The translations under genes were made by a program, and so were the position numbers. A stretch of DNA of 64,000 bases from Prochlorococcus marinus str. GP2 (lineage in GTDB: Bacteria; Cyanobacteriota; Cyanobacteriia; PCC-6307; Cyanobiaceae): the NCBI RefSeq assembly GCF_000759885.1, contig NZ_JNAH01000004.1, forward strand, positions 248,001 to 312,000. Reading direction: 5' to 3'. This document shows positions 1 to 64,000 of this stretch, piece by piece. The notes under the pieces are model-generated. The model saw only the letters and a program-made list of their open reading frames with translations. It ran no database searches and had not been told where the DNA came from. Position 1 is the stretch's first letter. Every line of letters begins with the position of its first letter.

Positions 1-27
1 GGTATTTCTCTAAATAATAGAGAATTT

Positions 28-585
28 ATGACTTCAAAGGAATTCAGTACTGATAATTTATCTCATATAATATTCGTAACAGGGGGTACAAAGAGTGGAA
101 AAAGTGAATTTGCAGAACATCTAGCAAAGGAGTCACAGGGTTTAACATATGTTGCATTATCTGATAACAATGTTGATGACAAAGAATGGCAAGAAAAAAT
201 TACTTTACATAAAATTAGAAGACCTAAAGAGTGGAAATTGATAGAAACGACTGATCTGTTAAATACATTAAGAAAAGAAGATGGTCCACTGTTAATAGAC
301 TCGATTGGGGGATTTGTAATGGAAAGTCTTGAAAAAGAACATGAAGAATGGTCAATAAAGATGCATTCAGTAATTAGTCATTTAAAAAAAAGAAAAAATA
401 TAACAATTATTGTTGGAGAACAAGTTGGTTGGAGCTTGGTTTCAGAATATAAAATTGGTAATACTTATGTTGAAAGAATCGGCGAGCTTCAAAAGAGAAT
501 AACCAAAATATCGAAAGATAATTGGCTTGCAATAAACGGCAGAGCAATCAAAATAGATCAAATAAGTTTAGAAATACCCACTTGA
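28..585 (+). CDS. cobU: Adenosylcobinamide kinase / guanylyltransferase
   Basis: Bifunctional enzyme of the lower-ligand assembly branch of cobalamin synthesis: it phosphorylates adenosylcobinamide and then attaches GMP. The 185-residue length fits the family. A P-loop GGTKSGKS lies at residues 19-26. A histidine followed by Arg-Arg-Pro (H61 in LHKIRRP) matches the region holding the guanylylated histidine in known CobU. Cytoplasmic. Its stop overlaps the TTG start of the next gene by four bases, so the two are probably co-translated. No cobalamin riboswitch can be assessed because the upstream region is cut by the window edge. Confidence 0.9.
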   Translation: MTSKEFSTDNLSHIIFVTGGTKSGKSEFAEHLAKESQGLTYVALSDNNVDDKEWQEKITLHKIRRPKEWKLIETTDLLNTLRKEDGPLLIDSIGGFVMESLEKEHEEWSIKMHSVISHLKKRKNITIIVGEQVGWSLVSEYKIGNTYVERIGELQKRITKISKDNWLAINGRAIKIDQISLEIPT

Positions 586-1070
586 AATTGGAAGTATCTC
601 TTTTTGAACCTAGAATCCCCCAAAATACTGGTAATATTGCCAGATCATGTGCTGCCTTCGACATATCTTTAAATCTTATAGAACCCTTAGGCTTTAAAAT
701 AGAAGATAAATACTTAAAAAGAGCAGGGTTAGACTATTGGCCATTAGTTAATATTAATAAATACGAAAATTTTGATAAATTTCTGCAGTCAAAGTCAACT
801 AAAAGAATTATTTCTTTTAGCAAAAAAAATGGGATGTATTTAAATGATTTTAAATTTCTGGAAGATGATGTTTTGTTATTTGGCAGAGAAGACTCAGGAT
901 TGCCAGATAGCATTATAAACAAAAGCGATTTTTTAATATCAATATTCATGCCCAATTTACAAACTGAAAGTAATGATAATAAAGGAGTTAGAAGTTTAAA
1001 TCTTTCAGTAGCATGCGGTATTGCTATATATGAGGCCCATAAACAAATTAATTTTCAAAATCATAATTAA
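582..1070 (+). CDS. trmL: tRNA (cytidine(34)-2'-O)-methyltransferase, SpoU family
   Basis: SPOUT-class methyltransferase that 2'-O-methylates the wobble base of some leucine tRNAs. The three SpoU motifs are visible: NTGNIARSCAAF near the N-terminus, LLFGREDSGLP in the middle and VRSLNLSVACGIAIYE at the end. The TTG at 582 is chosen because conserved sequence (LEVSLFEPRIPQNTGN) begins directly after it and because it overlaps the cobU stop as TTGA. An upstream ATG in the same frame (522) would add 20 residues lying wholly inside cobU and is unlikely. A tRNA-Met gene follows about 30 bases downstream. Confidence 0.87.
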   Translation: MKLEVSLFEPRIPQNTGNIARSCAAFDISLNLIEPLGFKIEDKYLKRAGLDYWPLVNINKYENFDKFLQSKSTKRIISFSKKNGMYLNDFKFLEDDVLLFGREDSGLPDSIINKSDFLISIFMPNLQTESNDNKGVRSLNLSVACGIAIYEAHKQINFQNHN

Positions 1071-1099
1071 GTACAAATAATGTCTTACAATATTGATAT

Positions 1100-1173
<74 letters not shown>

Positions 1174-1187
1174 TTTTCAATACATTA

Positions 1188-1211
1188 ATAAATGTATAAA
1201 TGTATAAATGT
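1188..1211. repeat. Three tandem copies of ATAAATGT
   Basis: Perfect 8-base unit repeated three times just after the tRNA gene. The first copy also forms an inverted repeat with TACATT at 1181-1186. It may be simple slippage or part of the tRNA 3' processing region; no function is inferred. Confidence 0.6.
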
Positions 1212-1412
1212 AAAACTTTTAAACTGCCATAACTAGCTCAAACAATAATAATACTAAATAAAACTAGTGCGGTCTTAGCTTAAAAAAAATAAAAAGCAAA
1301 ATATCCCGAAGCTAGGATAATAGTTCTTGATAATAATTTTAATACTTTTCAACATGTAGCAAATTGTCATCTAATAATCATTCCTGAGATGTGTAAAAAA
1401 AAAGCATTTTAA

Positions 1413-1574
1413 TTAAATATAAAAATAGACAATATAGGTTCAGCTGAAGATTGGCGAGGGCAGTTTGAACAGGCAGAGCTATATCATCAGGAACTGGTGC
1501 AGAAGGGATTAACTATGGCAAAAATTGAAAAAAAAGATAGGCATAACATTTATTATATTACGCTCTTTTTTTGA
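1413..1574 (+). pseudogene. Decayed or start-less small reading frame
   Basis: Open frame of about 53 codons ending in TGA at 1572, reading through AEDWRGQFEQAELYHQ and on to a lysine-rich tail. It has no ATG, GTG or TTG start at its head; the only upstream ATG in frame (1389) is cut off by TAA at 1410. An internal ATG begins at LTMAKIEKK. The middle part is noticeably richer in G+C and in amphipathic charged residues than its surroundings, which looks like former coding sequence. I do not recognise the family. Confidence 0.3.
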
Positions 1575-1818
1575 TCAATCATTACATAAAACAAACTATT
1601 AAATATCAAAATCACATAACCTATTTCGATATTAAAACTCAATGAAATCTTCTATTAAACAAAAGATATAAAACTATATTTTTTGCTAGGATAATTGCTA
1701 TAAGTATTGTTGCAATATCAAAAAATAATAAGCGATCCTACGAACGGATGAATTCATTGGACAAAAGAATTCACTCTAAAAAAGTGAATAAAAAAGTACT
1801 TTTTATCAGGATAAGTTT

Positions 1819-2220
1819 TTAATTTGGACTTAAATTCTTATATCCTGTCAATTCGGATAGTTCCTCAAGTGTTTGGACTCCTATAATTATTTTCCCGTTA
1901 ATTTCCCATGATGGGAAACCTTGAATTTTTTTATCAATGCATAGTTGTGTTTGACTATTTTTACCATCTCTCGCGCACTCAACGACATTAAGTTCCTTAT
2001 AAGCTTGCTTACCAAAAAGCTCACTTTGATTAAGACAATTAGGGCACCAATAGGCTGAATATTTAACTACACCATTATCTTTTAGATACTTAGCGAAGTT
2101 GATAGTTTCTTTGGTACTTTCAGAGGTAATTATAAGTTCCTTCTGATTATTTAAATGAGAGCTATTAACAGTTGTGGTTAAAGCAAAAAGAGGAAATAGT
2201 GAGAATAATAATAATTTCAT
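1819..2220 (-). CDS. Thioredoxin-like protein with signal peptide
   Basis: 133 residues. Residues 1-20 form a hydrophobic signal peptide or anchor, so the mature domain should face the thylakoid lumen or periplasm. A CPNC redox motif (C59, C62) sits in YSAYWCPNC, and the downstream GFPSWEINGKIIIGVQ resembles the cis-Pro region of the thioredoxin fold. The layout matches the thioredoxin-like domain fused to cyanobacterial VKOR (vitamin K epoxide reductase homologues), here as a separate protein. Two more cysteines (in VECARDG and QLCIDKK) could form a second disulfide, as in that family. A role in lumenal disulfide exchange is inferred. Confidence 0.75.
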   Translation of the reverse strand: MKLLLFSLFPLFALTTTVNSSHLNNQKELIITSESTKETINFAKYLKDNGVVKYSAYWCPNCLNQSELFGKQAYKELNVVECARDGKNSQTQLCIDKKIQGFPSWEINGKIIIGVQTLEELSELTGYKNLSPN

Positions 2221-2278
2221 TTAATTACTTTTTTTCTTTATATTATCTAAATATTTTATCTAGCAAAATGCACATATT

Positions 2279-2365
2279 TTATTTTGAAGTTAATCTATTT
2301 ACTTCAAAATATTCAAAAAGATCAAATACATAATTTTGTATGCTTTCATTTCCAGATACTGCCAT
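2279..2365 (-). CDS. Possible small protein (28 aa)
   Basis: ATG frame encoding a peptide beginning MAVSGNESIQNYVF with mixed polar and aromatic composition and no membrane segment. The frame stays open to a TTG at 2387-2389, which would add eight residues. Composition is less repetitive than surrounding junk frames, but there is no clear ribosome binding site and no recognised family. Low confidence. Confidence 0.28.
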   Translation of the reverse strand: MAVSGNESIQNYVFDLFEYFEVNRLTSK

Positions 2366-2630
2366 TAATAATATGTTTTTAAACTTCAAATCTAATTAAA
2401 TTGCATACTACATTTTTAATATTTATTTTTTATTGTAATTTTTTAATTAGAGCTAATGATTATTTATTCAGGAAGAATAATTATCTTAATTTTTAAGATT
2501 TTAAAAATAATAAATTTTTTTGATCACACTATTAGAATCATTTTGAGAAATTGTTTAAAATTTTACTGCAATTATTAATATTTCAAAACTATAGCATAGA
2601 GTGTAGCTCTAATAAATAATATTTATTATT

Positions 2631-2643
2631 TAGTGTGACACTA
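2631..2643. promoter_or_regulatory. 13-bp palindrome, probable RHH operator (downstream copy)
   Basis: TAGTGTGACACTA is a perfect inverted repeat around one central base, lying one base past the stop codon of the RHH regulator. It matches the upstream site at 3021-3033 at 12 of 13 positions in the better orientation. It is probably a third binding site for the same protein, though this is inferred from similarity alone. Confidence 0.55.
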
Positions 2644-2644
2644 T

Positions 2645-3007
2645 TTATTCGATAATATTATTTTCAATCATAACTTTCTTAAAATACTTGAAGTGAATAA
2701 ATTCATGAATCATTTTGATTTCATCATTGAATATTTTTTTATTTACTCTATAGAAATCATCATTAATTGTTGATTTAAAATTTTCAGAGACTGGTTCTTT
2801 ATCAAAAGAGTTGTTTATAAATTTATTCTTATCAATTTTATTAGCAGAAAAATTATCGCTTAAAACTCCTCTAGATCTTAATGCTTCTTCAACTAATAAT
2901 CCTGTTACTTTTGATTGGCTAAATTCATTAGCCTTACATAATTTATCTATAATTTCGTGAACTTCTTCACTAGGCAAAAACCCAATTCTTTTTCTTTGAG
3001 AGGGCAT
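2645..3007 (-). CDS. Ribbon-helix-helix DNA-binding protein
   Basis: 120 residues. The N-terminus fits an RHH fold: a beta strand KRIGFLPS (about residues 6-13), helix EEVHEIIDKLCKAN (14-27), turn, and helix SQSKVTGLLVEEALRS (30-45). This is the CopG/Arc/MetJ-type architecture, which binds short palindromes as dimers. Residues 50-120 are polar and charged with no recognised domain and may bind a partner or effector. Palindromes of matching sequence lie upstream (3021-3055, flanking a TATAAT -10) and just downstream (2631-2643), so the protein probably represses itself. A small membrane protein is divergently transcribed from 3082. Confidence 0.72.
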   Translation of the reverse strand: MPSQRKRIGFLPSEEVHEIIDKLCKANEFSQSKVTGLLVEEALRSRGVLSDNFSANKIDKNKFINNSFDKEPVSENFKSTINDDFYRVNKKIFNDEIKMIHEFIHFKYFKKVMIENNIIE

Positions 3008-3020
3008 AACAATTTATTTT

Positions 3021-3055
3021 TAGTGTCACACTTGCATATTATAAGTGTTGCACTA
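3021..3055 (-). promoter_or_regulatory. Two 13-bp operator-like sites around a -10 box
   Basis: Site one, TAGTGTCACACTT (3021-3033), and site two, AAGTGTTGCACTA (3043-3055), are inverted relative to each other and agree at 11 of 13 positions. Their centres are 22 bp apart, about two helical turns. Between them the minus strand reads TATAAT (3043 down to 3038), a consensus -10 element positioned for the RHH gene starting at 3007. The divergent small gene at 3082 would share the same control region. Confidence 0.62.
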
Positions 3056-3081
3056 TATTTGATTTAAGTCAACTAATTTTT

Positions 3082-3240
3082 ATGCATATTTTAATATTGT
3101 CTGTTGGATTTATTCTCTGGTATTTAGCTTATGAAGCTAAGCCCATAATTAATGATGAAATAACATTTTATAAAGAAGAGAATCAAACAAACAAAAGAAT
3201 AAAACTTATAAATATTATTAACGAAAGCCTTAAAAACTAA
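3082..3240 (+). CDS. Small single-span membrane protein (52 aa)
   Basis: ATG frame with a hydrophobic N-terminal half (residues 2-17, ILILSVGFILWYLAY) followed by a charged, lysine-rich tail. It is divergent from the RHH regulator, with the paired palindromes in the shared 74-base spacer. Its stop overlaps that of the convergent gene on the other strand. No family is recognised. A membrane role is inferred from hydrophobicity only. Confidence 0.55.
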   Translation: MHILILSVGFILWYLAYEAKPIINDEITFYKEENQTNKRIKLINIINESLKN

Positions 3241-3410
3241 TATTCAATAAATTTTGACCATTCTTTGTGCTTATAATCCAAGTCAGAGATTAACTGCTTT
3301 TGATAAGTATATTTGAGTTGATTTTCATTAAGAGATTTCTGGGTAATAATCATCTCGTGAGAGTAAAAATTAGGATTTTTAACTCTTTCAAATTTTTTTT
3401 TGATATCCAT
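3237..3410 (-). CDS. Hypothetical small protein (57 aa)
   Basis: ATG frame, highly charged and without a membrane segment, beginning MDIKKKFERVKNP and ending in KEWSKFIEY. The stop overlaps by two to three bases with the end of the convergent small membrane gene, the tight tail-to-tail arrangement typical of this genome. Function unknown. Confidence 0.5.
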   Translation of the reverse strand: MDIKKKFERVKNPNFYSHEMIITQKSLNENQLKYTYQKQLISDLDYKHKEWSKFIEY

Positions 3411-3571
3411 AAAAAAAATTAACCTATATTTTTTTATATTGTTTAAGATCCTTTAGTATTATTATTTTTATATTATTTTTATATTTACTTAATATATTCT
3501 TTTTAGAAAATTTGTAAAACTCACAAGGTTATTTATTAAAACAAGTTATATTAAAAATAAAAATTTTAATT

Positions 3572-3730
3572 ATGAATCTTAAAGATAGAGGAATAACTGT
3601 TGGCGATTTGCTAATACTAGTAATAATAATCATTTCAGCTACTACTTTAGTTAATACATTCAACAAGGACAAAAAAACAACAATTAATTTAGAAATTCAA
3701 GAAATTCCAACTTACCAGAAAATTAGTTAA
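3572..3730 (+). CDS. Small single-span membrane protein (52 aa)
   Basis: ATG frame with sequence MNLKDRGITVGDLLI leading into a hydrophobic stretch (about residues 11-28) and then a polar tail. The short charged N-terminus with Gly-Asp before the span looks like a conserved picocyanobacterial small membrane protein. Function unknown. It stands alone between minus-strand neighbours. Confidence 0.6.
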   Translation: MNLKDRGITVGDLLILVIIIISATTLVNTFNKDKKTTINLEIQEIPTYQKIS

Positions 3731-3848
3731 ACAGATTTGTTATTTAGATAAAATACTAGAAATAGTTATTTAATTATTACCCAAAAATTTCCATAACAAA
3801 TATTTGCCATAGTTATCATTTTTACTACAAGTGACCTAGTAAGATGAA

Positions 3849-4007
3849 TTAATTGGTGCTTTCCCATTTAAAATTATCTTTTAAATCATTAAGATCTTTA
3901 GATAAAGATACTAAATTCACCATTTGAAGAATTTGATTTTTAGTTAGCCTATCCTTCACTATAAGTTTATTAAGCATTTCTAGAACAGTTTTATCTTTAA
4001 TATTCAT
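3849..4007 (-). CDS. Hypothetical small soluble protein (52 aa)
   Basis: ATG frame predicted to be mostly helical and rich in Lys, Asp, Leu and Asn, beginning MNIKDKTVLEMLNKL. It has no membrane segment or recognised motif. Regular hydrophobic spacing suggests an amphipathic helical bundle or short coiled coil. Function unknown. Confidence 0.5.
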   Translation of the reverse strand: MNIKDKTVLEMLNKLIVKDRLTKNQILQMVNLVSLSKDLNDLKDNFKWESTN

Positions 4008-4188
4008 TATTGTTTTTTAAATTAACCTAAATTACATAAAAGGTTTTAAGGGATTTTTACCTTTAAATTTTTACCGTATTTAATAATAGATATAAAAATA
4101 TATTAAGTTATAAAATTTAAAAACAATCTAATATGTGAAAGTTGAAACTCACTTTTCTATAAATTCGTTTAGTGTAAAAGAAAAAAAA

Positions 4189-4362
4189 ATGAAAAAAAGT
4201 TCCAAAGAAAAAGAATTTCTTGATAGAGAGGAAATTAGCGAAATGATTGAATCTGCAATTAGACGACATAATAGAAGATCAACAATAATCTCAAGTGTGC
4301 TTGGCTGGATACTAATAGGGGGTTATTCATTTGGACTGTTCCAAGCAGTGCAAAACGTATAA
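4189..4362 (+). CDS. Small membrane protein (57 aa)
   Basis: The ATG at 4189 is preferred to a GTG at 4135 because the encoded protein starts with a typical basic stretch (MKKSSKEKEFLDRE) and the 18 extra residues look unrelated. A charged helix (residues 10-29) precedes one membrane span (about 33-52, ISSVLGWILIGGYSFGLF). Likely anchored with the charged domain in the cytoplasm. Function unknown. Confidence 0.6.
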   Translation: MKKSSKEKEFLDREEISEMIESAIRRHNRRSTIISSVLGWILIGGYSFGLFQAVQNV

Positions 4363-4435
4363 TTATGTCATACAAAAAAGTAGAACAAGTTAGATGATAG
4401 ATTTATATTAGTTTTAATATTTTTTAAGAGGTAAT

Positions 4436-4654
4436 ATGGAATATATTGAAGCAAATTTAAAAGTTATTAGAAAATATTTTAAAAAACGCAAAAAATTAAT
4501 ATCAAAATCTAATAATGATTCCATAATGGAGGAATTCAAGGAATGGAGTAAGGAACCCATTCCAAAAACAGAATCAATATGGACTTTACCTGACTTGACT
4601 AGCAATGAAAGATTAAAAAATTTTTGTCGCTCAATTAAAAAAGAGATAAGTTAA
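4436..4654 (+). CDS. Hypothetical small protein (72 aa)
   Basis: ATG frame preceded by AAGAGGTA, a good Shine-Dalgarno. The product is basic and soluble (KYFKKRKKLISK near the N-terminus, then EWSKEPIPKTESIWTLPD) and ends in a short basic helix. No family is recognised. It is followed tail-to-tail by a minus-strand membrane peptide four bases away. Confidence 0.6.
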   Translation: MEYIEANLKVIRKYFKKRKKLISKSNNDSIMEEFKEWSKEPIPKTESIWTLPDLTSNERLKNFCRSIKKEIS

Positions 4655-4658
4655 TTTA

Positions 4659-4817
4659 TCAATTGCTCAATTGAATATGATTAACCTTTAAATAAAAATA
4701 ACCCGCAAATCCAACTATATTCAATATAACAACGAAAATCCATGCTCCAATTGGTTGATTAGAGTCAAACTTTTTTATTTTAATTTTATTTTTTAGCCTT
4801 TCAATGTAGTTATCCAT
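4659..4817 (-). CDS. Small single-span membrane protein (52 aa)
   Basis: ATG frame with a basic N-terminal third (MDNYIERLKNKIKIKK) and one membrane span (about residues 24-43, GAWIFVVILNIVGFAGYF). Convergent with the preceding gene. Function unknown. The N-terminal positive charge predicts that end to be cytoplasmic. Confidence 0.5.
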   Translation of the reverse strand: MDNYIERLKNKIKIKKFDSNQPIGAWIFVVILNIVGFAGYFYLKVNHIQLSN

Positions 4818-5115
4818 AATTAAAGATACTTATAGAGTAAGTTTAATAATTATAGATAGAACAAATTAAGGGAATCTTAAATAAAAAAGAATTTCCTTTA
4901 ATTTTTATTTTCAAGCCTATTTATAGGATATTTTATTAATTCTTTTTTGAGATTTTTTAAAAGTTTATTATGATTCAAAATTGTAAACTTTTTAGTGAAG
5001 GAGTAATGCCATTTCATTTAATCAAAAAAAACTTGCTAATTTATTATTAATAAAATTATAATGTTAAATACGGTCATTAAGACCATACATAATTAAAAAT
5101 AGGACAAAGTTATTT
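4818..5115. other. Intergenic stretch upstream of the peroxiredoxin gene
   Basis: About 300 A+T-rich bases with no supported gene. It should contain the peroxiredoxin promoter; a short inverted pair CGGTCATTAAGACC-like segment (about 5069-5084) lies close to the start codon but I cannot assign it to a regulator. Confidence 0.4.
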
Positions 5116-5700
5116 ATGAGCTTACGAGTTGGACAAGAAGCACCCGATTTTAGTGCTACAGCAGTATATGATCAAGAGTTTAAGGAAATTACACTTTCAG
5201 GTCTTAAAGGTAAGTGGGTCGTTTTATTCTTTTATCCATTAGACTTTACTTTTGTATGCCCAACCGAAATCACTGCATTTAGTGATAGATATAATGATTT
5301 CTCATCACTTAATACGGAAATTCTCGGTGTATCAGTAGATAGTAAACATTGTCATCTTGCGTGGATACAAACTCCTAGAAACGAGGGCGGAATAGGTGAT
5401 ATAAAATACCCTTTAGTCTCTGACTTAAAAAGAGAAATATGCCAAGCATACAATGTTCTTAATGATGATGGAGAAGCTGATAGAGGTTTATTCCTAATCA
5501 ATCCAGAAGGCATAGTTATGCATACAACTGTAAATAAGGCCCCTGTCGGCAGAAATGTTGATGAAACACTAAGAATACTTCAAGGTTATCAATATGTTGC
5601 TGCAAATCCAGATGAAGTATGTCCAGCAAACTGGACCCCAGGTGAGAAAACAATGTTAGAAGATCCTAAAGGCAGTAAAGAATATTTTTCTGCACTGTAA
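5116..5700 (+). CDS. 2-Cys peroxiredoxin
   Basis: Thiol peroxidase of the typical 2-Cys (AhpC/TSA) class that reduces hydrogen peroxide and alkyl hydroperoxides using thioredoxin. At 194 residues it is full length. The peroxidatic cysteine is C48 in FTFVCPTE and the resolving cysteine is C169 in EVCPANW. A C-terminal YF motif (KEYFSAL) is present, as in peroxidation-sensitive eukaryotic and cyanobacterial enzymes. Upstream is a 300-base gap that should hold its promoter. In picocyanobacteria this enzyme is a main defence against photosynthetic peroxide. Confidence 0.95.
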
Positions 5701-5716
5701 TAAAGACTTATTGCAT

Positions 5717-6469
5717 TTAAGTAAGTATTGAATAATAAAAAATTATAAAAAAATAAAATATAAAAATTTTAAAAAGGGGGTTCATATCCCCCTTACTTGG
5801 TTTATGAATGATCCAGTCGCTTAAATTAGATTTATAAGATAAGAAAGACCATGTAAAGTAAAATATTTCTATTAAGAGCAGGTTTAAAACATTAATTAAA
5901 TTTATGTTATCTAATTGATAATACTTATAGATATGAAATTGATCATCAATTTTTATATTATTAATTTGCAGATACCAAATAAAAAAAGATATAAAAATAA
6001 AATTTATTAATATTAGTTTTTTAAATAAACGCCGAGATTTCATAAAAATAAGAAAGATAGCAACAAAAAATACAAAAATGAATAATTGAAGAATCTCAGG
6101 TTCTTGAAAATTGACGCCTTCGAGAAATAAATTAGTTATCAGATCAAAATTTATATAAAAATATTCAGTTATTAAATAAGATAGAAATAACAAATTTACT
6201 ACTACTAATAATAATAAAGCTTTCCCTTTAATTATTTTATTACTAGCAATCTTATACTCATTAAATTTATAGTATGTAAAGTTATTTAATGAGTTAAAAC
6301 ATATTAAAGATGGACATATAATGCCACTTAAATAGTAAAGGATTGAATAAAAAGAAATATTGTTTATATTGAATAAATATAAATTAAACCATTGTTTTTG
6401 GACAAACGGAAGAATAAGTAAGAATAAAAGTGAAATTATTAAACTTGTTGAGTTGTTTTTAATTATCAA
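5717..6469 (-). CDS. Polytopic membrane protein of unknown function
   Basis: 250 residues with about six to seven hydrophobic segments (roughly 10-25, 37-57, 85-105, 127-145, 150-168, 195-213 and 232-248). No catalytic motif is recognised. It starts 34 bases after the stop of the FtsH-like gene on the same strand and is very probably co-transcribed with it, which suggests a functional link in membrane protein quality control. A hairpin resembling a terminator falls inside its last 25 codons (5774-5794). Confidence 0.65.
   Translation of the reverse strand: MIIKNNSTSLIISLLFLLILPFVQKQWFNLYLFNINNISFYSILYYLSGIICPSLICFNSLNNFTYYKFNEYKIASNKIIKGKALLLLVVVNLLFLSYLITEYFYINFDLITNLFLEGVNFQEPEILQLFIFVFFVAIFLIFMKSRRLFKKLILINFIFISFFIWYLQINNIKIDDQFHIYKYYQLDNINLINVLNLLLIEIFYFTWSFLSYKSNLSDWIIHKPSKGDMNPLFKIFIFYFFIIFYYSILT
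5774..5794 (-). terminator. Terminator-like hairpin inside a gene's 3' end
   Basis: Perfect 7-bp stem AAGGGGG/CCCCCTT with a 7-base loop. Read on the minus strand the stem is followed by a short run of T (TTT, then AAAATTT). It is coding for the last part of the membrane protein. In an A+T-rich genome such a G-rich stem is conspicuous, but the weak U-tract and coding location make a terminator role uncertain. Confidence 0.3.
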
Positions 6470-6503
6470 GAATCATATTTTCATTTAATGTAAAACAATT
6501 AAA

Positions 6504-8258
6504 TCAAACTTTCAACAATTTAGAAGTTGTTAATTTAAATTCTTCTTTATCTATAGTTTCCAGGGTCAATAACATATCAACTAATTTATCAAGTAGAACT
6601 CTATTTTTTTTCAATATTTCTATTGAATTATTTAATGAAATTTTGGAAATCTTTATTACCTCATTATCAATTCTAGAACTGGTATTTTCGGCTATAAGAG
6701 GCTTTCTTGTAAATAACCCTTCTCCTAAATACATTTCACTATTACCAGAGTCCATTGAAATTGGACCAATAATAGAAAATCCATATTTTGTAACCATTTC
6801 TCTTACAATGTTTGTCGAATAAGAAATATCGTTTAGGGAACATTGTGTAATTTCATTTTCACCAAAAACTATAGTTTCTGCAGCTCTTCCAGCAAGAGCA
6901 ATTTCAATTTTTGAGAATAATAATTTTTTTGAAATCAAGCCGCTAGAAATAACATCTTCATCTGGGCATATTTTTGTATAACCTCCTAAAGATCCTGATC
7001 TAGGTAAGATTGTAATCTTATCAACTGATTCAATTCCATTTCTCACAGCAGATACAATTGCTCTTCCTACTTCGTTATAAGCAATAATTTTTTTCATATT
7101 TGAAGAAGTTATTGATGAACATCTCAGTCCGATTGTAATTTTATCTAAAGCATTTTCTATATGAAAATCATTAATAGATTTAGATGCATCTCTTGCGCAA
7201 TGAATGGCACTCTCGTTCATTAAATTTGCAAGGTCTGCCCCAGAGAATCCAGCTGTTCTTGAAGCCCAATATCCTAAATCAACTTTGCTTGAAAGTGGCT
7301 TAGAAAGAGAATGAACTGAAAGAATTTTTTTCCTTCCATCTAAATCTGGAAGCATTACTTCTATTTTTCTATCAAATCTTCCTGGTCTTAATAATGCTGC
7401 ATCCAGAATATCCGGTCTATTTGTTGCCGCTAAAACAATAATGCCTGAATTATCAGCAAAACCATCTAATTCAGTAAGAAGCTGATTAAGGGTTTGCTCT
7501 CTTTCATCATTTCCACCTCCGATACCAGAACCTCTTTGCCTACCAATTGAGTCAATTTCATCAATAAAAATTATACAAGGAGATTTTTCCTTAGCTTTAG
7601 CGAAAAGATCTCTCACTCGGCTTGCTCCAACACCAACAAAAAGTTCTACAAACTCTGATGCCGCTATTGAGAGAAAAGGAACTCCTGATTCTCCGGCAAT
7701 TGCTTTAGCCAATAGTGTTTTACCTGTCCCAGGAGGACCGATTAAGAGAACTCCTCTGGGAACTTTTGCTCCAAGATTTTCAAATTTTTTAGGTTCTTTT
7801 AAAAAAGTTATTACCTCTTTTAATTCCTCAGCCGCTTCAGGAACACCAGCTACATCATCGAATCTTGTTTCTACATCATCAATGGTTACAAATTTAGCTT
7901 GATTTTTAGTAAATCCAAAGGCTCTGGAAGCTAATTTTGAGGTACTTCTCAAAATTAAAACTATAGCAAATATAAAAATCAAGAAAAGACTGATTGAAGC
8001 AAATGAATTAGCTGCTGAGGATTCTTTTCTACTATTGTTAACAGTAAGTTCTACTTTGTTTTCAGAAGCCTTTTCAAGGATTAATTGGTCATTATAAAGA
8101 ATAGGTATTTTAATTTTATCTCCATTTTTATACAGAACATCAATTTCTCTTTGCCTAGGATAGAAAAAAATTGATTCGATGTTCCCCGACTCTATATCTT
8201 CTAAAAGATCGGAATAACTTGATTTAGAATTTGAATATGAGAATTTTGATCTAAACAC
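6504..8258 (-). CDS. FtsH-like AAA+ protein, probably protease-inactive
   Basis: 584 residues, shorter than the usual 600-640. The AAA+ domain looks intact: Walker A GPPGTGKT (174-181), Walker B IIFIDEID (229-236) and an arginine-finger region [20 protein letters not shown] (278-297). The zinc site is not: where FtsH has HEAGH, this protein reads NEVGR (395-399), so both histidine ligands are gone while the later aspartate (in LNDIS) remains. Only one membrane span is seen (about 85-103). The usual N-terminal first span is absent, and a stop codon just upstream of the GTG start (Shine-Dalgarno AAGGA) excludes a longer version. It resembles plastid FtsHi pseudo-proteases and may unfold substrates or modulate active FtsH hexamers. 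Confidence 0.85.
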
Positions 8259-8389
8259 TAATCCTTATAAGTTATTAATAAAGCATATATACTTATTTGA
8301 AAAATTGGCGTATATAAACAAAATATACTCAAAAGTTTTGGAGAAAACCACTTAAAGGTTATATTATTATATGGAAATAAAGAAAAAGA

Positions 8390-8560
8390 ATGGCTGTACC
8401 AAAGAAGAAAAAATCAAAGAGCAAAAGGAACCAAAGACATGCTGTCTGGAAAGGGAAAGCAGCATTAGCAGCTCAAAAAGCTATATCATTAGGTAAATCA
8501 GTTTTAACTGGCAAAGCCCAAGGATTTGTTTACCCTATTGAAGAAGAAGAAGAAGAATAA
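8390..8560 (+). CDS. rpmF: Ribosomal protein bL32
   Basis: 56 residues starting [17 protein letters not shown], the invariant bL32 opening, and ending in a run of six glutamates. Component of the large ribosomal subunit. No zinc-binding cysteine pairs are present, the zinc-independent form. Divergent from the FtsH-like gene, with about 130 bases between them. Confidence 0.95.
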
Positions 8561-8572
8561 TAAGAATATCTC

Positions 8573-8899
8573 TTATGATCCTAATTTGAATGCCTCAAGT
8601 ACAACGGCATAGATTGCACCTATTCTTAATTTATCAACTGCGGACCATAAATTATAAAATCTCGATCTTGATGAAGGCTTAATTCTTATAATAATTTCAA
8701 TAAAAACTATGATTATTGGAACCATAATTAACTCATTTTTACCTTCAGAAATAAACTTTGTGGCAAAATTTGCAAACAAAAAATAGCCTGTCAAAACAGA
8801 AATTAGACCAATAGATTTTGACCTCCAAGTATCGCTTAAAAAACCAAAAAATAGATTATTTATTTGATGCGTAATTCTTGAAAAATTAGTTTTTTGCAT
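8573..8899 (-). CDS. ycf20: Ycf20 family protein (DUF565)
   Basis: 108 residues with two membrane segments (about 28-47 and 57-72) and the characteristic C-terminus ending AFKLGS. Ycf20 homologues in plastids and algae are linked to non-photochemical quenching and thylakoid function; the molecular activity is unknown. Its start overlaps the end of the upstream HAD phosphatase by 14 bases, indicating one minus-strand transcript. Convergent with rpmF. Confidence 0.75.
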   Translation of the reverse strand: MQKTNFSRITHQINNLFFGFLSDTWRSKSIGLISVLTGYFLFANFATKFISEGKNELIMVPIIIVFIEIIIRIKPSSRSRFYNLWSAVDKLRIGAIYAVVLEAFKLGS

Positions 8900-9650
8900 T
8901 GCAAACTGTTATTAAATAATCATTTAGGAAGGAATAGTCGACATATGATTTTTTTAGTTTAGGACCTTTAATTACATTTGCCACATGTTTCCCATCTCCT
9001 AGGCTGTCTATAATGCAATCTAATTTGATATTTTTTTCAAGAACTATAGGGATATTAGAAGGAACAAAAATTGTAGGTAAGTTAGCTGCTAAGGAAGATT
9101 TCAATCCAGGATTGGAGTCTTCAAATACTATTGAGTTATTCTTTTTGATCCCACTTAATTGAACTGCTTTTAAATAAGGTAATGGATTTGGTTTTTTTAA
9201 ATCAACATCTTCACTTGAAATAATAAATTCAAATGGATTGAAACCATTAAATAGATATTTAATAAGTAAATCTACTTGATTTCTAGAACTTGAAGTAACA
9301 ATAAATTGTCTTATTTTTTTTCTGTATAGTTCATTTATCAATCTTAAAACTCCAGTTTTAAGATTAACGGAATTTTTTTTTATTAATTCTAAGTAATGAA
9401 ACTGTTTTTTCTCATGGATTTTTAAAATTAAATCTTCTGAAAAGTAGTCATTATTTAATCTTGAATAATGGGCGATTCTATTTCTACCTCCATTTATTTT
9501 CAATAGTTGAATGTATTTATTAGTATCCCAATTCCAATCAATACCAATATCACTAAATGCATGATTAAAGGCCGGTAAATGAGCCTCTAATTCTGTATTT
9601 GCGATAGTACCATCTAAATCCCAATAAACACCCTTGAGATAAGTCACCAA
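8886..9650 (-). CDS. HAD-superfamily phosphatase, CbbY-like
   Basis: 254 residues with the HAD motifs in order: motif I WDLDGTIAN (DxDGT, about residues 9-17), motif II FIVTSSSR (T/S), motif III with a lysine in DLKKPNPLPY and motif IV in VFEDSNPGLKS. The helical cap between motifs I and II makes it subclass IA, like CbbY and beta-phosphoglucomutase. CbbY removes the Rubisco inhibitor xylulose-1,5-bisphosphate, but substrate cannot be assigned here. Overlaps ycf20. Confidence 0.85.
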   Translation of the reverse strand: MVTYLKGVYWDLDGTIANTELEAHLPAFNHAFSDIGIDWNWDTNKYIQLLKINGGRNRIAHYSRLNNDYFSEDLILKIHEKKQFHYLELIKKNSVNLKTGVLRLINELYRKKIRQFIVTSSSRNQVDLLIKYLFNGFNPFEFIISSEDVDLKKPNPLPYLKAVQLSGIKKNNSIVFEDSNPGLKSSLAANLPTIFVPSNIPIVLEKNIKLDCIIDSLGDGKHVANVIKGPKLKKSYVDYSFLNDYLITVCNAKN

Positions 9651-9661
9651 GAAATATTTAT

Positions 9662-9739
9662 TTATTTACGGTAAAATACTAGAGCAATAATTGCTGGACC
9701 TGCTAGCGCAACTACAGCTAAAGGAATAAGTGTTGCCAT
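9662..9739 (-). CDS. psb30: Photosystem II protein Psb30 (Ycf12)
   Basis: 25-residue single-span peptide, MATLIPLAVVALAGPAIIAL and a short basic end. The LAGPAIIAL core matches the Psb30/Ycf12 signature seen in larger cyanobacterial versions. A small subunit at the periphery of photosystem II near cytochrome b559. Very short open frames are otherwise weak evidence; the signature is what supports this call. Confidence 0.72.
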   Translation of the reverse strand: MATLIPLAVVALAGPAIIALVFYRK

Positions 9740-9821
9740 GATTAATGAATATGTTTTGTGATACTATTTTTACAAATAAAAGATAGAACTGTACTAATAC
9801 GTAACAAGATTGAATTAAATT

Positions 9822-10172
9822 ATGAAATCATGGACTTGTATAGAAAATTGTGGAGCTTGTTGTAAGTTCAGCTTGAACGAAAGAAGTGATCTTACAGACA
9901 AACTAAGCAGTAAAGATATCGATTTAATAAATTCGATGACGGCTAAAGACGGTTGGTGTAAGAATTTGGACAGAAAAAATAAAAAATGCTTAATTTATGA
10001 TAAGAGGCCTCATTTTTGCCGAGTAAATGAATTCTCAATTGCTTTTAATGGTTATTGGGAATCTGGTGATAAGTTTCTTATAGATTGCTGCAAGCAGCAT
10101 ATTTCATCAAATTATGGCTATAGGAGTAAAGAGATGAAGAGTTTTAAAAAGGCAGTTTTAGAAAATGAATAG
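9822..10172 (+). CDS. YkgJ-family cysteine cluster protein
   Basis: 116 residues with the cluster CIENCGACCKF near the N-terminus and further cysteines in WCKNLD, KKCLIYD and HFCRV, the pattern of the UPF0153/YkgJ zinc- or iron-chelating family. Small cytoplasmic protein of unknown biochemical role. It overlaps the first GDT1-type gene by eight bases, so it is translated with a likely manganese transporter; a metal-related role is inferred from this. Confidence 0.85.
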   Translation: MKSWTCIENCGACCKFSLNERSDLTDKLSSKDIDLINSMTAKDGWCKNLDRKNKKCLIYDKRPHFCRVNEFSIAFNGYWESGDKFLIDCCKQHISSNYGYRSKEMKSFKKAVLENE

Positions 10173-10491
10173 TAATCTAGAAAAAAAAGAGAACAATATA
10201 GAAAAAAGTTTCTTATCTATATTTATTACAACTTTTACTACAATTTTTATTGCTGAACTTGGAGATAAAACTCAAATAGCCACTTTAATGCTTTCTGCTG
10301 AGTCAGGTAAACCAATAATTGTTTTTCTTGGAAGTTCTCTTGCTTTGATAAGTTCAAGCATAGTAGGAGTTCTAATAGGTAAATGGTTATCAAAAAAAAT
10401 ATCTCCAAGCAAATTTGCTTTATTTACTGGTTCTTTAATGATAATAATAAGTTTATTTTTAGCCTTTGATACTTTCAAAAATTATTTATAA
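10165..10491 (+). CDS. GDT1/TMEM165-type half transporter, first copy
   Basis: 108 residues, one of the two repeats that make up UPF0016/GDT1 cation transporters. The signature E-x-G-D-K-[TS] reads ELGDKTQIATL (about residues 31-41). Three spans follow. Cyanobacterial and plastid GDT1 proteins export Mn2+ from the cytosol to the thylakoid lumen or periplasm; the same is inferred here. Its stop abuts the ATG of the second half, and both are needed for a complete two-repeat transporter. Confidence 0.85.
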   Translation: MNSNLEKKENNIEKSFLSIFITTFTTIFIAELGDKTQIATLMLSAESGKPIIVFLGSSLALISSSIVGVLIGKWLSKKISPSKFALFTGSLMIIISLFLAFDTFKNYL

Positions 10492-10803
10492 ATGATTTTA
10501 AGTTTATTACTATCAACATTTCTTACTGTTTTTGTAGCTGAGTTAGGTGACAAAACACAACTGGCTACTTTAACTATAAGCGGTACTTCAAATAAACCAT
10601 TAGCAGTTTTTTTAGGATCTTCTTCTGCACTTGTCTTTGCTAGTTTACTAGGAGCATTGACAGGTGGTTCTATTTCAAGCTTTTTACCTGAGATAGTTCT
10701 AAAATCTATAGCCTCCATAACATTTTTTATTATTGGTATCAGGCTTTTTATAAACTCATTCGCTATCCATAAAGAAGAAAAAGGAGACAAAGAAAATAAT
10801 TAG
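10492..10803 (+). CDS. GDT1/TMEM165-type half transporter, second copy
   Basis: 103 residues, the second repeat, with signature ELGDKTQLATL (about residues 17-27) and three spans. The ATG follows directly after the TAA of the first half with no intervening base. Both halves carry complete starts, so this is a true two-gene arrangement, not a frameshifted fusion, and the product is presumably a heterodimer. Probable Mn2+/Ca2+ exporter. Confidence 0.85.
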   Translation: MILSLLLSTFLTVFVAELGDKTQLATLTISGTSNKPLAVFLGSSSALVFASLLGALTGGSISSFLPEIVLKSIASITFFIIGIRLFINSFAIHKEEKGDKENN

Positions 10804-10875
10804 CTTTAAGCTTGGATAAAAAGGTGTAATAATGGTTTATATAACCTAATTAATCTATAAATATTTATTTATACC

Positions 10876-13110
10876 ATGTTCACAACATCTTCAATTATTG
10901 ATAATTTGAATCAGTCAGAAGGTTTAGAATATAAGAAGTTATGCAGTTCATTAAAAGTAACTAAGAAATCTGATAAAGAAAAATTAAATATAGCTTTATC
11001 AGCTTTAGAAAAACTTGAAATTATAAATAAAAATGAAAATAATGCATATACATACACTTCAGATAGCAATCACATATTCGCTAAAATAAGGTGTAGTAGT
11101 AAAGGGTACTGCTTTGCCGTAAGAGACAGAAACGAAGAAGATATTTACATTAGAGAAAATCTACTTAATTATGCTTGGAATGGAGATAAAGTTTTAGTAA
11201 GGATAATAAAGGATGGTTACAGAAGAAGATCACCTGAGGGAGTAGTTGATTGTATTCTTGAAAGATCAAATCAGATACTTCTCTCAAAAGTTGAAACTAT
11301 AAGCGATCATGTATATGCCATTCCCATTGATGATAGGATTCTTTCTAAAATAAAACTTCCAAAAGAGGATAAAAAATATTTATACAAAACGGAAAATAAG
11401 AATATAGTTAAAGTTCAAATCGATAGATTTCCAATTGGTCAAGATGAAGGATTAGGCCATGTAATACAAGAATTACAACTAAATAAAAATGAAGAATTAG
11501 ATACAGATTTTGTTTTATCTAAAAGCAATATTGTCAAGTTATTCAATGAAAATGAAATTGGATCTAAGAAAATAGAGAAAAGGGAAAGAATAGATTTATC
11601 AGATAAAAACTCTTATTTGTTCAAAAGTTGGAATTCTGATAATTCTCCAATGCTTCCAATGATTCAAGTAGAAGAAGGAAAAGATGGAGAAACTAAACTA
11701 TGGATACATACAAATAATCTTGCAGAAATAGTAGAACTTAATAGTAAAAAATCCTTAGCAGTATTTTTTGATAGTTTTGAATCATTACCCTTATTGAATA
11801 ATTGGCAAAACTACATTAATAAAGTTATAAGAAATACTTCTCAATTTAACTTAGGTAAAAAGAATGAAGCAATTAGTCTCTGCTTACATTTAAATAGCGT
11901 TAATGAAATAACTGATTGGTCATTTCATCTAACTTTAGTAAAATGCACCCTTGTTGTTGGAAGTGATCATACTGAGGCACTTCAATCTAGAAAAAGTAAA
12001 ACTAGAATAACCTCTCGATTTTTAAAACCAATAAAGGATCATATCGCGAATCTAGATAAAATTTTAGAAATTTCAACTTCATTCAGACAAAGACATATCT
12101 TTGAAGGTAAAGCTGAAATCCCTGCACCACTTAATAAAATAGATTCATTAAATGAATTTTTTATTCACAACCCTGCAGAATATTCGAAAGGATATTTTGA
12201 AACATTAAAAAAAGAAGATTGTCAAACGTATCTTTCCCCAATACTACTCGAAGCAAACTTAATATGGTTTAAACATTCAAGTCACTATGGTTTAAAAAGT
12301 GCAGGATACCTCTCAAAAGGAATAGATTATATTAATGCAAATGAAATCATCAAATATTCTGAATTTATTGATAATGATATAGAGCTGAATGAAGATGGTA
12401 ATTTATCATTTAGTCAACTAATTAAGTTATGTGGCGATGATAATAAAAAAAGAATCTTACATAAACTTTTAATTAATGAATTTAAGGATAATGAAGTTAC
12501 CCTTTTTACTGAAAAAATTGATAATGAAGATCCAGAAAAACTATTTATATCTCCATGGACAATGCCTGGATATGACTTCACTAATCTTATGAACCAGTAT
12601 TGTATTTTTAATATGATAATAAATGGAAAGAAATCAAAGAAAATTAACATTAATGAAATTAATATAGTGGAAAGTAATTCATTGAATTTAGTAAATTGGG
12701 ATATATTTAATTCTTCAGTTTCAAAGAATATAGATTTATTATTTAATAAGTTTGTAATAGATAAAATTAATGATTATAAAGACAAAGTAAATCAATACAA
12801 ATCCAATATGATAAGTATAAAAAAAGTAAGAATAGCCGATAAATTAATAGGTAATATTTATAGTGGTTTTATATTATCAGTGCAAAGTTATGGTTTTTTT
12901 GTTGAGATATCAGAACTAAATGTGGAAGGTCTTGTACATGTTAGCACCCTTAATAATGATTGGTATGAGTATAGATCACGACAAAATATATTAATAGGAA
13001 GGAAATCTAAAAAATCATATAAAGTTGGAGATGAAATAGAAGTAAAGATAATGAAAGTTGATATTCTTAAATATCAAATTGATTTAGAATTAAATAAAGA
13101 AGCTTTATGA
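10876..13110 (+). CDS. RNase II/R-family (RNB) protein, degenerate active site
   Basis: 744 residues with RNase R-like layout: a winged-helix N-terminus (about 1-60), a cold-shock OB domain (about 65-110, FAKIRCSSKGYCFAVRD), a central RNB-like region and a C-terminal S1 domain (about 655-740, LIGNIYSGFILSVQSYGFFVEISELNVEGLVHVS). The canonical RNB motif DxxxxxDxDD should fall near residues 238-262, where only an unrelated Asn/Ser-rich stretch is seen, and the SPIRRY motif near 558 reads SPWTMPGYDF. Hydrolysis therefore looks doubtful, and an RNA-binding role is possible. Alternatively the lineage relies on unusual residues. Confidence 0.78.
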   Translation: MFTTSSIIDNLNQSEGLEYKKLCSSLKVTKKSDKEKLNIALSALEKLEIINKNENNAYTYTSDSNHIFAKIRCSSKGYCFAVRDRNEEDIYIRENLLNYAWNGDKVLVRIIKDGYRRRSPEGVVDCILERSNQILLSKVETISDHVYAIPIDDRILSKIKLPKEDKKYLYKTENKNIVKVQIDRFPIGQDEGLGHVIQELQLNKNEELDTDFVLSKSNIVKLFNENEIGSKKIEKRERIDLSDKNSYLFKSWNSDNSPMLPMIQVEEGKDGETKLWIHTNNLAEIVELNSKKSLAVFFDSFESLPLLNNWQNYINKVIRNTSQFNLGKKNEAISLCLHLNSVNEITDWSFHLTLVKCTLVVGSDHTEALQSRKSKTRITSRFLKPIKDHIANLDKILEISTSFRQRHIFEGKAEIPAPLNKIDSLNEFFIHNPAEYSKGYFETLKKEDCQTYLSPILLEANLIWFKHSSHYGLKSAGYLSKGIDYINANEIIKYSEFIDNDIELNEDGNLSFSQLIKLCGDDNKKRILHKLLINEFKDNEVTLFTEKIDNEDPEKLFISPWTMPGYDFTNLMNQYCIFNMIINGKKSKKININEINIVESNSLNLVNWDIFNSSVSKNIDLLFNKFVIDKINDYKDKVNQYKSNMISIKKVRIADKLIGNIYSGFILSVQSYGFFVEISELNVEGLVHVSTLNNDWYEYRSRQNILIGRKSKKSYKVGDEIEVKIMKVDILKYQIDLELNKEAL

Positions 13111-13160
13111 AATATATTATGAATTTATTAATCAAATAACAATGAAGATGTTTTTTTAGA

Positions 13161-13601
13161 ATGATATTAAAGAAAAAATTTTTATTATTTACCCTTTTTT
13201 TTATAATAATTATTCAAACTTTGTTATTTACAAATAATAACCAGAAGACTTCATTTAGATACTTTAGATGGACTATCCAAGAAGTAACTATAGGGAAGTT
13301 AATCAGTATTTCTTTTTTATCTGGTTTATTTGTGAGCATTCTATTAAATACTAATATCACTAGTTATAAAGAAAATAATGTCGAGCAAATAGAAGAGAAT
13401 TATGAACCTTTAGATAATGAAGAATATCCAAGATCTAATGTGGAGATGCCACCACAAAGGGATATTAGAGATGCGCAACCAACAATATCCGTTAATTACA
13501 GAGTAGTCAAAAATACGGAGGAAAATAATTTTAAAAAAGATCTCAATTATTCAAATCCTGATAATAAAGATGACTGGGATAATGTTGATAGTGATTGGTA
13601 G
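13161..13601 (+). CDS. Two-span membrane protein with acidic tail
   Basis: 146 residues. Two hydrophobic segments (about 6-24 and 45-63) are separated by a basic loop (RYFRWTIQEVTIGKL), the layout of LapA/YciS-type proteins, followed by a long acidic, asparagine-rich cytoplasmic tail. It lies 50 bases after the RNB gene on the same strand. Function unknown. Confidence 0.65.
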   Translation: MILKKKFLLFTLFFIIIIQTLLFTNNNQKTSFRYFRWTIQEVTIGKLISISFLSGLFVSILLNTNITSYKENNVEQIEENYEPLDNEEYPRSNVEMPPQRDIRDAQPTISVNYRVVKNTEENNFKKDLNYSNPDNKDDWDNVDSDW

Positions 13602-13659
13602 AAAAATAAATTAATTAAAAATGTTTTTTTAATTTATAATGGTATAAATAATTTTTTTT

Positions 13660-14238
13660 ATGGAAGAAAATTTAGACAAAAATAATGAACTCAAAAAAGA
13701 ATCATCTGACAATACTACTAAATCAAACTCTAATGAAATAATGGAACCTAAATCAGAAAATGTTATCAAAATGGATATGAATAATGGTATTTCTGAAAGG
13801 AATTCTTCTTCTAAAGTTGTTATAAAAAATGAAATTGATACTCCCGACAAACCCATAACAAAACCAAAAAAAGAAATCCCAATAGAGAAAAAGCCTTTCC
13901 AAGAATTTATTAACACACATTTAATTCCTGAACTTATAGAAGAAATTAATCAAAGAGGTTTAGAAATAAACGAAATTAAACTTTCAAACACTAATAGACC
14001 TATTGCTGGAGATAAATGTTGGGTAATAAACTGTGAAATTAAAGATACATGTAACTTTTGGTTATCCTTTGAGAAGGATGACATTAGTTCATTAAAAAGT
14101 ATTTCTTTATCAAAACCTAATCAAAATCCCAGTATTATTGAATCTTTTCTTATCGACGAAAAAAGAATTACCCTAAAATTAATTATTTCAAGAGTATTGC
14201 AAAGATTAAATGGACAAAAATTAATAGGAGTTAATTAG
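13660..14238 (+). CDS. DUF2996-like cyanobacterial protein
   Basis: 192 residues. The first 80 are low-complexity and charged (Lys, Asn, Ser, Glu). The C-terminal 110 form an ordered domain starting PFQEFINTHLIPEL and including CWVINCEIKDTCNFWL and a helix ending LQRLNGQKLIGVN. This matches my recollection of DUF2996, a family confined to cyanobacteria and plastids. Function unknown; acsF follows 80 bases later on the same strand. Confidence 0.6.
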   Translation: MEENLDKNNELKKESSDNTTKSNSNEIMEPKSENVIKMDMNNGISERNSSSKVVIKNEIDTPDKPITKPKKEIPIEKKPFQEFINTHLIPELIEEINQRGLEINEIKLSNTNRPIAGDKCWVINCEIKDTCNFWLSFEKDDISSLKSISLSKPNQNPSIIESFLIDEKRITLKLIISRVLQRLNGQKLIGVN

Positions 14239-14317
14239 AAAAACAATAACACCAAGTTAACTTTTCCCTCGAAAATACAAATCATAGTAAATAATAGTAT
14301 TATTAACCGAATAAAAA

Positions 14318-15490
14318 ATGGCTCAATCAACTGTTGAATCAAAAAATAAAAAAGATATTAATAACGGAAAGATACCAGCAAAAGAAACAATTTTGTCTCC
14401 AAGATTCTATACAACAGATTTTGAGGCCATGGAAAATATGGATTTATCAATAAACGAGGAGGAATTGGAAGCTATATGTGAGGAATTTAGGAAAGATTAC
14501 AATAGACATCATTTTGTAAGAAATAGTGAATTTGAAGGGGCTGCAGATAAATTAGATCCTAAGACAAGAGAGCTTTTTGTTGATTTTCTCGAGGGAAGTT
14601 GTACTTCAGAATTCTCAGGTTTTTTACTTTATAAGGAACTTAGTAAGAGAATTAAAGTCAAAAACCCTCTACTTGCTGAATGTTTTGCTCATATGGCCAG
14701 AGATGAAGCAAGACATGCAGGTTTTTTAAATAAATCAATGAGTGACTTTGGACTTCAGTTAGATTTAGGTTTTTTAACAGCCAATAAAGATTACACTTAT
14801 TTCCCTCCAAGAAGTATTTTTTACGCTACTTATTTATCCGAAAAAATAGGTTATTGGAGATACATAGCAATTTATAGGCATCTCGAAAAGAACCCTGATA
14901 GCAAAATTTTCCCACTATTTAATTACTTTGAAAATTGGTGTCAAGATGAAAATAGACATGGGGATTTCTTTGACGCATTAATGAAAGCACAGCCACGCAC
15001 TGTTAAATCTTTAAGCCAAAAAATTACCATTGGCGGCTCTACTTTTACACACCCATTATTTGACTACTTCCATAGGTTTAGATATTTCTTGAATAATCTT
15101 CCATTAACATCAAAGTTATGGTCTAGGTTCTTTCTTTTAGCTGTATTTGCCACTATGTATGCAAGGGATTTGGGAATTAAAAAAGATTTCTACAGTTCTT
15201 TAGGTTTAGATGCCAGAGATTACGACCAGTTTGTTATTAATAAAACAAATGAAACTGCAGCTAGAGTTTTCCCTGTAGTAATGGACGTTTATGATAAATC
15301 TTTTTATGGAAGATTAGATAAAATAGTAGAGAATAATAAGGTTCTTTCCGATATTGCAAACAGTGATGGAAATAAAGTATCTAAAACTTTTAAAAAATTA
15401 CCTAAATATTTATCAAACGGTTACCAGTTATTAAGACTATACTTATTAAAACCTCTTGATAGCAAAGATTTCCAACCTTCGATTAGATAA
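14318..15490 (+). CDS. acsF: Mg-protoporphyrin IX monomethyl ester oxidative cyclase
   Basis: Aerobic di-iron cyclase that forms the fifth (isocyclic) ring of chlorophyll. Of 390 residues, the two iron-binding E-x-x-H style motifs are clear: [11 protein letters not shown] and [11 protein letters not shown], with additional conserved acids in [12 protein letters not shown]. Thylakoid-associated. Low-oxygen paralogues exist in some cyanobacteria, but only this copy is in the window. Flanked by DUF2996 and tldD on the same strand. Confidence 0.95.
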
Positions 15491-15521
15491 TCTTTAATAC
15501 AGAGAAGATTTATAAACTCAT

Positions 15522-16943
15522 ATGCTTTCGTCACAAATTAAATCAAATGAAATCGTTTTTGGTAGTTGCAATAAAGATTTATTAGAAGAAATTATTTTCT
15601 ACGGCATTGGACTTGGTGCTGATTTTGTAGAAATATTTTTAGAGAATACTGACAACTCAAGCGTTTTAGCTGAAGAAGATTTTATTACAAATGTAAGTCC
15701 ATCATTTGGAAGAGGTGCTGGCATTAGAATATTCAAGGGGGAAAAGGATGGATTTGTAAGTACAAATAATTTAACAAAGCAAGGCTTGATGAGATCGGTA
15801 TCTCAGGCTATTGAGATGTTAGACATAACAGATAACAAGAGAGAAGTATTTAACGGTTTAAATGAACATAGGGACTATAGTTTATCCAAGAAAAAATGGA
15901 TTAATGAAGTCCCATCTATTAATGAGATAAGTGAAAAACTACTAGTCAGCACAAAATCTTTAAAAAAAGATAACAAAATAATAACTAGAAAAGGAAGTTA
16001 CTCGAGAAATCTTCAAGAAGTAATTATAGCCTCCAGCGACGGAACCTATGTTTCAGATATTAGATTGCATCAAACAGTTGGACTCAATGTAATTGCAAGT
16101 GATGCCCAATATAGATCTAGTGGAAGTAGAAGATTTGGATCGTCAGGAATGCCTAATGAATTTAGATTATGGGATCACGAAAAAGCAGCTAATGATGTGT
16201 TTGAAAGTTCAATGAACATGTTGTACGCAGATTATGTTGATGCAGGGCAAATGCCTGTTGTATTAGCTAATAAATTTGGTGGCGTTATATTCCATGAAGC
16301 CTGCGGTCATTTACTTGAAACTACTCAAATAGAGAGAGGAACAACACCATTTGAGAATAAATTGAATGAAAAAATTGCACATGAATCTGTAACAGCAATA
16401 GATGAAGGAATATCAGAAGGATCCTTCGGTTCATTATCAGTAGATGATGAAGGTATGGAACCCGAAAAATCAGTTCTTATAAAAGATGGAATTTTAAAAA
16501 AATTCATATCAGACAGGGCAGGTGAATTAAGAACTGGCCATAAAAGAACAGGAAGTGGAAGAAGACAAAATTATTCTTTTGCTGCAGCTTCAAGAATGAG
16601 AAATACTTATATAGCTAAAGGTGAGCACTCGAAAGAGGATTTAATCAATAGTATTAGTGATGGTCTTTACTGCAAATCAATGGGTGGTGGCAGTGTAGGT
16701 GCTACAGGACAATTTAATTTTGCGGTAGAAGAAGGTTATCTTATTAAAAATGGAAAATTAACTAGTCCAGTAAAGGGGGCAACATTGATCGGTGAGGCTA
16801 AAGAAGTTATGCCTAAAATATCAATGTGCGGAAATGACCTTGAATTAGCACCTGGATTCTGTGGTTCCATTAGTGGAAGTGTCAACGTAACTGTTGGCCA
16901 ACCTCATATTAAGGTTGATTCAATCACTGTTGGCGGAAGATAG
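15522..16943 (+). CDS. tldD: TldD-family metalloprotease subunit
   Basis: 473 residues with the zinc motif HEACGH (residues 258-263) in GGVIFHEACGHLLE and the late glycine-rich GFCGSISGSVNVTVGQPH region. TldD pairs with TldE/PmbA to degrade unfolded peptides and to process modified peptides. The partner gene starts four bases downstream, so a TldD-TldE complex is expected. Confidence 0.93.
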   Translation: MLSSQIKSNEIVFGSCNKDLLEEIIFYGIGLGADFVEIFLENTDNSSVLAEEDFITNVSPSFGRGAGIRIFKGEKDGFVSTNNLTKQGLMRSVSQAIEMLDITDNKREVFNGLNEHRDYSLSKKKWINEVPSINEISEKLLVSTKSLKKDNKIITRKGSYSRNLQEVIIASSDGTYVSDIRLHQTVGLNVIASDAQYRSSGSRRFGSSGMPNEFRLWDHEKAANDVFESSMNMLYADYVDAGQMPVVLANKFGGVIFHEACGHLLETTQIERGTTPFENKLNEKIAHESVTAIDEGISEGSFGSLSVDDEGMEPEKSVLIKDGILKKFISDRAGELRTGHKRTGSGRRQNYSFAAASRMRNTYIAKGEHSKEDLINSISDGLYCKSMGGGSVGATGQFNFAVEEGYLIKNGKLTSPVKGATLIGEAKEVMPKISMCGNDLELAPGFCGSISGSVNVTVGQPHIKVDSITVGGR

Positions 16944-16946
16944 GAT

Positions 16947-18299
16947 ATGAATTCAAGAGAAATCACAACTCAAATCTCCAAAGCTGCAGATTTCCTAAAT
17001 CTTAAAAAATGGGATTATGGAGCAAGCTTTTCTAATGATTATTCTGTGCAAGTAGATAAAGGAGAGGCTAAACAACTTAAGGCATCACAAAAGCAAATTT
17101 TAACTATAAGAGTTTGGAATCAATCTAATCTGGTTGGTATTACTACAACAAGTGATATTAGTGAATCTGGTATTAAAAAGGCTCTTAAGCAGGCAAATAT
17201 AGCTTCTGATTTCGGCAATAAGAATGAAACTACAGAATTTTCACCACTAGCGAAGGATCCTATTAAAGTTAAGGATTTTAAAAAAAGAAATCCTGTTGGA
17301 ATAAAAAAATTACTTACACTTTTAAGAGGAGCGGAAGTAAAACTAATAGAAAGTCATGAATCCATAAAATCTGTTCCATATAATGGTTTATCTGAGAGTT
17401 TCTTTGAGAGAGTTTATGCAAATAGTGAGGGTGCCTTTCGAAGTTATTCCAAAAGTCAAGCAGCACTATATTTATATGCAAGAGCAGAAGAGAAAAATAA
17501 GAAGCCTCGTAGTTCAGGTTCTGTAAAACTTGGATATGGAGCTGATGATATAGATATAGAGTCGTGTATTAAAGAGGCTTCAAATAAAACAATTTCTCAT
17601 TTAAATTATTCAACTATTAAAACTGATAAATATTTAATATGTTTTTCCCCAGAGGCTTTTTTAACTATCATTAACGCCTTTAGCTCAATGTTTAATGCTA
17701 GAAGCATCATAGATGGAGTGAGCTTATCTAATAAAAATTCAATCGGAGAGAAACTATCTACAGAAGCACTTAATATTTATGATGATGGCCTTCACGAAAA
17801 GAATATTTCTTCAACACCATTTGATGGAGAAGGAACACCAACCAAAAGACTATGTCTAATTAATAAAGGGAGAATTGAAAATTTTATACATTCTGAATCA
17901 ACTGCAAGAATATTTAAAACAACTCCCACTGGCCACGCTGGACTAGGATCAAAAGTCTCAGTATCTCCTGATTGGATCGTAGTTGAAAAATCAGAAGAAA
18001 ACTTTGATCTAAAAACATCACTAGATCACTCTACTTATGAGGGAGAATTTGTTTATATCGAAGAGTTAAATGCAATCCATGCAGGTGTCAGAGCAAGTCA
18101 AGGTTCATTTTCTCTTCCATTTGATGGATGGCTCTACAAAAACGGTAAAAAAATCTCTATAGAATCTGCCACCGTAGCAGGGGATATCAAATATCTTTTG
18201 AAAAATATAGTAAATATTGAATCAAGCCAGGAGGTAACAACAAGTGGAATTTCTCCACATATATGGGTAGATGAATTATCAATAACTGGTGACGCGTGA
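16947..18299 (+). CDS. pmbA: TldE/PmbA-family protease subunit
   Basis: 450 residues, homologous to TldD but without the HExxxH zinc motif, as expected of the non-catalytic partner. Conserved segments include TPFDGEGTPTKR and SPDWIVVE, with a glycine-rich C-terminus. Co-transcribed with tldD and overlapping fmt by four bases (GTGA). Confidence 0.9.
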   Translation: MNSREITTQISKAADFLNLKKWDYGASFSNDYSVQVDKGEAKQLKASQKQILTIRVWNQSNLVGITTTSDISESGIKKALKQANIASDFGNKNETTEFSPLAKDPIKVKDFKKRNPVGIKKLLTLLRGAEVKLIESHESIKSVPYNGLSESFFERVYANSEGAFRSYSKSQAALYLYARAEEKNKKPRSSGSVKLGYGADDIDIESCIKEASNKTISHLNYSTIKTDKYLICFSPEAFLTIINAFSSMFNARSIIDGVSLSNKNSIGEKLSTEALNIYDDGLHEKNISSTPFDGEGTPTKRLCLINKGRIENFIHSESTARIFKTTPTGHAGLGSKVSVSPDWIVVEKSEENFDLKTSLDHSTYEGEFVYIEELNAIHAGVRASQGSFSLPFDGWLYKNGKKISIESATVAGDIKYLLKNIVNIESSQEVTTSGISPHIWVDELSITGDA

Positions 18300-19282
18300 G
18301 AATTATATTTTGGGGAACACCTGAATATTCAATTTCGAGTCTTGATATTTTAATTAAATCTAAGCACGAGGTAATTGCAGTAGTTAGCCAACCTGATAAG
18401 AAAAGATCTAGGGGAAATAAATTAATATCCTCCCCCATCAAAAACATTGCTGAGCAAGAATCTATAAAAATTTATACTCCAGAAAAAATCAAGGGCAATA
18501 TAGATTTTATAAATGAACTTAAATCACTTTCTTGTGATTTATTTATTGTTATAGCTTACGGGAAAATTTTACCCAAAGAGATATTGGAAATCCCCAAATA
18601 TGGTTGTTGGAACGCACATGCTTCATTACTTCCAAGATGGCGTGGTGCTGCCCCAATCCAATGGTCCCTAATAAAAGGAGATGAATTTACTGGTGTAGGA
18701 ATTATGAAAATGAATGAGGGACTAGATACTGGCGATATATTGTTGGAAGAAAAAATTAAAATCGATAATAACGATAATTTAAATACACTATCTGAAAAAC
18801 TTAGTATTTTATCGGCAAAATTATTTTTAAATGCTACATCTTTAATCGAAGAAAATATTAATAAAAAAACTACTTCCAAATTAACAAAACAAAATACCCT
18901 TGGAAGAGAGATTACTTACGCAAGAATGATTGAAAAATCAGATTTTAAAGTGGTTTGGAGTAATGAGGCATTTAAAATTTCTCAAAAAATTAAAGCACTA
19001 TACCCAAAAGCAAATACAACTTTTAGAGGTAAGAACCTAAAAATAATTAAAATCAAAGTTTTGAGTAGTGATGAAATAAAAAATGAAAAATACCTTAAAA
19101 TGAGAAACTATTCAAAACCAGGAATTATTCTTTCTGTCTTAGAAAATGAAGGAATAATAATTTCAACTAAAACTGATCCGATTATTTTATTAGAAGCAAA
19201 ACTTGAAGGCAAAAACATATCTAGCAAAAATCAATTGATACAACAGTTAAAACCTACAGTAGGTGAATATTTCTCAGATTAA
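18296..19282 (+). CDS. fmt: Methionyl-tRNA formyltransferase
   Basis: 328 residues; formylates Met-tRNAi using 10-formyl-tetrahydrofolate. The catalytic block NAHASLLPRWRGAAPIQW and the Asp in EGLDTGDIL are present, and a C-terminal tRNA-binding domain follows. Start is GTG overlapping the pmbA stop. Its substrate, the initiator tRNA, is also encoded in this window. The end overlaps the convergent terC by four bases. Confidence 0.94.
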   Translation: MRIIFWGTPEYSISSLDILIKSKHEVIAVVSQPDKKRSRGNKLISSPIKNIAEQESIKIYTPEKIKGNIDFINELKSLSCDLFIVIAYGKILPKEILEIPKYGCWNAHASLLPRWRGAAPIQWSLIKGDEFTGVGIMKMNEGLDTGDILLEEKIKIDNNDNLNTLSEKLSILSAKLFLNATSLIEENINKKTTSKLTKQNTLGREITYARMIEKSDFKVVWSNEAFKISQKIKALYPKANTTFRGKNLKIIKIKVLSSDEIKNEKYLKMRNYSKPGIILSVLENEGIIISTKTDPIILLEAKLEGKNISSKNQLIQQLKPTVGEYFSD

Positions 19283-19992
19283 GCTTTAGATTCTTTTTTA
19301 GAGAATCCCCAAATGAAAGCAAAAAGAATCAAAATATAAAAATAATAGTCTGGAAGAATGGACTCTTTTATTAACGTATTTAGTAAAAGCTTAATCCCAA
19401 CAATCAAAATCGCAACGTAACCGGCTGTTTCCAATCTAGAAAATATATCCAGAAGTTTTAAAAAAATCCCAGATGTAAATCTTAATGCTAATACACCAAT
19501 TACTGCTCCAAATATAATTAATATGTATTGATCGCTAATTGCTACTGCAGTAGTAATACTGTCTATAGAAAATGCAAAATCAGTAATTGAAAGAAGTGCT
19601 ACAACTCTTAAGAACCTAAGATTATTTTTTTTATTATCTGTTCCACTTTCAGCATTTTCTATATCTGAATTTAAAAAAACATTAGAAAAGAATAAGTATA
19701 TTAAATAAAAACCAGCAAAAACTCTAATAAGAATATACTTGAGAAGAACGTTAGATAATATGATGAGAATAATTCTAAATAATAAAGATATTGTTATACC
19801 AATATTTAAGGCTCTTGACCTTAATTCTGAACTGTCGAGGGATTTAGTAAGAGAAGCTAGTGCGACAGCATTATCAGCCGACAATAATAATTCTAGAGCA
19901 ATTAATATTGGTAAAAGTGTGAAGATTTCGTACCAGCTATCTACCTGATCTAGTGTTGGTATAAAAGAATTTATTGCGGCCGAATCCATCAA
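19279..19992 (-). CDS. TerC family integral membrane protein
   Basis: 237 residues, about seven spans, with the family acidic motifs LELLLSADNAVAL (about 31-43) and ITDFAFSIDSITTAVAI (about 136-152), whose aspartates sit in the membrane. TerC proteins are implicated in Mn2+ export and metalation and, in plastids, thylakoid membrane biogenesis. Metal specificity here is inferred. Divergent from mfd with about 70 bases between. Confidence 0.9.
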   Translation of the reverse strand: MMDSAAINSFIPTLDQVDSWYEIFTLLPILIALELLLSADNAVALASLTKSLDSSELRSRALNIGITISLLFRIILIILSNVLLKYILIRVFAGFYLIYLFFSNVFLNSDIENAESGTDNKKNNLRFLRVVALLSITDFAFSIDSITTAVAISDQYILIIFGAVIGVLALRFTSGIFLKLLDIFSRLETAGYVAILIVGIKLLLNTLIKESILPDYYFYILILFAFIWGFSKKESKA

Positions 19993-20063
19993 ATATTGTT
20001 CACAATCAGTATAAAATCTAATATAATAGATCGGATATTTGTAATCAAGATTGATAACTATTA

Positions 20064-23000
20064 ATGAGTTTAAATACTTTAGTTGATTATATTTCTAACT
20101 CACAAATTACTTCTGAATTAATAAAAAGAATTTCAAAAAATAATGAATTAAATATTGTTGGCTCAAGTAGATATGCTAAATCAATAATTTTAGATAGCAT
20201 CGCAAAAAAAGAGAAAAAAAATATAGTATTAATATGTCCTAATATAGAAATTGCATACAAATGGATTGGTTATTTTGAAAGTATAAATGAGAAAGAAGTT
20301 TTATATTATCCTCCAACAGAACATCTACCATATGCATCAATTAATAAATCCAAAGAGATTGAATTTAGTCAGCTTACTGTTTTATCCAAATTAATAAAAA
20401 AAGAAAAAAAGCAACTTAATATTGTTATATCAACAGAGAGATCACTACAGCCTCATCTAATAAATAAAAACTTATTAATTGAAAACAAGTTAGATTTAAA
20501 AAAAGGATTTCAAATCGAGATTCAAGAATTAGCAAATAAACTTACTTTGTTGGGTTATACAAAGGAAAATGTAACTTCAACAGAAGGATTCTGGAGTAGG
20601 AGAGGGGAAATAATAGATATTTATCCTGTCAATAATGAGTTTCCTGTAAGATTAGAATTTTTTGATAATGTAATTGAGAAAATAAGAGAATATGATCCCA
20701 ATTCACAGAAAACATTAGAAAGTATCAATAATGTTGAAATAATACAGGCTGGATTTGATTTATTAATAAAAGATAAGTTAAATAATTTATCTAAAAACAG
20801 TATTTTTAATTCAGAAGATATAAATAAAAATAATCTCGATCGCTATTTAGGAATAATTGAAAAACAACCCTCAAATATAATAGATTTTATAAATAGGGAA
20901 ACAATTCTTGTAATTGATGAATTAGAAGATTGTAAAAAATTTGCAAATAATTGGTATCTTGATTCAGAAAGTAGTTTTGATAATTGTAAGTATGAATTAA
21001 ATGAGAACCTTAAAAATAATGACATTAATTTAGAGGCCAAACCTAATTTGCATTTAAAGTTTGATGAAATATTAGATAAACTAGGAAATTTTAATTTAAT
21101 AAAATTTTATGAATTTGAATCTAAAGTAAATATTGATAATAGGTTTTTGTTAAACGATAAAAGATTAAACTCATACTCTAAAAATATAGGGAAATTATCC
21201 AATGATATAAATAAAAATATAAAAAATAATGAAAAAGTATGGATATTATCAGCACAGCCATTGAGAACTAGGACTTTACTTTTTGAGCACGAATGTAATA
21301 CAAATTTCTTAAACAATCCTAATGATACTGATGAAGCATTTAAGTCAATTAATAGTTCAACCCCTTTAATTTTAAAAAATAAGAATAATTATGAAATCGA
21401 GGGATTTTATCTTCCGATATGGAAAGTTGTCCTGATAACAGATAAAGAATTATTTTCACAACAATCTCTTTTTAATAATGTATTCATAAGAAGAAAAAAA
21501 AGAAGTGTCAATTCAAATATAAATGTAAATAAGATTAGTCCTGGTGATTTTATAGTTCATAAAAATCATGGAATAGGAAGATTTTTAAAAATAGAAAAAA
21601 TAAATATAACTGGTGATTCCAGAGATTATTTAGTCATTCAGTATCAAGATGGGAAGATAAGTGTTGCTGCTGATCAGCTTGGTAGTGTTAACAGATATAG
21701 ATCAAGCGGAAAAATAAAGCCAAAAATAAATAAATTAGGAGGGACAGAATGGGAAAGAATAAAAGATAAAAATAAGAAACAAATCAAAAAAGTTGCTGTC
21801 GATATTTTAAAACTTTATGCAAAGAGAGAAAAATTAAGGGGGTACATTTACCCAGAAGATGGTCCTTGGCAAGATGAATTAGAGGAATCATTCCCTTATC
21901 AACCAACACCTGATCAAATTACTGCCGTAGAAGAAATAAAAGCTGATATGGAAAGCGATAAGCCAATGGACAGACTAGTTTGTGGAGATGTAGGATTTGG
22001 TAAAACAGAAGTCGCTGTTCGGGCTATTTTTAAGGCTATTACATCAGGCAAACAGGTAATATTACTAGCGCCTACAACAATCCTAGCTCAGCAACATTGG
22101 AGAACAATAAATAATAGATTTTCACCTTACCCAATAAAAGTATCATTACTCAATAGATTCAAAACCGTTAATGAAAGAAAGGAAATCTATGCAGGTTTGA
22201 AAAATAACAAAATTGATTTAGTTGTAGCAACGCACCAAATTTTAGGTAAAGAAATAGAAATTAAAAACTTAGGACTACTTGTGATTGATGAAGAACAAAG
22301 ATTTGGAGTGAGGCAAAAAGAAAAAATTAAAAAACTCAAAAACAACATAGACGTTTTAACTATCTCAGCAACTCCAATTCCAAGAACTCTTTATATGAGC
22401 TTATCTGGACTAAGACAAATGAGCCTACTAAATACTCCTCCTCCATCAAGAAGATCAATAAAAACATATTTATCTGAAATAGATATGGATGTTATAAGAA
22501 CTGCAATTAATCAAGAACTTGATAGAGGAGGTCAAATCTTTTATGTTCTTCCAAGAATTTCTGATATTGATCAAGCTGTAAACAAATTAAAAAATATGTT
22601 TCCCAGCTTAAAATTTATTGTTGCACATGGGCAAATGAACGAAACAGAGCTTGAAAATGCAATGATTGCTTTTAATAATGGAGAAGTTGATCTAATGATA
22701 TGCACAACGATAATTGAAAGTGGATTAGACATCCCTAAAGTGAATACAATAATTATTGAAGATTCTCACAAATTTGGCCTTTCACAACTTTATCAACTTA
22801 GAGGAAGAGTTGGCAGAAGCGGTGTACAAGCACATGCATGGTTGTTTTATCCAAATATAAATAAAATTAATGACGCTGCAAAACAAAGATTGAAAGCGAT
22901 AAAAGACTTTTCAGAACTAGGAAGTGGATACCAACTTGCTATGAAAGATATGGAAATAAGAGGTGTTGGTAGTTTGCTAGGAGAAGAGCAGAGTGGAAAG

Positions 23001-23576
23001 GTTAATGCTATTGGATATGATTTATATATAGAAATGCTCCATGAGGCTATTTCAGAAATCAGTGGCCAAGAAATACCTGAAGTTAGCGATACTCAAATTG
23101 ATCTACCAATAAATGCATTTATACCTGCATCATGGATATTAAACAGAGAAGAGAAGCTTGAGGCTTACAAATCCGCTACCGAATGTTCAAATAATGATGA
23201 ATTAACTGAATTAGCCACAGACTGGGTTAATAGATATGGAAACTTACCCAAAGCTGTTGAGTCTTTAATTATGATAATGAGACTAAAATTACTGGCTAAA
23301 AAATGTGGTTTTAATAAGATCAAACTCAAAAAACCAAATATTTTAATAGAGTCAAAATTAAAACAATCAACTTTTAAGATGCTGCGAAATTCTTTACCAA
23401 GCAGCGTTCAAAATAAATTTAATTTTGATGAGGGAGAGCAATTTTCACTTATAACCATAAGAGGTTTAGGAGTGACTGAAATTGAAAATCAAATTGATCA
23501 ATTAATGTTTTGGTTTGGTTTATTTGTAAAAGAAATAAATAATTTTGATAAAGATCTACTAATCAAAAAAGAATAA
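20064..23576 (+). CDS. mfd: Transcription-repair coupling factor
   Basis: 1170 residues. The N-terminal UvrB-like region carries TEGFWSRRGEIIDIYP. A CarD-like RNA polymerase-interacting domain (about residues 490-560) begins SPGDFIVHKNHGIGRF. The RecG-like helicase has Walker A CGDVGFGKTEVA, DEEQ box IDEEQRFG, TISATPIPRTL and QLRGRVGRSG. The C-terminal TRCF domain follows. Mfd removes stalled RNA polymerase and recruits UvrA for strand-specific repair. Confidence 0.97.
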   Translation: MSLNTLVDYISNSQITSELIKRISKNNELNIVGSSRYAKSIILDSIAKKEKKNIVLICPNIEIAYKWIGYFESINEKEVLYYPPTEHLPYASINKSKEIEFSQLTVLSKLIKKEKKQLNIVISTERSLQPHLINKNLLIENKLDLKKGFQIEIQELANKLTLLGYTKENVTSTEGFWSRRGEIIDIYPVNNEFPVRLEFFDNVIEKIREYDPNSQKTLESINNVEIIQAGFDLLIKDKLNNLSKNSIFNSEDINKNNLDRYLGIIEKQPSNIIDFINRETILVIDELEDCKKFANNWYLDSESSFDNCKYELNENLKNNDINLEAKPNLHLKFDEILDKLGNFNLIKFYEFESKVNIDNRFLLNDKRLNSYSKNIGKLSNDINKNIKNNEKVWILSAQPLRTRTLLFEHECNTNFLNNPNDTDEAFKSINSSTPLILKNKNNYEIEGFYLPIWKVVLITDKELFSQQSLFNNVFIRRKKRSVNSNINVNKISPGDFIVHKNHGIGRFLKIEKINITGDSRDYLVIQYQDGKISVAADQLGSVNRYRSSGKIKPKINKLGGTEWERIKDKNKKQIKKVAVDILKLYAKREKLRGYIYPEDGPWQDELEESFPYQPTPDQITAVEEIKADMESDKPMDRLVCGDVGFGKTEVAVRAIFKAITSGKQVILLAPTTILAQQHWRTINNRFSPYPIKVSLLNRFKTVNERKEIYAGLKNNKIDLVVATHQILGKEIEIKNLGLLVIDEEQRFGVRQKEKIKKLKNNIDVLTISATPIPRTLYMSLSGLRQMSLLNTPPPSRRSIKTYLSEIDMDVIRTAINQELDRGGQIFYVLPRISDIDQAVNKLKNMFPSLKFIVAHGQMNETELENAMIAFNNGEVDLMICTTIIESGLDIPKVNTIIIEDSHKFGLSQLYQLRGRVGRSGVQAHAWLFYPNINKINDAAKQRLKAIKDFSELGSGYQLAMKDMEIRGVGSLLGEEQSGKVNAIGYDLYIEMLHEAISEISGQEIPEVSDTQIDLPINAFIPASWILNREEKLEAYKSATECSNNDELTELATDWVNRYGNLPKAVESLIMIMRLKLLAKKCGFNKIKLKKPNILIESKLKQSTFKMLRNSLPSSVQNKFNFDEGEQFSLITIRGLGVTEIENQIDQLMFWFGLFVKEINNFDKDLLIKKE

Positions 23577-23648
23577 ATCATTAAATATTTATTTAATATC
23601 CGCGAAAGAGTAAATTTTCAGTTAAATTGTTAAAAATTTGATACTTAA

Positions 23649-23810
23649 ATGGGCGAATATATAGATATAGGAATTCAAACTTCGATTTTACCCTTATCAT
23701 TAATTATTTCATCAATTTTAATTGGTGCTTACGCTTTATTTGGAATCGAGACAGAAAATGATGACGATGATTCAGATTCAGGTAGTGGAGGCCTAATGCA
23801 ACCGATCTGA
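23649..23810 (+). CDS. Small single-span membrane protein (53 aa)
   Basis: ATG frame with one span (about residues 13-31, ILPLSLIISSILIGAYALF) and a strongly acidic, glycine-serine tail (ENDDDDSDSGSGG). It follows mfd by 70 bases and is convergent with the next minus-strand gene. Function unknown. Confidence 0.65.
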   Translation: MGEYIDIGIQTSILPLSLIISSILIGAYALFGIETENDDDDSDSGSGGLMQPI

Positions 23811-23812
23811 TA

Positions 23813-24181
23813 TTATTTATAATTGACTTGTTTTTCCCTTTTTTTTGTAATTCTAAATAACCTATAAAAAGATCCTATTAATAAAATTAAAGTTATAAGC
23901 GCTAAAATAAAAATAAGGATCACTAAAAAAATCTCATAAATATTTGAAAATAGATCAATAATTAGTAGAAAAGATTTATTAAAGTTATTCGGTAGATTTT
24001 GTAGTAGCAAATTTTTATTAGGTATTAAATAATTTATATAAATTAAAAAAAGACTCAAAATAAACATAAAAGCAGCCTCGATAAATAGCCTCTTCTTGGA
24101 TTTTCTTCTTAAACTTAATTTTTTTTTAAAAATATATTTATTAGAGTTCATATTTAAGCTGGGTATTTGTAAATCTGTCAT
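23813..24181 (-). CDS. Hypothetical two-span membrane protein
   Basis: 122 residues with a basic N-terminus (KKKLSLRRKSKKR, about 19-31), two spans (about 33-52 and 82-106) and a basic C-terminus, predicting both ends cytoplasmic. No recognised family. Ends two bases from the convergent small acidic membrane protein gene. Confidence 0.55.
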   Translation of the reverse strand: MTDLQIPSLNMNSNKYIFKKKLSLRRKSKKRLFIEAAFMFILSLFLIYINYLIPNKNLLLQNLPNNFNKSFLLIIDLFSNIYEIFLVILIFILALITLILLIGSFYRLFRITKKREKQVNYK

Positions 24182-24270
24182 ACATCAAGGCTCAAAGAAT
24201 AATTAATTAATTATTCAGAAAAGAAATTACCCTATGTTATCGTGTTTGTATTTAGGATGCTAATCGGCCT

Positions 24271-24858
24271 TTATTTAGGATTTATTAATTCATTTTTTTC
24301 TATATCTTCAACAGGATTATAAAAATATATAAAAGTGGAGGAGAATAGTATTAAAGAGCAAATTGAAATAATAGGCGGCATAATAAAATTAAAAAATTTA
24401 AGTTTATTACTTAAACCAAATCTTGCTTTTTTAGGAATATTATTAGATCCAGTTTTTTTTATTATTACATTTGATGATTCATTTAACTGATCAAAACAAT
24501 TAATGGTGTCTGACAATAATGAATTACCAATCTTTAAAGTTAATGGTTTTACATTTGGTTTAGAGCTCTTAAGAACAATATTATGGGTGTGGAGATTGTC
24601 AGCCTTTATATCAATTAATTTAGACTCATATATTGGAGTTTCGTTTTTGATTAGAAGATTTGAATAAATATAAAATGCATTCATAATAGGTCTTAAATGT
24701 TCAACTTTTCCTTCAATGAGTGGTTGATCAGTCATGGATAACTTCCATTGTGAGATTATTGAAATTTGATCTTTATTTTCATTATTTGAATAATCTGGCA
24801 AACCGATTACTTCAAGATTCACCGAAGATTGATTAAATGAAAATTTGTTTTGCATCAT
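24271..24858 (-). CDS. DUF4335-like protein
   Basis: 195 residues. Beta-rich N-terminal domain with QWKLSMTDQPLIEGKVEHL, typical of what I recall as DUF4335, then a basic linker and one C-terminal span (about 163-184). It lies directly after the DUF3038-like gene, a pairing common in cyanobacteria. Function unknown. Confidence 0.58.
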   Translation of the reverse strand: MMQNKFSFNQSSVNLEVIGLPDYSNNENKDQISIISQWKLSMTDQPLIEGKVEHLRPIMNAFYIYSNLLIKNETPIYESKLIDIKADNLHTHNIVLKSSKPNVKPLTLKIGNSLLSDTINCFDQLNESSNVIIKKTGSNNIPKKARFGLSNKLKFFNFIMPPIISICSLILFSSTFIYFYNPVEDIEKNELINPK

Positions 24859-24859
24859 A

Positions 24860-25384
24860 TTAAAGATCGAATAAAAAATTCTTCAACTTTTGATAACCTT
24901 GATTTGAAATACTAAGGGATAAGGTGAGCAAAGACTTTATAATAATTTCATCATTTTCAGTTTGATTTAAAAGTTTTTTCACTCTTATACTATCTATATT
25001 AAATCTCTCTTTTATCAAATCAATAAATCTCCTATTAAAATCATTCCAAACAAGAGAATTCATTTCAAGATTTTCTTTAGATTTAAGTATTTCTCTGATA
25101 TAAGGATATAAATATCTAGACATTTCAACAGTTATTTTAACTAACGCATCGAATTCATCTTGTTTAATATTGTTATTAATATAAGATTTTCTTAATGGAT
25201 TATTATTTCTTAATTTCCAAATAGTAACTTTATTTGGAAAAACATTATTTAAATTAAGTCTATTTGATATAGCATAAAGGGATTGTAAACCATTCAAATC
25301 AATAGTCTCTAGGATTAATAATAATAAATCAAGCTTCTCTATCGATTGCCTTGATACCTGATTTCCTTTAGTTAAAAGAGTAAT
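24860..25384 (-). CDS. DUF3038-like protein, non-AUG start likely
   Basis: The first canonical start in frame is TTG at 25297, but the frame upstream already encodes family-like sequence (RQSIEKLDLLLLILETID), so that start would delete it. Upstream to the TAG at 25421-25423 there is no ATG, GTG or TTG. ATT at 25384 is the start proposed here; the alternative is readthrough of TAG from the preceding gene, which is in the same frame. The protein is helical, with YPYIREILKSKENL in the middle. Function unknown; paired with the DUF4335-like gene. Confidence 0.55.
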   Translation of the reverse strand: MTLLTKGNQVSRQSIEKLDLLLLILETIDLNGLQSLYAISNRLNLNNVFPNKVTIWKLRNNNPLRKSYINNNIKQDEFDALVKITVEMSRYLYPYIREILKSKENLEMNSLVWNDFNRRFIDLIKERFNIDSIRVKKLLNQTENDEIIIKSLLTLSLSISNQGYQKLKNFLFDL

Positions 25385-25420
25385 TTTTCTTGGTTCAAAT
25401 ATAAGACAATTATAACAGTA

Positions 25421-25621
25421 CTATCTTTCCGATTTTTGAAATAAAAATGAATATAACTTATCAAGTTCTTCAATAGTTAGCATTCCATAACTCCATAATA
25501 ATATTGGTAATGGAGTATTATTTTTTATAGATAATTTTATACCAAGTTCAATAGTAGATTCATCTAAACCTAATACATTAAATAAATAAATTATCATTTC
25601 TTTAGATACATAATTATTCAT
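25421..25621 (-). CDS. DUF2949-like small protein (66 aa)
   Basis: 66 residues matching the pattern of DUF2949: an N-terminal helix (EMIIYLFNVLGLDESTIELG), a TPLPILLWSYGMLTIEELDKLYSFL core. Function unknown. Its TAG stop is followed in the same frame by the DUF3038-like coding sequence. It starts five bases after the UbiH-like gene's stop. Confidence 0.6.
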   Translation of the reverse strand: MNNYVSKEMIIYLFNVLGLDESTIELGIKLSIKNNTPLPILLWSYGMLTIEELDKLYSFLFQKSER

Positions 25622-25626
25622 GAATT

Positions 25627-26781
25627 TTATTTAATACTTGAGTAAATGAGAGATTTAGTCATTTGATTTAGGACTAATTTTCTTGTAAAACTAAATTTAT
25701 TTAAAAGTAAAAATGAAAATTTCCTAATTGGAAATAAAAAAACGTTTCTATTAGCAAAAATTGATATCAATGAGTCAGTAATAAGAATAGTGAAGATAAT
25801 ATCTAAAATCCTGTTTGAAAAATACTTAAATTTAAATAATATCAATTGCATTTTAGTAATAGCAGTATTTTTATTAAAAAGATCATAAATAGTGTTAACA
25901 TCTCTCCAACAAGTATTTAGACCCTGCCCACCAACAGGATGAAATGTATGAAATGCATCTCCTACAAAAACTAATTTTTTAAAATTTAAAACTGGTAAAT
26001 TTAATGATAATGAAACAGGAAAAATATTAAATTCGCCAATTATTTGGTCCAACTTAAATTCAACTGGCAAGATCGTTGATAAATTATCCATTAAAAAATT
26101 CTTGTCAGAATTTAACCTTGCAATTGCCTTTAATGTACTGGAGGTCCAAATTACTTGATATAAGTTTTTTTCTAAAGGTAATAATGCTAGTGGGCCTTCA
26201 TTTCTAAAAATTTCATAAGCACGCTTTTCGCAATGACCTCTAAGAGAAACTTTAAAAGTCAAACAAGACTGATTATAAGATTTTTTTATATCAAAAAAAT
26301 CTAAGAATTTTTTATCAAGTGAGTTTGCTCCTGTTGAAAAGAATTGATAATCAAATAATATTTTTTTACGTAACAATCTCTGTGGTGTCATAAAAAAAAT
26401 ATTTTCATAATTATCAATCTCTTGAAAAAACACATTCATGAGATCCGAATGTTTAACTACCCAACCAATATTTTCAGCAGAACTTATATCATCATCTAAG
26501 TCAGAAGTTGATAAATTGGTAAAAGCATTAATTACGTTATCTGAAATTGAAAGGGTATCAAAGCCAAATAAAAATGGTTCTAATTTTTCCCAAAGTCTGA
26601 ATTTAGATAAGATTTTTCTTGTTGAGTGGGTAATTGCATAAGTTTTATCCTTATCAATTAATCTATCTTTTGTTAATAAATCAGTTAAAAAAATATTGCA
26701 ATCAAATTTTGAAAGTGCAATTGAAAGTAATAAACCTGTGGGTCCTGATCCAACAATTTTAAAATTGAATTTATTTTTCAT
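25627..26781 (-). CDS. UbiH/Coq6-type FAD-dependent hydroxylase
   Basis: 384 residues. The N-terminal dinucleotide fold reads VGSGPTGLLLSIALSKFD, and the second FAD motif VFVGDAFHTFHPVGGQGLN is near residue 270. This is the aromatic hydroxylase class that acts on ubiquinone or plastoquinone rings. In a cyanobacterium without ubiquinone the substrate is uncertain; plastoquinone-pathway or other prenyl-quinone chemistry is inferred. Confidence 0.8.
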   Translation of the reverse strand: MKNKFNFKIVGSGPTGLLLSIALSKFDCNIFLTDLLTKDRLIDKDKTYAITHSTRKILSKFRLWEKLEPFLFGFDTLSISDNVINAFTNLSTSDLDDDISSAENIGWVVKHSDLMNVFFQEIDNYENIFFMTPQRLLRKKILFDYQFFSTGANSLDKKFLDFFDIKKSYNQSCLTFKVSLRGHCEKRAYEIFRNEGPLALLPLEKNLYQVIWTSSTLKAIARLNSDKNFLMDNLSTILPVEFKLDQIIGEFNIFPVSLSLNLPVLNFKKLVFVGDAFHTFHPVGGQGLNTCWRDVNTIYDLFNKNTAITKMQLILFKFKYFSNRILDIIFTILITDSLISIFANRNVFLFPIRKFSFLLLNKFSFTRKLVLNQMTKSLIYSSIK

Positions 26782-26800
26782 CGAATTATATAAGCATCAA

Positions 26801-27442
26801 CTATTTATTCAAATAAATATAGCAAATTTCTTCAAATGCTGGTCTCAATAAATAGGGGTATTCACCAACCCACAAGTTGATTTCAGGAAGCCAAGCATCG
26901 GTCAAATAAAAATCTCTGTCAAAATTACGGTTATCAGATGTTATTAAACATCTAATACTCGAACCCACCCTAATTTGACTATGCTTATTTTCCATAGGAA
27001 AACTTAGTTTTTCCAAATAACCATCTTCATCTTCTAATTCAAGTACTAACCAAGTCCTTTTGTTTTCGATAACTTCTAATCGACCTTGCCTATTAGATTG
27101 TTCTCTTGAACTTTCAATCTTTTCTGTTTTATAGATATCTGATACATAGCCATCAAATAAAGAAAAAAATTTATATTTTCTTAATTGCAAATTTTTTCTA
27201 CTTGATTCAAGAATTGGGCCCCAGATAATATATAAAAAGAAACCTACACATAGGAATAACCAGAAATTATTAGTTTGATCTCCAGTCGAACTAATAATTA
27301 ATGAGATAAATCCACCAATTGAAGAAACTATTACTCTTTGAAGAATTTTTCTTGGATTCCCCAACGCGTACTTAAATTGACTTCCTGTACCAACTGCAGG
27401 AATAAGTTTTGAAATTTGACTTGAATTAATTGGAATTAACAT
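26801..27442 (-). CDS. Conserved cyanobacterial membrane-anchored protein
   Basis: 213 residues with two adjacent spans (about 37-52 and 60-78) and a soluble beta-rich C-terminal domain (about 95-205; VIENKRTWLVLELEDEDGYLEKLSF). No catalytic motif is recognised. It abuts dapB (one base apart), so it is in the same transcript. Function unknown. Confidence 0.65.
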   Translation of the reverse strand: MLIPINSSQISKLIPAVGTGSQFKYALGNPRKILQRVIVSSIGGFISLIISSTGDQTNNFWLFLCVGFFLYIIWGPILESSRKNLQLRKYKFFSLFDGYVSDIYKTEKIESSREQSNRQGRLEVIENKRTWLVLELEDEDGYLEKLSFPMENKHSQIRVGSSIRCLITSDNRNFDRDFYLTDAWLPEINLWVGEYPYLLRPAFEEICYIYLNK

Positions 27443-27443
27443 T

Positions 27444-28292
27444 TTAAAAAATCAATTTTTCAAGTCCGTAAACTAAAGTTTCATAATTACCAATTTTTTT
27501 TATAACCTGTAAAACTCCAGGCATATATGCCTTTCTATCAATAGTGTCATGCTTAATTGTGTAAGTTTCACCTGGAGATCCCATAATTACTAACTGATGA
27601 GCGAGTAATCCTGGTAATCGTACAGAATGTATGTTAATGCCTGAATCTCTGAGTCCACCCCGTACACTTTTCAATGACTCAGACTCTTTTACTAAATTTT
27701 GATTAAATTTCTTTGGATATTCTTCAATCATTTCTGCGGTTTTTATACATGTCCCACTAGGAGAATCAGCTTTTTGATTATGATGCATCTCTATTAATTC
27801 AATATTGTCATAAAACCTTGCAGCTACCGATGCCGCCTGCTGAAGAAGAACTATACCTACTGAAAAATTAGGAATTATTGCACAACCAACCGATGCTTTC
27901 TGAGCAAAAACAGACAAATCTTGTATTTGCGAAGGGCTAAGACCTGTAGTCCCTACTACTGGTGAGACACCATATGCAATAGCTGATCTGGTATTTTCAT
28001 ATACAGAATCAGGATGAGTAAAATCAACCATAACAGGTTTGATTTTTTCATTTCTATAATTTTGACTAACAGAACATAAAGTTCCTTCAAAATCATTTGA
28101 AACAAAAACATCACAATTTTTTACCTTCAATAATTCAGAAATATTTGAGCCATTATTCTTTTCGTTTGTGTCGATTGCTGCAACAAGTTCACAATCTGTA
28201 GAATTTAATACAGTATTAACTACTTCGCTACCCATTCTGCCTAAAGCTCCAGATACTAGTACTGGTATTGGTTTTTTAGAGTTTTCAATCAT
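27444..28292 (-). CDS. dapB: 4-hydroxy-tetrahydrodipicolinate reductase
   Basis: 282 residues; NAD(P)H-dependent step of lysine and diaminopimelate synthesis. The N-terminal nucleotide-binding motif is [11 protein letters not shown]; the catalytic segment is [15 protein letters not shown], and [10 protein letters not shown] lies between them. Divergent from chlH, with about 100 bases of promoter space shared. Confidence 0.95.
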
Positions 28293-28394
28293 TTTTTTAA
28301 AAAATTTTTTTTTAAAGGTTGTTACACGCTATTTATATTGCACACAATAACGTCTTTTCATTCGTAGGCTGGTAGAAATACTTAAAGAAAATCA

Positions 28395-31300
28395 ATGTTT
28401 ACGCAGGTCCGCTCAGCAAACCGCAGAGTATCTCCTGTTGAGGATAACAAACACAAAGTTGTAATAAAAGCAGTTTATGTTGTCCTTGAGCCACAATACC
28501 AAAATTCCTTAACGGAAGCTGCAAAGTCAATAAATAATATGAATGGGCCAATAGGTATAGACCTTAGCGGCTATCTTATCGAAGAACTTAGGAACGATAG
28601 TAATTTTGAAGATTTTAAAGAAGATATAGCTAATGCAGATATATTCATTGCTTCTCTCATTTTCATTGAAGACCTTGCTCAAAAAGTCGTCGATGCAGTA
28701 TCTCCATTTAAAGACAAACTTAAAGCATCAATTGTCTTCCCCTCCATGCCAGAGGTAATGAGATTAAATAAGCTAGGTTCATTTAGTATGGCCCAACTTG
28801 GTCAATCTAAAAGTATTATTGGAGATTTAATAAAAAAGAAAAAAGAATCAGATGGAGCAAGTTTCCAAGATTCAATGTTGAAGTTATTAAATACACTACC
28901 ATCAATACTTAAATATCTGCCAGTAGAAAAAGCTCAAGATGCCAGAACATTTATTCTAAGTTTTCAGTACTGGTTAGGTGGTACCACTGAAAACTTAAAA
29001 AACTTTTTGTTAATGATTTCTGAAAAGTACGCTGTTTCAGAGATCATAAAAGATCAAATAGAAGAATTCAAAATTCAAGACCCTGAAACATTCCCAGATT
29101 TAGGAATTTGGCATCCTCTTGCTCCTTGCATGTTTGAAAGTCTTAAAGAATATCAAAATTGGGAAAACAATAGGAAAGATATAAATCCCAAAGATGACAA
29201 AACTCCAACAATAGGCTTAGTGCTTCAAAGGAGTCATATAGTTACGGGAGATGATGCTCATTACGTTGCTGTTATTCAAGAATTGGAATACAGAGGTGCG
29301 AGAGTACTTCCTATTTTCTGCGGAGGTCTAGATTTTTCTAAACCAGTAAATGAATTTTATTACGATTCCATAAATAAGGATCAACCTATAGTAGATGGAG
29401 TTGTATCTCTAACAGGATTTGCACTTGTTGGTGGGCCAGCAAGACAAGATCATCCTAAAGCTATTGAAGCCCTAAAAAGGTTAAACAGACCATATATGGT
29501 TGCACTTCCATTAGTTTTCCAAACCACACAAGAATGGGAAGACAGTGATCTAGGTTTACACCCTGTTCAGGTAGCACTTCAGATTGCAATTCCAGAGCTT
29601 GATGGTGCTATTGAACCTATAATTCTTTCAGGTCGCGATGATGCTACAGGTAAGGCTCATACGCTCCAAGATCGAGTTGATGTAATAGCTGAAAGAGCAA
29701 TAAAGTGGTCAACATTAAGAGTCAAACCAAGAAAGGAAAAAAAATTAGCCATCACAGTATTTAGTTTTCCACCAGACAAAGGAAATGTTGGTACGGCAGC
29801 ATACTTGAATGTTTTTGGTTCAATTTATAGAGTACTTCTTGAAATGAAATCGAAAGGATATCAAATAGATGAACTTCCAAGTAATTCAAAAGAATTAATG
29901 GAAAAAGTAATTAACAACCCTGAAGCGATGGATGGATCTCCAGAGTTAAATATTGCTCATAAGATGTCAGTAAAAGAATACGAAGAGTTCACACCATATT
30001 CACAACGACTTGAAGAGAATTGGGGTAAACCTCCTGGGAACCTGAATAGTGACGGACAAAACCTTCTTATCTATGGAAAACATTTTGGAAATGTTTTTAT
30101 AGGAGTTCAACCTACATTCGGTTATGAAGGTGATCCCATGAGATTGCTCTATTCAAGAAGTGCTAGTCCTCATCATGGTTTTGCTGCTTATTACACGTAT
30201 GTAGAAAAAATCTGGGGGGCTGATGCTGTTCTCCATTTTGGAACTCACGGCTCACTTGAATTTATGCCTGGGAAGCAGATGGGCATGAGTGAAACTTGCT
30301 ATCCGGATTCTCTTATTGGATCTTTGCCTAATTTGTATTACTATGCTGCGAATAATCCATCTGAAGCAACAATTGCGAAGAGAAGAGGATACGCTTCAAC
30401 TATTAGTTATCTTACTCCTCCAGCGGAAAATGCAGGACTCTACAAAGGACTTAAAGAACTAAGTGAACTCGTTGGTTCTTATCAACAATTAAGAGAAAAT
30501 AGCAGGGGTATTCAAATTGTTAATGCAATAGTTGAGACTTCTAAACAATGTAACCTCGACAAAGATGTTGAGCTTCCTTCAAAAGATGTAGAAGAACTTT
30601 CATTAGATGAAAGAGATTTATTTGTTGGTAATGTCTATAAACAATTGATGGAAATTGAAAGTAGATTGTTACCTTGTGGTCTTCATACTATTGGTGAAGC
30701 TCCAACAGCAGAAGAAGCTGTTGCAACGCTTGTAAATATTGCATCTTTAGAGAGAGAACAAGAAGGATTAAGATCTCTTCCTGGATTACTTGCAGAATCC
30801 ATCGGTCTAACTATTGAACAAATTTATGATGGGAATAATAGAGGTGAACTTAAATTTGTAGAATTAAATGAAAAAATCATAAAGACAGCAAGAGAATCCA
30901 TTTTTGCGATGGTCAACTCTTTAAAAATTGTTGATGGCAGAGTTTATTTAGAAAAATCACTTCTTTCTAAACTTTTCGATTTACTTAAAGTTTTTGGTTT
31001 AAATTTACCCACTCCTTGGCTAAGGGTTTGTAAATCAAATGGATTTAATGAAGTTAACCAGAAAGAATTAAATAAATTATTTGATTATTTACTTTTCTGC
31101 TTGGAACAAGTCTGTGCAGACAAAGAGATGGATAGCCTTATCAAAGCATTAGATGGTAATTATGTTTTACCAGGACCAGGAGGAGATCCTATAAGAAACC
31201 CAGGTGTTTTACCAAGCGGTAAGAACATCCATGCACTTGATCCTCAATCAATTCCAACTACTGCAGCAGTAGCCGCAGCTAAATCAGTAGTTGACAAATT

Positions 31301-32405
31301 AATTGAAAGACAAAGAGAAGAGCAAGGTATTTGGCCTGAAACAATTGCATGCGTTTTATGGGGTACTGACAACATCAAAACCTATGGAGAATCTCTCGCA
31401 CAAATCTTATGGTTTGTAGGGGTAAAACCAAAGCCAGACTCTGTGGGAAGAATAAACAAATTGGAATTGATTCCATTAGAAGAATTAGGAAGACCAAGAA
31501 TAGATGTAGTAGTAAATTGTTCTGGTGTGTTTAGAGACCTATTTATAAATCAAATGGCATTAATAGACCAGGCAGTCAAATTAGCTGCTGAGGCTGATGA
31601 GCCTTTGGAGTCAAATTTTGTTAGAAAACACTCATTAGAGCAGGCAGAAAAAGAAGGTACTTCAATTAGGGAAGCATATTCGAGAGTATTCTCAAATGCT
31701 AGTGGTAGCTACAGTTCAAATGTTAATTTAGCCGTGGAAAATTCAACTTGGGAAGAAGAAAATGAGTTACAAGAGATGTATTTATCTCGTAAGACATATG
31801 CTTTCAATGCTGATAATCCAGGAGAAATGAATCAAAAAAGAGATGTATTTGAATCTGTTATGAAAACAGCAGATGTTACATTCCAGAACCTTGATTCCTC
31901 AGAAATTTCTCTAACAGATGTAAGTCATTATTTTGATTCTGATCCAACAAAATTAATAAAAACACTAAGAGATGATGGCAAAGAGCCTAGTAGTTACATA
32001 GCAGATACTACTACTTCTAACGCTCAAGTTAGGACACTTGGAGAGACTATTAGATTAGACTCAAGAACTAAACTTCTAAATCCCAAATGGTATGAAGGTA
32101 TGCTCAAATCTGGTTATGAGGGAGTAAGAGAGCTTTCCAATAGACTTAATTACACACTTGGTTGGAGTGCGACGAGTGGTCAAGTAGATAATTTTGTATA
32201 TGAAGAAACTAATGAAACATTTATAAATGATGAAGAAATGAGGAAAAGACTAATGGATCTAAATCCCAATAGTTTTAGAAGAATAGTAGGGACTTTACTA
32301 GAAGTTAATGGTAGAGGATATTGGGAAACATCAGAAGAAAATATAGAACAGTTAAAAGAACTTTACCAAGAAGTAGAGGATAAAATTGAAGGTGTAAAAG
32401 AATAA
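28395..32405 (+). CDS. chlH: Magnesium chelatase subunit H
   Basis: 1336 residues; porphyrin-binding catalytic subunit of Mg-chelatase, which with ChlI and ChlD inserts Mg into protoporphyrin IX at the chlorophyll branch point. Typical segments include [34 protein letters not shown] and [16 protein letters not shown]. Together with acsF this window carries two steps of chlorophyll synthesis. Convergent with folP, nine bases apart. Confidence 0.97.
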
Positions 32406-32413
32406 TAATCTTT

Positions 32414-33268
32414 CTATTTCCGATAGATTTTATCGGCAACTTTTAGAATTTGAGAGTTCATTCTTACATTATGAACTCTCACTATATCGATATTAAAATG
32501 AGAACAGATGCAACTTATTGCTAGAGTGCCAATATCCCTTTCCTTGGGATTTTCTTCATTTAGGATTTCCCCTATGAATCTTTTCCTTGAGGCACCAATC
32601 AAGATTGGTAAGTTTAATTCCTTAAATACATTCAAGTTTCTTAAAATTTCCAGATTTTGATTTATATCTTTTGAAAAACCAATCCCTGGATCCACAATTA
32701 TATTTTTTTTAGATATTCTTTTATCTAAAGCATTTTCTATCAAAGTCTCAAGAGAACACTTAACTTCACTCAATACGTTCTTGTAGTTAGATAATTTATT
32801 CATGTTTTGGCTATTTCCACGACTATGAGTTATGACAAAAGGACAGTTGAATTTCGAAACTACATCCAAAATTTCTTTATCCCTCCTTCCTCCTGTAACA
32901 TCATTTATCCAGTTTGCACCATTTAAAAGAGCTTCTTGAGCTACCTCAGAATTAAATGTATCAATAGAAATTAAGATCTCTGGATATTCAGATTTTATTA
33001 ATTTCAAATATGGTATCAACCGTTTTATTTCAACCTTAGATCCAACTTCTTCAGCCCCAGGTCTCGTACTCTGCGCACCAAGATCAATAATGTCAACACC
33101 ATTAAGTAAAAAATGATTAACTTGATCTAGAACTTTTTTTGTAGAGTTTAAATCTCCACCATCACTAAAAGAGTCAGGTGTTAAATTAATAACACCCATT
33201 ATTGAAGTTTTTTGTCCCCAGCCCATAGGCCAAGGGGTTGTTTTATTGATAATTTGCAATTCTTGCAA
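32414..33268 (-). CDS. folP: Dihydropteroate synthase
   Basis: 284 residues; condenses p-aminobenzoate with the pterin pyrophosphate in folate synthesis. Motifs [16 protein letters not shown] (about 23-38), [21 protein letters not shown] and DPGIGFSKD are present. The chosen ATG overlaps the tpiA end by 26 bases; a second Met (residue 15) would shorten this but the longer start is kept because the intervening residues are conserved-looking (PWPMGWGQ). Confidence 0.93.
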
Positions 33269-33968
33269 AACTATTAGGATCTAATGAAGCCCCTCCAACT
33301 AAGACTCCATCTATATCACTCATGGACATAATTTCGTCAATATTATTTGGCTTAACAGATCCCCCATATTGAATAATTACATCATCAAAACCTATTAATT
33401 TTCTAATCAATGAACATATCTCATTAGCGTCTTTAGCTTCACATGTTTTACCTGTTCCAATAGCCCAAATTGGTTCATAAGCCACTATGAGATTTGATGG
33501 ATCTGTATTTTCTAAACCCTGTTCAACCTGTCTAGTAATAACTCTACTTGCTTCTCCTCTCTCTCTTTGTTCCAATGTTTCTCCAACACAAACTATTGGA
33601 GTAAGACCACTAGATTGAGCAAAAACTGCTCTTTTATTAATTTGTTCATCACTTTCACTAAAATATTTCCTTGGCTCACTGTGGCCAACTATTGCGTATG
33701 AGACTCCATGTTCAAGCAACATTTTTGGTGATATCTCAGCCGTAAATGCTCCTTCATCTTCCCAATGAATATTTTGACTAGAAATATCTAAATAATCAAA
33801 ATCAGAATGATTAGAAAAGGTTGAAATAGCAGTAAATGGTGGAGCAATAACTATTTTACGGTCATCCTGAATGGTTTTTATTAAGGGTATAAACTCCTCT
33901 AAATACAATTTTGCCTCAGCACAAGTCATGTGCATTTTCCAATTTCCAGCAATAACAGATTTTCTCAA
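33243..33968 (-). CDS. tpiA: Triosephosphate isomerase
   Basis: 241 residues with GNWKMHMT at the N-terminus, catalytic His in VGHSEPR and catalytic Glu in [11 protein letters not shown]. Interconverts DHAP and G3P in the Calvin cycle and glycolysis. Co-transcribed with and overlapping folP. Confidence 0.96.
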
Positions 33969-34020
33969 AATACTATCTCCAAGAAAAATATACTAATATA
34001 AATTGAGCTTAATAGGGCAA

Positions 34021-34197
34021 CTATTCAAAAATTAATTCATTTTTTAGAAACATAACTTTATCTCCCCTATTAAGTTTTCTGCCTCTTCTAGTTTCAATTT
34101 CTCCATTAACTTTGACTGAACCAGATTTAATTAAAAATTTCGCCTCACCACCAGAAGAAACTAAATTTTGCCATTTTAAGAATTGATCTAATTTCAT
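34021..34197 (-). CDS. S4-domain RNA-binding protein (58 aa)
   Basis: 58 residues forming a lone S4 domain: MKLDQFLKWQNLVSSGG, KFLIKSGSVKVNG and RGRKLNRGDKV. This is the YbcJ/YaaA-like stand-alone S4 family of small RNA- or ribosome-binding proteins. Divergent from the ABC exporter. Confidence 0.85.
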   Translation of the reverse strand: MKLDQFLKWQNLVSSGGEAKFLIKSGSVKVNGEIETRRGRKLNRGDKVMFLKNELIFE

Positions 34198-34255
34198 TGT
34201 TTTGTAAATTCAAAGATATTGATAAAGTAGGATAAATAATAAAATATATAATATC

Positions 34256-35962
34256 TTGCGATTAATACCATCAGTCAAACCATATTCAAATAGGTTTATA
34301 AAGGGCTTTATATGCATGCTTATTTACGTAGGTTGTTGGCCATTATTAGCTTATCTCGCAGGAAATTTAATCCCTGCTATTGGGAGCGGCGATCTCTCAA
34401 AAGTATCTAACATTATTGTCAAATCTTTATTAATATTTTTAATTCAAAAAGCTGCCCAATTTGGTCAAGATGTATTTATAGCGAAACCATCACTAGAAAT
34501 TAGTGAAATAATGAGAGGAAATTTATTTAATAAAATTCAAAAAATAAATTTGAATTCTATTGAAAAGATTTCAGCCGGAGATATCACATATCGACTTACA
34601 GAAGACGCTGATAGAGTCAGCGAAGTTATTTATAAGACTGCTCAAGATACTATTCCATGTTCCTTACAATTATTAGCTGTAATAATTTATATGATTTACT
34701 TAGATTGGTCACTCACGTTATCAACTTTTGTATTAGCACCAATGATTATTCTCTCAGTTAATAGTTTTGGGAGAAGAGTTTTATCAGCATCTGAAAAGAG
34801 TCAAGAATCAACGAGTGACTTAGCAGGCTTAATAGGTGAATCTATTAATGGAATGTCGACAATAAGAGCCTTTGCTGCCGAAAACTGGATTGAGAAAAGA
34901 TTTTACAAGAGATTAAGTGCAAATAAAAAAGCAAAATATAAAACATTGAAATTACTTGCATTTCAGCATCCGATTGTCGGCTTTTTAGAAGCATTTGGGA
35001 TATTAGCTGTATTAGGTTTAGGAGCAACAAGAATTAACTTAGGCCTTCTGACTAGTCAAGAGTTTAGCAGTTTTTTTGCTGCAATATTGATGCTTATTGA
35101 TCCAATAAGCCATGTAAGTACGAATTTTAATGATTACAAACAAGCTGAAGCATCTATAAAAAGGTTGAAAAACATTAATCAAGAACCTATAGAAGATAAT
35201 AAAAAGAATTTAACAAGAATATCCAATATTGAAGGCGAAATAATTTTCAAGAAAGTGAGTTTTGAATATAAAAAAGATAATCACGTTCTTAAAAATATAA
35301 ATTTAGAAATTAAAAAAGGAGAAGTTACAGCTTTCGTTGGAGCTTCAGGTGCTGGGAAAAGTACAATGATGGCACTAATGTTAAAATTTATAAAACCAAG
35401 TATTGGAGATATTTTTATAGATAATAAGAATTTAAAATCATTAAATACCAAAGACATAAGAAATAATATTGCACTTGTACAACAACAGCCTTTTTTATTT
35501 TCAGGAAAAATAATTGATGTAATAAAAATGGGTAGAAAATTTACAAAAGAAGAAGTTATGGAGGCCGCAAAAAAAGCAAATGCTCACTACTTTATTCAAA
35601 ATCTTCCTGATAAATATGAAACTAAAATCACGGAAAGGGGATCGAATTTATCAGGCGGTCAGATCCAAAGGATAGCAATTGCAAGAGCAATTTTAGGAAA
35701 CCCATCCATTCTTCTATTAGATGAAGCTACAAGTGCATTAGATGCAGAATCCGAATCAGAAGTTCAAGAAGGGCTTAATAGAGCTATGAAGGGTAGAACT
35801 GTTGTTGTAATTGCTCATAGATTGGCGACAACTCAAGAAGCAGATAAAATAGTTGTCTTTGATAAGGGTAAAATAGTTGAAGCTGGGAAACACTATGATC
35901 TAATAAATAAGAAAGGAATTTATAAAGAATTATGTGAAAAACAATTGATAAAGAGAATTTAA
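34256..35962 (+). CDS. ABC exporter, fused permease-ATPase half transporter
   Basis: 568 residues: six-span transmembrane domain (about 1-290) then a nucleotide-binding domain with Walker A GASGAGKST, signature LSGGQIQRIAIARA, Walker B LLLDEATSALD and a switch His in VIAHR. MsbA-like lipid or multidrug exporter working as a homodimer; substrate unknown. Starts with TTG because the family-like N-terminus (RLIPSVKPYSNRF) precedes the first ATG. Confidence 0.88.
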   Translation: MRLIPSVKPYSNRFIKGFICMLIYVGCWPLLAYLAGNLIPAIGSGDLSKVSNIIVKSLLIFLIQKAAQFGQDVFIAKPSLEISEIMRGNLFNKIQKINLNSIEKISAGDITYRLTEDADRVSEVIYKTAQDTIPCSLQLLAVIIYMIYLDWSLTLSTFVLAPMIILSVNSFGRRVLSASEKSQESTSDLAGLIGESINGMSTIRAFAAENWIEKRFYKRLSANKKAKYKTLKLLAFQHPIVGFLEAFGILAVLGLGATRINLGLLTSQEFSSFFAAILMLIDPISHVSTNFNDYKQAEASIKRLKNINQEPIEDNKKNLTRISNIEGEIIFKKVSFEYKKDNHVLKNINLEIKKGEVTAFVGASGAGKSTMMALMLKFIKPSIGDIFIDNKNLKSLNTKDIRNNIALVQQQPFLFSGKIIDVIKMGRKFTKEEVMEAAKKANAHYFIQNLPDKYETKITERGSNLSGGQIQRIAIARAILGNPSILLLDEATSALDAESESEVQEGLNRAMKGRTVVVIAHRLATTQEADKIVVFDKGKIVEAGKHYDLINKKGIYKELCEKQLIKRI

Positions 35963-35991
35963 TTTTATCTTGTTTATTAAAAATTAAATTC

Positions 35992-36210
35992 ATGAATTCA
36001 GAGACTAACGATTCTACTAACCCAGTTTTAACCTTTGAAGGAAAGAAATATTTGATAAATGAACTCTCTAAAGATATCAAAGAATCAATCAGAGGTTTAC
36101 AAATAGCAGAAACTCAAATGAAAATGCATGAAGACACTTTGAAATTACTATCGATTAGTCGAAACTCTTTAGCAAATGAATTAAGAGAAAAACTAAAAAA
36201 CTTAGAGTAA
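35992..36210 (+). CDS. DUF6447-like small protein
   Basis: 72 residues with LTFEGKKYLINELSKDIKES followed by a heptad-rich helix (IAETQMKMHEDTLKLL). It resembles small proteins of the DUF6447 type found in cyanobacteria and cyanophages. Coiled-coil oligomerisation is likely. Function unknown. It sits between the ABC exporter and the convergent carB. Confidence 0.6.
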   Translation: MNSETNDSTNPVLTFEGKKYLINELSKDIKESIRGLQIAETQMKMHEDTLKLLSISRNSLANELREKLKNLE

Positions 36211-36217
36211 AGTTTTA

Positions 36218-39200
36218 TTATTTATGGATTTCTTGTAGTGAGTAAATATCAATATTATTACTTCGAAGAGATTTAATTGCTTTTAAGGCTGCCTTTGCTC
36301 CAGGAATCGTTGTAAAAGTTGGGATATTATATTCTAAAGCAGCTCTTCTCAAATATGCGTCATCATGAAGAGCCTGTGAACCAACTGGAGTATTAATTAT
36401 TAATTGAATAAGTCCCGAACGAATTAAATCCTCTATATTTGGTCTGCCTTCATGTACTTTTAGAACTTCCTCAACTTGAATACCTAAATCAAATAAATAT
36501 TTTGCAGTACCTTTTGTTGCGACTAATTTAAATCCTAAAATCAACAATTCCTTGGCAATTTCATCAAGATTTTTTTTATCTAAATCATTTGTAGACAAAA
36601 AAGCAACGCCCTCACAAGGAACACCATTACCGGCCGCTAATTCTGATTTAGCATAAGCGATTCCGAAATCTTTTGCTAAACCCATTACTTCTCCAGTGGA
36701 TCGCATTTCAGGACCGAGTAGTGTATCAGATCCAGGAAATCTTTTGAATGGTAGAACAGCTTCTTTTACTGCCTGATATTTTGGAGTAAATTCTTCTGTA
36801 AAATTAATATTCTCTAATGTAAAACCCTGCATTAACTGAGTAGCTAATTTAGCAACTGGTTTACCTATAGCTTTTGAAACAAACGGGACAGTTCTGGAAG
36901 CTCTTGGATTTGCTTCTAGTATAAAAACTTTGTTTTCATCATTATCTAAATTGGTAACTGCGAATTGTAAATTAATTAAACCAACAACATTTAGTCTTTT
37001 TGCGATTAATTTAGTCCACTTTCTAACTGTATCTAATGTCGATCTTGAAAGAGATATGGATGGCAAACAGCAGGCCGAGTCTCCAGAATGAATTCCTGCA
37101 GGTTCAACATGCTCCATTAGACCAGCAATTACAACCGAACCTTCTGAATCACATAAAGCATCAACATCTATTTCAATAGCATTATTCAAATATTGATCAA
37201 GAAGAATTGGACGATCAGGAGATACTCTGGATGCCTCAGATATATATCTCGATAATTCATTCTCATTCTTAACAATTTCCATTGCTCTTCCACCTAATAC
37301 ATAAGAAGGTCTTACAACCAAAGGAAACCCTATATTTTTTGCTACATTTTGTGCCTCATTTTCATTACTAGCTAATCCGTTTAAAGGTTGCCTAATATTT
37401 AATTCTTCAAGTATTTTTGTGAATTCCTCTCTATCTTCTGCTAAATCAATTGAGATTGGCGAGGTACCGAGAATTTTTGATCCAGTTCTTAGTCCATCAT
37501 TAGATTTAAGCCACTCAAATAAAGGCATTGATAATTTCAGAGGAGTTTGACCTCCAAATTGAACAATCAAACCATGAGGATTTTCAGTTTCTATTATATT
37601 TAATACATCCTCTAAAGTTACAGGCTCAAAATATAAGATATCACTTGTATCGTAGTCCGTTGATACGGTTTCGGGGTTACTATTAACCATTATTGTTTTA
37701 TAACCATTTGTGGAAGCTTGATATGAAGCATGACAACAACAGTAATCAAATTCTATTCCCTGACCAATTCTGTTTGGGCCACCACCAAGAATCATAATTT
37801 TTTTTGATTTAAAATTTTCTGAAATCTCGCTTTCAAAAACTTGAGAATTTAAATTAATAAAATAGTCCTCGTAAGTTGAATAATGATAAGGAGTTGAAGA
37901 TGAAAACTCAGCTGAACAAGTATCAACAGTTTTATAAGTGGGAATGATTTGCAAATCTTTTCTATATTTTCTTACTTCAAAAAACTCAGAATTAGTCAAC
38001 TTTGCAATCTGTTGATCTGAAAAGCCTAATTGTTTAGCATGTAGCATCAAATCTCTATCTAAATTATAAAGTTCTTTATCCTTCAAAAATTCAATTTCAA
38101 AATTTAAGATATTTCGTAATTTTTCAATAAACCATAAATCTATATTCGTAACTTCTTGAATATAAGAGTTAGTTTTTCCAAGCTCCATTGCTTTTTTAAC
38201 TATGAGAATTCTCTCAGATGTTGGGTTTCTTAAACTATTCTTTAAGTCATTTTCGTTTTTAATTAGATCTAGTGAATCACATTCCCATCCAGAGATACCT
38301 TCTTCTAAGGACCTTAAGGCTTTCTGAAATGATTCTTCAAAAGAACGACCTATAGCCATAGACTCCCCTACAGATTTCATAGATGTACTTAAGGTATTTG
38401 AAGAGCCTTTAAACTTTTCAAAAGCAAACCTAGGCACTTTAGTAACGACGTAATCAATTGACGGTTCGAAACATGCGGGTGTTTTTTTTGTAATGTCATT
38501 AATAATCTCATCAAGTGTATAGCCAACAGATAATAAAGCTGCAATCTTAGCTATTGGGAATCCAGTTGCTTTACTTGCTAAAGCAGAGGATCTACTTACA
38601 CGAGGATTCATTTCGATGACAATTACTTCTCCATTAATTGGATTAATTGCAAATTGAATATTGCTGCCCCCAGTTTCAACACCTACCTCTCTAATAATTT
38701 TCAATGCCAGGTCCCTCAATCTCTGATATTCCTTATCAGTTAGTGTCTGTGCAGGCGCTACAGTAATAGAATCTCCAGTATGAACACCCATTGGATCTAA
38801 GTTCTCAATACTACAAACAATTACAACGTTGTCTGCATTGTCTCTCATAACTTCTAATTCAAACTCTTTCCATCCAATAAGTGATTTTTCAATTAATATC
38901 TGATTACTAGGACTTTCCTCTAATCCTGTTTTACACAATTCGTCAAATTCTTCAAGGTTATATGCAATTCCACCTCCTACTCCACCCAAGGTAAATGCAG
39001 GCCTTATTATTAAAGGATAAGAATTAATTTTTTTTAATACATTTTTTGCTTCAGTTAAATCAGACGCAATACCAGATGGGCACACATTTACATTTATTTT
39101 TTCCATAGATTCTTTAAACAATTTTCTATCTTCGGCTTTATTAATAGCTTTTAAATCAGCACCAATTAATTCAACATTATTTTTATTTAAAAAATCTAAC

Positions 39201-39511
39201 TCTGATAATTTAACCACAAGATTCAAAGCAGTTTGACCTCCCATGGTGGGAAGAATTGCATCAGGTTTCTCCCTTAAAATAATCTGAGAAACAATTTCAG
39301 GAGTTAATGGTTCAATATATGTTTTGCTTGCTATCTCAGGATCAGTCATTATCGATGCGGGATTTGAATTTATTAAGATAATTTCATATCCAGCTTTTCT
39401 TAAAGCTTTGCAGGCTTGAGTACCAGAGTAATCAAATTCGCAAGCTTGTCCAATAACAATCGGGCCAGAACCTAGAATAAGAATTTTTTTAAGATCACCT
39501 CTTTGAGGCAT
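36218..39511 (-). CDS. carB: Carbamoyl-phosphate synthase large subunit
   Basis: 1097 residues, full length, with two homologous ATP-grasp halves: [17 protein letters not shown] and [17 protein letters not shown] mark their pre-ATP-grasp segments, and [20 protein letters not shown] and [18 protein letters not shown] lie inside each grasp domain. A C-terminal MGS allosteric domain ends the protein. Supplies carbamoyl phosphate for arginine and pyrimidines, with the small subunit CarA elsewhere. Confidence 0.97.
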
Positions 39512-39617
39512 AATTAAAACTTCATTTATTTCATGCTACTTATAAATCATCAGATGTTAATCAAGTTACTTGAAAAGCAACATTTGTTTCTATAGTATTG
39601 AAAGAAATTAATTTTTT

Positions 39618-40256
39618 ATGAGCGAACTTCAGCGACTTAAAAGTTTGTTGCCTCCAGAAAATGAAAGTTGGGTATTTGTTGAAGCTGCTGCAGCTATAGA
39701 TCCACCCTTAATAACCCTCGAGGAAATCGGTCGTGACGAAGTAGAAATACAAATAGATTTAGAAAAATGGGATAATTTTGCTATTGACCACAGAAATTTA
39801 TTATTTTGGCATGAAGTAGGGAAAATTCAAAATGACACAATACCCAGAGATGGCTGGGAAATGGCTGCTCTTGCAATAGGTCTTGGAGGAGCAATAGGGG
39901 AGCTATGGGTACAAGATGGATTACTTCTATTACTAGCTCTTGGATTATCGAGTTTTGCAGGATATAGGCTATATATAAAGAATAATTCTGAAAAAAGACT
40001 TCAAGACGCTATTCTTGCTGACGAAAGAGCAATAGACCTAGCTTGTAGATTTGGTTATAGCATCCCAAATGCTTATAAAAGCCTCGGAGGAGCTTTAAAG
40101 GAGTTAATTGAGAACACTAGAAAAAAGAAAAAAAGAAGTTTCTTTGAAGATAGATTAGATGCCTTAAGAAAAAGTGCAGAAAAAGCAAGATCAGAATTAT
40201 CTCAGCAAGAAGGTTCAGAAAAATCTGTCTCAAGTGAAAATGTATATGGACAATAA
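39618..40256 (+). CDS. DUF3318-like membrane protein
   Basis: 212 residues. A cyanobacterial signature RLKSLLPPENESWVFVEAA begins the protein. Two membrane segments follow (about 90-106 and 107-122), then a basic helical tail rich in Lys, Glu and Arg. Matches DUF3318. First gene of a plus-strand cluster with rsfS, the CGLD27-like gene and asparaginase. Confidence 0.75.
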   Translation: MSELQRLKSLLPPENESWVFVEAAAAIDPPLITLEEIGRDEVEIQIDLEKWDNFAIDHRNLLFWHEVGKIQNDTIPRDGWEMAALAIGLGGAIGELWVQDGLLLLLALGLSSFAGYRLYIKNNSEKRLQDAILADERAIDLACRFGYSIPNAYKSLGGALKELIENTRKKKKRSFFEDRLDALRKSAEKARSELSQQEGSEKSVSSENVYGQ

Positions 40257-40590
40257 AAGTTTGGTTTATATGGCAGCCAAAGCTTGTGATGAAAAAAAAG
40301 CTAGAGATATTAAGCTAATAAAAATTGATAAAGTTTCGTTTATTAGCGAATGGATATTAATAGCAGAGGGATTATCTGATGTACAAGTTAGATCTATAAC
40401 TAACTCTGTAGAGGGGGAGTTGAGAGAGAAAGCCAAAATTGAACCAATAAGAAAAGAAGGGGTTAGCGAGGCTAAATGGGCTTTACTAGACTATGGTGAT
40501 TTAATTGTGAATATTTTCCAACCAGAAATAAGAAAATTTTACGATCTTGAATCATTTTGGAGTAATGGAGACGATCTTACATTTCCATAA
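40240..40590 (+). CDS. rsfS: Ribosomal silencing factor RsfS (Iojap family)
   Basis: About 116 residues with the Iojap core DYGDLIVNIFQPEIRKFYDLESFW. RsfS binds uL14 on the large subunit and blocks subunit joining during starvation. The start is taken at ATG 40240 or 40246, inside the end of the upstream gene, because the family begins with K-S-L-V-Y-M-A-A-K-A-type sequence immediately after. The longer frame from 40174 is lysine-rich filler. Confidence 0.88.
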   Translation: MYMDNKSLVYMAAKACDEKKARDIKLIKIDKVSFISEWILIAEGLSDVQVRSITNSVEGELREKAKIEPIRKEGVSEAKWALLDYGDLIVNIFQPEIRKFYDLESFWSNGDDLTFP

Positions 40591-40600
40591 TTATCACATC

Positions 40601-41095
40601 ATGAGCGATTCTAAATGCCCTGTCCCTAAGGAACAACAACCCACAAATGAATTCATTGAATTATCAAAATCAATCATTTTTTCATGGCCAAAGACCAAAA
40701 AGTCACTTATTTTTGTATTGATAAAATTTTGGTTAGGTGCTTTTGTTATTTTTCTCGTTATTTCTTCAGGAAGTATATATTTCGAAAAATCAATTTTTAA
40801 ATACATACTGATAAGTTTTTTTAGCAGTTTATCAATACCTCTTCTGATTTCCATAAGATTATATTTAGGATGGAATCACATATTTAAAAGATTAACCTCT
40901 GAAAAAGTTGAGTATGAAGAATCAGGTTGGTATGACGGTCAAGTATGGATAAAGCCATTAGTTTTAAAGGAAAAAGAATCACTTATTGCCTCAATTGAGG
41001 TAAAACCTATTTTAAGAAATTTAATTCAAATTCTTTCTATTATCTTAGTCTTAGCTTTATCAGGAATTTTGCTTTTTCAATATAGTAATTTTTAA
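40601..41095 (+). CDS. CGLD27-like protein (Ycf36, DUF1230)
   Basis: 164 residues, starting at ATG 40601. The N-terminal CPVPKEQQPTNEFIEL is the family hallmark. Two central spans and one C-terminal span follow, with EESGWYDGQVWIKP between. CGLD27 proteins occur across the green lineage and cyanobacteria and are linked in plants to iron deficiency and thylakoid function. Its stop abuts the asparaginase ATG. Confidence 0.82.
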   Translation: MSDSKCPVPKEQQPTNEFIELSKSIIFSWPKTKKSLIFVLIKFWLGAFVIFLVISSGSIYFEKSIFKYILISFFSSLSIPLLISIRLYLGWNHIFKRLTSEKVEYEESGWYDGQVWIKPLVLKEKESLIASIEVKPILRNLIQILSIILVLALSGILLFQYSNF

Positions 41096-42061
41096 ATGAG
41101 TTCAAACTTCAAAAATCTCTACACTTCGAATAATCCCCCTTTACAAGCAACGTTAATAAGAGGTTCAAAAATTGAGTCGATTCATAAAGTTCATGCTGTT
41201 ATTAGCGATAAAAAAGGAAGGGTTTTAATGTGCGCAGGAAATCCAGAATATAAAAGTTTTATAAGATCAGCTTTAAAACCATTTCAGGCAATACCTTTTG
41301 TTAGCAGTGGGGCTGCATCAAAAATTAATAATGCTTCAAAATCAATTGCATTAGCATGCGGTTCACATAGTGGGACAAAACTACATTCGAGGGAAGCCTT
41401 CAAAATTTTATGGGAATATGACATCGACATCAATAATTTGAAATGTCCAATATTAAAAACAAGTCCATTAGAACATAATTGTTCAGGTAAACATGCTGCC
41501 TTCCTAGCCACATGTAAAAAATTGAATTGGCCATTAGAGAGTTACTTAAAGGGAGATCATCCTCTTCAAATAGAAATATTCAGAATAATTTCTGAATTAC
41601 TTGAAATCCCCGTAACTGAAATAAATGCAGAACGTGATGATTGTGGTGCCCCAACACTTTATTTAAAGCTAATAGAAATGTCTAAATTATATTCACTTTT
41701 AAGCAGCTCCGAAAATGCTGAATTAGAGCAAATCAGTAGAGCTATGACAACTAACCCAATAATGATTAGTGACAACAATAAATTTGATACGGAAATAATA
41801 AAGTCCTCTCATGGAAAAGTTATAGGTAAAGGTGGTGCCGAAGGAATTCAGTGCCTTTGTAAATTAAATGATGGAATAGGACTGGCATTAAAAGTTGAAG
41901 ATGGTTCAAGAAGAGCCAAGCATGCTGTAAGTCTCCACCTACTTAAACAACTAGATTGGATATCTGAATTAAGAATCCAAGACATTGAAGAGAAAGTATT
42001 CAATTTTTCTCAAGGAGTGAGAATTGAAGTAAAAGGTCAATTAAAATTCCAAGAATCCTAA
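41096..42061 (+). CDS. Asparaginase (AnsA-like, PF06089 family)
   Basis: 321 residues with the family blocks ALACGSHSGT, EHNCSGKHAAFL and DDCGAPTLYL, and GGAEGIQ near residue 245. The reaction, asparagine to aspartate plus ammonia, is known only for some members. Last gene of the DUF3318-rsfS-CGLD27 cluster. An initiator tRNA follows 45 bases later. Confidence 0.85.
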   Translation: MSSNFKNLYTSNNPPLQATLIRGSKIESIHKVHAVISDKKGRVLMCAGNPEYKSFIRSALKPFQAIPFVSSGAASKINNASKSIALACGSHSGTKLHSREAFKILWEYDIDINNLKCPILKTSPLEHNCSGKHAAFLATCKKLNWPLESYLKGDHPLQIEIFRIISELLEIPVTEINAERDDCGAPTLYLKLIEMSKLYSLLSSSENAELEQISRAMTTNPIMISDNNKFDTEIIKSSHGKVIGKGGAEGIQCLCKLNDGIGLALKVEDGSRRAKHAVSLHLLKQLDWISELRIQDIEEKVFNFSQGVRIEVKGQLKFQES

Positions 42062-42106
42062 AGAAATAAAAAAAACAACACTTCTAGATGTATGCTATGT
42101 ATATGT

Positions 42107-42183
<77 letters not shown>

Positions 42184-42538
42184 ATTTTCATAGCCTCCTT
42201 TAAGGAGACTTTTTTTTGCAGCTACAGTGCTTTTATATAAAAAATATTCACTTTATTCTCTAGATTGTGCGTTATTCAAATGGAATTGAATATCCTAAAA
42301 AAAGGGTGGCCTAAGGATACAATCAAATAAAAAGAAGCTAAGAGAAGATTTGTTAGATAACTACTTGGAAGAAATAAAAGGGAACACATACTTTTTATAT
42401 CTGGGGAAGAAGAATAAAAACTAATAAATAAAGAAGACATGTTATAGATTTTTATAACTAAACGACCAAAATGTGATCTATTTACCTATTTATCATTTTT
42501 AGTTTTTAAAATATATAAAAATTTAAATTTCTAATAAA
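42184..42538. other. Intergenic stretch between initiator tRNA and hli
   Basis: Holds the tRNA terminator (42195-42217). The segment 42340-42424 reads as broken coding sequence in a frame giving KLREDLLDNYLEEIKG but without a valid start. The promoter of the hli gene should lie at 42430-42538, in which no consensus box is convincing. Confidence 0.45.
42195..42217 (+). terminator. Intrinsic terminator after tRNA-fMet
   Basis: CTCCTTTAAGGAG hairpin (six-base arms CTCCTT and AAGGAG) followed by AC and eight T. Ends the tRNA transcript and possibly the plus-strand cluster before it. Confidence 0.8.
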
Positions 42539-42796
42539 ATGGTACTAAAAAAAGAAGACAATATTCGAAGCGAAAGCTTTTTCCCAGATAGTAATTATTA
42601 TCTTGATCTACAAGAAAATTTTAAAGAGACTCCACCCTCAGAAGACCAAATACCTAATATGGGTAGGGATTTTGTATGGCCAAATAGCTATTGGTTTATT
42701 GCGGAAAGAACGAATGGAAGATTAGCAATGATAGGCTTCATGGCTGTCATCATTAATTACACTCTATTTGGATGGATAGCATATCCAATACTTTAA
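42539..42796 (+). CDS. hli: High-light-inducible protein (Hli/SCP)
   Basis: 85 residues with the chlorophyll-binding signature ERTNGRLAMIGF (56-67) and one span (about 62-84). Hlips bind chlorophyll and carotenoid in photosystem II assembly intermediates and quench excess energy. The longer 50-residue N-terminal arm (with PPSEDQIPNMGRDFVWPN) fits the core rather than the short phage-type hli set, though phage relationship cannot be judged from sequence alone. A tRNA-like fragment lies 330 bases downstream. Confidence 0.9.
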   Translation: MVLKKEDNIRSESFFPDSNYYLDLQENFKETPPSEDQIPNMGRDFVWPNSYWFIAERTNGRLAMIGFMAVIINYTLFGWIAYPIL

Positions 42797-42986
42797 GTGA
42801 GGAATTATAATTTTGTTAAAAATGTTGTAAATAAGTCTGAAAAGCATTAGCTGCAATATGCCACATTTGTATTAAAAACATTTGCTATTTATTTTGGCTG
42901 TTTTTTTTTCAATAAGGCTAGTTTCCACTATTTCGCTTTAAAAATATTTAAATTTTGGAATTGCAATAGATAAAACCCTCTAAGTT

Positions 42987-43085
42987 ATGGCTAATGACTT
43001 AAAAGGCATACTTTTATATTTAGGTTTAACTAAATTAAAAGTTTTAAAGGAGAAAACCCAATGGAGTAAATTTAAGCCTTGTTAA
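42987..43085 (+). CDS. Possible small protein (32 aa)
   Basis: ATG frame encoding MANDLKGILLYLGL and a lysine-rich tail ending in Cys. Amphipathic. An AAGTT precedes the ATG, a weak ribosome binding site. Could be real, but the length is close to chance in this composition. Confidence 0.3.
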   Translation: MANDLKGILLYLGLTKLKVLKEKTQWSKFKPC

Positions 43086-43120
43086 ATCAATGCATTAAAT
43101 TTTATAACCAGATTATTAAT

Positions 43121-43150
43121 AAACCGAAGGTCAGAAGTAGAACCTTCCTT
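43121..43150 (+). repeat. tRNA-like fragment matching part of tRNA-fMet
   Basis: The segment matches tRNA-fMet (from its anticodon stem 3' side onward) at 16 of 18 aligned positions, including an unbroken CCGAAGGTC, and retains a GAAG/CTTC T-stem. The acceptor stem is missing and the anticodon region is interrupted. It is in the same orientation as the tRNA, about 1 kb away with hli between. Probably a remnant of tRNA-targeted insertion or a duplicated tRNA. Confidence 0.5.
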
Positions 43151-43266
43151 TTGCATCGTTTTAAAACAGTCTAAAATATATTTCTTAATTTATATTGACT
43201 TAACTATACTTAGTTAAAGAATAAATTAGGATTTTTAAATGCATAAAAATAAGTATTTAAAACTTA

Positions 43267-43377
43267 TTAAAGATCCTTTTGCATTGAAAACTTTAAATCA
43301 ATTCTTACTATTAGTCCAATAATGATAAAAAATATACCAATAAAAGAATTTAAAGATAGCTCCAAAATATCTACCAT
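43267..43377 (-). CDS. Small single-span membrane protein (36 aa)
   Basis: ATG frame starting MVDILELSLNSFIGIFF, with one span (about residues 9-26) and a charged tail. The frame extends upstream to another ATG at 43407 (46 residues). A small amphipathic membrane protein of unknown function, supported mainly by composition. Confidence 0.4.
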   Translation of the reverse strand: MVDILELSLNSFIGIFFIIIGLIVRIDLKFSMQKDL

Positions 43378-43519
43378 AATTTTATTAAACTTTAGCTCAT
43401 AAATCATTTGAATTAAATAGTTTTAAAATAAAATTTTTAAATACGGATGGAAGTTACCACTTTTCCTTAAGAAGTAAGTTAATAATATAGTGTTAAAAAA
43501 ACTATTTGTTTAAGAATTA

Positions 43520-43666
43520 ATGCAGGATTTACTACAGCGTGATCTAGGTTCAAATTTACTATCAATCGCTATTATCATAGGCTGGTTGGGTTTATTTTTT
43601 GTCTTCTTGAGAATATCAACAATTTCAATAAAAAGAATTCTTGAAGCGATATTCAAAAAATCATAA
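43520..43666 (+). CDS. Small single-span membrane protein (48 aa)
   Basis: ATG frame beginning MQDLLQRDLGSNLLS, with a span (about 15-31, IAIIIGWLGLFFVFLRI) and a basic amphipathic C-terminus. The charge distribution is typical of real small membrane subunits in this genus. Function unknown. Confidence 0.55.
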   Translation: MQDLLQRDLGSNLLSIAIIIGWLGLFFVFLRISTISIKRILEAIFKKS

Positions 43667-43739
43667 TAATTATTGAAATAAATCAATTATTTAGAATTAA
43701 CCACATAATTCTTTTGCGAATAAGTATAATAACCTAAAA

Positions 43740-44129
43740 ATGTCAATTCTAGATAAAACTAAAATAGGAAATTCTGTTAAGGTAAATTTAGAACTATCAA
43801 AAGATAGGCTTAATCAAGAAATTATTAATGCTTTAAATATTTCTTCGGTAGGGAAAATAATTGATTTCAAAATAACGGACGGAAAGGGTATTGGGGTGGT
43901 TTTAGAATTATCTAATGGAAAAGAACAATGGTTTTTTGAAAATGAAATCGACCTCCTTGACGAAAATGGTAATGTGATAAAAAAAATTATTGATAAAAAA
44001 GAAAAAAATTATTTAATTTCAGAAGCTTTAAAAAAATTGAAATATGAAAATAAAAATAAGGTTAGAGAGTTACTAAATCCAATTAACTTTTTTCTCTGGT
44101 TAGTTGTATCGTTTAAAGATATTTTTTAA
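43740..44129 (+). CDS. DUF2862-domain protein
   Basis: 129 residues. Residues 8-70 match DUF2862: IGNSVKVNLELSKDRLNQEI, GKIIDFKITDGKGIGVVLELSNG and EQWFFENEIDLL. This small beta-barrel domain is cyanobacterial and plastid-specific. The C-terminal half is lysine-rich with a hydrophobic end (INFFLWLVVSF), perhaps membrane-associated. Function unknown. Confidence 0.75.
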   Translation: MSILDKTKIGNSVKVNLELSKDRLNQEIINALNISSVGKIIDFKITDGKGIGVVLELSNGKEQWFFENEIDLLDENGNVIKKIIDKKEKNYLISEALKKLKYENKNKVRELLNPINFFLWLVVSFKDIF

Positions 44130-44208
44130 ATAAATAAAATATTTTCTAAAATAAAGAAAATTTAAAAATTAATTAAATTAAAAAATTTAGGAGATTTTAA
44201 AGATAGAA

Positions 44209-45204
44209 ATGGAAAAAAATATAATCGAAGTAAGAAATTTGTATAAGTCATTTAATATTTCCTCCAAAGTGCCAGGCTTAAAAGGAACAATAAAGCATTT
44301 TTTTAAAAGACAAACAAAAAGTTTAAAAGTTATAAACGACATAAGTTTTGAAATAAAAGAGGGAGAAATAGTAGGTTTTCTTGGTGCTAATGGAGCAGGG
44401 AAAACAACAATTTTAAAAATGCTTTGTGGTTTAATTTATCCAAGTAAAGGTTCAATTTTAGTTTCAGGCCACTTACCGTTTAGAAGAAAAGAAAATTTCC
44501 TCAAGAAAATCACCCTAATAATGGGTCAAAAACAACAACTTATTTGGGATTTACCACCAATTGAATCATTTTATTTAAATGCATCAATTTATGACTTAGA
44601 CAAGTTAGAAGCGAAAAGAAGAATAAAGAAATTATCAGAAATGCTTGAAATAGATAATGAGCTATTCATACCTGTTAGAAAATTATCGCTTGGTCAGCGT
44701 ATGAAGTCAGAATTACTAGCAGCATTGATACATGAACCAAATATTCTATTTTTAGACGAGCCGACACTAGGTTTAGATATTAATGCACAAAGAAATTTAA
44801 GAGAATTTCTTCAAAAATATAATGAGGAAACTAATGCAACGATATGTCTAACAAGCCATTATATGAAAGACATCACATCTCTATGCAGAAGGGTTATTTG
44901 TGTTCACAATGGATCAATCTCATATGATGGAAAACTTGATCAATTATTAAAAAGAATATCTCCTGTTAAGGAAATATTAATAGTTTGTAGTTCGGAAGAA
45001 GATGCCACTAAATTGGAGAACCTTGGTTTCTCTATTAAAAATAAAACAAAAAATGAAATTACAATAAAAGTTGAAAAAAACTCCGTTACTTCTGCATTGA
45101 AAAACATTCTAAATAATTTTGATATTGATGACCTGTATATAAATGAACCGCCTGTAGATGAAATTATTGGAAAAATATTAATTAAAAAAAAATATGATAT
45201 CTAA
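44209..45204 (+). CDS. ABC-2 exporter ATP-binding subunit
   Basis: 331 residues with Walker A GANGAGKTT (59-67), signature LSLGQRMKSELLAALI, Walker B ILFLDEPTLGLD and H-loop TSHYMKD. The signature is LSLGQ instead of LSGGQ, as is common in this subfamily. A C-terminal ferredoxin-like extension follows (about 250-325). First gene of a three-gene operon; the permease overlaps it by 11 bases. Substrate unknown. Confidence 0.9.
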   Translation: MEKNIIEVRNLYKSFNISSKVPGLKGTIKHFFKRQTKSLKVINDISFEIKEGEIVGFLGANGAGKTTILKMLCGLIYPSKGSILVSGHLPFRRKENFLKKITLIMGQKQQLIWDLPPIESFYLNASIYDLDKLEAKRRIKKLSEMLEIDNELFIPVRKLSLGQRMKSELLAALIHEPNILFLDEPTLGLDINAQRNLREFLQKYNEETNATICLTSHYMKDITSLCRRVICVHNGSISYDGKLDQLLKRISPVKEILIVCSSEEDATKLENLGFSIKNKTKNEITIKVEKNSVTSALKNILNNFDIDDLYINEPPVDEIIGKILIKKKYDI

Positions 45205-45988
45205 TTTGATTAACCATAAAATATTCACCTTACTAAAAGTCCAATATTCAAACATGTTGGAATATAGGGTAGAAATTGCATTATGGGCGATTTCAGGGAT
45301 TATTCCTTTTTTTATGTTAAACATATGGACAAACAATAATCTTAATGAATCAATAAACATTAGTGTAGTTATGCTTTCCAGGTATTTCTTGTGTGCTTTT
45401 TTTGTGAGACAGTTTTCAGTAGTTTGGGTTGTATTTAGCTTCGAAGAAGACTCTCTTATGGGGAGAGTATCTCCTTATCTAATCCAACCATTAAATCCAT
45501 TTTTAAGGTATTTCGCACAACATCTTGCGGAACAAATCACAAGATTTCCTTTCGCAATTATAATTGCATTTTTCTTTTTTATTTTTAATCCAGAAAGTAT
45601 ATGGATCCCAAATTTAGGAATATTAGTATTATCGACATTAGCAACTTTCTTATCTTTTTTAATACAGTTTTTAATTCAATCAATAGTTGCTTGTCTATGT
45701 TTCTGGACAGAGAAAGCATCATCAATCGAGAGATTAATATTTATCCCAACTTTATTTCTATCAGGTCTTTTAGCTCCAGTAGCATCCTTTCCCGAATATG
45801 TAAAATCTTGGGTTTATTTAACTCCTTTTCCATACCTAATCGATTTTCCGGCAAACTTACTATCAGGTAATAAAACAAATATTATTGGAGGCTTTAGCAT
45901 GCAAATTCTTTGGATTCTATTATTGATTCCAATATTTAGAAATATATGGTCAGCTGGGACGAAAAAATACACTGCGATGGGATCATGA
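45194..45988 (+). CDS. ABC-2 exporter permease, first subunit
   Basis: 264 residues, about six spans, of the ABC-2 (PF06182-like) class, with FSVVWVVFSFEEDSLMGRVSPYLIQP typical of the coupling-helix region. Translationally coupled to the ATPase and to the second permease (four-base ATGA overlap). Confidence 0.85.
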   Translation: MISNLINHKIFTLLKVQYSNMLEYRVEIALWAISGIIPFFMLNIWTNNNLNESINISVVMLSRYFLCAFFVRQFSVVWVVFSFEEDSLMGRVSPYLIQPLNPFLRYFAQHLAEQITRFPFAIIIAFFFFIFNPESIWIPNLGILVLSTLATFLSFLIQFLIQSIVACLCFWTEKASSIERLIFIPTLFLSGLLAPVASFPEYVKSWVYLTPFPYLIDFPANLLSGNKTNIIGGFSMQILWILLLIPIFRNIWSAGTKKYTAMGS

Positions 45989-46779
45989 GCCTGAGAAAAT
46001 ATTTAAAAATTTATTCAAAATTTTTGCATACTTCTATAGCTTCGGAATTGGAATATAAAACGAATATAATAATTGATTTAGTTACTGCAATTTTCAGTTT
46101 GATAGGAAGTATTTTTTTATTATCTATTTTCTTTCAAAACAACGGTAGTATTGGAAGCTGGAAATTTGAACAAGCTTTAATAATTCAAGGTATTTATACA
46201 ATATTGAATGGAATAACTAATACATGGTTCAATCCTAATCTTACTGAAATAGTTAAACATATTAGAGAGGGAACTTTAGATTTCGTACTTATAAAACCTA
46301 TTGATAGTCAATTCTACATCTCATTAAAAAAAATAAACCCATCTGGCTTGTTAGAAATTATGCTTGGATTTTTCTTGCTGTTATATTGCATAAGAATCAA
46401 TCAAATAAATTTAAATCTAAGTTTTCTAACTTTATCTTTGGTTACTATAATCTGCTCTATTTCTATTTTATATAGCTTATGGTTTTTTATTTCTACGACT
46501 ACTATCTGGTTTGTTAAAACATGGAATGCAACTGAAGTTTTAAGATCTTTTCTTTATATTGGAAGATTTCCATTGAATTCATTTTCTTTATCTCTAAGAA
46601 TATTTTTTAGTGTATTTATTCCTATAGCATTTATAACTAATATACCTTCTGAAGTTTTCCTAGGAATTTCTCAATTATGGGAAATATTACTTGAAGTTAT
46701 TATTGCAACGATATTTCTTGTTACTTCAAGAAAGTTCTGGTTATTTGCATTAAAATTCTATACTTCAGCTTCTAGCTAA
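45985..46779 (+). CDS. ABC-2 exporter permease, second subunit
   Basis: 264 residues from ATG 45985, which overlaps the preceding stop as ATGA. A longer frame from 45946 is excluded because its 13 extra residues lie in the upstream gene. About six spans, with IREGTLDFVLIKPIDSQFYIS matching the paralogous segment of the first permease, so the transporter is a heterodimeric permease with one ATPase type. Confidence 0.85.
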   Translation: MSLRKYLKIYSKFLHTSIASELEYKTNIIIDLVTAIFSLIGSIFLLSIFFQNNGSIGSWKFEQALIIQGIYTILNGITNTWFNPNLTEIVKHIREGTLDFVLIKPIDSQFYISLKKINPSGLLEIMLGFFLLLYCIRINQINLNLSFLTLSLVTIICSISILYSLWFFISTTTIWFVKTWNATEVLRSFLYIGRFPLNSFSLSLRIFFSVFIPIAFITNIPSEVFLGISQLWEILLEVIIATIFLVTSRKFWLFALKFYTSASS

Positions 46780-46782
46780 ATA

Positions 46783-47049
46783 TTATTTAACAACCTCCCT
46801 ACAAAATTCCCAAATTTTCTGTTTACTTTTCAAATTAGAAAGCCTGGATAGGCTATCAAAATTAAGTTTTGATTTTTCAACAGATAAAAGTTTACAATAG
46901 TATGTAATTTGAAAGTGTCTAGAAATAATTCGTAATTTGAAGGCAACATCGCAAAAGAAAATTATTAGCACGAGAAAAAAAACAGTCTTTAAAATATTTG
47001 AAAATGACTTTATTTGACTTTCATTTTCAGTTTTTAGTTCAAGCTTCAT
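46783..47049 (-). CDS. Hypothetical membrane protein (88 aa)
   Basis: 88 residues with one span (about 22-38, VFFLVLIIFFCDVAF) and a basic, cysteine-containing C-terminal region (ITYYCKLLSVEKSKL). Start overlaps the stop of the upstream minus-strand gene by one base, so the two are co-translated. Convergent with the ABC operon. Function unknown. Confidence 0.5.
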   Translation of the reverse strand: MKLELKTENESQIKSFSNILKTVFFLVLIIFFCDVAFKLRIISRHFQITYYCKLLSVEKSKLNFDSLSRLSNLKSKQKIWEFCREVVK

Positions 47050-47276
47050 TATTTAACTATATGCTGAGGGCACTTAATTGCAGCGACAGCAACTGCTGCA
47101 ACTTTAAAATTTTCGGACTTCTCGATAACATTTTTTACTTCTAATGGTCCAAATTTATAACTCGCATCACTATAAGAAAGAAGTAAAGATTTATAATTAT
47201 CATGACCTAAATTTCTATATTCACAGAAATTATCTCCAACAAAGTTCAAAAGAGTTAGTAATGTTAATTCAATCAT
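47049..47276 (-). CDS. Hypothetical small protein (75 aa)
   Basis: 75 residues with Asn-Phe-Cys-Glu-Tyr and a C-terminal hydrophobic patch (FKVAAVAVAAIKCPQHIVK) holding a second cysteine. No recognised family. Co-translated with the following membrane protein gene. Confidence 0.5.
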   Translation of the reverse strand: MIELTLLTLLNFVGDNFCEYRNLGHDNYKSLLLSYSDASYKFGPLEVKNVIEKSENFKVAAVAVAAIKCPQHIVK

Positions 47277-47446
47277 TTAAGCTTTTTTATTAACATATTC
47301 CTTTTGAATAATACAATGCATGACATTTTTAACAAGTTTAATTACTAAAAACACCTAATTACTGATTTTAGATACTAACTAATAAAGTTAAATTTACGTA
47401 ATAATTTCAGAAATGTAAAACTTAAAAAGACAAAAAATATAAAAAG

Positions 47447-47460
47447 CACTACCGGTAGTG
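47447..47460. promoter_or_regulatory. Perfect 14-bp palindrome CACTACCGGTAGTG
   Basis: G+C-rich for this genome. It directly precedes TATAAA (47461-47466), which could serve as a -10 for the RNA downstream, placing the palindrome in the promoter spacer. It is a candidate operator; the regulator is not identified. Confidence 0.45.
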
Positions 47461-47471
47461 TATAAACATGA

Positions 47472-47571
47472 TTAATTTTCCACTACAGATAGGGGGTTGC
47501 AATTTTCGAGAAATTGGATTAAAAATAAAGTTCCCCATCACCCGGCCCCACAAATGTGAGGCCTTTTTTTT
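47472..47571 (+). ncRNA. Probable small RNA, about 100 nt
   Basis: No plus-strand gene precedes the terminator at its end, so an RNA transcript is the simplest explanation. Visible structure: stem CAATTT/AAATTG (47500-47516) inside a GGGG (47492-47496) to CCCC (47533-47536) pairing, an ACCC linker, and a terminal hairpin GGCC-CCACA/TGTG-AGGCC (47544-47563) followed by nine T. The 5' end is a guess from a TATAAA box at 47461. Not recognised as Yfr1, 6S, tmRNA, SRP or RNase P RNA. Confidence 0.5.
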
Positions 47572-47572
47572 T
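47544..47572 (+). terminator. Intrinsic terminator on the plus strand
   Basis: Hairpin with arms GGCC-C-CACA and TGTG-A-GGCC, loop AAA, then TTTTTTTTT. The T-run is only on the plus-strand side, so it cannot serve the flanking minus-strand genes. Confidence 0.75.
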
Positions 47573-47720
47573 CTTTTATAAAATTAATTCTTGACTAAAA
47601 GATTGCTTTAAACAACTTGTAATGCATAAAAATTTAGGGTAAAACAAAAATTGAATTTATAATTATTGAATATTAAGGACTATATTGGTTTTTTTGATCA
47701 CTTCGTATGAAATTTATCTA

Positions 47721-48542
47721 TCAATTAATCTTCAAAAAACTAATTATAGATTTAATAAATAAACTAATCCCAACAAAAAAACAGACAACTGTAAAAGTAT
47801 TTTTTATAAGTTTATTTCCTTTTAACTTTGATAAATGAGCGCCAAAGTATCCTCCTGTAAAAGAACCAATTATCAATAATAGCAATATATTTGAAGGTAC
47901 AGGTTCTATTCTACTCAGAAAAATAGCTCCGGTGAAATTCCAGAAAATACCAACTGTAAAAAATGTCAGACTTATAGCACGAAGAAAATCCATTCCAAAT
48001 GTTCTTATTAAAAGCATCGTTACTAGCAATCCAGTTCCTGAAGAGATTGAACCGTTTAGAACACCAATTAGGAAAATAAAAATAAAAAATCTTACTTTAT
48101 GAATAAAATTAAGTGCATTATTTCCAGAAGACAAACCTAAATCTGATTTAAAAAATGTGTAAAATGCCAGTAACACCGAAATTATTCCTAAGAATAGGTA
48201 TAAATATTGTTCTGATATAAATTCAACGATCGAAGCTCCAAGAATCACTCCAGGTAGGCCAAAAATCAAAATTTTCCAAACAACATGGATATCATTTTTA
48301 AGAGATTTGTAATTTCTCAATGAACCTCCTAGCCCTAATGCTACTGTTGCTAATTTATGACTAGCTAAAGCTTGATAATAAGGAACACCAGATAAAATCA
48401 AGGCTGGCAATTGAAGTAAGCCCGCTCCACCTCCAGAAATTGCTGAAAACGTATTAGAAAAAAAGGATATCAAAAATATAGAAATAGTTTTGTAAAGAGA
48501 AAAATCATATTTATTTTCTAAAATTGTTAATAAATAAAGCAT
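47721..48542 (-). CDS. TauE/SafE family permease
   Basis: 273 residues with about eight spans. The family signature SFFSNTFSAISGGGAGLLQLPALI (about residues 28-50) and its repeat IGVLNGSISSGTGLLVTMLL in the second half are visible. Members export or import sulfite, sulfoacetate, taurine-derived or other organic anions; substrate here is unassigned. Confidence 0.88.
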   Translation of the reverse strand: MLYLLTILENKYDFSLYKTISIFLISFFSNTFSAISGGGAGLLQLPALILSGVPYYQALASHKLATVALGLGGSLRNYKSLKNDIHVVWKILIFGLPGVILGASIVEFISEQYLYLFLGIISVLLAFYTFFKSDLGLSSGNNALNFIHKVRFFIFIFLIGVLNGSISSGTGLLVTMLLIRTFGMDFLRAISLTFFTVGIFWNFTGAIFLSRIEPVPSNILLLLIIGSFTGGYFGAHLSKLKGNKLIKNTFTVVCFFVGISLFIKSIISFLKIN

Positions 48543-48680
48543 TAAATCTAAATTCTAATGTTTTATATTTAGTTATTATTAGTATTCTAAAGAGATATAA
48601 AGCTTGCACACTTTTATTGTTCTTTTTTAAATCATAGTTAAATAAAAACTGTTATTATAATTTTAAAAATCAAGAATATT

Positions 48681-49022
48681 ATGCATGAACAAGATGCAAT
48701 TTACCTTGATCAGCTATGTCCAAAGATAAATAACAAAAGTTGGAGAGAATCGCTTTATAAACTTACTAAATATAAATGCATTTATTGCGGTAAACCATCA
48801 GAATCACTTGATCATCTTCATCCAGTGTCAAAAGGGGGTATTAGCATTACAAGTAATTGCGTACCATGTTGCTTATCTTGTAACGGTAAAAAATCAGATT
48901 CTGAAGTTCTTAGTTGGTATAGAAAGCAAAATTTTTACGATCCTAGAAGGGCTATGGCAATACGAGCATGGTTTAATGAGGATTTGAAACTAGCGTCTGT
49001 TTTATTAAACTACTTAAATTAG
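48681..49022 (+). CDS. HNH endonuclease domain protein
   Basis: 113 residues. Zinc pairs C33-C36 (CIYC) and C64-C67 (CLSC) bracket the HNH core DHLHPVSKGG (44-53), SNC (58-60) and NGKKSD. The small single-domain form is common in cyanobacteria and phages; biological role unknown, possibly a mobile or phage-derived nuclease. Confidence 0.85.
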   Translation: MHEQDAIYLDQLCPKINNKSWRESLYKLTKYKCIYCGKPSESLDHLHPVSKGGISITSNCVPCCLSCNGKKSDSEVLSWYRKQNFYDPRRAMAIRAWFNEDLKLASVLLNYLN

Positions 49023-49114
49023 GACTGAAAAAATAAATTAATTAAGATTCCCAAAATTATTTTAAATCAGGCATAAAAGCACTTCCTATTTCGCAATATA
49101 GTATTGAAATTTGT

Positions 49115-49309
49115 TCAAATTATTCTTTTCCCGTCAAAATTAAATTTATTACTCCTAAAAATTGAAATATTGGAATAATCTTCTTTCCATATAATTGGCG
49201 AATCTATAACTTTTCTTTCAGGAGATTTTACTGAAAAAACCAAACCAAATACAAAGAGGATAGTAATTAATATTATTGTCAATACAAATTTGTCTGAAAT
49301 ATTGTTCAT
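49115..49309 (-). CDS. Small membrane-anchored protein (64 aa)
   Basis: 64 residues: one N-terminal span (about 8-27, FVLTIILITILFVFGLVFSV) and a basic extracytoplasmic tail. Follows the signal-peptide protein by nine bases on the same strand. Function unknown. Confidence 0.5.
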   Translation of the reverse strand: MNNISDKFVLTIILITILFVFGLVFSVKSPERKVIDSPIIWKEDYSNISIFRSNKFNFDGKRII

Positions 49310-49318
49310 AATTTTAAT

Positions 49319-49720
49319 CTATCTAGAAAAATTTTTGTCAGGTGTTGTTTTTTCATATATTTCTAAAAAATATGATTTAAAATAAGCAATTCCCTCCTTT
49401 CCGATCAAGCCAAAAGACTGTCCGCAATTATTTACTACTTGCAATGAAATTTGATTTGCCAAGTCATCTTTCTCTATCCATTTTTTTTGAGGATTATAAG
49501 AAAAAGAGATAATATTTTCTGTCTTTACAATTGCAGACTTCATCGCTTCATCTTTAGAGAAACCATTTTGAATAGCTTTGCAATATTTACTGGAGAAGTT
49601 GTTAGAGATCCTATTTTGTAGCAAGCTTACACTTGGGTCTGACGTATCAAAAGCTAACCCTATTGGAGGGTTTAGTAGGTAGACTAAAAAGAAAAATAAA
49701 CCAAAAAGGAAGTTCAACAA
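49319..49720 (-). CDS. Secreted or lumenal hypothetical protein (133 aa)
   Basis: 133 residues with a signal peptide ending near GLAFDTSDP (about residue 24) and a predicted mature lumenal or periplasmic domain containing two cysteines (KYCKAIQNGF, NNCGQSF) that could form a disulfide. No family recognised. Co-directional with the small anchored protein downstream. Confidence 0.6.
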   Translation of the reverse strand: MLNFLFGLFFFLVYLLNPPIGLAFDTSDPSVSLLQNRISNNFSSKYCKAIQNGFSKDEAMKSAIVKTENIISFSYNPQKKWIEKDDLANQISLQVVNNCGQSFGLIGKEGIAYFKSYFLEIYEKTTPDKNFSR

Positions 49721-49870
49721 CAGATATAAATCAATATATATAAGTAATATAACAGTTTTTTTTGTAATCTTTTCAATTAGACCTTTTGGGTTTTAAAAGG
49801 AAATTAAATTTCAATTTATTAAAAATTATTAGTAATGTATTATGTTCAGCAATAATAGTCAGAGGTTTAT

Positions 49871-50104
49871 TTGACTACTAATATGAATGATTCATTGATG
49901 ACATTGCTATTTTTCCCTGATTGGACAAATGGACTACCCTCAGATTTTTTAATACTACATTTTTTCGTTGGAGCTGTTATTTTTCCATTCAATATGATTC
50001 ATGCTAAAGCAAGAAAAATTGACAGTGAGAATCTCCAGGAAGCAGCTAATGGCTATAAAAATGCAGATTCCACTAAATTTTATGGTTACGAAGAAATCAA
50101 TTAG
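49871..50104 (+). CDS. Small membrane protein (77 aa)
   Basis: Start TTG at 49871 is preferred because AGAGG lies five bases before it; ATG at 49883 is the alternative. One or two hydrophobic segments (LMTLLFFPDW; DFLILHFFVGAVIFPFNMI, about 26-44) then a soluble tail ending YEEIN. Function unknown. Confidence 0.5.
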   Translation: MTTNMNDSLMTLLFFPDWTNGLPSDFLILHFFVGAVIFPFNMIHAKARKIDSENLQEAANGYKNADSTKFYGYEEIN

Positions 50105-50138
50105 ATTTCCGAAATAGTTTTTATGGAATTAGTTAATT

Positions 50139-50363
50139 GTGATAATTTCCCTTAATACAGCTTTAGACCTCAAAATTTTTAGTCCTAGTGAACCATTAGG
50201 GATATTGATCCTTTTTTTAGGGTTAATATTTACTGGTATGATTTTTTATATAATATATGCTGTAAGCACTAATAAAGAATCACTAGAAGATAAAAAAATA
50301 AGGACAAAAAAAGAGACTTTGCAGCAAGAGAAAATAGGAAAGTTATTTCCTAAGAAAAAATAA
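50139..50363 (+). CDS. Small single-span membrane protein (74 aa)
   Basis: GTG frame, 74 residues, with one span (about 22-43, LGILILFLGLIFTGMIFYII) and a lysine-rich cytoplasmic tail. No ribosome binding site is obvious and the start is uncertain. Function unknown. Confidence 0.5.
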   Translation: MIISLNTALDLKIFSPSEPLGILILFLGLIFTGMIFYIIYAVSTNKESLEDKKIRTKKETLQQEKIGKLFPKKK

Positions 50364-50585
50364 ATTTAATTATTTTATTATTACAAAGAAATTTATTTAT
50401 ATTATTAATTATCAAATCAGTGGGATCTAAAAACATTAGTTTCAGTTCTCTTAAATCAAACATTTATAAAACCCTACTCTAACAACTTTTTATTTTTAAG
50501 CGGGAAATTAAAATTGTTATTTGTACATTAAAAATATTTTCATAAATAAAAATAAATGTTAAAAATGAAGAAATGATTTTTAATT

Positions 50586-51089
50586 TTGGAAAATTCAGCT
50601 CAATATCTATTCCTTGCTAGTGGAGTAAAGAATGAAGAAGGGTTTTGGATGATGGGAGTCAAAAATTGTGATGAAAGTATTCTTGCGGATAAAAACCTTT
50701 TAGATTGCCACAGAAAAGAGCTAATAGGAAATGAATCAGCAAAAGATATTCTGTCAGCAATTAATTTAAACATTCACAATTTATTCAATGAATTAAAAAA
50801 TAAAAATTATTTAATTAACAAACCCTCGATGGGAATTTCTTTCGATATACCTCTCGATATATTGGAAAAAATTTTTGATTTTTGGTTTGATATTTATAAA
50901 AATCAAGAAGCATGGGAAACTTGTATAGGTCTTCTTAAAGTAAGAAAAAGAATTTCCTTAAAAAACCTTATTGAAAGTGAAAGTTTGAAGGGTAACTCTA
51001 AAAAATGGGCTACACAGATTGAAGCTCTTCATACTTATGTACCTAATTCGCTTGGGATTAAATATGTAAATGATCCCATGTGGAAATAA
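50586..51089 (+). CDS. Hypothetical protein (167 aa)
   Basis: 167 residues, soluble, with LLFLASGVKNEEGFWMMGVKNCDES at the start (TTG start) and a mostly helical remainder with WFDIYKNQEAWETCIG. No family recognised. About 220 bases upstream are empty. Confidence 0.5.
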   Translation: MENSAQYLFLASGVKNEEGFWMMGVKNCDESILADKNLLDCHRKELIGNESAKDILSAINLNIHNLFNELKNKNYLINKPSMGISFDIPLDILEKIFDFWFDIYKNQEAWETCIGLLKVRKRISLKNLIESESLKGNSKKWATQIEALHTYVPNSLGIKYVNDPMWK

Positions 51090-51163
51090 TTCCATTTTTT
51101 ATTAATCGATATATTTACTTAGTAGGATATTTAAGTAAAAATAAAATTATTTAATAATTAAAA

Positions 51164-51349
51164 ATGAATAAGCCATATTCTTTTAGTAACGAACAAATGA
51201 ACGGAATTGTAGAGGATACTTTCGCTAACATATTAAATGAATGTGAAAATCTAAAAAAAATCACTTGTTGCCCAAATGAGCAAGTCGTTGCACTCTTAAG
51301 TGTAATCGCATCAAAATTCGCTACTACAAGTGAAAAAAGCAAGACTTAA
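51164..51349 (+). CDS. Small hypothetical protein upstream of salvage genes (61 aa)
   Basis: 61 residues, mostly helical and acidic, with two adjacent cysteines (KKITCCPNEQVV). Its TAA overlaps the ATG of the phosphoribosyltransferase by one base, so it belongs to that operon. Function unknown. Confidence 0.6.
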   Translation: MNKPYSFSNEQMNGIVEDTFANILNECENLKKITCCPNEQVVALLSVIASKFATTSEKSKT

Positions 51350-51744
51350 TGATAAATTACTTTACCTGGGCTGAATTTGATAAGAGCGTAGAACACATCG
51401 CTAATAAATGTAAGTTTTTAGATTTCTCCGGAATATATGGGGTTCCACGTGGTGGTTTATGTCTCGCTGTTGCACTAAGCCACAAATTAAAAATAAAATT
51501 GATTTCAGAACCAATAAAAAATTCACTAGTAGTAGATGATGTTTATGAAACTGGTATTACATTAAATACCTTCAAAAATATTGAGGGAGCAAAGTTTTTT
51601 GTATTATTTAGTAAAAATAAACCAACATGGTGGAACAGTGTACATTTAGCAGAAAAAAGTGAGTGGATAGTTTTTCCCTGGGAAAACACCTTAGATTCAC
51701 ACAGTGATCGCAACAGTTACATCAAAAAAAGAGGTTTGAGTTGA
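51349..51744 (+). CDS. Phosphoribosyltransferase-fold protein
   Basis: 131 residues. The PRPP-binding motif reads SLVVDDVYETGITL (about 62-75) and a preceding YGVPRGGLCLAVALSHK resembles the type-I PRTase hood and PPi loop. Small size and divergence leave the base substrate open. Overlaps the deoxyribosyltransferase gene by four bases (TTGA). Confidence 0.82.
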   Translation: MINYFTWAEFDKSVEHIANKCKFLDFSGIYGVPRGGLCLAVALSHKLKIKLISEPIKNSLVVDDVYETGITLNTFKNIEGAKFFVLFSKNKPTWWNSVHLAEKSEWIVFPWENTLDSHSDRNSYIKKRGLS

Positions 51745-52208
51745 AAAAGAAATTATATTTAGCGAACCCATACGGATTTTCAAAACAAACTAATAAACTC
51801 TTGTATGAATTTATTAATATTTTTAATGATTTAAATGTAGAAGTCTTTGAACCTTTTGAGAGAACAAAGCACATAACACAAAAAGATGATAACTGGGCAT
51901 ATCATCTAGCAGAATCTAATTTCTATGATTTAAAAAAATGTGATTGCATTTTTGCAATTGTTAATGGGACACCCCCAGATGAAGGGGTAATGATTGAATT
52001 GGGAATTGCAATTGCTCTAAAAAAGAAAATCTTTTTATTTAGAGATGATTTTAGAAATTGCTCAGATAACAATAAATACCCATTAAATTTAATGCTTTTT
52101 CTTGGACTTCCTAGAGATAATTGGGAAAAATACTATTTTGAATCCTTACAAGATATAAAGAGTAACGAAAAAGGATTTGTGAAGTGGGCAAAAAATAAAG
52201 TGAATTAA
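51741..52208 (+). CDS. Nucleoside 2-deoxyribosyltransferase-like protein
   Basis: 155 residues, starting with TTG overlapping the previous stop. Rossmann-like opening LYLANPYGFS, a nucleotide-binding loop CDCIFAIVNGTPPDEGVMIELGIAIAL with the catalytic Glu expected in EGVMIELG, matching the NDT family. It would transfer deoxyribose between bases or hydrolyse modified nucleotides. With the PRTase it forms a compact nucleobase salvage or sanitising unit. Confidence 0.83.
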   Translation: MKKKLYLANPYGFSKQTNKLLYEFINIFNDLNVEVFEPFERTKHITQKDDNWAYHLAESNFYDLKKCDCIFAIVNGTPPDEGVMIELGIAIALKKKIFLFRDDFRNCSDNNKYPLNLMLFLGLPRDNWEKYYFESLQDIKSNEKGFVKWAKNKVN

Positions 52209-52284
52209 CCAAAATTTTCGAATTGAATTTTTAAATATATAATTAATCCTGTAAGATGTTAGAATATAATTTATTTAGAAAATT

Positions 52285-52461
52285 TTGACTCAAGTTACAG
52301 TTGGAGAGAATGAGGGAATTGAATCTGCCCTTAGAAGATTTAAAAGGCAAGTATCTAAATCCGGAATTTTTGCTGATTTAAAAAGACTTAGACATCACGA
52401 AACTCCCATTGAAAAATACAAAAGAAAATTGCAACAAAGAAGAAAAGCAAGAAGAAGATAA
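52285..52461 (+). CDS. rpsU: Ribosomal protein bS21
   Basis: 58 residues starting from [24 protein letters not shown] then a strongly basic C-terminus ([13 protein letters not shown]). bS21 is a late-assembling small-subunit protein. Uses TTG as start, as several genes here do. Confidence 0.93.
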
Positions 52462-52535
52462 TCTAAACTTTTGCATTTAGATAAGCACTAACCTATTAAT
52501 ATTATTTTCTTAGAAATTTAAGTTGAGATATTTAA

Positions 52536-52862
52536 TTATTTCAGCTTTTTCAGCTTTTTAACAAGATTGATACCAACCCCAGATACAGCAAGGAGATCTT
52601 TTTCGTCAGCTGAAATAATTGCTTTTTTAGTTTTAAATCCGGCCTCATACAGAGCCTTAGCACTTTTAGCTCCAACACCAGGCAGTGCAGTTAATGTCTC
52701 AATATTTTTCTTTGTATTGACTGTTTTTGACTTTGTTTTTGGTTTTGTTTTTAAAGATTTTACAGACTTAGTTTGTTTTTTTTCTTTCTTTAAAGGAGTT
52801 TCAGTCGATACCGCACTTTTGAATAGAATTGATTTTAGTTTACCTAGAAATTTAGAAATCAT
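52536..52862 (-). CDS. Helix-hairpin-helix DNA-binding protein
   Basis: 108 residues. A basic, low-complexity N-terminal half (rich in Lys, Thr, Ser) precedes two HhH motifs: LTALPGVGAKSAKALYEAG and LLAVSGVGINLVKKLKKLK. The arrangement suggests non-specific DNA binding, as in proteins that bridge to DNA repair or topology. No enzymatic domain. Confidence 0.78.
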   Translation of the reverse strand: MISKFLGKLKSILFKSAVSTETPLKKEKKQTKSVKSLKTKPKTKSKTVNTKKNIETLTALPGVGAKSAKALYEAGFKTKKAIISADEKDLLAVSGVGINLVKKLKKLK

Positions 52863-52952
52863 TGCAATAATATAAGTAATAAAATTAAATTTTCAAAAAA
52901 TAATTTGTCAAATTCCTAATGGAATAAATAATAAACTATAAATATTTGAATA

Positions 52953-53087
52953 ATGTTAATTTATTTACATTTATATAAAGACACATATTTAATATTAATG
53001 CAAGCTTATAAGCCATTGCAAAATATATTAAACTACTCAAAAAAATTTAAGAAGAAAGATGTACTACCCAACTTTACAAGTATTTAG
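52953..53087 (+). CDS. Possible small protein (44 aa)
   Basis: ATG frame of 44 residues (or 29 from an inner ATG) rich in Tyr, Lys and Leu. Composition is plausible but unsupported by a ribosome binding site or a family. Low confidence. Confidence 0.25.
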   Translation: MLIYLHLYKDTYLILMQAYKPLQNILNYSKKFKKKDVLPNFTSI

Positions 53088-53130
53088 CAATAGTAAAATT
53101 AGAATCTTAAAAGAGAGTAGAGTATAGAAA

Positions 53131-53727
53131 ATGAAGCTTATATTTATAAGTGGTCCTTCTGGCAGTGGTAAAACGACCTTATCAAAAAAAATAGTAGGGA
53201 AAATTAAAAATGGTGTTGTTTTAAATACAGACAATTACTACAGAATAGGTCTATTCAGTAAATTACTCTCAAAATTTGTAAAAGGTTATTTTGATAGAAG
53301 CATTAGTTTTAATTATAAACTTCTTAATAAAGATTTTAATTTTATTATTAGTAATGGAATTTCATTCTATGAACGTTCTTATAATTTCGAAAAGAAAATA
53401 ATAAATAATTCTTTAAACGAAAAAAGTAATATTAAATTTTTAATAATTGAAGGTATTTTTGCTAAAGAATTTTCAAACACGTTATGTAATCAAAATTATT
53501 CTTTTTTAGAACTAAAAATCAATAAAAATGACTGTATGAAAAGAGTTATCCAGAGAGATTCAAAAGAAAGGGGGAAAGCAAAAAAACAAGCTGAAGAAGA
53601 TTTCTTAAAATCATGGGATATTTACTATAACAAGTTCAAAAATAAAAATATAAAAAAAAATACAAATGAATTTACAATTACAGAAAACACTAATATTGAT
53701 CAAATACTTAGCAAATTATTTGAATGA
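53131..53727 (+). CDS. Uridine kinase-like P-loop protein
   Basis: 198 residues with Walker A SGPSGSGKTT (about 7-16), VVLNTDNYYRIGLF and a late RDSKERGKAK lid-like region, matching the uridine kinase/phosphoribulokinase fold. Nucleoside or sugar specificity is unassigned. Convergent with the FAD oxidoreductase gene, three bases apart. Confidence 0.75.
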   Translation: MKLIFISGPSGSGKTTLSKKIVGKIKNGVVLNTDNYYRIGLFSKLLSKFVKGYFDRSISFNYKLLNKDFNFIISNGISFYERSYNFEKKIINNSLNEKSNIKFLIIEGIFAKEFSNTLCNQNYSFLELKINKNDCMKRVIQRDSKERGKAKKQAEEDFLKSWDIYYNKFKNKNIKKNTNEFTITENTNIDQILSKLFE

Positions 53728-53730
53728 GTT

Positions 53731-54882
53731 TTAAATTTTTTCTGCTAATAATAAAGCACTTAAAATTGAGCCTTCAATCCTACCAAATCCTTCACCCTCA
53801 AACCAATCTCCGCAGAATCCAATTCTATACTTTGTACTTAACTGTAAAGATAATGGAACAGCGCAACCAGAAGGTTGAGAAGCTCTCCAATGCATTATAG
53901 AGAATCCCTCATTATAAGTTAATTGATTTACTGAATTATTTTTACTAAACAATTCATTGAAATTTTTAAATATTTTTTGTTTTAAGTATTCTTCATCATT
54001 TGATTTTATATAAGAATTAATAAAATCTGAATTTTTTGTATGAACTACAATTCCTATTTTGTTGTTATTTTGTAACTGAAATATAATCCTTTCAAATTTA
54101 TATTTTTTCTCTAGGCTTTTTTTTAAATGAAAATATCTATATTTCTTAGAATAAAAATCTTTATATCTATAATTCTTATTTGTATAAATTAAAAAAGTTA
54201 GCCTTGGAATAAATAATTGTTTATCTAAAAAATTCAAAAGCAAATCAATTTTTTTATCTTTATTTTGAGGAATAGCTTTTCTTAATGGAATTTGATTTAT
54301 ATTAAATATTTTTAGAGACCTTTTATGTAATAACAAATTTGATGTACAAATAAGATATTTAGATTTGAATTTATCTCCATTCATAGATGTTAATGTCCAT
54401 TCATCATTATTAAATCTCAAATCAACTATTAAAGTTTCAAAAAATAAATCAATCTTAGCCCTTAAATTATTAGACCCAATTATCTTTTGGGATAATTCAT
54501 TCATATAAAATGAAGAAAGATAATTATCCCCCAAATAAAATTCAGATTTTTTAATATTTTCTATTTTATGTTCATCACCTAGAAAAATTAATTCTGAATC
54601 ATCATTTTTAATAAATTTATTTTCTAATAGTTCATTAATATAATTTTTTAATAGAGGATTATTTTTACTGTTACTTATATTAAAACTTGGAGCACCATGG
54701 TTTAGTTTCCAACCTCTAAATCTTTTGCTTAATCTAGTACTTGATCTTCCACCAAATCCACGCCCAAACTCAATTAATGCAATTTTTTTTGTAAGGTTAT
54801 TTTGAAGATACTTTGAAGCGAAAACACATGCAGATATACCTCCACCTATTATTAATAATTCATATGAAAAATTACTTTTCAT
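53731..54882 (-). CDS. Renalase-like FAD/NAD(P)-dependent oxidoreductase
   Basis: 383 residues with an N-terminal dinucleotide fold IIGGGISACVFASKYL and the FAD segment GFGGRSSTRLSK, then a C-terminal RIGFCGDWFEGEGFGRIEGSILSALL that closes the FAD site. This is the NAD(P)-binding amine-oxidase-like class to which renalase belongs. Natural substrate unknown. Same strand as the MTHFR-like gene that precedes it in transcription, 26 bases apart. Confidence 0.82.
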   Translation of the reverse strand: MKSNFSYELLIIGGGISACVFASKYLQNNLTKKIALIEFGRGFGGRSSTRLSKRFRGWKLNHGAPSFNISNSKNNPLLKNYINELLENKFIKNDDSELIFLGDEHKIENIKKSEFYLGDNYLSSFYMNELSQKIIGSNNLRAKIDLFFETLIVDLRFNNDEWTLTSMNGDKFKSKYLICTSNLLLHKRSLKIFNINQIPLRKAIPQNKDKKIDLLLNFLDKQLFIPRLTFLIYTNKNYRYKDFYSKKYRYFHLKKSLEKKYKFERIIFQLQNNNKIGIVVHTKNSDFINSYIKSNDEEYLKQKIFKNFNELFSKNNSVNQLTYNEGFSIMHWRASQPSGCAVPLSLQLSTKYRIGFCGDWFEGEGFGRIEGSILSALLLAEKI

Positions 54883-54908
54883 GATTCTGAAATTGGCATT
54901 AATTGTTC

Positions 54909-55706
54909 TTATTTTCTAATGAAACTATAAACAGCATTAAGTTTTTCTGATGTCACAAAATCAGTTTCAATTAAAGGGGTAATATTATTTTTTTTATAAA
55001 AACAAAGTAAATCTCTTGTGAAATCATAAAAATCATCTAAAGAAGATAAAAACTTTTCTGAGATAAGAACTCCTTTCCAAGGACGAAATTTAAACCTTGC
55101 TATAAATTGTTTTGATGGAATTAATAAACTTCCAAATAGATTTAATTTTTGATATTTTTCAACTTTATTGAGATAATTCACTTCATTCTGAAGTACTTTT
55201 ATATCTGTTCCATATTGAAACCAAATTGAATTTATTAATCCAGAAGAGATCTTTTTATCGAACCTTTCTCTTTCATAAGTATCTTTGTAATATTTTTTCA
55301 AATAAGGATTATAAGCTATACCTAATTTAACTTTTAGATTTTTTTCTTCTTTTAGTCTGCTTAAAACATCAACTGCATCATAGTTTTTTTTCTTATTAGA
55401 TCCTGAAACAAGGAGAATTTCATAATTTCTATTTGAATTAGAATTTTTTAAAAAATTTAAAAGGTCTTGATATGATTTTTCTTTATTTTGAGAATATTGA
55501 TGATATAAACTATAGTGATAAGTCATATTAAATTCTTGGTAATTTTTTGATATATATTTAATAGTTGAATTAAAAAATTCCTTCTTGATAGGCCCCTTAC
55601 AGGGAATATTTATGTTTTTTATTTTATTAAATTTACAGAAATTAAGTTTATTTTCTAACTGCGAAATATTTTTAAATGATAATTCAAATCTTAAATTAGT
55701 AATCAT
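54909..55706 (-). CDS. MTHFR-like TIM-barrel protein
   Basis: 265 residues, possible methylenetetrahydrofolate reductase-like barrel. Supporting features are VSGSNKKKNYDAVDVLSRL, KVKLGIAYNPYLKK and FQYGTDIKVLQNEV, which resemble the MetF positions of the flavin site, but key motifs are weak. It probably lacks full MTHFR activity. Transcribed with the FAD oxidoreductase. Confidence 0.5.
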   Translation of the reverse strand: MITNLRFELSFKNISQLENKLNFCKFNKIKNINIPCKGPIKKEFFNSTIKYISKNYQEFNMTYHYSLYHQYSQNKEKSYQDLLNFLKNSNSNRNYEILLVSGSNKKKNYDAVDVLSRLKEEKNLKVKLGIAYNPYLKKYYKDTYERERFDKKISSGLINSIWFQYGTDIKVLQNEVNYLNKVEKYQKLNLFGSLLIPSKQFIARFKFRPWKGVLISEKFLSSLDDFYDFTRDLLCFYKKNNITPLIETDFVTSEKLNAVYSFIRK

Positions 55707-56098
55707 CTAAAAGTACATAGAACTCTATTCGAATATTTTAACTAAAACATACATCTACTTCGACTCTCAATTCTGAGATAATATTTTTTACTTTTTCCCT
55801 TAAATTAGATAGCTACTAGTAAAGTAAAATACTGTTTTTATAAAATATAGTCTTCTGAAAACTTTTTAATGTTCTCATTTAATCGGTTCCTGTTATATGT
55901 AATTAATAACCAGAACAAGATAAAAAGATCTTATATTTAAAAATATAATATAAGGTGACTAATAAATTTAAATAAAAGAAGGTAGAGGTTTAAAAGTAAA
56001 TCATTAATTAATTTCTTATTGTTGTAGCAAATCATTTAACCAATTAAGAATTTAATGAACTCGAGAGGTTAGAATATCAAAAAAGTAATTTTAAAAAT
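55707..56098. other. Intergenic stretch, nothing supported
   Basis: About 390 A+T-rich bases between a minus-strand and a plus-strand gene. A GAACTCGAGAGGTTAG motif lies 45 bases before the next gene. No ORF, RNA or terminator is supported. Confidence 0.5.
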
Positions 56099-56503
56099 AT
56101 GGCAAGCCAAGATTATTTAATTGCGATAGCATTAATTGAGCAGAACCTTGTTAGGGCAATGCCTCTTGGAGGTAAAGAAGTTAAAGATAATTTAGAGGAC
56201 CCAGAAAATTTCAAGAAACTTGGAGAAGAAGTTGTCTTAAATCTTCTTCTTAGAGTCTTTCAAAGGAGTGATGAAGGTTCATTAAAAAGGGCCTCTGAAG
56301 ATAAAGGTTTACTTTTGGTTCATATGCATCCTAAAAGGATGCAGAAAGAGCTTCCATTCATTAAATCGGAATGGATAAGAGATGGAGATACACAACAATT
56401 CTTAAAATACCTTGGTAATCTCTCTAAAGAGGTATGGACTGCATCATTTATAAAATATAAAGGTATTGAATTTACTTCTATATCAAAAAATGAAGAGATT
56501 TAA
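56099..56503 (+). CDS. Conserved picocyanobacterial protein (134 aa)
   Basis: 134 residues, soluble and mostly helical, with MASQDYLIAIALIEQNLVRAMP at the start and LLLVHMHPKRMQKELPFIKSEWIRDG in the middle. The composition is regular and balanced, suggesting a real conserved gene, but no family is recognised. Confidence 0.65.
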   Translation: MASQDYLIAIALIEQNLVRAMPLGGKEVKDNLEDPENFKKLGEEVVLNLLLRVFQRSDEGSLKRASEDKGLLLVHMHPKRMQKELPFIKSEWIRDGDTQQFLKYLGNLSKEVWTASFIKYKGIEFTSISKNEEI

Positions 56504-56523
56504 AATATATTAAAAATATCTCT

Positions 56524-57204
56524 TTAAAATAATTTTTTATTTAAATTATTATTTTGCTTGGTCACTCTAAAACATTTTTTACCATTACCAAAATCTATTG
56601 AGTAATATTCAAAATCATTTTTGATATGCAAGGCACAATTGCCCTCAATACATATACAAGAATCAATAATTTCTCTCTTAATAATATCATTAACGTAAGG
56701 TTCTCTCTCTTTCTCTTCATCGAAATGAGGACAAGCAATACCATCAACTATTCCTAGACAATCAATTATATTCAATTCCTTAGCAAAAGAGTCAGTTATT
56801 CCCTTCTCAAACCAACAAATAGCTCCAGCACTTACACCACTCATTACAATTCCTTTTTCATAAGCATTTTGTAAGATAATATCTAAATTCCATTCTTTCC
56901 AGACTGCTAACATACTTTTTGTATTTCCTCCGCCAACATAAATGATATCTTGAGTTAAAACTTTCTCTTCTAAGTTTTCTGTTCTAGAAAATAAGTCTAT
57001 ATGGCTTGTTATGCAATCTAGTTTAGAAAATGCTCTGTAAAAATTTAGTTTATACACACTACTATCACCAGATGCAGTAGGAATAAAGCAGATTTTTGGT
57101 CTTTTTTTACTAATTAAAGAAATTATATATTTTTCAATTTCAAGAGATCCTAAAGAACGGCCAAAGCCTCCGCCACCAATTGCGACTATATTCTTACTAT
57201 TCAT
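56524..57204 (-). CDS. Peptidase E-like serine peptidase (family S51)
   Basis: 226 residues. The nucleophile elbow GVSAGAICWF holds the active Ser, an IYVGGGNTKSML segment matches the family, and a His lies in CPHFDEEKERE. Family S51 enzymes cleave Asp-Xaa dipeptides or cyanophycin-derived dipeptides; which applies is not visible. Confidence 0.86.
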   Translation of the reverse strand: MNSKNIVAIGGGGFGRSLGSLEIEKYIISLISKKRPKICFIPTASGDSSVYKLNFYRAFSKLDCITSHIDLFSRTENLEEKVLTQDIIYVGGGNTKSMLAVWKEWNLDIILQNAYEKGIVMSGVSAGAICWFEKGITDSFAKELNIIDCLGIVDGIACPHFDEEKEREPYVNDIIKREIIDSCICIEGNCALHIKNDFEYYSIDFGNGKKCFRVTKQNNNLNKKLF

Positions 57205-57223
57205 ATTAAAAAATTATTTATTT

Positions 57224-57694
57224 ATGAATTTAAGACAAATTACTATTAAAGATCAACTTGAATTAAAGAAGGTTTATTTTGATTCAATTCAATCATTAGA
57301 TGAAAATACATATAGTAAAGAACAAAAAATAGCTTGGTCTAGCCAAGCTTGGAATAATCCATATTTTGATAAGTCAATAACTGAAGGGAAAGGATGGCTT
57401 TTAAGTGAGAAAGGAATTATTGTAGCTTTTGCCACAAGGTATCCAAACAATAGAATCGCTTTATTTTATTGTAAAGGTAAATTCCAGAAAAAAGGTTGCG
57501 GATCTAAGTTACTTCATAAATTAGAAGATGAATCTAAGAAAGAAGGTTTAGATTCTCTTTCAACTGAAGCAAGCTTGATAAGTTATAAATTATTTCTGAA
57601 AAACAAATGGGAAATTGTTCGTAAAGAAAAAGTTACTATAAATAATATTTTTTTTGAAAGATATAAAATGATTAAAAATATAAAAATGAATTAG
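57224..57694 (+). CDS. GNAT family N-acetyltransferase
   Basis: 156 residues. The acetyl-CoA-binding signature reads FQKKGCGSKLLHKLEDES and is followed by a beta strand and LFLKNKWEIVRKE. Substrate unknown. Divergent from the peptidase E gene with 19 bases between, so promoters must overlap. Confidence 0.85.
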   Translation: MNLRQITIKDQLELKKVYFDSIQSLDENTYSKEQKIAWSSQAWNNPYFDKSITEGKGWLLSEKGIIVAFATRYPNNRIALFYCKGKFQKKGCGSKLLHKLEDESKKEGLDSLSTEASLISYKLFLKNKWEIVRKEKVTINNIFFERYKMIKNIKMN

Positions 57695-57704
57695 TTAATT
57701 AATA

Positions 57705-58028
57705 ATGTATAGCAAAAGTAAAGCGATAATATTTATTCAAAGAATTCTAGTTTGGATTTTGTATTTTTTTTCAGGTTTTGTACTTTATTCAAAGAGGGGT
57801 AGTTTACCTTCTTTTTTAATAACTTTTTCAAGAATTATTTATCCATTATCCATCTTCTGGCTGCAAATAAGATTAAAAAAAGGAACCAATTTTCTGCCCA
57901 TAGATTCAAAAATGACGACATCTCAGTTATGGTTTAATTTATTACCAGTTTTTGCATCTCTGTTAACAGTATTTTTTTCTGTAACAAATACATTTTTGTA
58001 TATTTTAGGAACAATACTTAATTCTTAA
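57705..58028 (+). CDS. Small membrane protein, three spans (107 aa)
   Basis: 107 residues with three hydrophobic segments (about 8-27, 38-55, 79-101) joined by basic loops. Ten bases after the acetyltransferase, probably the same transcript. Function unknown. Confidence 0.6.
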   Translation: MYSKSKAIIFIQRILVWILYFFSGFVLYSKRGSLPSFLITFSRIIYPLSIFWLQIRLKKGTNFLPIDSKMTTSQLWFNLLPVFASLLTVFFSVTNTFLYILGTILNS

Positions 58029-58148
58029 GTTGCATAAGTTATTTATATCCTAAATTTCACTAGAAATTTCTCTTATTAAAAACATAATGTAAAGAAATTT
58101 GCCTTTTAAATATATTTGTTTAAATTTTAAATAGTGATCAATAAAATC

Positions 58149-58298
58149 ATGAAAAATATTTCATTAAAGGGAAATATTAATTTTGACAAAAAGAAAGATA
58201 TAAATGATTATGAATTATTCTCTTTAAAAATAACAGATAGTTTATATAAAAAAGATATAGGAAAATTTCTTGAGACCCTTTCCTCTCACTTTATTTAG
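58149..58298 (+). CDS. Hypothetical small protein (49 aa)
   Basis: ATG frame starting MKNISLKGNINFDKKKDIND, charged and soluble. No family recognised and no clear Shine-Dalgarno. Plausible in this genus; moderate to low confidence. Confidence 0.35.
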   Translation: MKNISLKGNINFDKKKDINDYELFSLKITDSLYKKDIGKFLETLSSHFI

Positions 58299-58391
58299 GA
58301 AAAAGATTTTTTTTCTAATCTTCAAATTCAAACAGTACTATTAATAAATAGCAATTTGAGCGATAATAAGTAAAATTTTAAGAAAAAACCA

Positions 58392-58709
58392 ATGCAATTA
58401 TTTCTTGCTGACTGCCAATTCCCAGATATTGAGAATCAAGTAAAAGCTTATCAATTATTTGTGGAGGCCTGGGAAAACGGTGAAATTTCTAAATCAGATA
58501 AAACAGACAAATTTGAGATGTTATTTAGAGTGCATGCTCCAGGTGAAGGTAGGGTAGTTTGTTTATGTAAGGCACATAGTGATAAAGAAATTTTTGCGCA
58601 TTTTGCTCCATGGAGAGCAAAATTTGGAATTCATATGGAATTTACACCTGTAATAAGTTGTCAAAATGTTGTTGATTATCATAAAGATTTATTTAAAACT
58701 TTAGGTTAA
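58392..58709 (+). CDS. DUF3303-like protein
   Basis: 105 residues with MQLFLADCQFPD near the start and AHFAPWRAKFGIHMEFTPVIS in the C-terminal half, features I associate with DUF3303. Soluble alpha-beta fold. Function unknown. Confidence 0.68.
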   Translation: MQLFLADCQFPDIENQVKAYQLFVEAWENGEISKSDKTDKFEMLFRVHAPGEGRVVCLCKAHSDKEIFAHFAPWRAKFGIHMEFTPVISCQNVVDYHKDLFKTLG

Positions 58710-58732
58710 TTAGCTTAGATCTCAAATTTATC

Positions 58733-58909
58733 GTGATTAAACCATTTCCCAATCTTCTATCTAAACGAAATAGCAACTTAGTATCTTCTAAAAATAGCCC
58801 CAAACAAGAAGAAAACGTTAAATCTAAACCATTAATAATATTTGGTTTTATCCTTTCATTAACTTCGATATTTTTACTTTTATTCACTATTAATAATAAG
58901 TTTGGATGA
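58733..58909 (+). CDS. Small tail-anchored protein (58 aa)
   Basis: GTG frame with a polar, serine-lysine-rich N-terminal half and one C-terminal span (about 35-52, IIFGFILSLTSIFLLLF). The arrangement predicts a tail-anchored membrane protein. Follows DUF3303 by 23 bases. Function unknown. Confidence 0.4.
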   Translation: MIKPFPNLLSKRNSNLVSSKNSPKQEENVKSKPLIIFGFILSLTSIFLLLFTINNKFG

Positions 58910-58979
58910 TATTTGAGTAATTAGAACTATTCCCTGGGAACAATTATGTTCTATTATAAATTTAAAAATAACTTACTAT

Positions 58980-59096
58980 ATGGCATTTAAAGAAGGTGGT
59001 ATGGCATCAGGTCTTCTCATCATCGCAGTATCAATAGTTTTTGCTGCCGGTTTTGGATTTTTAGTATTGCATTTTGTTCCTGGTACTCCATTTTAA
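58980..59096 (+). CDS. Small single-span membrane protein (38 aa)
   Basis: ATG frame MAFKEGGMASGLLIIAVSIV with one span (about 9-31) and a short end LHFVPGTPF. The glycine-alanine-rich span and absence of charge in the tail resemble small thylakoid subunits, but I cannot match it to a named photosystem or cytochrome b6f subunit. Confidence 0.6.
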   Translation: MAFKEGGMASGLLIIAVSIVFAAGFGFLVLHFVPGTPF

Positions 59097-59129
59097 GTTA
59101 TCCAACTGAATTAAATTCACAAAATATTT

Positions 59130-59456
59130 TTAAACATTAACACTTTCTAAATCCTGCATTTGATTGTCATCAAGATTAGATTTCTTCCTTAATTGATAGG
59201 CATACACTAAAGATCCTAAAGCTATGGTACTAGAGACAAAAATTCCTGATATGAGTATCAAAGCAAAAAGTCCTCCAATTAGTCCCCCTTTTAATCTAAG
59301 CAAATTTGATTTAATTAAAAGTATTGATAAAAAAACGATAGTTGCTTTTAGAGAAGAGATTTTCAAAAAAGTAAATGGATAAAGAGGATTCAACAACATT
59401 TCTTTGTCAGAATATAATGTAGTTTTGATTCTAAAAATAAATTTTAAAAATCGCAT
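59130..59456 (-). CDS. Hypothetical membrane protein (108 aa)
   Basis: 108 residues with two spans (about 37-53 and 60-84) and basic ends. ATG 59456 begins directly after the T-run of the upstream terminator, so either transcription reads through or the real start is ATG 59399 (residue 20). Function unknown. Confidence 0.5.
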   Translation of the reverse strand: MRFLKFIFRIKTTLYSDKEMLLNPLYPFTFLKISSLKATIVFLSILLIKSNLLRLKGGLIGGLFALILISGIFVSSTIALGSLVYAYQLRKKSNLDDNQMQDLESVNV

Positions 59457-59480
59457 AAAAAAAAGACTCAGATGAGTCTT
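59455..59480 (-). terminator. Intrinsic terminator after the small Gly-rich membrane gene
   Basis: On the minus strand: AAGACTC, loop ATCT, GAGTCTT, then eight T (59464 down to 59457). Arms are perfect seven-base complements. It ends the transcript of the gene at 59508-59645. Its T-run touches the putative start codon of the next gene. Confidence 0.8.
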
Positions 59481-59507
59481 TTAAAAATCTATATTAAAAA
59501 TGATGAT

Positions 59508-59645
59508 TTATGCATCAGGGTCAAAATTCTTAAGGTTTGGACCAGCAACAAGACCAACAAGGCCAAAAAGGACTAAAGAACCAATTCCAAAGCCTGCTGC
59601 CCAAGGGTTGAAACCACCTAAAGCAAAAGAAGCTAATAAATTCAT
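59508..59645 (-). CDS. Small Gly-rich membrane protein (45 aa)
   Basis: 45 residues from ATG 59645: MNLLASFALGGFNPWAAGFG, one span (about 15-33) and a short end GPNLKNFDPDA. The longer frame to 59714 adds an unrelated N-terminus and is not used. Resembles small thylakoid proteins in hydrophobicity and glycine content; no family recognised. Confidence 0.65.
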   Translation of the reverse strand: MNLLASFALGGFNPWAAGFGIGSLVLFGLVGLVAGPNLKNFDPDA

Positions 59646-59845
59646 GATTTTAAAACATAATATCTCCGAGTAAGCATACAGATTTTTATGAAAAATATAC
59701 CTATATTGAGACATTTCTTCGTAATTATTAGAATCCTTTAACTATCCCTTTATAAAAAATCCACAAAATTTTTATTATTTGTTTTATTATCGAGGAATTA
59801 CTATTTAGTTGGCACACTTTAAGACCATCAAAAAATTTTTTTCTA

Positions 59846-60226
59846 ATGACTTCCAACTATACTTTTATTTATGATGGAGAATGCCCATTCTGCAATCATT
59901 TTGCTGAGCTCCTTGAGATCAAAAGCAAGTTAAATAATATTAAAATTCTTGATGGTCGTAAAAATTTAACTCTGATTAAATCCCTTCTAGCTAAAGGTTA
60001 TGACCTAGATAAAGGAGCTATTCTCCTGAAAGATGAAGATATCTTTCATGGAGCAGATGCAATTAATACTATTTGCAAACAGATAAATAATCCCTCCAGT
60101 AGTTTACTTTTTTTACTTTCTAGAGTGTTTAAATCAAATAAACGAACAAATTTAATATTTCCTTTCCTAGTAAGAGCCAGAAGATTCGCTTTGATATCAA
60201 AAGGTATATCAACATCCCTGGTTTAA
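59846..60226 (+). CDS. DCC-family thiol-disulfide oxidoreductase (DUF393)
   Basis: 126 residues with the redox motif DGECPFCNHF near the N-terminus (CPFC) and the DCC-family downstream GADAINTIC. Cytoplasmic thioredoxin-like fold with unknown partner. Confidence 0.85.
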   Translation: MTSNYTFIYDGECPFCNHFAELLEIKSKLNNIKILDGRKNLTLIKSLLAKGYDLDKGAILLKDEDIFHGADAINTICKQINNPSSSLLFLLSRVFKSNKRTNLIFPFLVRARRFALISKGISTSLV

Positions 60227-60333
60227 AAATAAAAACTTTCTAAATATTAAATAACATATTTATAAGCTTCTGTATCAAAAAATGATAATTAATTATTTCT
60301 TAGCTAGAACTAGATGGTAACAACAAGTATTAA

Positions 60334-60519
60334 ATGATAGAAAACTTCAATCCCTTTATTTCATTGGGCGGTGATAACCAAAAAGTTAATCATATGGCTG
60401 AAGCGGCACTTGAAATGAATTTAACCTGCAATGATTTAAAGAAGGATTTAAATTTAACTGATGGTGATGTAGTGGATATGTTGCAACTAGTCATGGACAG
60501 ATTTAAAAATAGTAATTAA
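60334..60519 (+). CDS. Small hypothetical protein (61 aa)
   Basis: 61 residues, acidic, with GGDNQKVNHMAEAALEMNL and a helical C-terminus (VVDMLQLVMDRF). Looks like a small soluble protein of the genus; no family recognised. Confidence 0.55.
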   Translation: MIENFNPFISLGGDNQKVNHMAEAALEMNLTCNDLKKDLNLTDGDVVDMLQLVMDRFKNSN

Positions 60520-60564
60520 ATAAATATCATAGTTAATTAATCACTATATATCTATTATTTTTTG

Positions 60565-60867
60565 ATGAAAACAGTACAAATTGAGTTTTCGAAATATGAA
60601 TTAGTTAACTTTTTATGGCCTGAATTAATAGAAGTCTACGGATTTGATAAAGCCAGAAAAATAGTTTCTCAAGCTATTGACTTACAAAAAATGAATGGGA
60701 CTAAAAATAGCACCATGCCAATCATTTTTTCAGGAACAGGAGGATTAGCTCTAATACCAATACAAATGTTAGAAAAAGAAAACTTTGAAATTAGTTATAA
60801 AGATAATCAAGTTTTAATATTCAATCTAAAAAGAAAGTCATTTCAAATCTTAAATGAAGCAAACTAA
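60565..60867 (+). CDS. Hypothetical protein (100 aa)
   Basis: 100 residues from ATG 60565 (a TTG directly before is the alternative). Mixed alpha-beta with TMPIIFSGTGGLALIPIQML in the middle. Soluble, no family recognised. Just upstream of the MBL-fold gene. Confidence 0.55.
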   Translation: MKTVQIEFSKYELVNFLWPELIEVYGFDKARKIVSQAIDLQKMNGTKNSTMPIIFSGTGGLALIPIQMLEKENFEISYKDNQVLIFNLKRKSFQILNEAN

Positions 60868-60933
60868 TCTAAATTAGTAATTTCTCGATAAAGCCAAAAT
60901 TACCTTATAGTTTAATAAAACAATTAATTAATA

Positions 60934-61650
60934 ATGGCTTTTGAAGCGACCTACCTTGGTTCAAATGGTTGGCTTATAAAATTTAAAAAAACCAATTTAA
61001 TTATTGATCCTTGGCTCAAGGGAGATTTAATATTTCCTCCAGGTGAGTGGTTTTTTAAAGGATCATTAGAAGAAGAAATTTCAATAGATAAAAAAATAGA
61101 TCTTGTTTTGTTAACCCAAGGATTACCTGACCACTGTCATGTTCCAACATTAGAAATGTTCAGGAAGGATATTCCTATAATTTGCCCTAAAAGTGCTGTT
61201 GAAACATTAAAAAAAATTGGTTTTAGTTCAATTAAAATGCTTAAGCCAACCGAAAAGACAAATCTTTTTAATTTAAGTTTTGAAGCAACTGCTGGGGCTC
61301 CAGTGCCACAAATAGAAAACGGATATATTGTTAAAGACGATCAAGATAATGGTTTTTATATAGAACCCCATGGATATCTTGATGAAAATTTAAAAAAGCA
61401 AAGTCTTGATGCAGTCATTACTCCTACAAAAAATTTAGAATTACCCCTAGTTGGTTCTTTTGTAAAAGGTGCTGATGTAATCCCTAAATTGATTAACAAA
61501 TTCAATCCAAAATATATACTTTCAAGCACCATAGGCGGAGATGCAAAATATTCAGGTTTTTTGAATAATTTTATTTCAGTTCAGGATTACGAAGAGGCAT
61601 TAAATTGTAATCTTGTAGAGCTTAACAGTAGGCAATCTATTATGATTTAA
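60934..61650 (+). CDS. MBL-fold protein with altered metal motif
   Basis: 238 residues of the metallo-beta-lactamase fold: LGSNGWLIKFKKTNLIIDPWL at the start and LLTQGLPDHCH where HxHxDH normally lies (about 66-76). The first two histidines are replaced (Q and L), while Asp-His remain. Metal binding is therefore changed or reduced. Conserved relatives in cyanobacteria and plants are expected to share this, in my recollection. Function unknown. Confidence 0.8.
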   Translation: MAFEATYLGSNGWLIKFKKTNLIIDPWLKGDLIFPPGEWFFKGSLEEEISIDKKIDLVLLTQGLPDHCHVPTLEMFRKDIPIICPKSAVETLKKIGFSSIKMLKPTEKTNLFNLSFEATAGAPVPQIENGYIVKDDQDNGFYIEPHGYLDENLKKQSLDAVITPTKNLELPLVGSFVKGADVIPKLINKFNPKYILSSTIGGDAKYSGFLNNFISVQDYEEALNCNLVELNSRQSIMI

Positions 61651-61722
61651 ATCGATCCAAAAAGATCTTTAATTAAGTCATTTAACTAGAAAGTAAATCA
61701 ACTTTAAAAGGAGCTCAAAAAA

Positions 61723-62088
61723 ATTAATTCATTTTTTTTTACCTCAATACTTTTATTAGCTTTAAATAGTAGCTATATATGTGAAAATTCAAAGCTTAAT
61801 CTTGTGATGAGAAATGATATTAATGGTGACTTTTCCATAGTAGAAAAGATATCTGAGTTAAAGCCAGGAGCATTTATAAATATTAATTGGAATAAAAAAA
61901 AGCTTATGCTTCCATATTCTCTAAGAAAAGATTATATTTCCTTTACAGATAAAAAATGGGACTGGAGGTATCAATTTAATAAGGACGGATCGCCTGATAT
62001 TAATAATCCTTCTTTATACGAACTACTACCTTCTGGGGAGATTAAAACACATTTTTGTGAAACAGAAGATAATAGGCCAAACTTATAA
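61723..62088 (+). CDS. Signal-peptide protein with probable ATT start
   Basis: The frame conventionally starts at GTG 61804 or ATG 61807, but upstream in the same frame lies a perfect signal peptide (NSFFFTSILLLALNSSYICENS) preceded by AAGGAG (61708-61713) nine bases before ATT 61723. A rare ATT start, as in infC, is proposed because the only alternatives drop the signal peptide. Mature part about 100 residues with Trp and Tyr-rich DKKWDWRYQF. Function unknown; probably lumenal or periplasmic. Confidence 0.55.
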   Translation: MNSFFFTSILLLALNSSYICENSKLNLVMRNDINGDFSIVEKISELKPGAFININWNKKKLMLPYSLRKDYISFTDKKWDWRYQFNKDGSPDINNPSLYELLPSGEIKTHFCETEDNRPNL

Positions 62089-62137
62089 TTTCAAACTAAT
62101 GTTATAGATTATTTAACTTCTAAGCTTCTTTGTAAAT

Positions 62138-64000
62138 ATGAACAATCCAAATATCCAAAAGAGTATTTCAAGCTATGTAAAACTTGAAGATTACAAGATT
62201 TTTGATTATGAAATTCCAGAAATTTTTTTGGACTTCGTAATTATGAAAAATGCTGTAAATGTTACAACCAAATTAAAATTGGTAAAAATAAATAAGAATA
62301 CCAGAAATCTAATTCTTGATGGTACGGATATATTAATAAAAAAAATATTTATAGATGACTCATTACTAGAAGAGGAATACTACAAACAGCAAAAAAATAA
62401 CCTAAAAATTAAAAATATAAATAAAGAAAATTTTTTATTAACAATAGAAGGGGTAATTAAACCAAAAGAAAATACATCCCTTTTAGGAATGTATGAGAGT
62501 AATGGAATTATAACTACTCAATGTGAGGCAGAGGGATTTAGAAGAATAAGTTTTCACTCTGATAGGCCTGATATTCTAAGCAAATACACTGTGAGAATTG
62601 AGTCCGACAAGAATGATTATCCTGTTTTACTTTCAAATGGTAACATCGTAAAAGAAAATGATCTTACAAATAATCGACATGAAATAATTTGGGAAGACCC
62701 ATATCCGAAACCTTCATATCTATTTGCATTAGTAGCGGGCAAACTTAATTGTGTAAAAGATAATTTCATAACAAAATCGAATAAAAAAGTAAAAATAAAT
62801 ATTTACGTTGAGTATGGTGATGAAAAATATGTCCAACATGCAATAAGTTCCTTACAGAAATCCATGAGATGGGACGAAGATAAATATAACCTTGAATACG
62901 ATTTGTCATTGTTCAATATAGTTGCAATCAGGCACTTTAATATGGGAGCAATGGAAAATAAAAGTCTCAATATTTTCAACTCAAAACTAATACTCGCTAA
63001 TTCTGAAACAACAACTGATGAGGAATTAGAGAGAATAGAGGGTGTGATCGCCCATGAATACTTCCATAATTGGACGGGTAATAGAGTGACTTGTAGAGAT
63101 TGGTTTCAATTATCTCTTAAAGAGGGTTTAACAGTCTTCAGAGATCAACAGTTCACAGCAGACCTTCATAATCATGAAATCAAGAGACTTGAGGATGCAA
63201 AATTTCTTAGAAGAAATCAATTTAGAGAGGATTCTGGTCCAACATCGCATCCTGTAATGCCAGAAAGATACCAAGAAATAGACAATTTCTATACGACCAC
63301 GATATACGAAAAAGGATCAGAAATAATTAGAATGCTTAACAAGCTTGTAAAAGATGAAAATTTCTATAAAGGATTTAGTAATTACATCTCAACATATGAT
63401 GGGAAGGCAGCAACAATAGACCAATTTGTCGATAAAATTTTAGAGCTTAATAAGGAAATTGATCCTGAAGAATTTAAAGTCTGGTACAAGCAAAATGGCA
63501 CACCAAAAGTTAAATTCAAGAGAATCTGGCATCAAACAGACGAAAAACTCACAATTGAAGCCTCCCAAAGTAATCCAATAAAGAAGAACCCCTATAATGA
63601 TTTACCTCTAATAATTCCTATAAATCTGGCTATATTTTTCGGAGACAATAAAAGAATAGAAAAAACAGTTGTTTTAAAAACAAAAAAACAAGAATTTATT
63701 TTTAGGAATGTTAGATCTCACCTCCATATCCCTTTAGTGACTTATTTTCGCGAATTCTCTTCACCAGTTGAGTGGGAATCTGACACTACCTTGGATGAAA
63801 AATTTTTAATCTTAAAATATGAAAAAGATTTTTTTACACTATCTAATACTGTAAGAGAATTATTCAAAAAAATAATTTTGTGTAGATTAGATGAAAAGCC
63901 AGATCATAAAGTTGAAAATAAATTAATAAGCACTTTAATATCATTTATAAAAAATAAAGATATAAATTTGTATCTCTTATCAGAATTACTAAGTATTCCG
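62138..64000 (+). CDS. pepN: Aminopeptidase N, 3' end beyond window
   Basis: M1 zinc aminopeptidase. Visible motifs: GAMEN (270-274) for substrate recognition, HEYFHNWTGNR (306-316) with zinc ligands H306 and H310 and catalytic glutamate E307, and the third ligand Glu in KEGLTVFRDQQF. ATG at 62138 begins the known N-terminal domain. 621 codons are present; the E. coli enzyme has about 870 residues, so the C-terminal domain is missing only because the window ends. Confidence 0.95.
   Translation, partial: MNNPNIQKSISSYVKLEDYKIFDYEIPEIFLDFVIMKNAVNVTTKLKLVKINKNTRNLILDGTDILIKKIFIDDSLLEEEYYKQQKNNLKIKNINKENFLLTIEGVIKPKENTSLLGMYESNGIITTQCEAEGFRRISFHSDRPDILSKYTVRIESDKNDYPVLLSNGNIVKENDLTNNRHEIIWEDPYPKPSYLFALVAGKLNCVKDNFITKSNKKVKINIYVEYGDEKYVQHAISSLQKSMRWDEDKYNLEYDLSLFNIVAIRHFNMGAMENKSLNIFNSKLILANSETTTDEELERIEGVIAHEYFHNWTGNRVTCRDWFQLSLKEGLTVFRDQQFTADLHNHEIKRLEDAKFLRRNQFREDSGPTSHPVMPERYQEIDNFYTTTIYEKGSEIIRMLNKLVKDENFYKGFSNYISTYDGKAATIDQFVDKILELNKEIDPEEFKVWYKQNGTPKVKFKRIWHQTDEKLTIEASQSNPIKKNPYNDLPLIIPINLAIFFGDNKRIEKTVVLKTKKQEFIFRNVRSHLHIPLVTYFREFSSPVEWESDTTLDEKFLILKYEKDFFTLSNTVRELFKKIILCRLDEKPDHKVENKLISTLISFIKNKDINLYLLSELLSIP

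Follow-up and report, generated by a model that had tools for sequence, protein, structure and literature searches.

Why would a streamlined Prochlorococcus genome keep an FtsH whose protease domain lacks its zinc ligands? The gene that raises this question occupies positions 6504–8258 on the minus strand of the window—the whole stretch of 64,000 nucleotides analysed here—and encodes 584 amino acids from a GTG start. Family profiles, alignment and tree identify the product as a pseudo-protease FtsH, the Prochlorococcus 'FtsH4' and an orthologue of FtsH1. It scores 644.7 bits against TIGR01241 (FtsH_fam; cut-off 600), which places it in that equivalog family, and matches the Pfam families AAA, Peptidase_M41 and FtsH_ext. 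Active FtsH zinc proteases are recognized by HExxH (HExGH being the FtsH norm); residues 395–399 of the window protein read NEVGR instead (7062–7076, minus strand). When 34 FtsH rows are aligned, among them the window protein and L170, a second mutated sequence, histidine at 395 and 399 is nearly invariant (at least 90%). Catalytic Glu396 and Asp477, at the position of the third zinc ligand (6828–6830, minus strand), are retained, and the motor motifs are intact: Walker A GPPGTGKT (residues 174–181; 7716–7739, minus strand), Walker B IIFIDE (FIDE at residues 231–234; 7557–7568, minus strand), the pore motif FVG, and RPGRFDR with the arginine finger. An earlier note on this DNA had claimed that HEAGH is replaced by NEVGR, leaving only glutamate and aspartate beside an intact AAA+ motor, and sequence and alignment bear this out. 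In the following, g, G and L denote genera, genomes and loci (or alignment rows), the window genome being G000 of genus g1.

An AlphaFold2 model of the window FtsH (mean pLDDT 80.5, pTM 0.61) comprises a complete N domain, one long helix (residues 81–113) and the M41 helices, with NEVGR carried on the helix formed by residues 386–407. Mean pLDDT ranges from 76 to 96 across the M41 block, residues 501–520 being poorly modelled (42–43), and the M41 fold is shown by this prediction to be retained. The best solved matches in Foldseek were chains of FtsH, Ycf2-FtsHi, AFG3L2 and YME1.

Neither histidine is present in any of 62 same-genus (g1) loci (61 NEVGR, one NEGGR; identity down to 73.5%), which form a subset of the genus orthologues, some of them taken from a separate search. 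Among these loci the loss is fixed, and the related strains with an intact HEAGH that the earlier note had named as evidence against its reading are absent from these 62 loci. Since all 62 lack both histidines, sequencing error is excluded, and with the g1 frames also free of internal stops, a sequencing or frameshift artefact is an explanation to which we give practically no weight.

Outside g1, the motif is more diverse. Orthologues read NEVGK or, at L068, HEAGR in g22; NEAGK, NEIGR or YEIGR in g7; QIIGK in g32 (six rows); and RNASK in g2 (G151, L113). Across 29 mutated rows, both histidines are gone in 28, L068 alone retaining the first, and the position of the second is taken by arginine or lysine in all 29, as in all 62 g1 loci. 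That this residue supplies a built-in cation in place of zinc is an idea only; given one origin of the mutated forms, it may reflect plain inheritance. The zinc site is HEIGH or HEVGH in each of the remaining 42 Cyanobiaceae rows (28 genera), and in the single g14 genome, where the neighbouring gene lies at a contig end, the orthologue was not seen. How rare such a loss is can be gauged from the best 80 FtsH each of a public genome scan and a viral contig scan: 159 of these 160 carry HExxH, the sole exception being L170 from Prochlorococcus sp. AG-442-M23, which reads NEVGR and is 82% identical to the window FtsH. As a side observation, the best 80 contigs classed as viral (L249–L328) encode FtsH, every one with an intact HExxH.

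The residues that remain might be taken to mean that the protein still cuts, using another metal site or mechanism: Glu396 is kept in all 62 g1 loci, and the Asp477 position is aspartate in 58 of them (asparagine in three, histidine in one). Both histidines are gone, however, the aspartate is replaced by asparagine, glutamate or histidine in some rows, and the glutamate itself is missing from g32 and G151, so that we regard continued proteolysis as very improbable. The motor, by comparison, is uniform. All 29 mutated rows have Walker B FIDE and pore FVG; Walker A is GPPGTGKT in 27 (GAPGTGKT in L082, GSPGTGKT in L113), a motif that varies also in the zinc-intact rows L094, L121 and L132; and RPGRFDR is found in 27 (RAGRFDR in L137, RAGRFDK in L113).

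With the motif columns excluded, all mutated rows fall into a single clade (20 rows, SH-aLRT 99), which kept a support of 98 in a 15-row tree from which the longest row had been excluded; the software flagged long branches (g2, g7, g32) and unusual letter composition. A three-paralogue tree of nine genomes—unrooted, and with one weak inner fork (61/40)—separates two zinc-intact genomes from the other seven with a support of 92/98. The single clade of mutated rows places the loss of the zinc site once, in the common ancestor of g1, g2, g7, g22 and g32. The HEAGR of L068 demonstrates that the second histidine can go alone, and its loss was therefore probably the first step, ahead of that of the first histidine.

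Has the gene been decaying since? Within g1, where as many as 1302 non-independent pairs fall in the dS range of 0.1–1.2, median dN/dS is 0.037 (AAA domain), 0.104 (M41) and 0.055 (N domain); within g32, the corresponding medians are 0.059, 0.089 and 0.101 (11 pairs). Judged by these ratios, both AAA and M41 are under purifying selection, and the low values in g1 and g32 show that the window FtsH orthologue is no pseudogene. Every g1 row listed by the genus search has an open frame uninterrupted by stops. An orthologue row at an identity of at least 74% was obtained for 117 of the 151 genomes of the genus, and for 49 of the 52 that are at least 90% complete. The peroxiredoxin-type gene on the far side of ftsH and the short gene that follows it (5116–5700, plus strand; named by eye) served as an anchor for apparent absences. 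Eight of the 34 genus genomes without a row were checked (G016, G026, G080, G094, G099, G100, G103 and G129, which include the three that are at least 90% complete); seven of them also lack a close peroxiredoxin match, and in G094 the contig ends within ftsH and only the tail is present, so that loss is shown in none of the eight. At the family level, gene loss was considered for five of 200 genomes and is shown in none: G151 holds a very diverged orthologue (L113), G163 and G194 have the peroxiredoxin gene at the edge of a contig, and its close match is missing as well in G265 and G317. A search with an L32 peptide, run without a positive control, gave no matches in 12 genomes and is given no weight.

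FtsH4 nevertheless evolves several-fold faster than the three paralogues of the same genomes. Between G000 and G247 it differs by 0.31 in AAA and 0.65 in M41, versus 0.07 and 0.19 for the paralogue of the L001 type (see below), and the zinc-intact pair G166–G159 (L066, L064) is likewise fast (0.24/0.40 versus 0.03/0.08 for AAA/M41). Decay specific to M41 was considered but has little in its favour: the whole protein is fast, and the paralogues show roughly the same ratio of M41 to AAA differences (uncorrected). An acceleration that already affects zinc-intact relatives, together with further decay in G151 (RNASK, RAGRFDK) and QIIGK in g32, would fit a vestige—a subunit that its complex no longer needs, encoded by a gene in decay. 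We think this unlikely in view of the g1 dN/dS of 0.037–0.104, the open g1 frames, the retained motor motifs and the finding that each checked absence coincides with a missing neighbour or a contig end. What stands is the earlier note's suggestion of a conserved pseudo-protease with an intact motor in a streamlined genome; the protein is under purifying selection, and the genome also encodes three zinc-intact FtsH.

The same note had found the first membrane span missing, which reading frame and hydropathy confirm: the frame opens only two codons before the GTG, immediately after a stop, and the protein has one hydrophobic span only. This predicted membrane helix, extension included (residues 81–113 of the model, hydrophobic core 85–103; 7920–8018, minus strand; hydropathy and AlphaFold2) follows the N-terminal extracytoplasmic FtsH_ext domain (approximately residues 14–73 in the model; PF06480 match at residues 10–74; 8040–8219, minus strand), which is complete despite the absence of a first span ahead of it. 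The missing span and the missing ligands, listed together in the note, do not belong to one event. No hydrophobic segment precedes FtsH_ext in 30 of 32 Cyanobiaceae rows, zinc-intact ones included (best 19-residue mean at most 1.11), and the far-upstream segments of L124, L131 and also L080 lie in extended frames that are probably non-coding. All ten more distant, class-level cyanobacterial rows (L095, L096, L098–L101, L105, L106, L108, L112) have such a segment ahead of FtsH_ext (means 1.29–1.95), ending in AxA-like motifs (AFAQ, ALAQ, VVAQ and others) and resembling a cleavable signal. With the span absent from zinc-intact Cyanobiaceae and the segment present in distant rows, it seems to have been lost at the base of the family, before the loss of zinc, as a separate, older trait common to zinc-intact relatives.

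A cleavable signal in the distant FtsH1 orthologues would leave a single-span mature protein there, too. i-AAA has one membrane span. The note's concern that residues usually in the lumen would end up on the wrong side of the membrane is softened, since zinc-intact relatives share the single-span layout, distant rows carry a signal-like segment and the charges are biased: the 20 residues before the hydrophobic core contain three Lys/Arg and three Asp/Glu, the 20 after it five and none. This distribution fits a protein that crosses the membrane once, its N domain lying outside and its motor inside. According to a statement in a review, mature plant thylakoid FtsH may have a single span as well (PMC9020784).

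The 1.62-Mb G000 genome encodes four M41 proteins, of which the other three retain HExGH; this answers the note's question about FtsH copy number with one mutated and three zinc-intact copies, and HExGH is likewise present in all 26 paralogues fetched from nine genomes. One of the three, L001 (HEAGH), we take from its motifs to be FtsH3-type. In the tree, ten paralogue rows fall on one side of a branch (support 99) and the window FtsH falls with one FtsH from each other cyanobacterial genome. The Synechocystis counterpart of picocyanobacterial FtsH4 is FtsH1, a match described as 'less obvious' than the other pairs in section 22 of PMC6300248, and the Synechocystis FtsH1/3 complex is stated to be essential for reasons that have stayed elusive (PMC11287208).

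As FtsH4 equals FtsH1 in print and FtsH1/3 is essential, we favour—at about even chances—a mixed FtsH hexamer in which the mutated protein has been selected as a non-proteolytic motor subunit that pulls, leaving the cutting to an active paralogue. FtsH4 would join the ring via AAA+ and M41 contacts, its partner being most likely the FtsH3-type L001; it would contribute ATP-driven pulling and ring geometry, the partner would do all the cutting, and the resulting complex might degrade its substrates more slowly or more selectively, or else extract proteins from the membrane. The role in regulating active FtsH hexamers that the note had envisaged is likewise presumed, by extension from the published Synechocystis FtsH1/3 pairing. 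Some observations count against the mixed ring. A subunit closely fitted to a conserved partner would not be expected to evolve as fast as FtsH4 does. In addition, FtsH4 appears to be little expressed in MED4, as suggested by an ftsH transcript pool that is, at growth light, balanced among isoforms 1–3 (PMC6300248, section 22).

The strongest rival to the mixed ring draws on the gene next door. Here, FtsH4 would assemble into a hexamer of its own and, free of protease activity, act as a translocase or chaperone for membrane proteins together with a truncated UPF0182 product, much as Ycf2-FtsHi does but with a separate origin—possible, to our minds, yet clearly less probable than the mixed ring. 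The gene concerned (5717–6469, minus strand; 250 amino acids, multi-span) lies downstream of ftsH and co-oriented with it, and profile–profile comparison identifies it as a remnant of UPF0182 (PF03699), namely of its membrane-spanning N-terminal portion; the earlier note had overlooked it. On the other side, the divergent neighbour is rpmF for ribosomal protein L32 (8390–8560, plus strand; named by eye and by motif). Among the Cyanobiaceae loci examined, the rpmF motif accompanies ftsH1 at all 11 that are mutated and at 18 of the 20 with an intact zinc site (not L058 and L129); outside the Cyanobiaceae, the motif search found it at L096, which belongs to another family, and not at L095 or L106.

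In zinc-intact relatives, a UPF0182 gene (PF03699, mostly ~930–990 amino acids) lies downstream of ftsH1 and co-oriented with it. It is directly next in the genomes examined of g17, g10, g8, g29, g30, g33, g19, g15, g13 and g3 (adjacent frames being assigned from match positions, with Pfam run on four), ~3 kb further on in G173 (g24), G153 (g4) and G169 (g20), and far away and unlinked in G185 (g4), G351 and G363. At mutated loci of g1, g22, g7 and g2, its place is taken by a close, co-oriented, multi-span frame of ~250–276 codons (further copies at L068:3261–4064, L063:665–1453, L073:646–1473 and L113:3294–4004). Within g1 the short gene is kept at 58 of 62 loci, the four misses being contig-end cuts, with a dN/dS of 0.34, and 57 of the 58 copies end in an SDW/TDW motif. 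The close pairing and the retention of the short gene suit an own hexamer with a linked partner, as does the fast evolution of FtsH4, which could reflect release from a conserved partner. It is weakened by the two g32 loci examined, which retain FtsH with no short gene after it, and by two of three g7 loci (L083, L086), where the first ATG, GTG or TTG comes late and gives 118 and 127 amino acids.

The relationship of the short gene to UPF0182 emerges from profiles. Pfam returned no PF03699 match at E 1 for window 5717–6469, L068, L073 or L113, and weak blastp matches to relatives (composition correction off) were not relied on. Profile–profile alignment to the UPF0182 N-terminus, collinear over nearly the whole length of the short gene, reached E 5.1e-15 (probability 98.4) with the four sequences from g22, g7 and g2 and E 6.3e-5 (probability 64.5) with seven from g1, versus 0.087–0.24 for reversed profiles; with columns shuffled 60 times, the lowest E against UPF0182 was 0.042 for the g1 set and 0.28 for the g22/g7/g2 set. 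The two short-gene sets matched each other at E 5.9e-7, compared with 0.0058 for the reversed g1 profile against the g22/g7/g2 set.

A UPF0182 match occurs in 143 of 200 family genomes and 27 of 34 genera; the genera without one are g1, g2, g5, g7, g14, g22 and g32, derived by subtraction from the listed rows, with 37 unmatched genomes unlisted. A direct search found UPF0182 in 16 of 16 zinc-intact genomes and in none of 14 from g1, g2, g7, g22 and g32 (G151 gave a match of 13 bits only, below the cut-off). By genus, it is present in 27 of 28 zinc-intact versus zero of five mutated genera, which speaks for the own hexamer; because the mutated state arose once, however, the contrast amounts to one coincidence on one branch, a single case rather than a statistical association. 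A strict pairing of the two losses was rejected, given that G154, G241 (g5) and G320 lack a UPF0182 match yet have HExGH (L070, L077, L116). g5 and G320 represent separate UPF0182 losses with the FtsH1 zinc site intact, which again tells against the own hexamer, and in the wider class the match is missing from 24 of 116 genomes. The literature searched named no function for UPF0182 in cyanobacteria, nor did it contain a link between UPF0182-type proteins and FtsH in mycobacteria.

Carried to its end, the association would make FtsH1 and UPF0182 partners in Cyanobiaceae that were stripped together in one Prochlorococcus clade, where FtsH gave up its cutting site and UPF0182 its large C-terminal part, to leave a minimal, ATP-driven two-gene membrane machine that pulls without cutting, an independent parallel to Ycf2-FtsHi. 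We put this forward as a rather improbable conjecture. The linkage of the UPF0182 gene offers a first candidate partner for this membrane-protein family. More broadly, very abundant phototrophs have naturally removed the cutting site from the specific subunit of FtsH1/3 while its motor stayed under selection, and if the mixed ring that we favour is true, the FtsH1 subunit could be essential for something other than its own proteolysis.

One inactive FtsH (FtsHi) was previously counted in Prochlorococcus marinus SS120 by manual motif inspection (Mishra et al. 2019, PMC6460958), a count repeated in PMC8197885, and this is very probably the same orthologue as the window FtsH. In its accessible text, the report gives the count without stating which FtsH is meant or addressing its spread, origin, selection or neighbours. 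The literature searched, which included few subscription papers, does not describe which FtsH the inactive SS120-type protein is, how widespread it is, that it arose once, how it is selected or which gene is linked to it. New here are the orthologue group, its single origin, its retention and the linked gene; the presence of one inactive FtsH in SS120 was already known.

Among known systems, the ClpR subunits of the Clp protease are likewise inactive members of a mixed proteolytic ring, in an unrelated family (PMC8197885). The plastid FtsHi proteins (FtsHi1–5, and the Ycf2-FtsHi motor) share with the window FtsH an intact AAA+ domain and a mutated HExxH, for which PMC11266112 tabulates NEAAM in FtsHi2 and WAAGR in FtsHi5. 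The earlier note's likening of the two is thus apt in kind. A review assigns FtsHi to FtsH groups distinct from those related to photosynthesis (PMC9020784), and the window protein belongs to the cyanobacterial FtsH1 group. It is, unlike plastid FtsHi, a compact bacterial FtsH1 orthologue with one span, encoded mostly beside a UPF0182 remnant. A further comparison is Synechocystis FtsH1 (slr1390, the FtsH1/3 subunit), whose orthologue group the window FtsH joins by the tree, the rpmF neighbour within Cyanobiaceae and the published correspondence; the trees contain no Synechocystis sequences, the slr1390 assignment coming from section 22 of PMC6300248. Unlike Synechocystis FtsH1, the window FtsH has neither the zinc ligands nor the first N-terminal hydrophobic segment.
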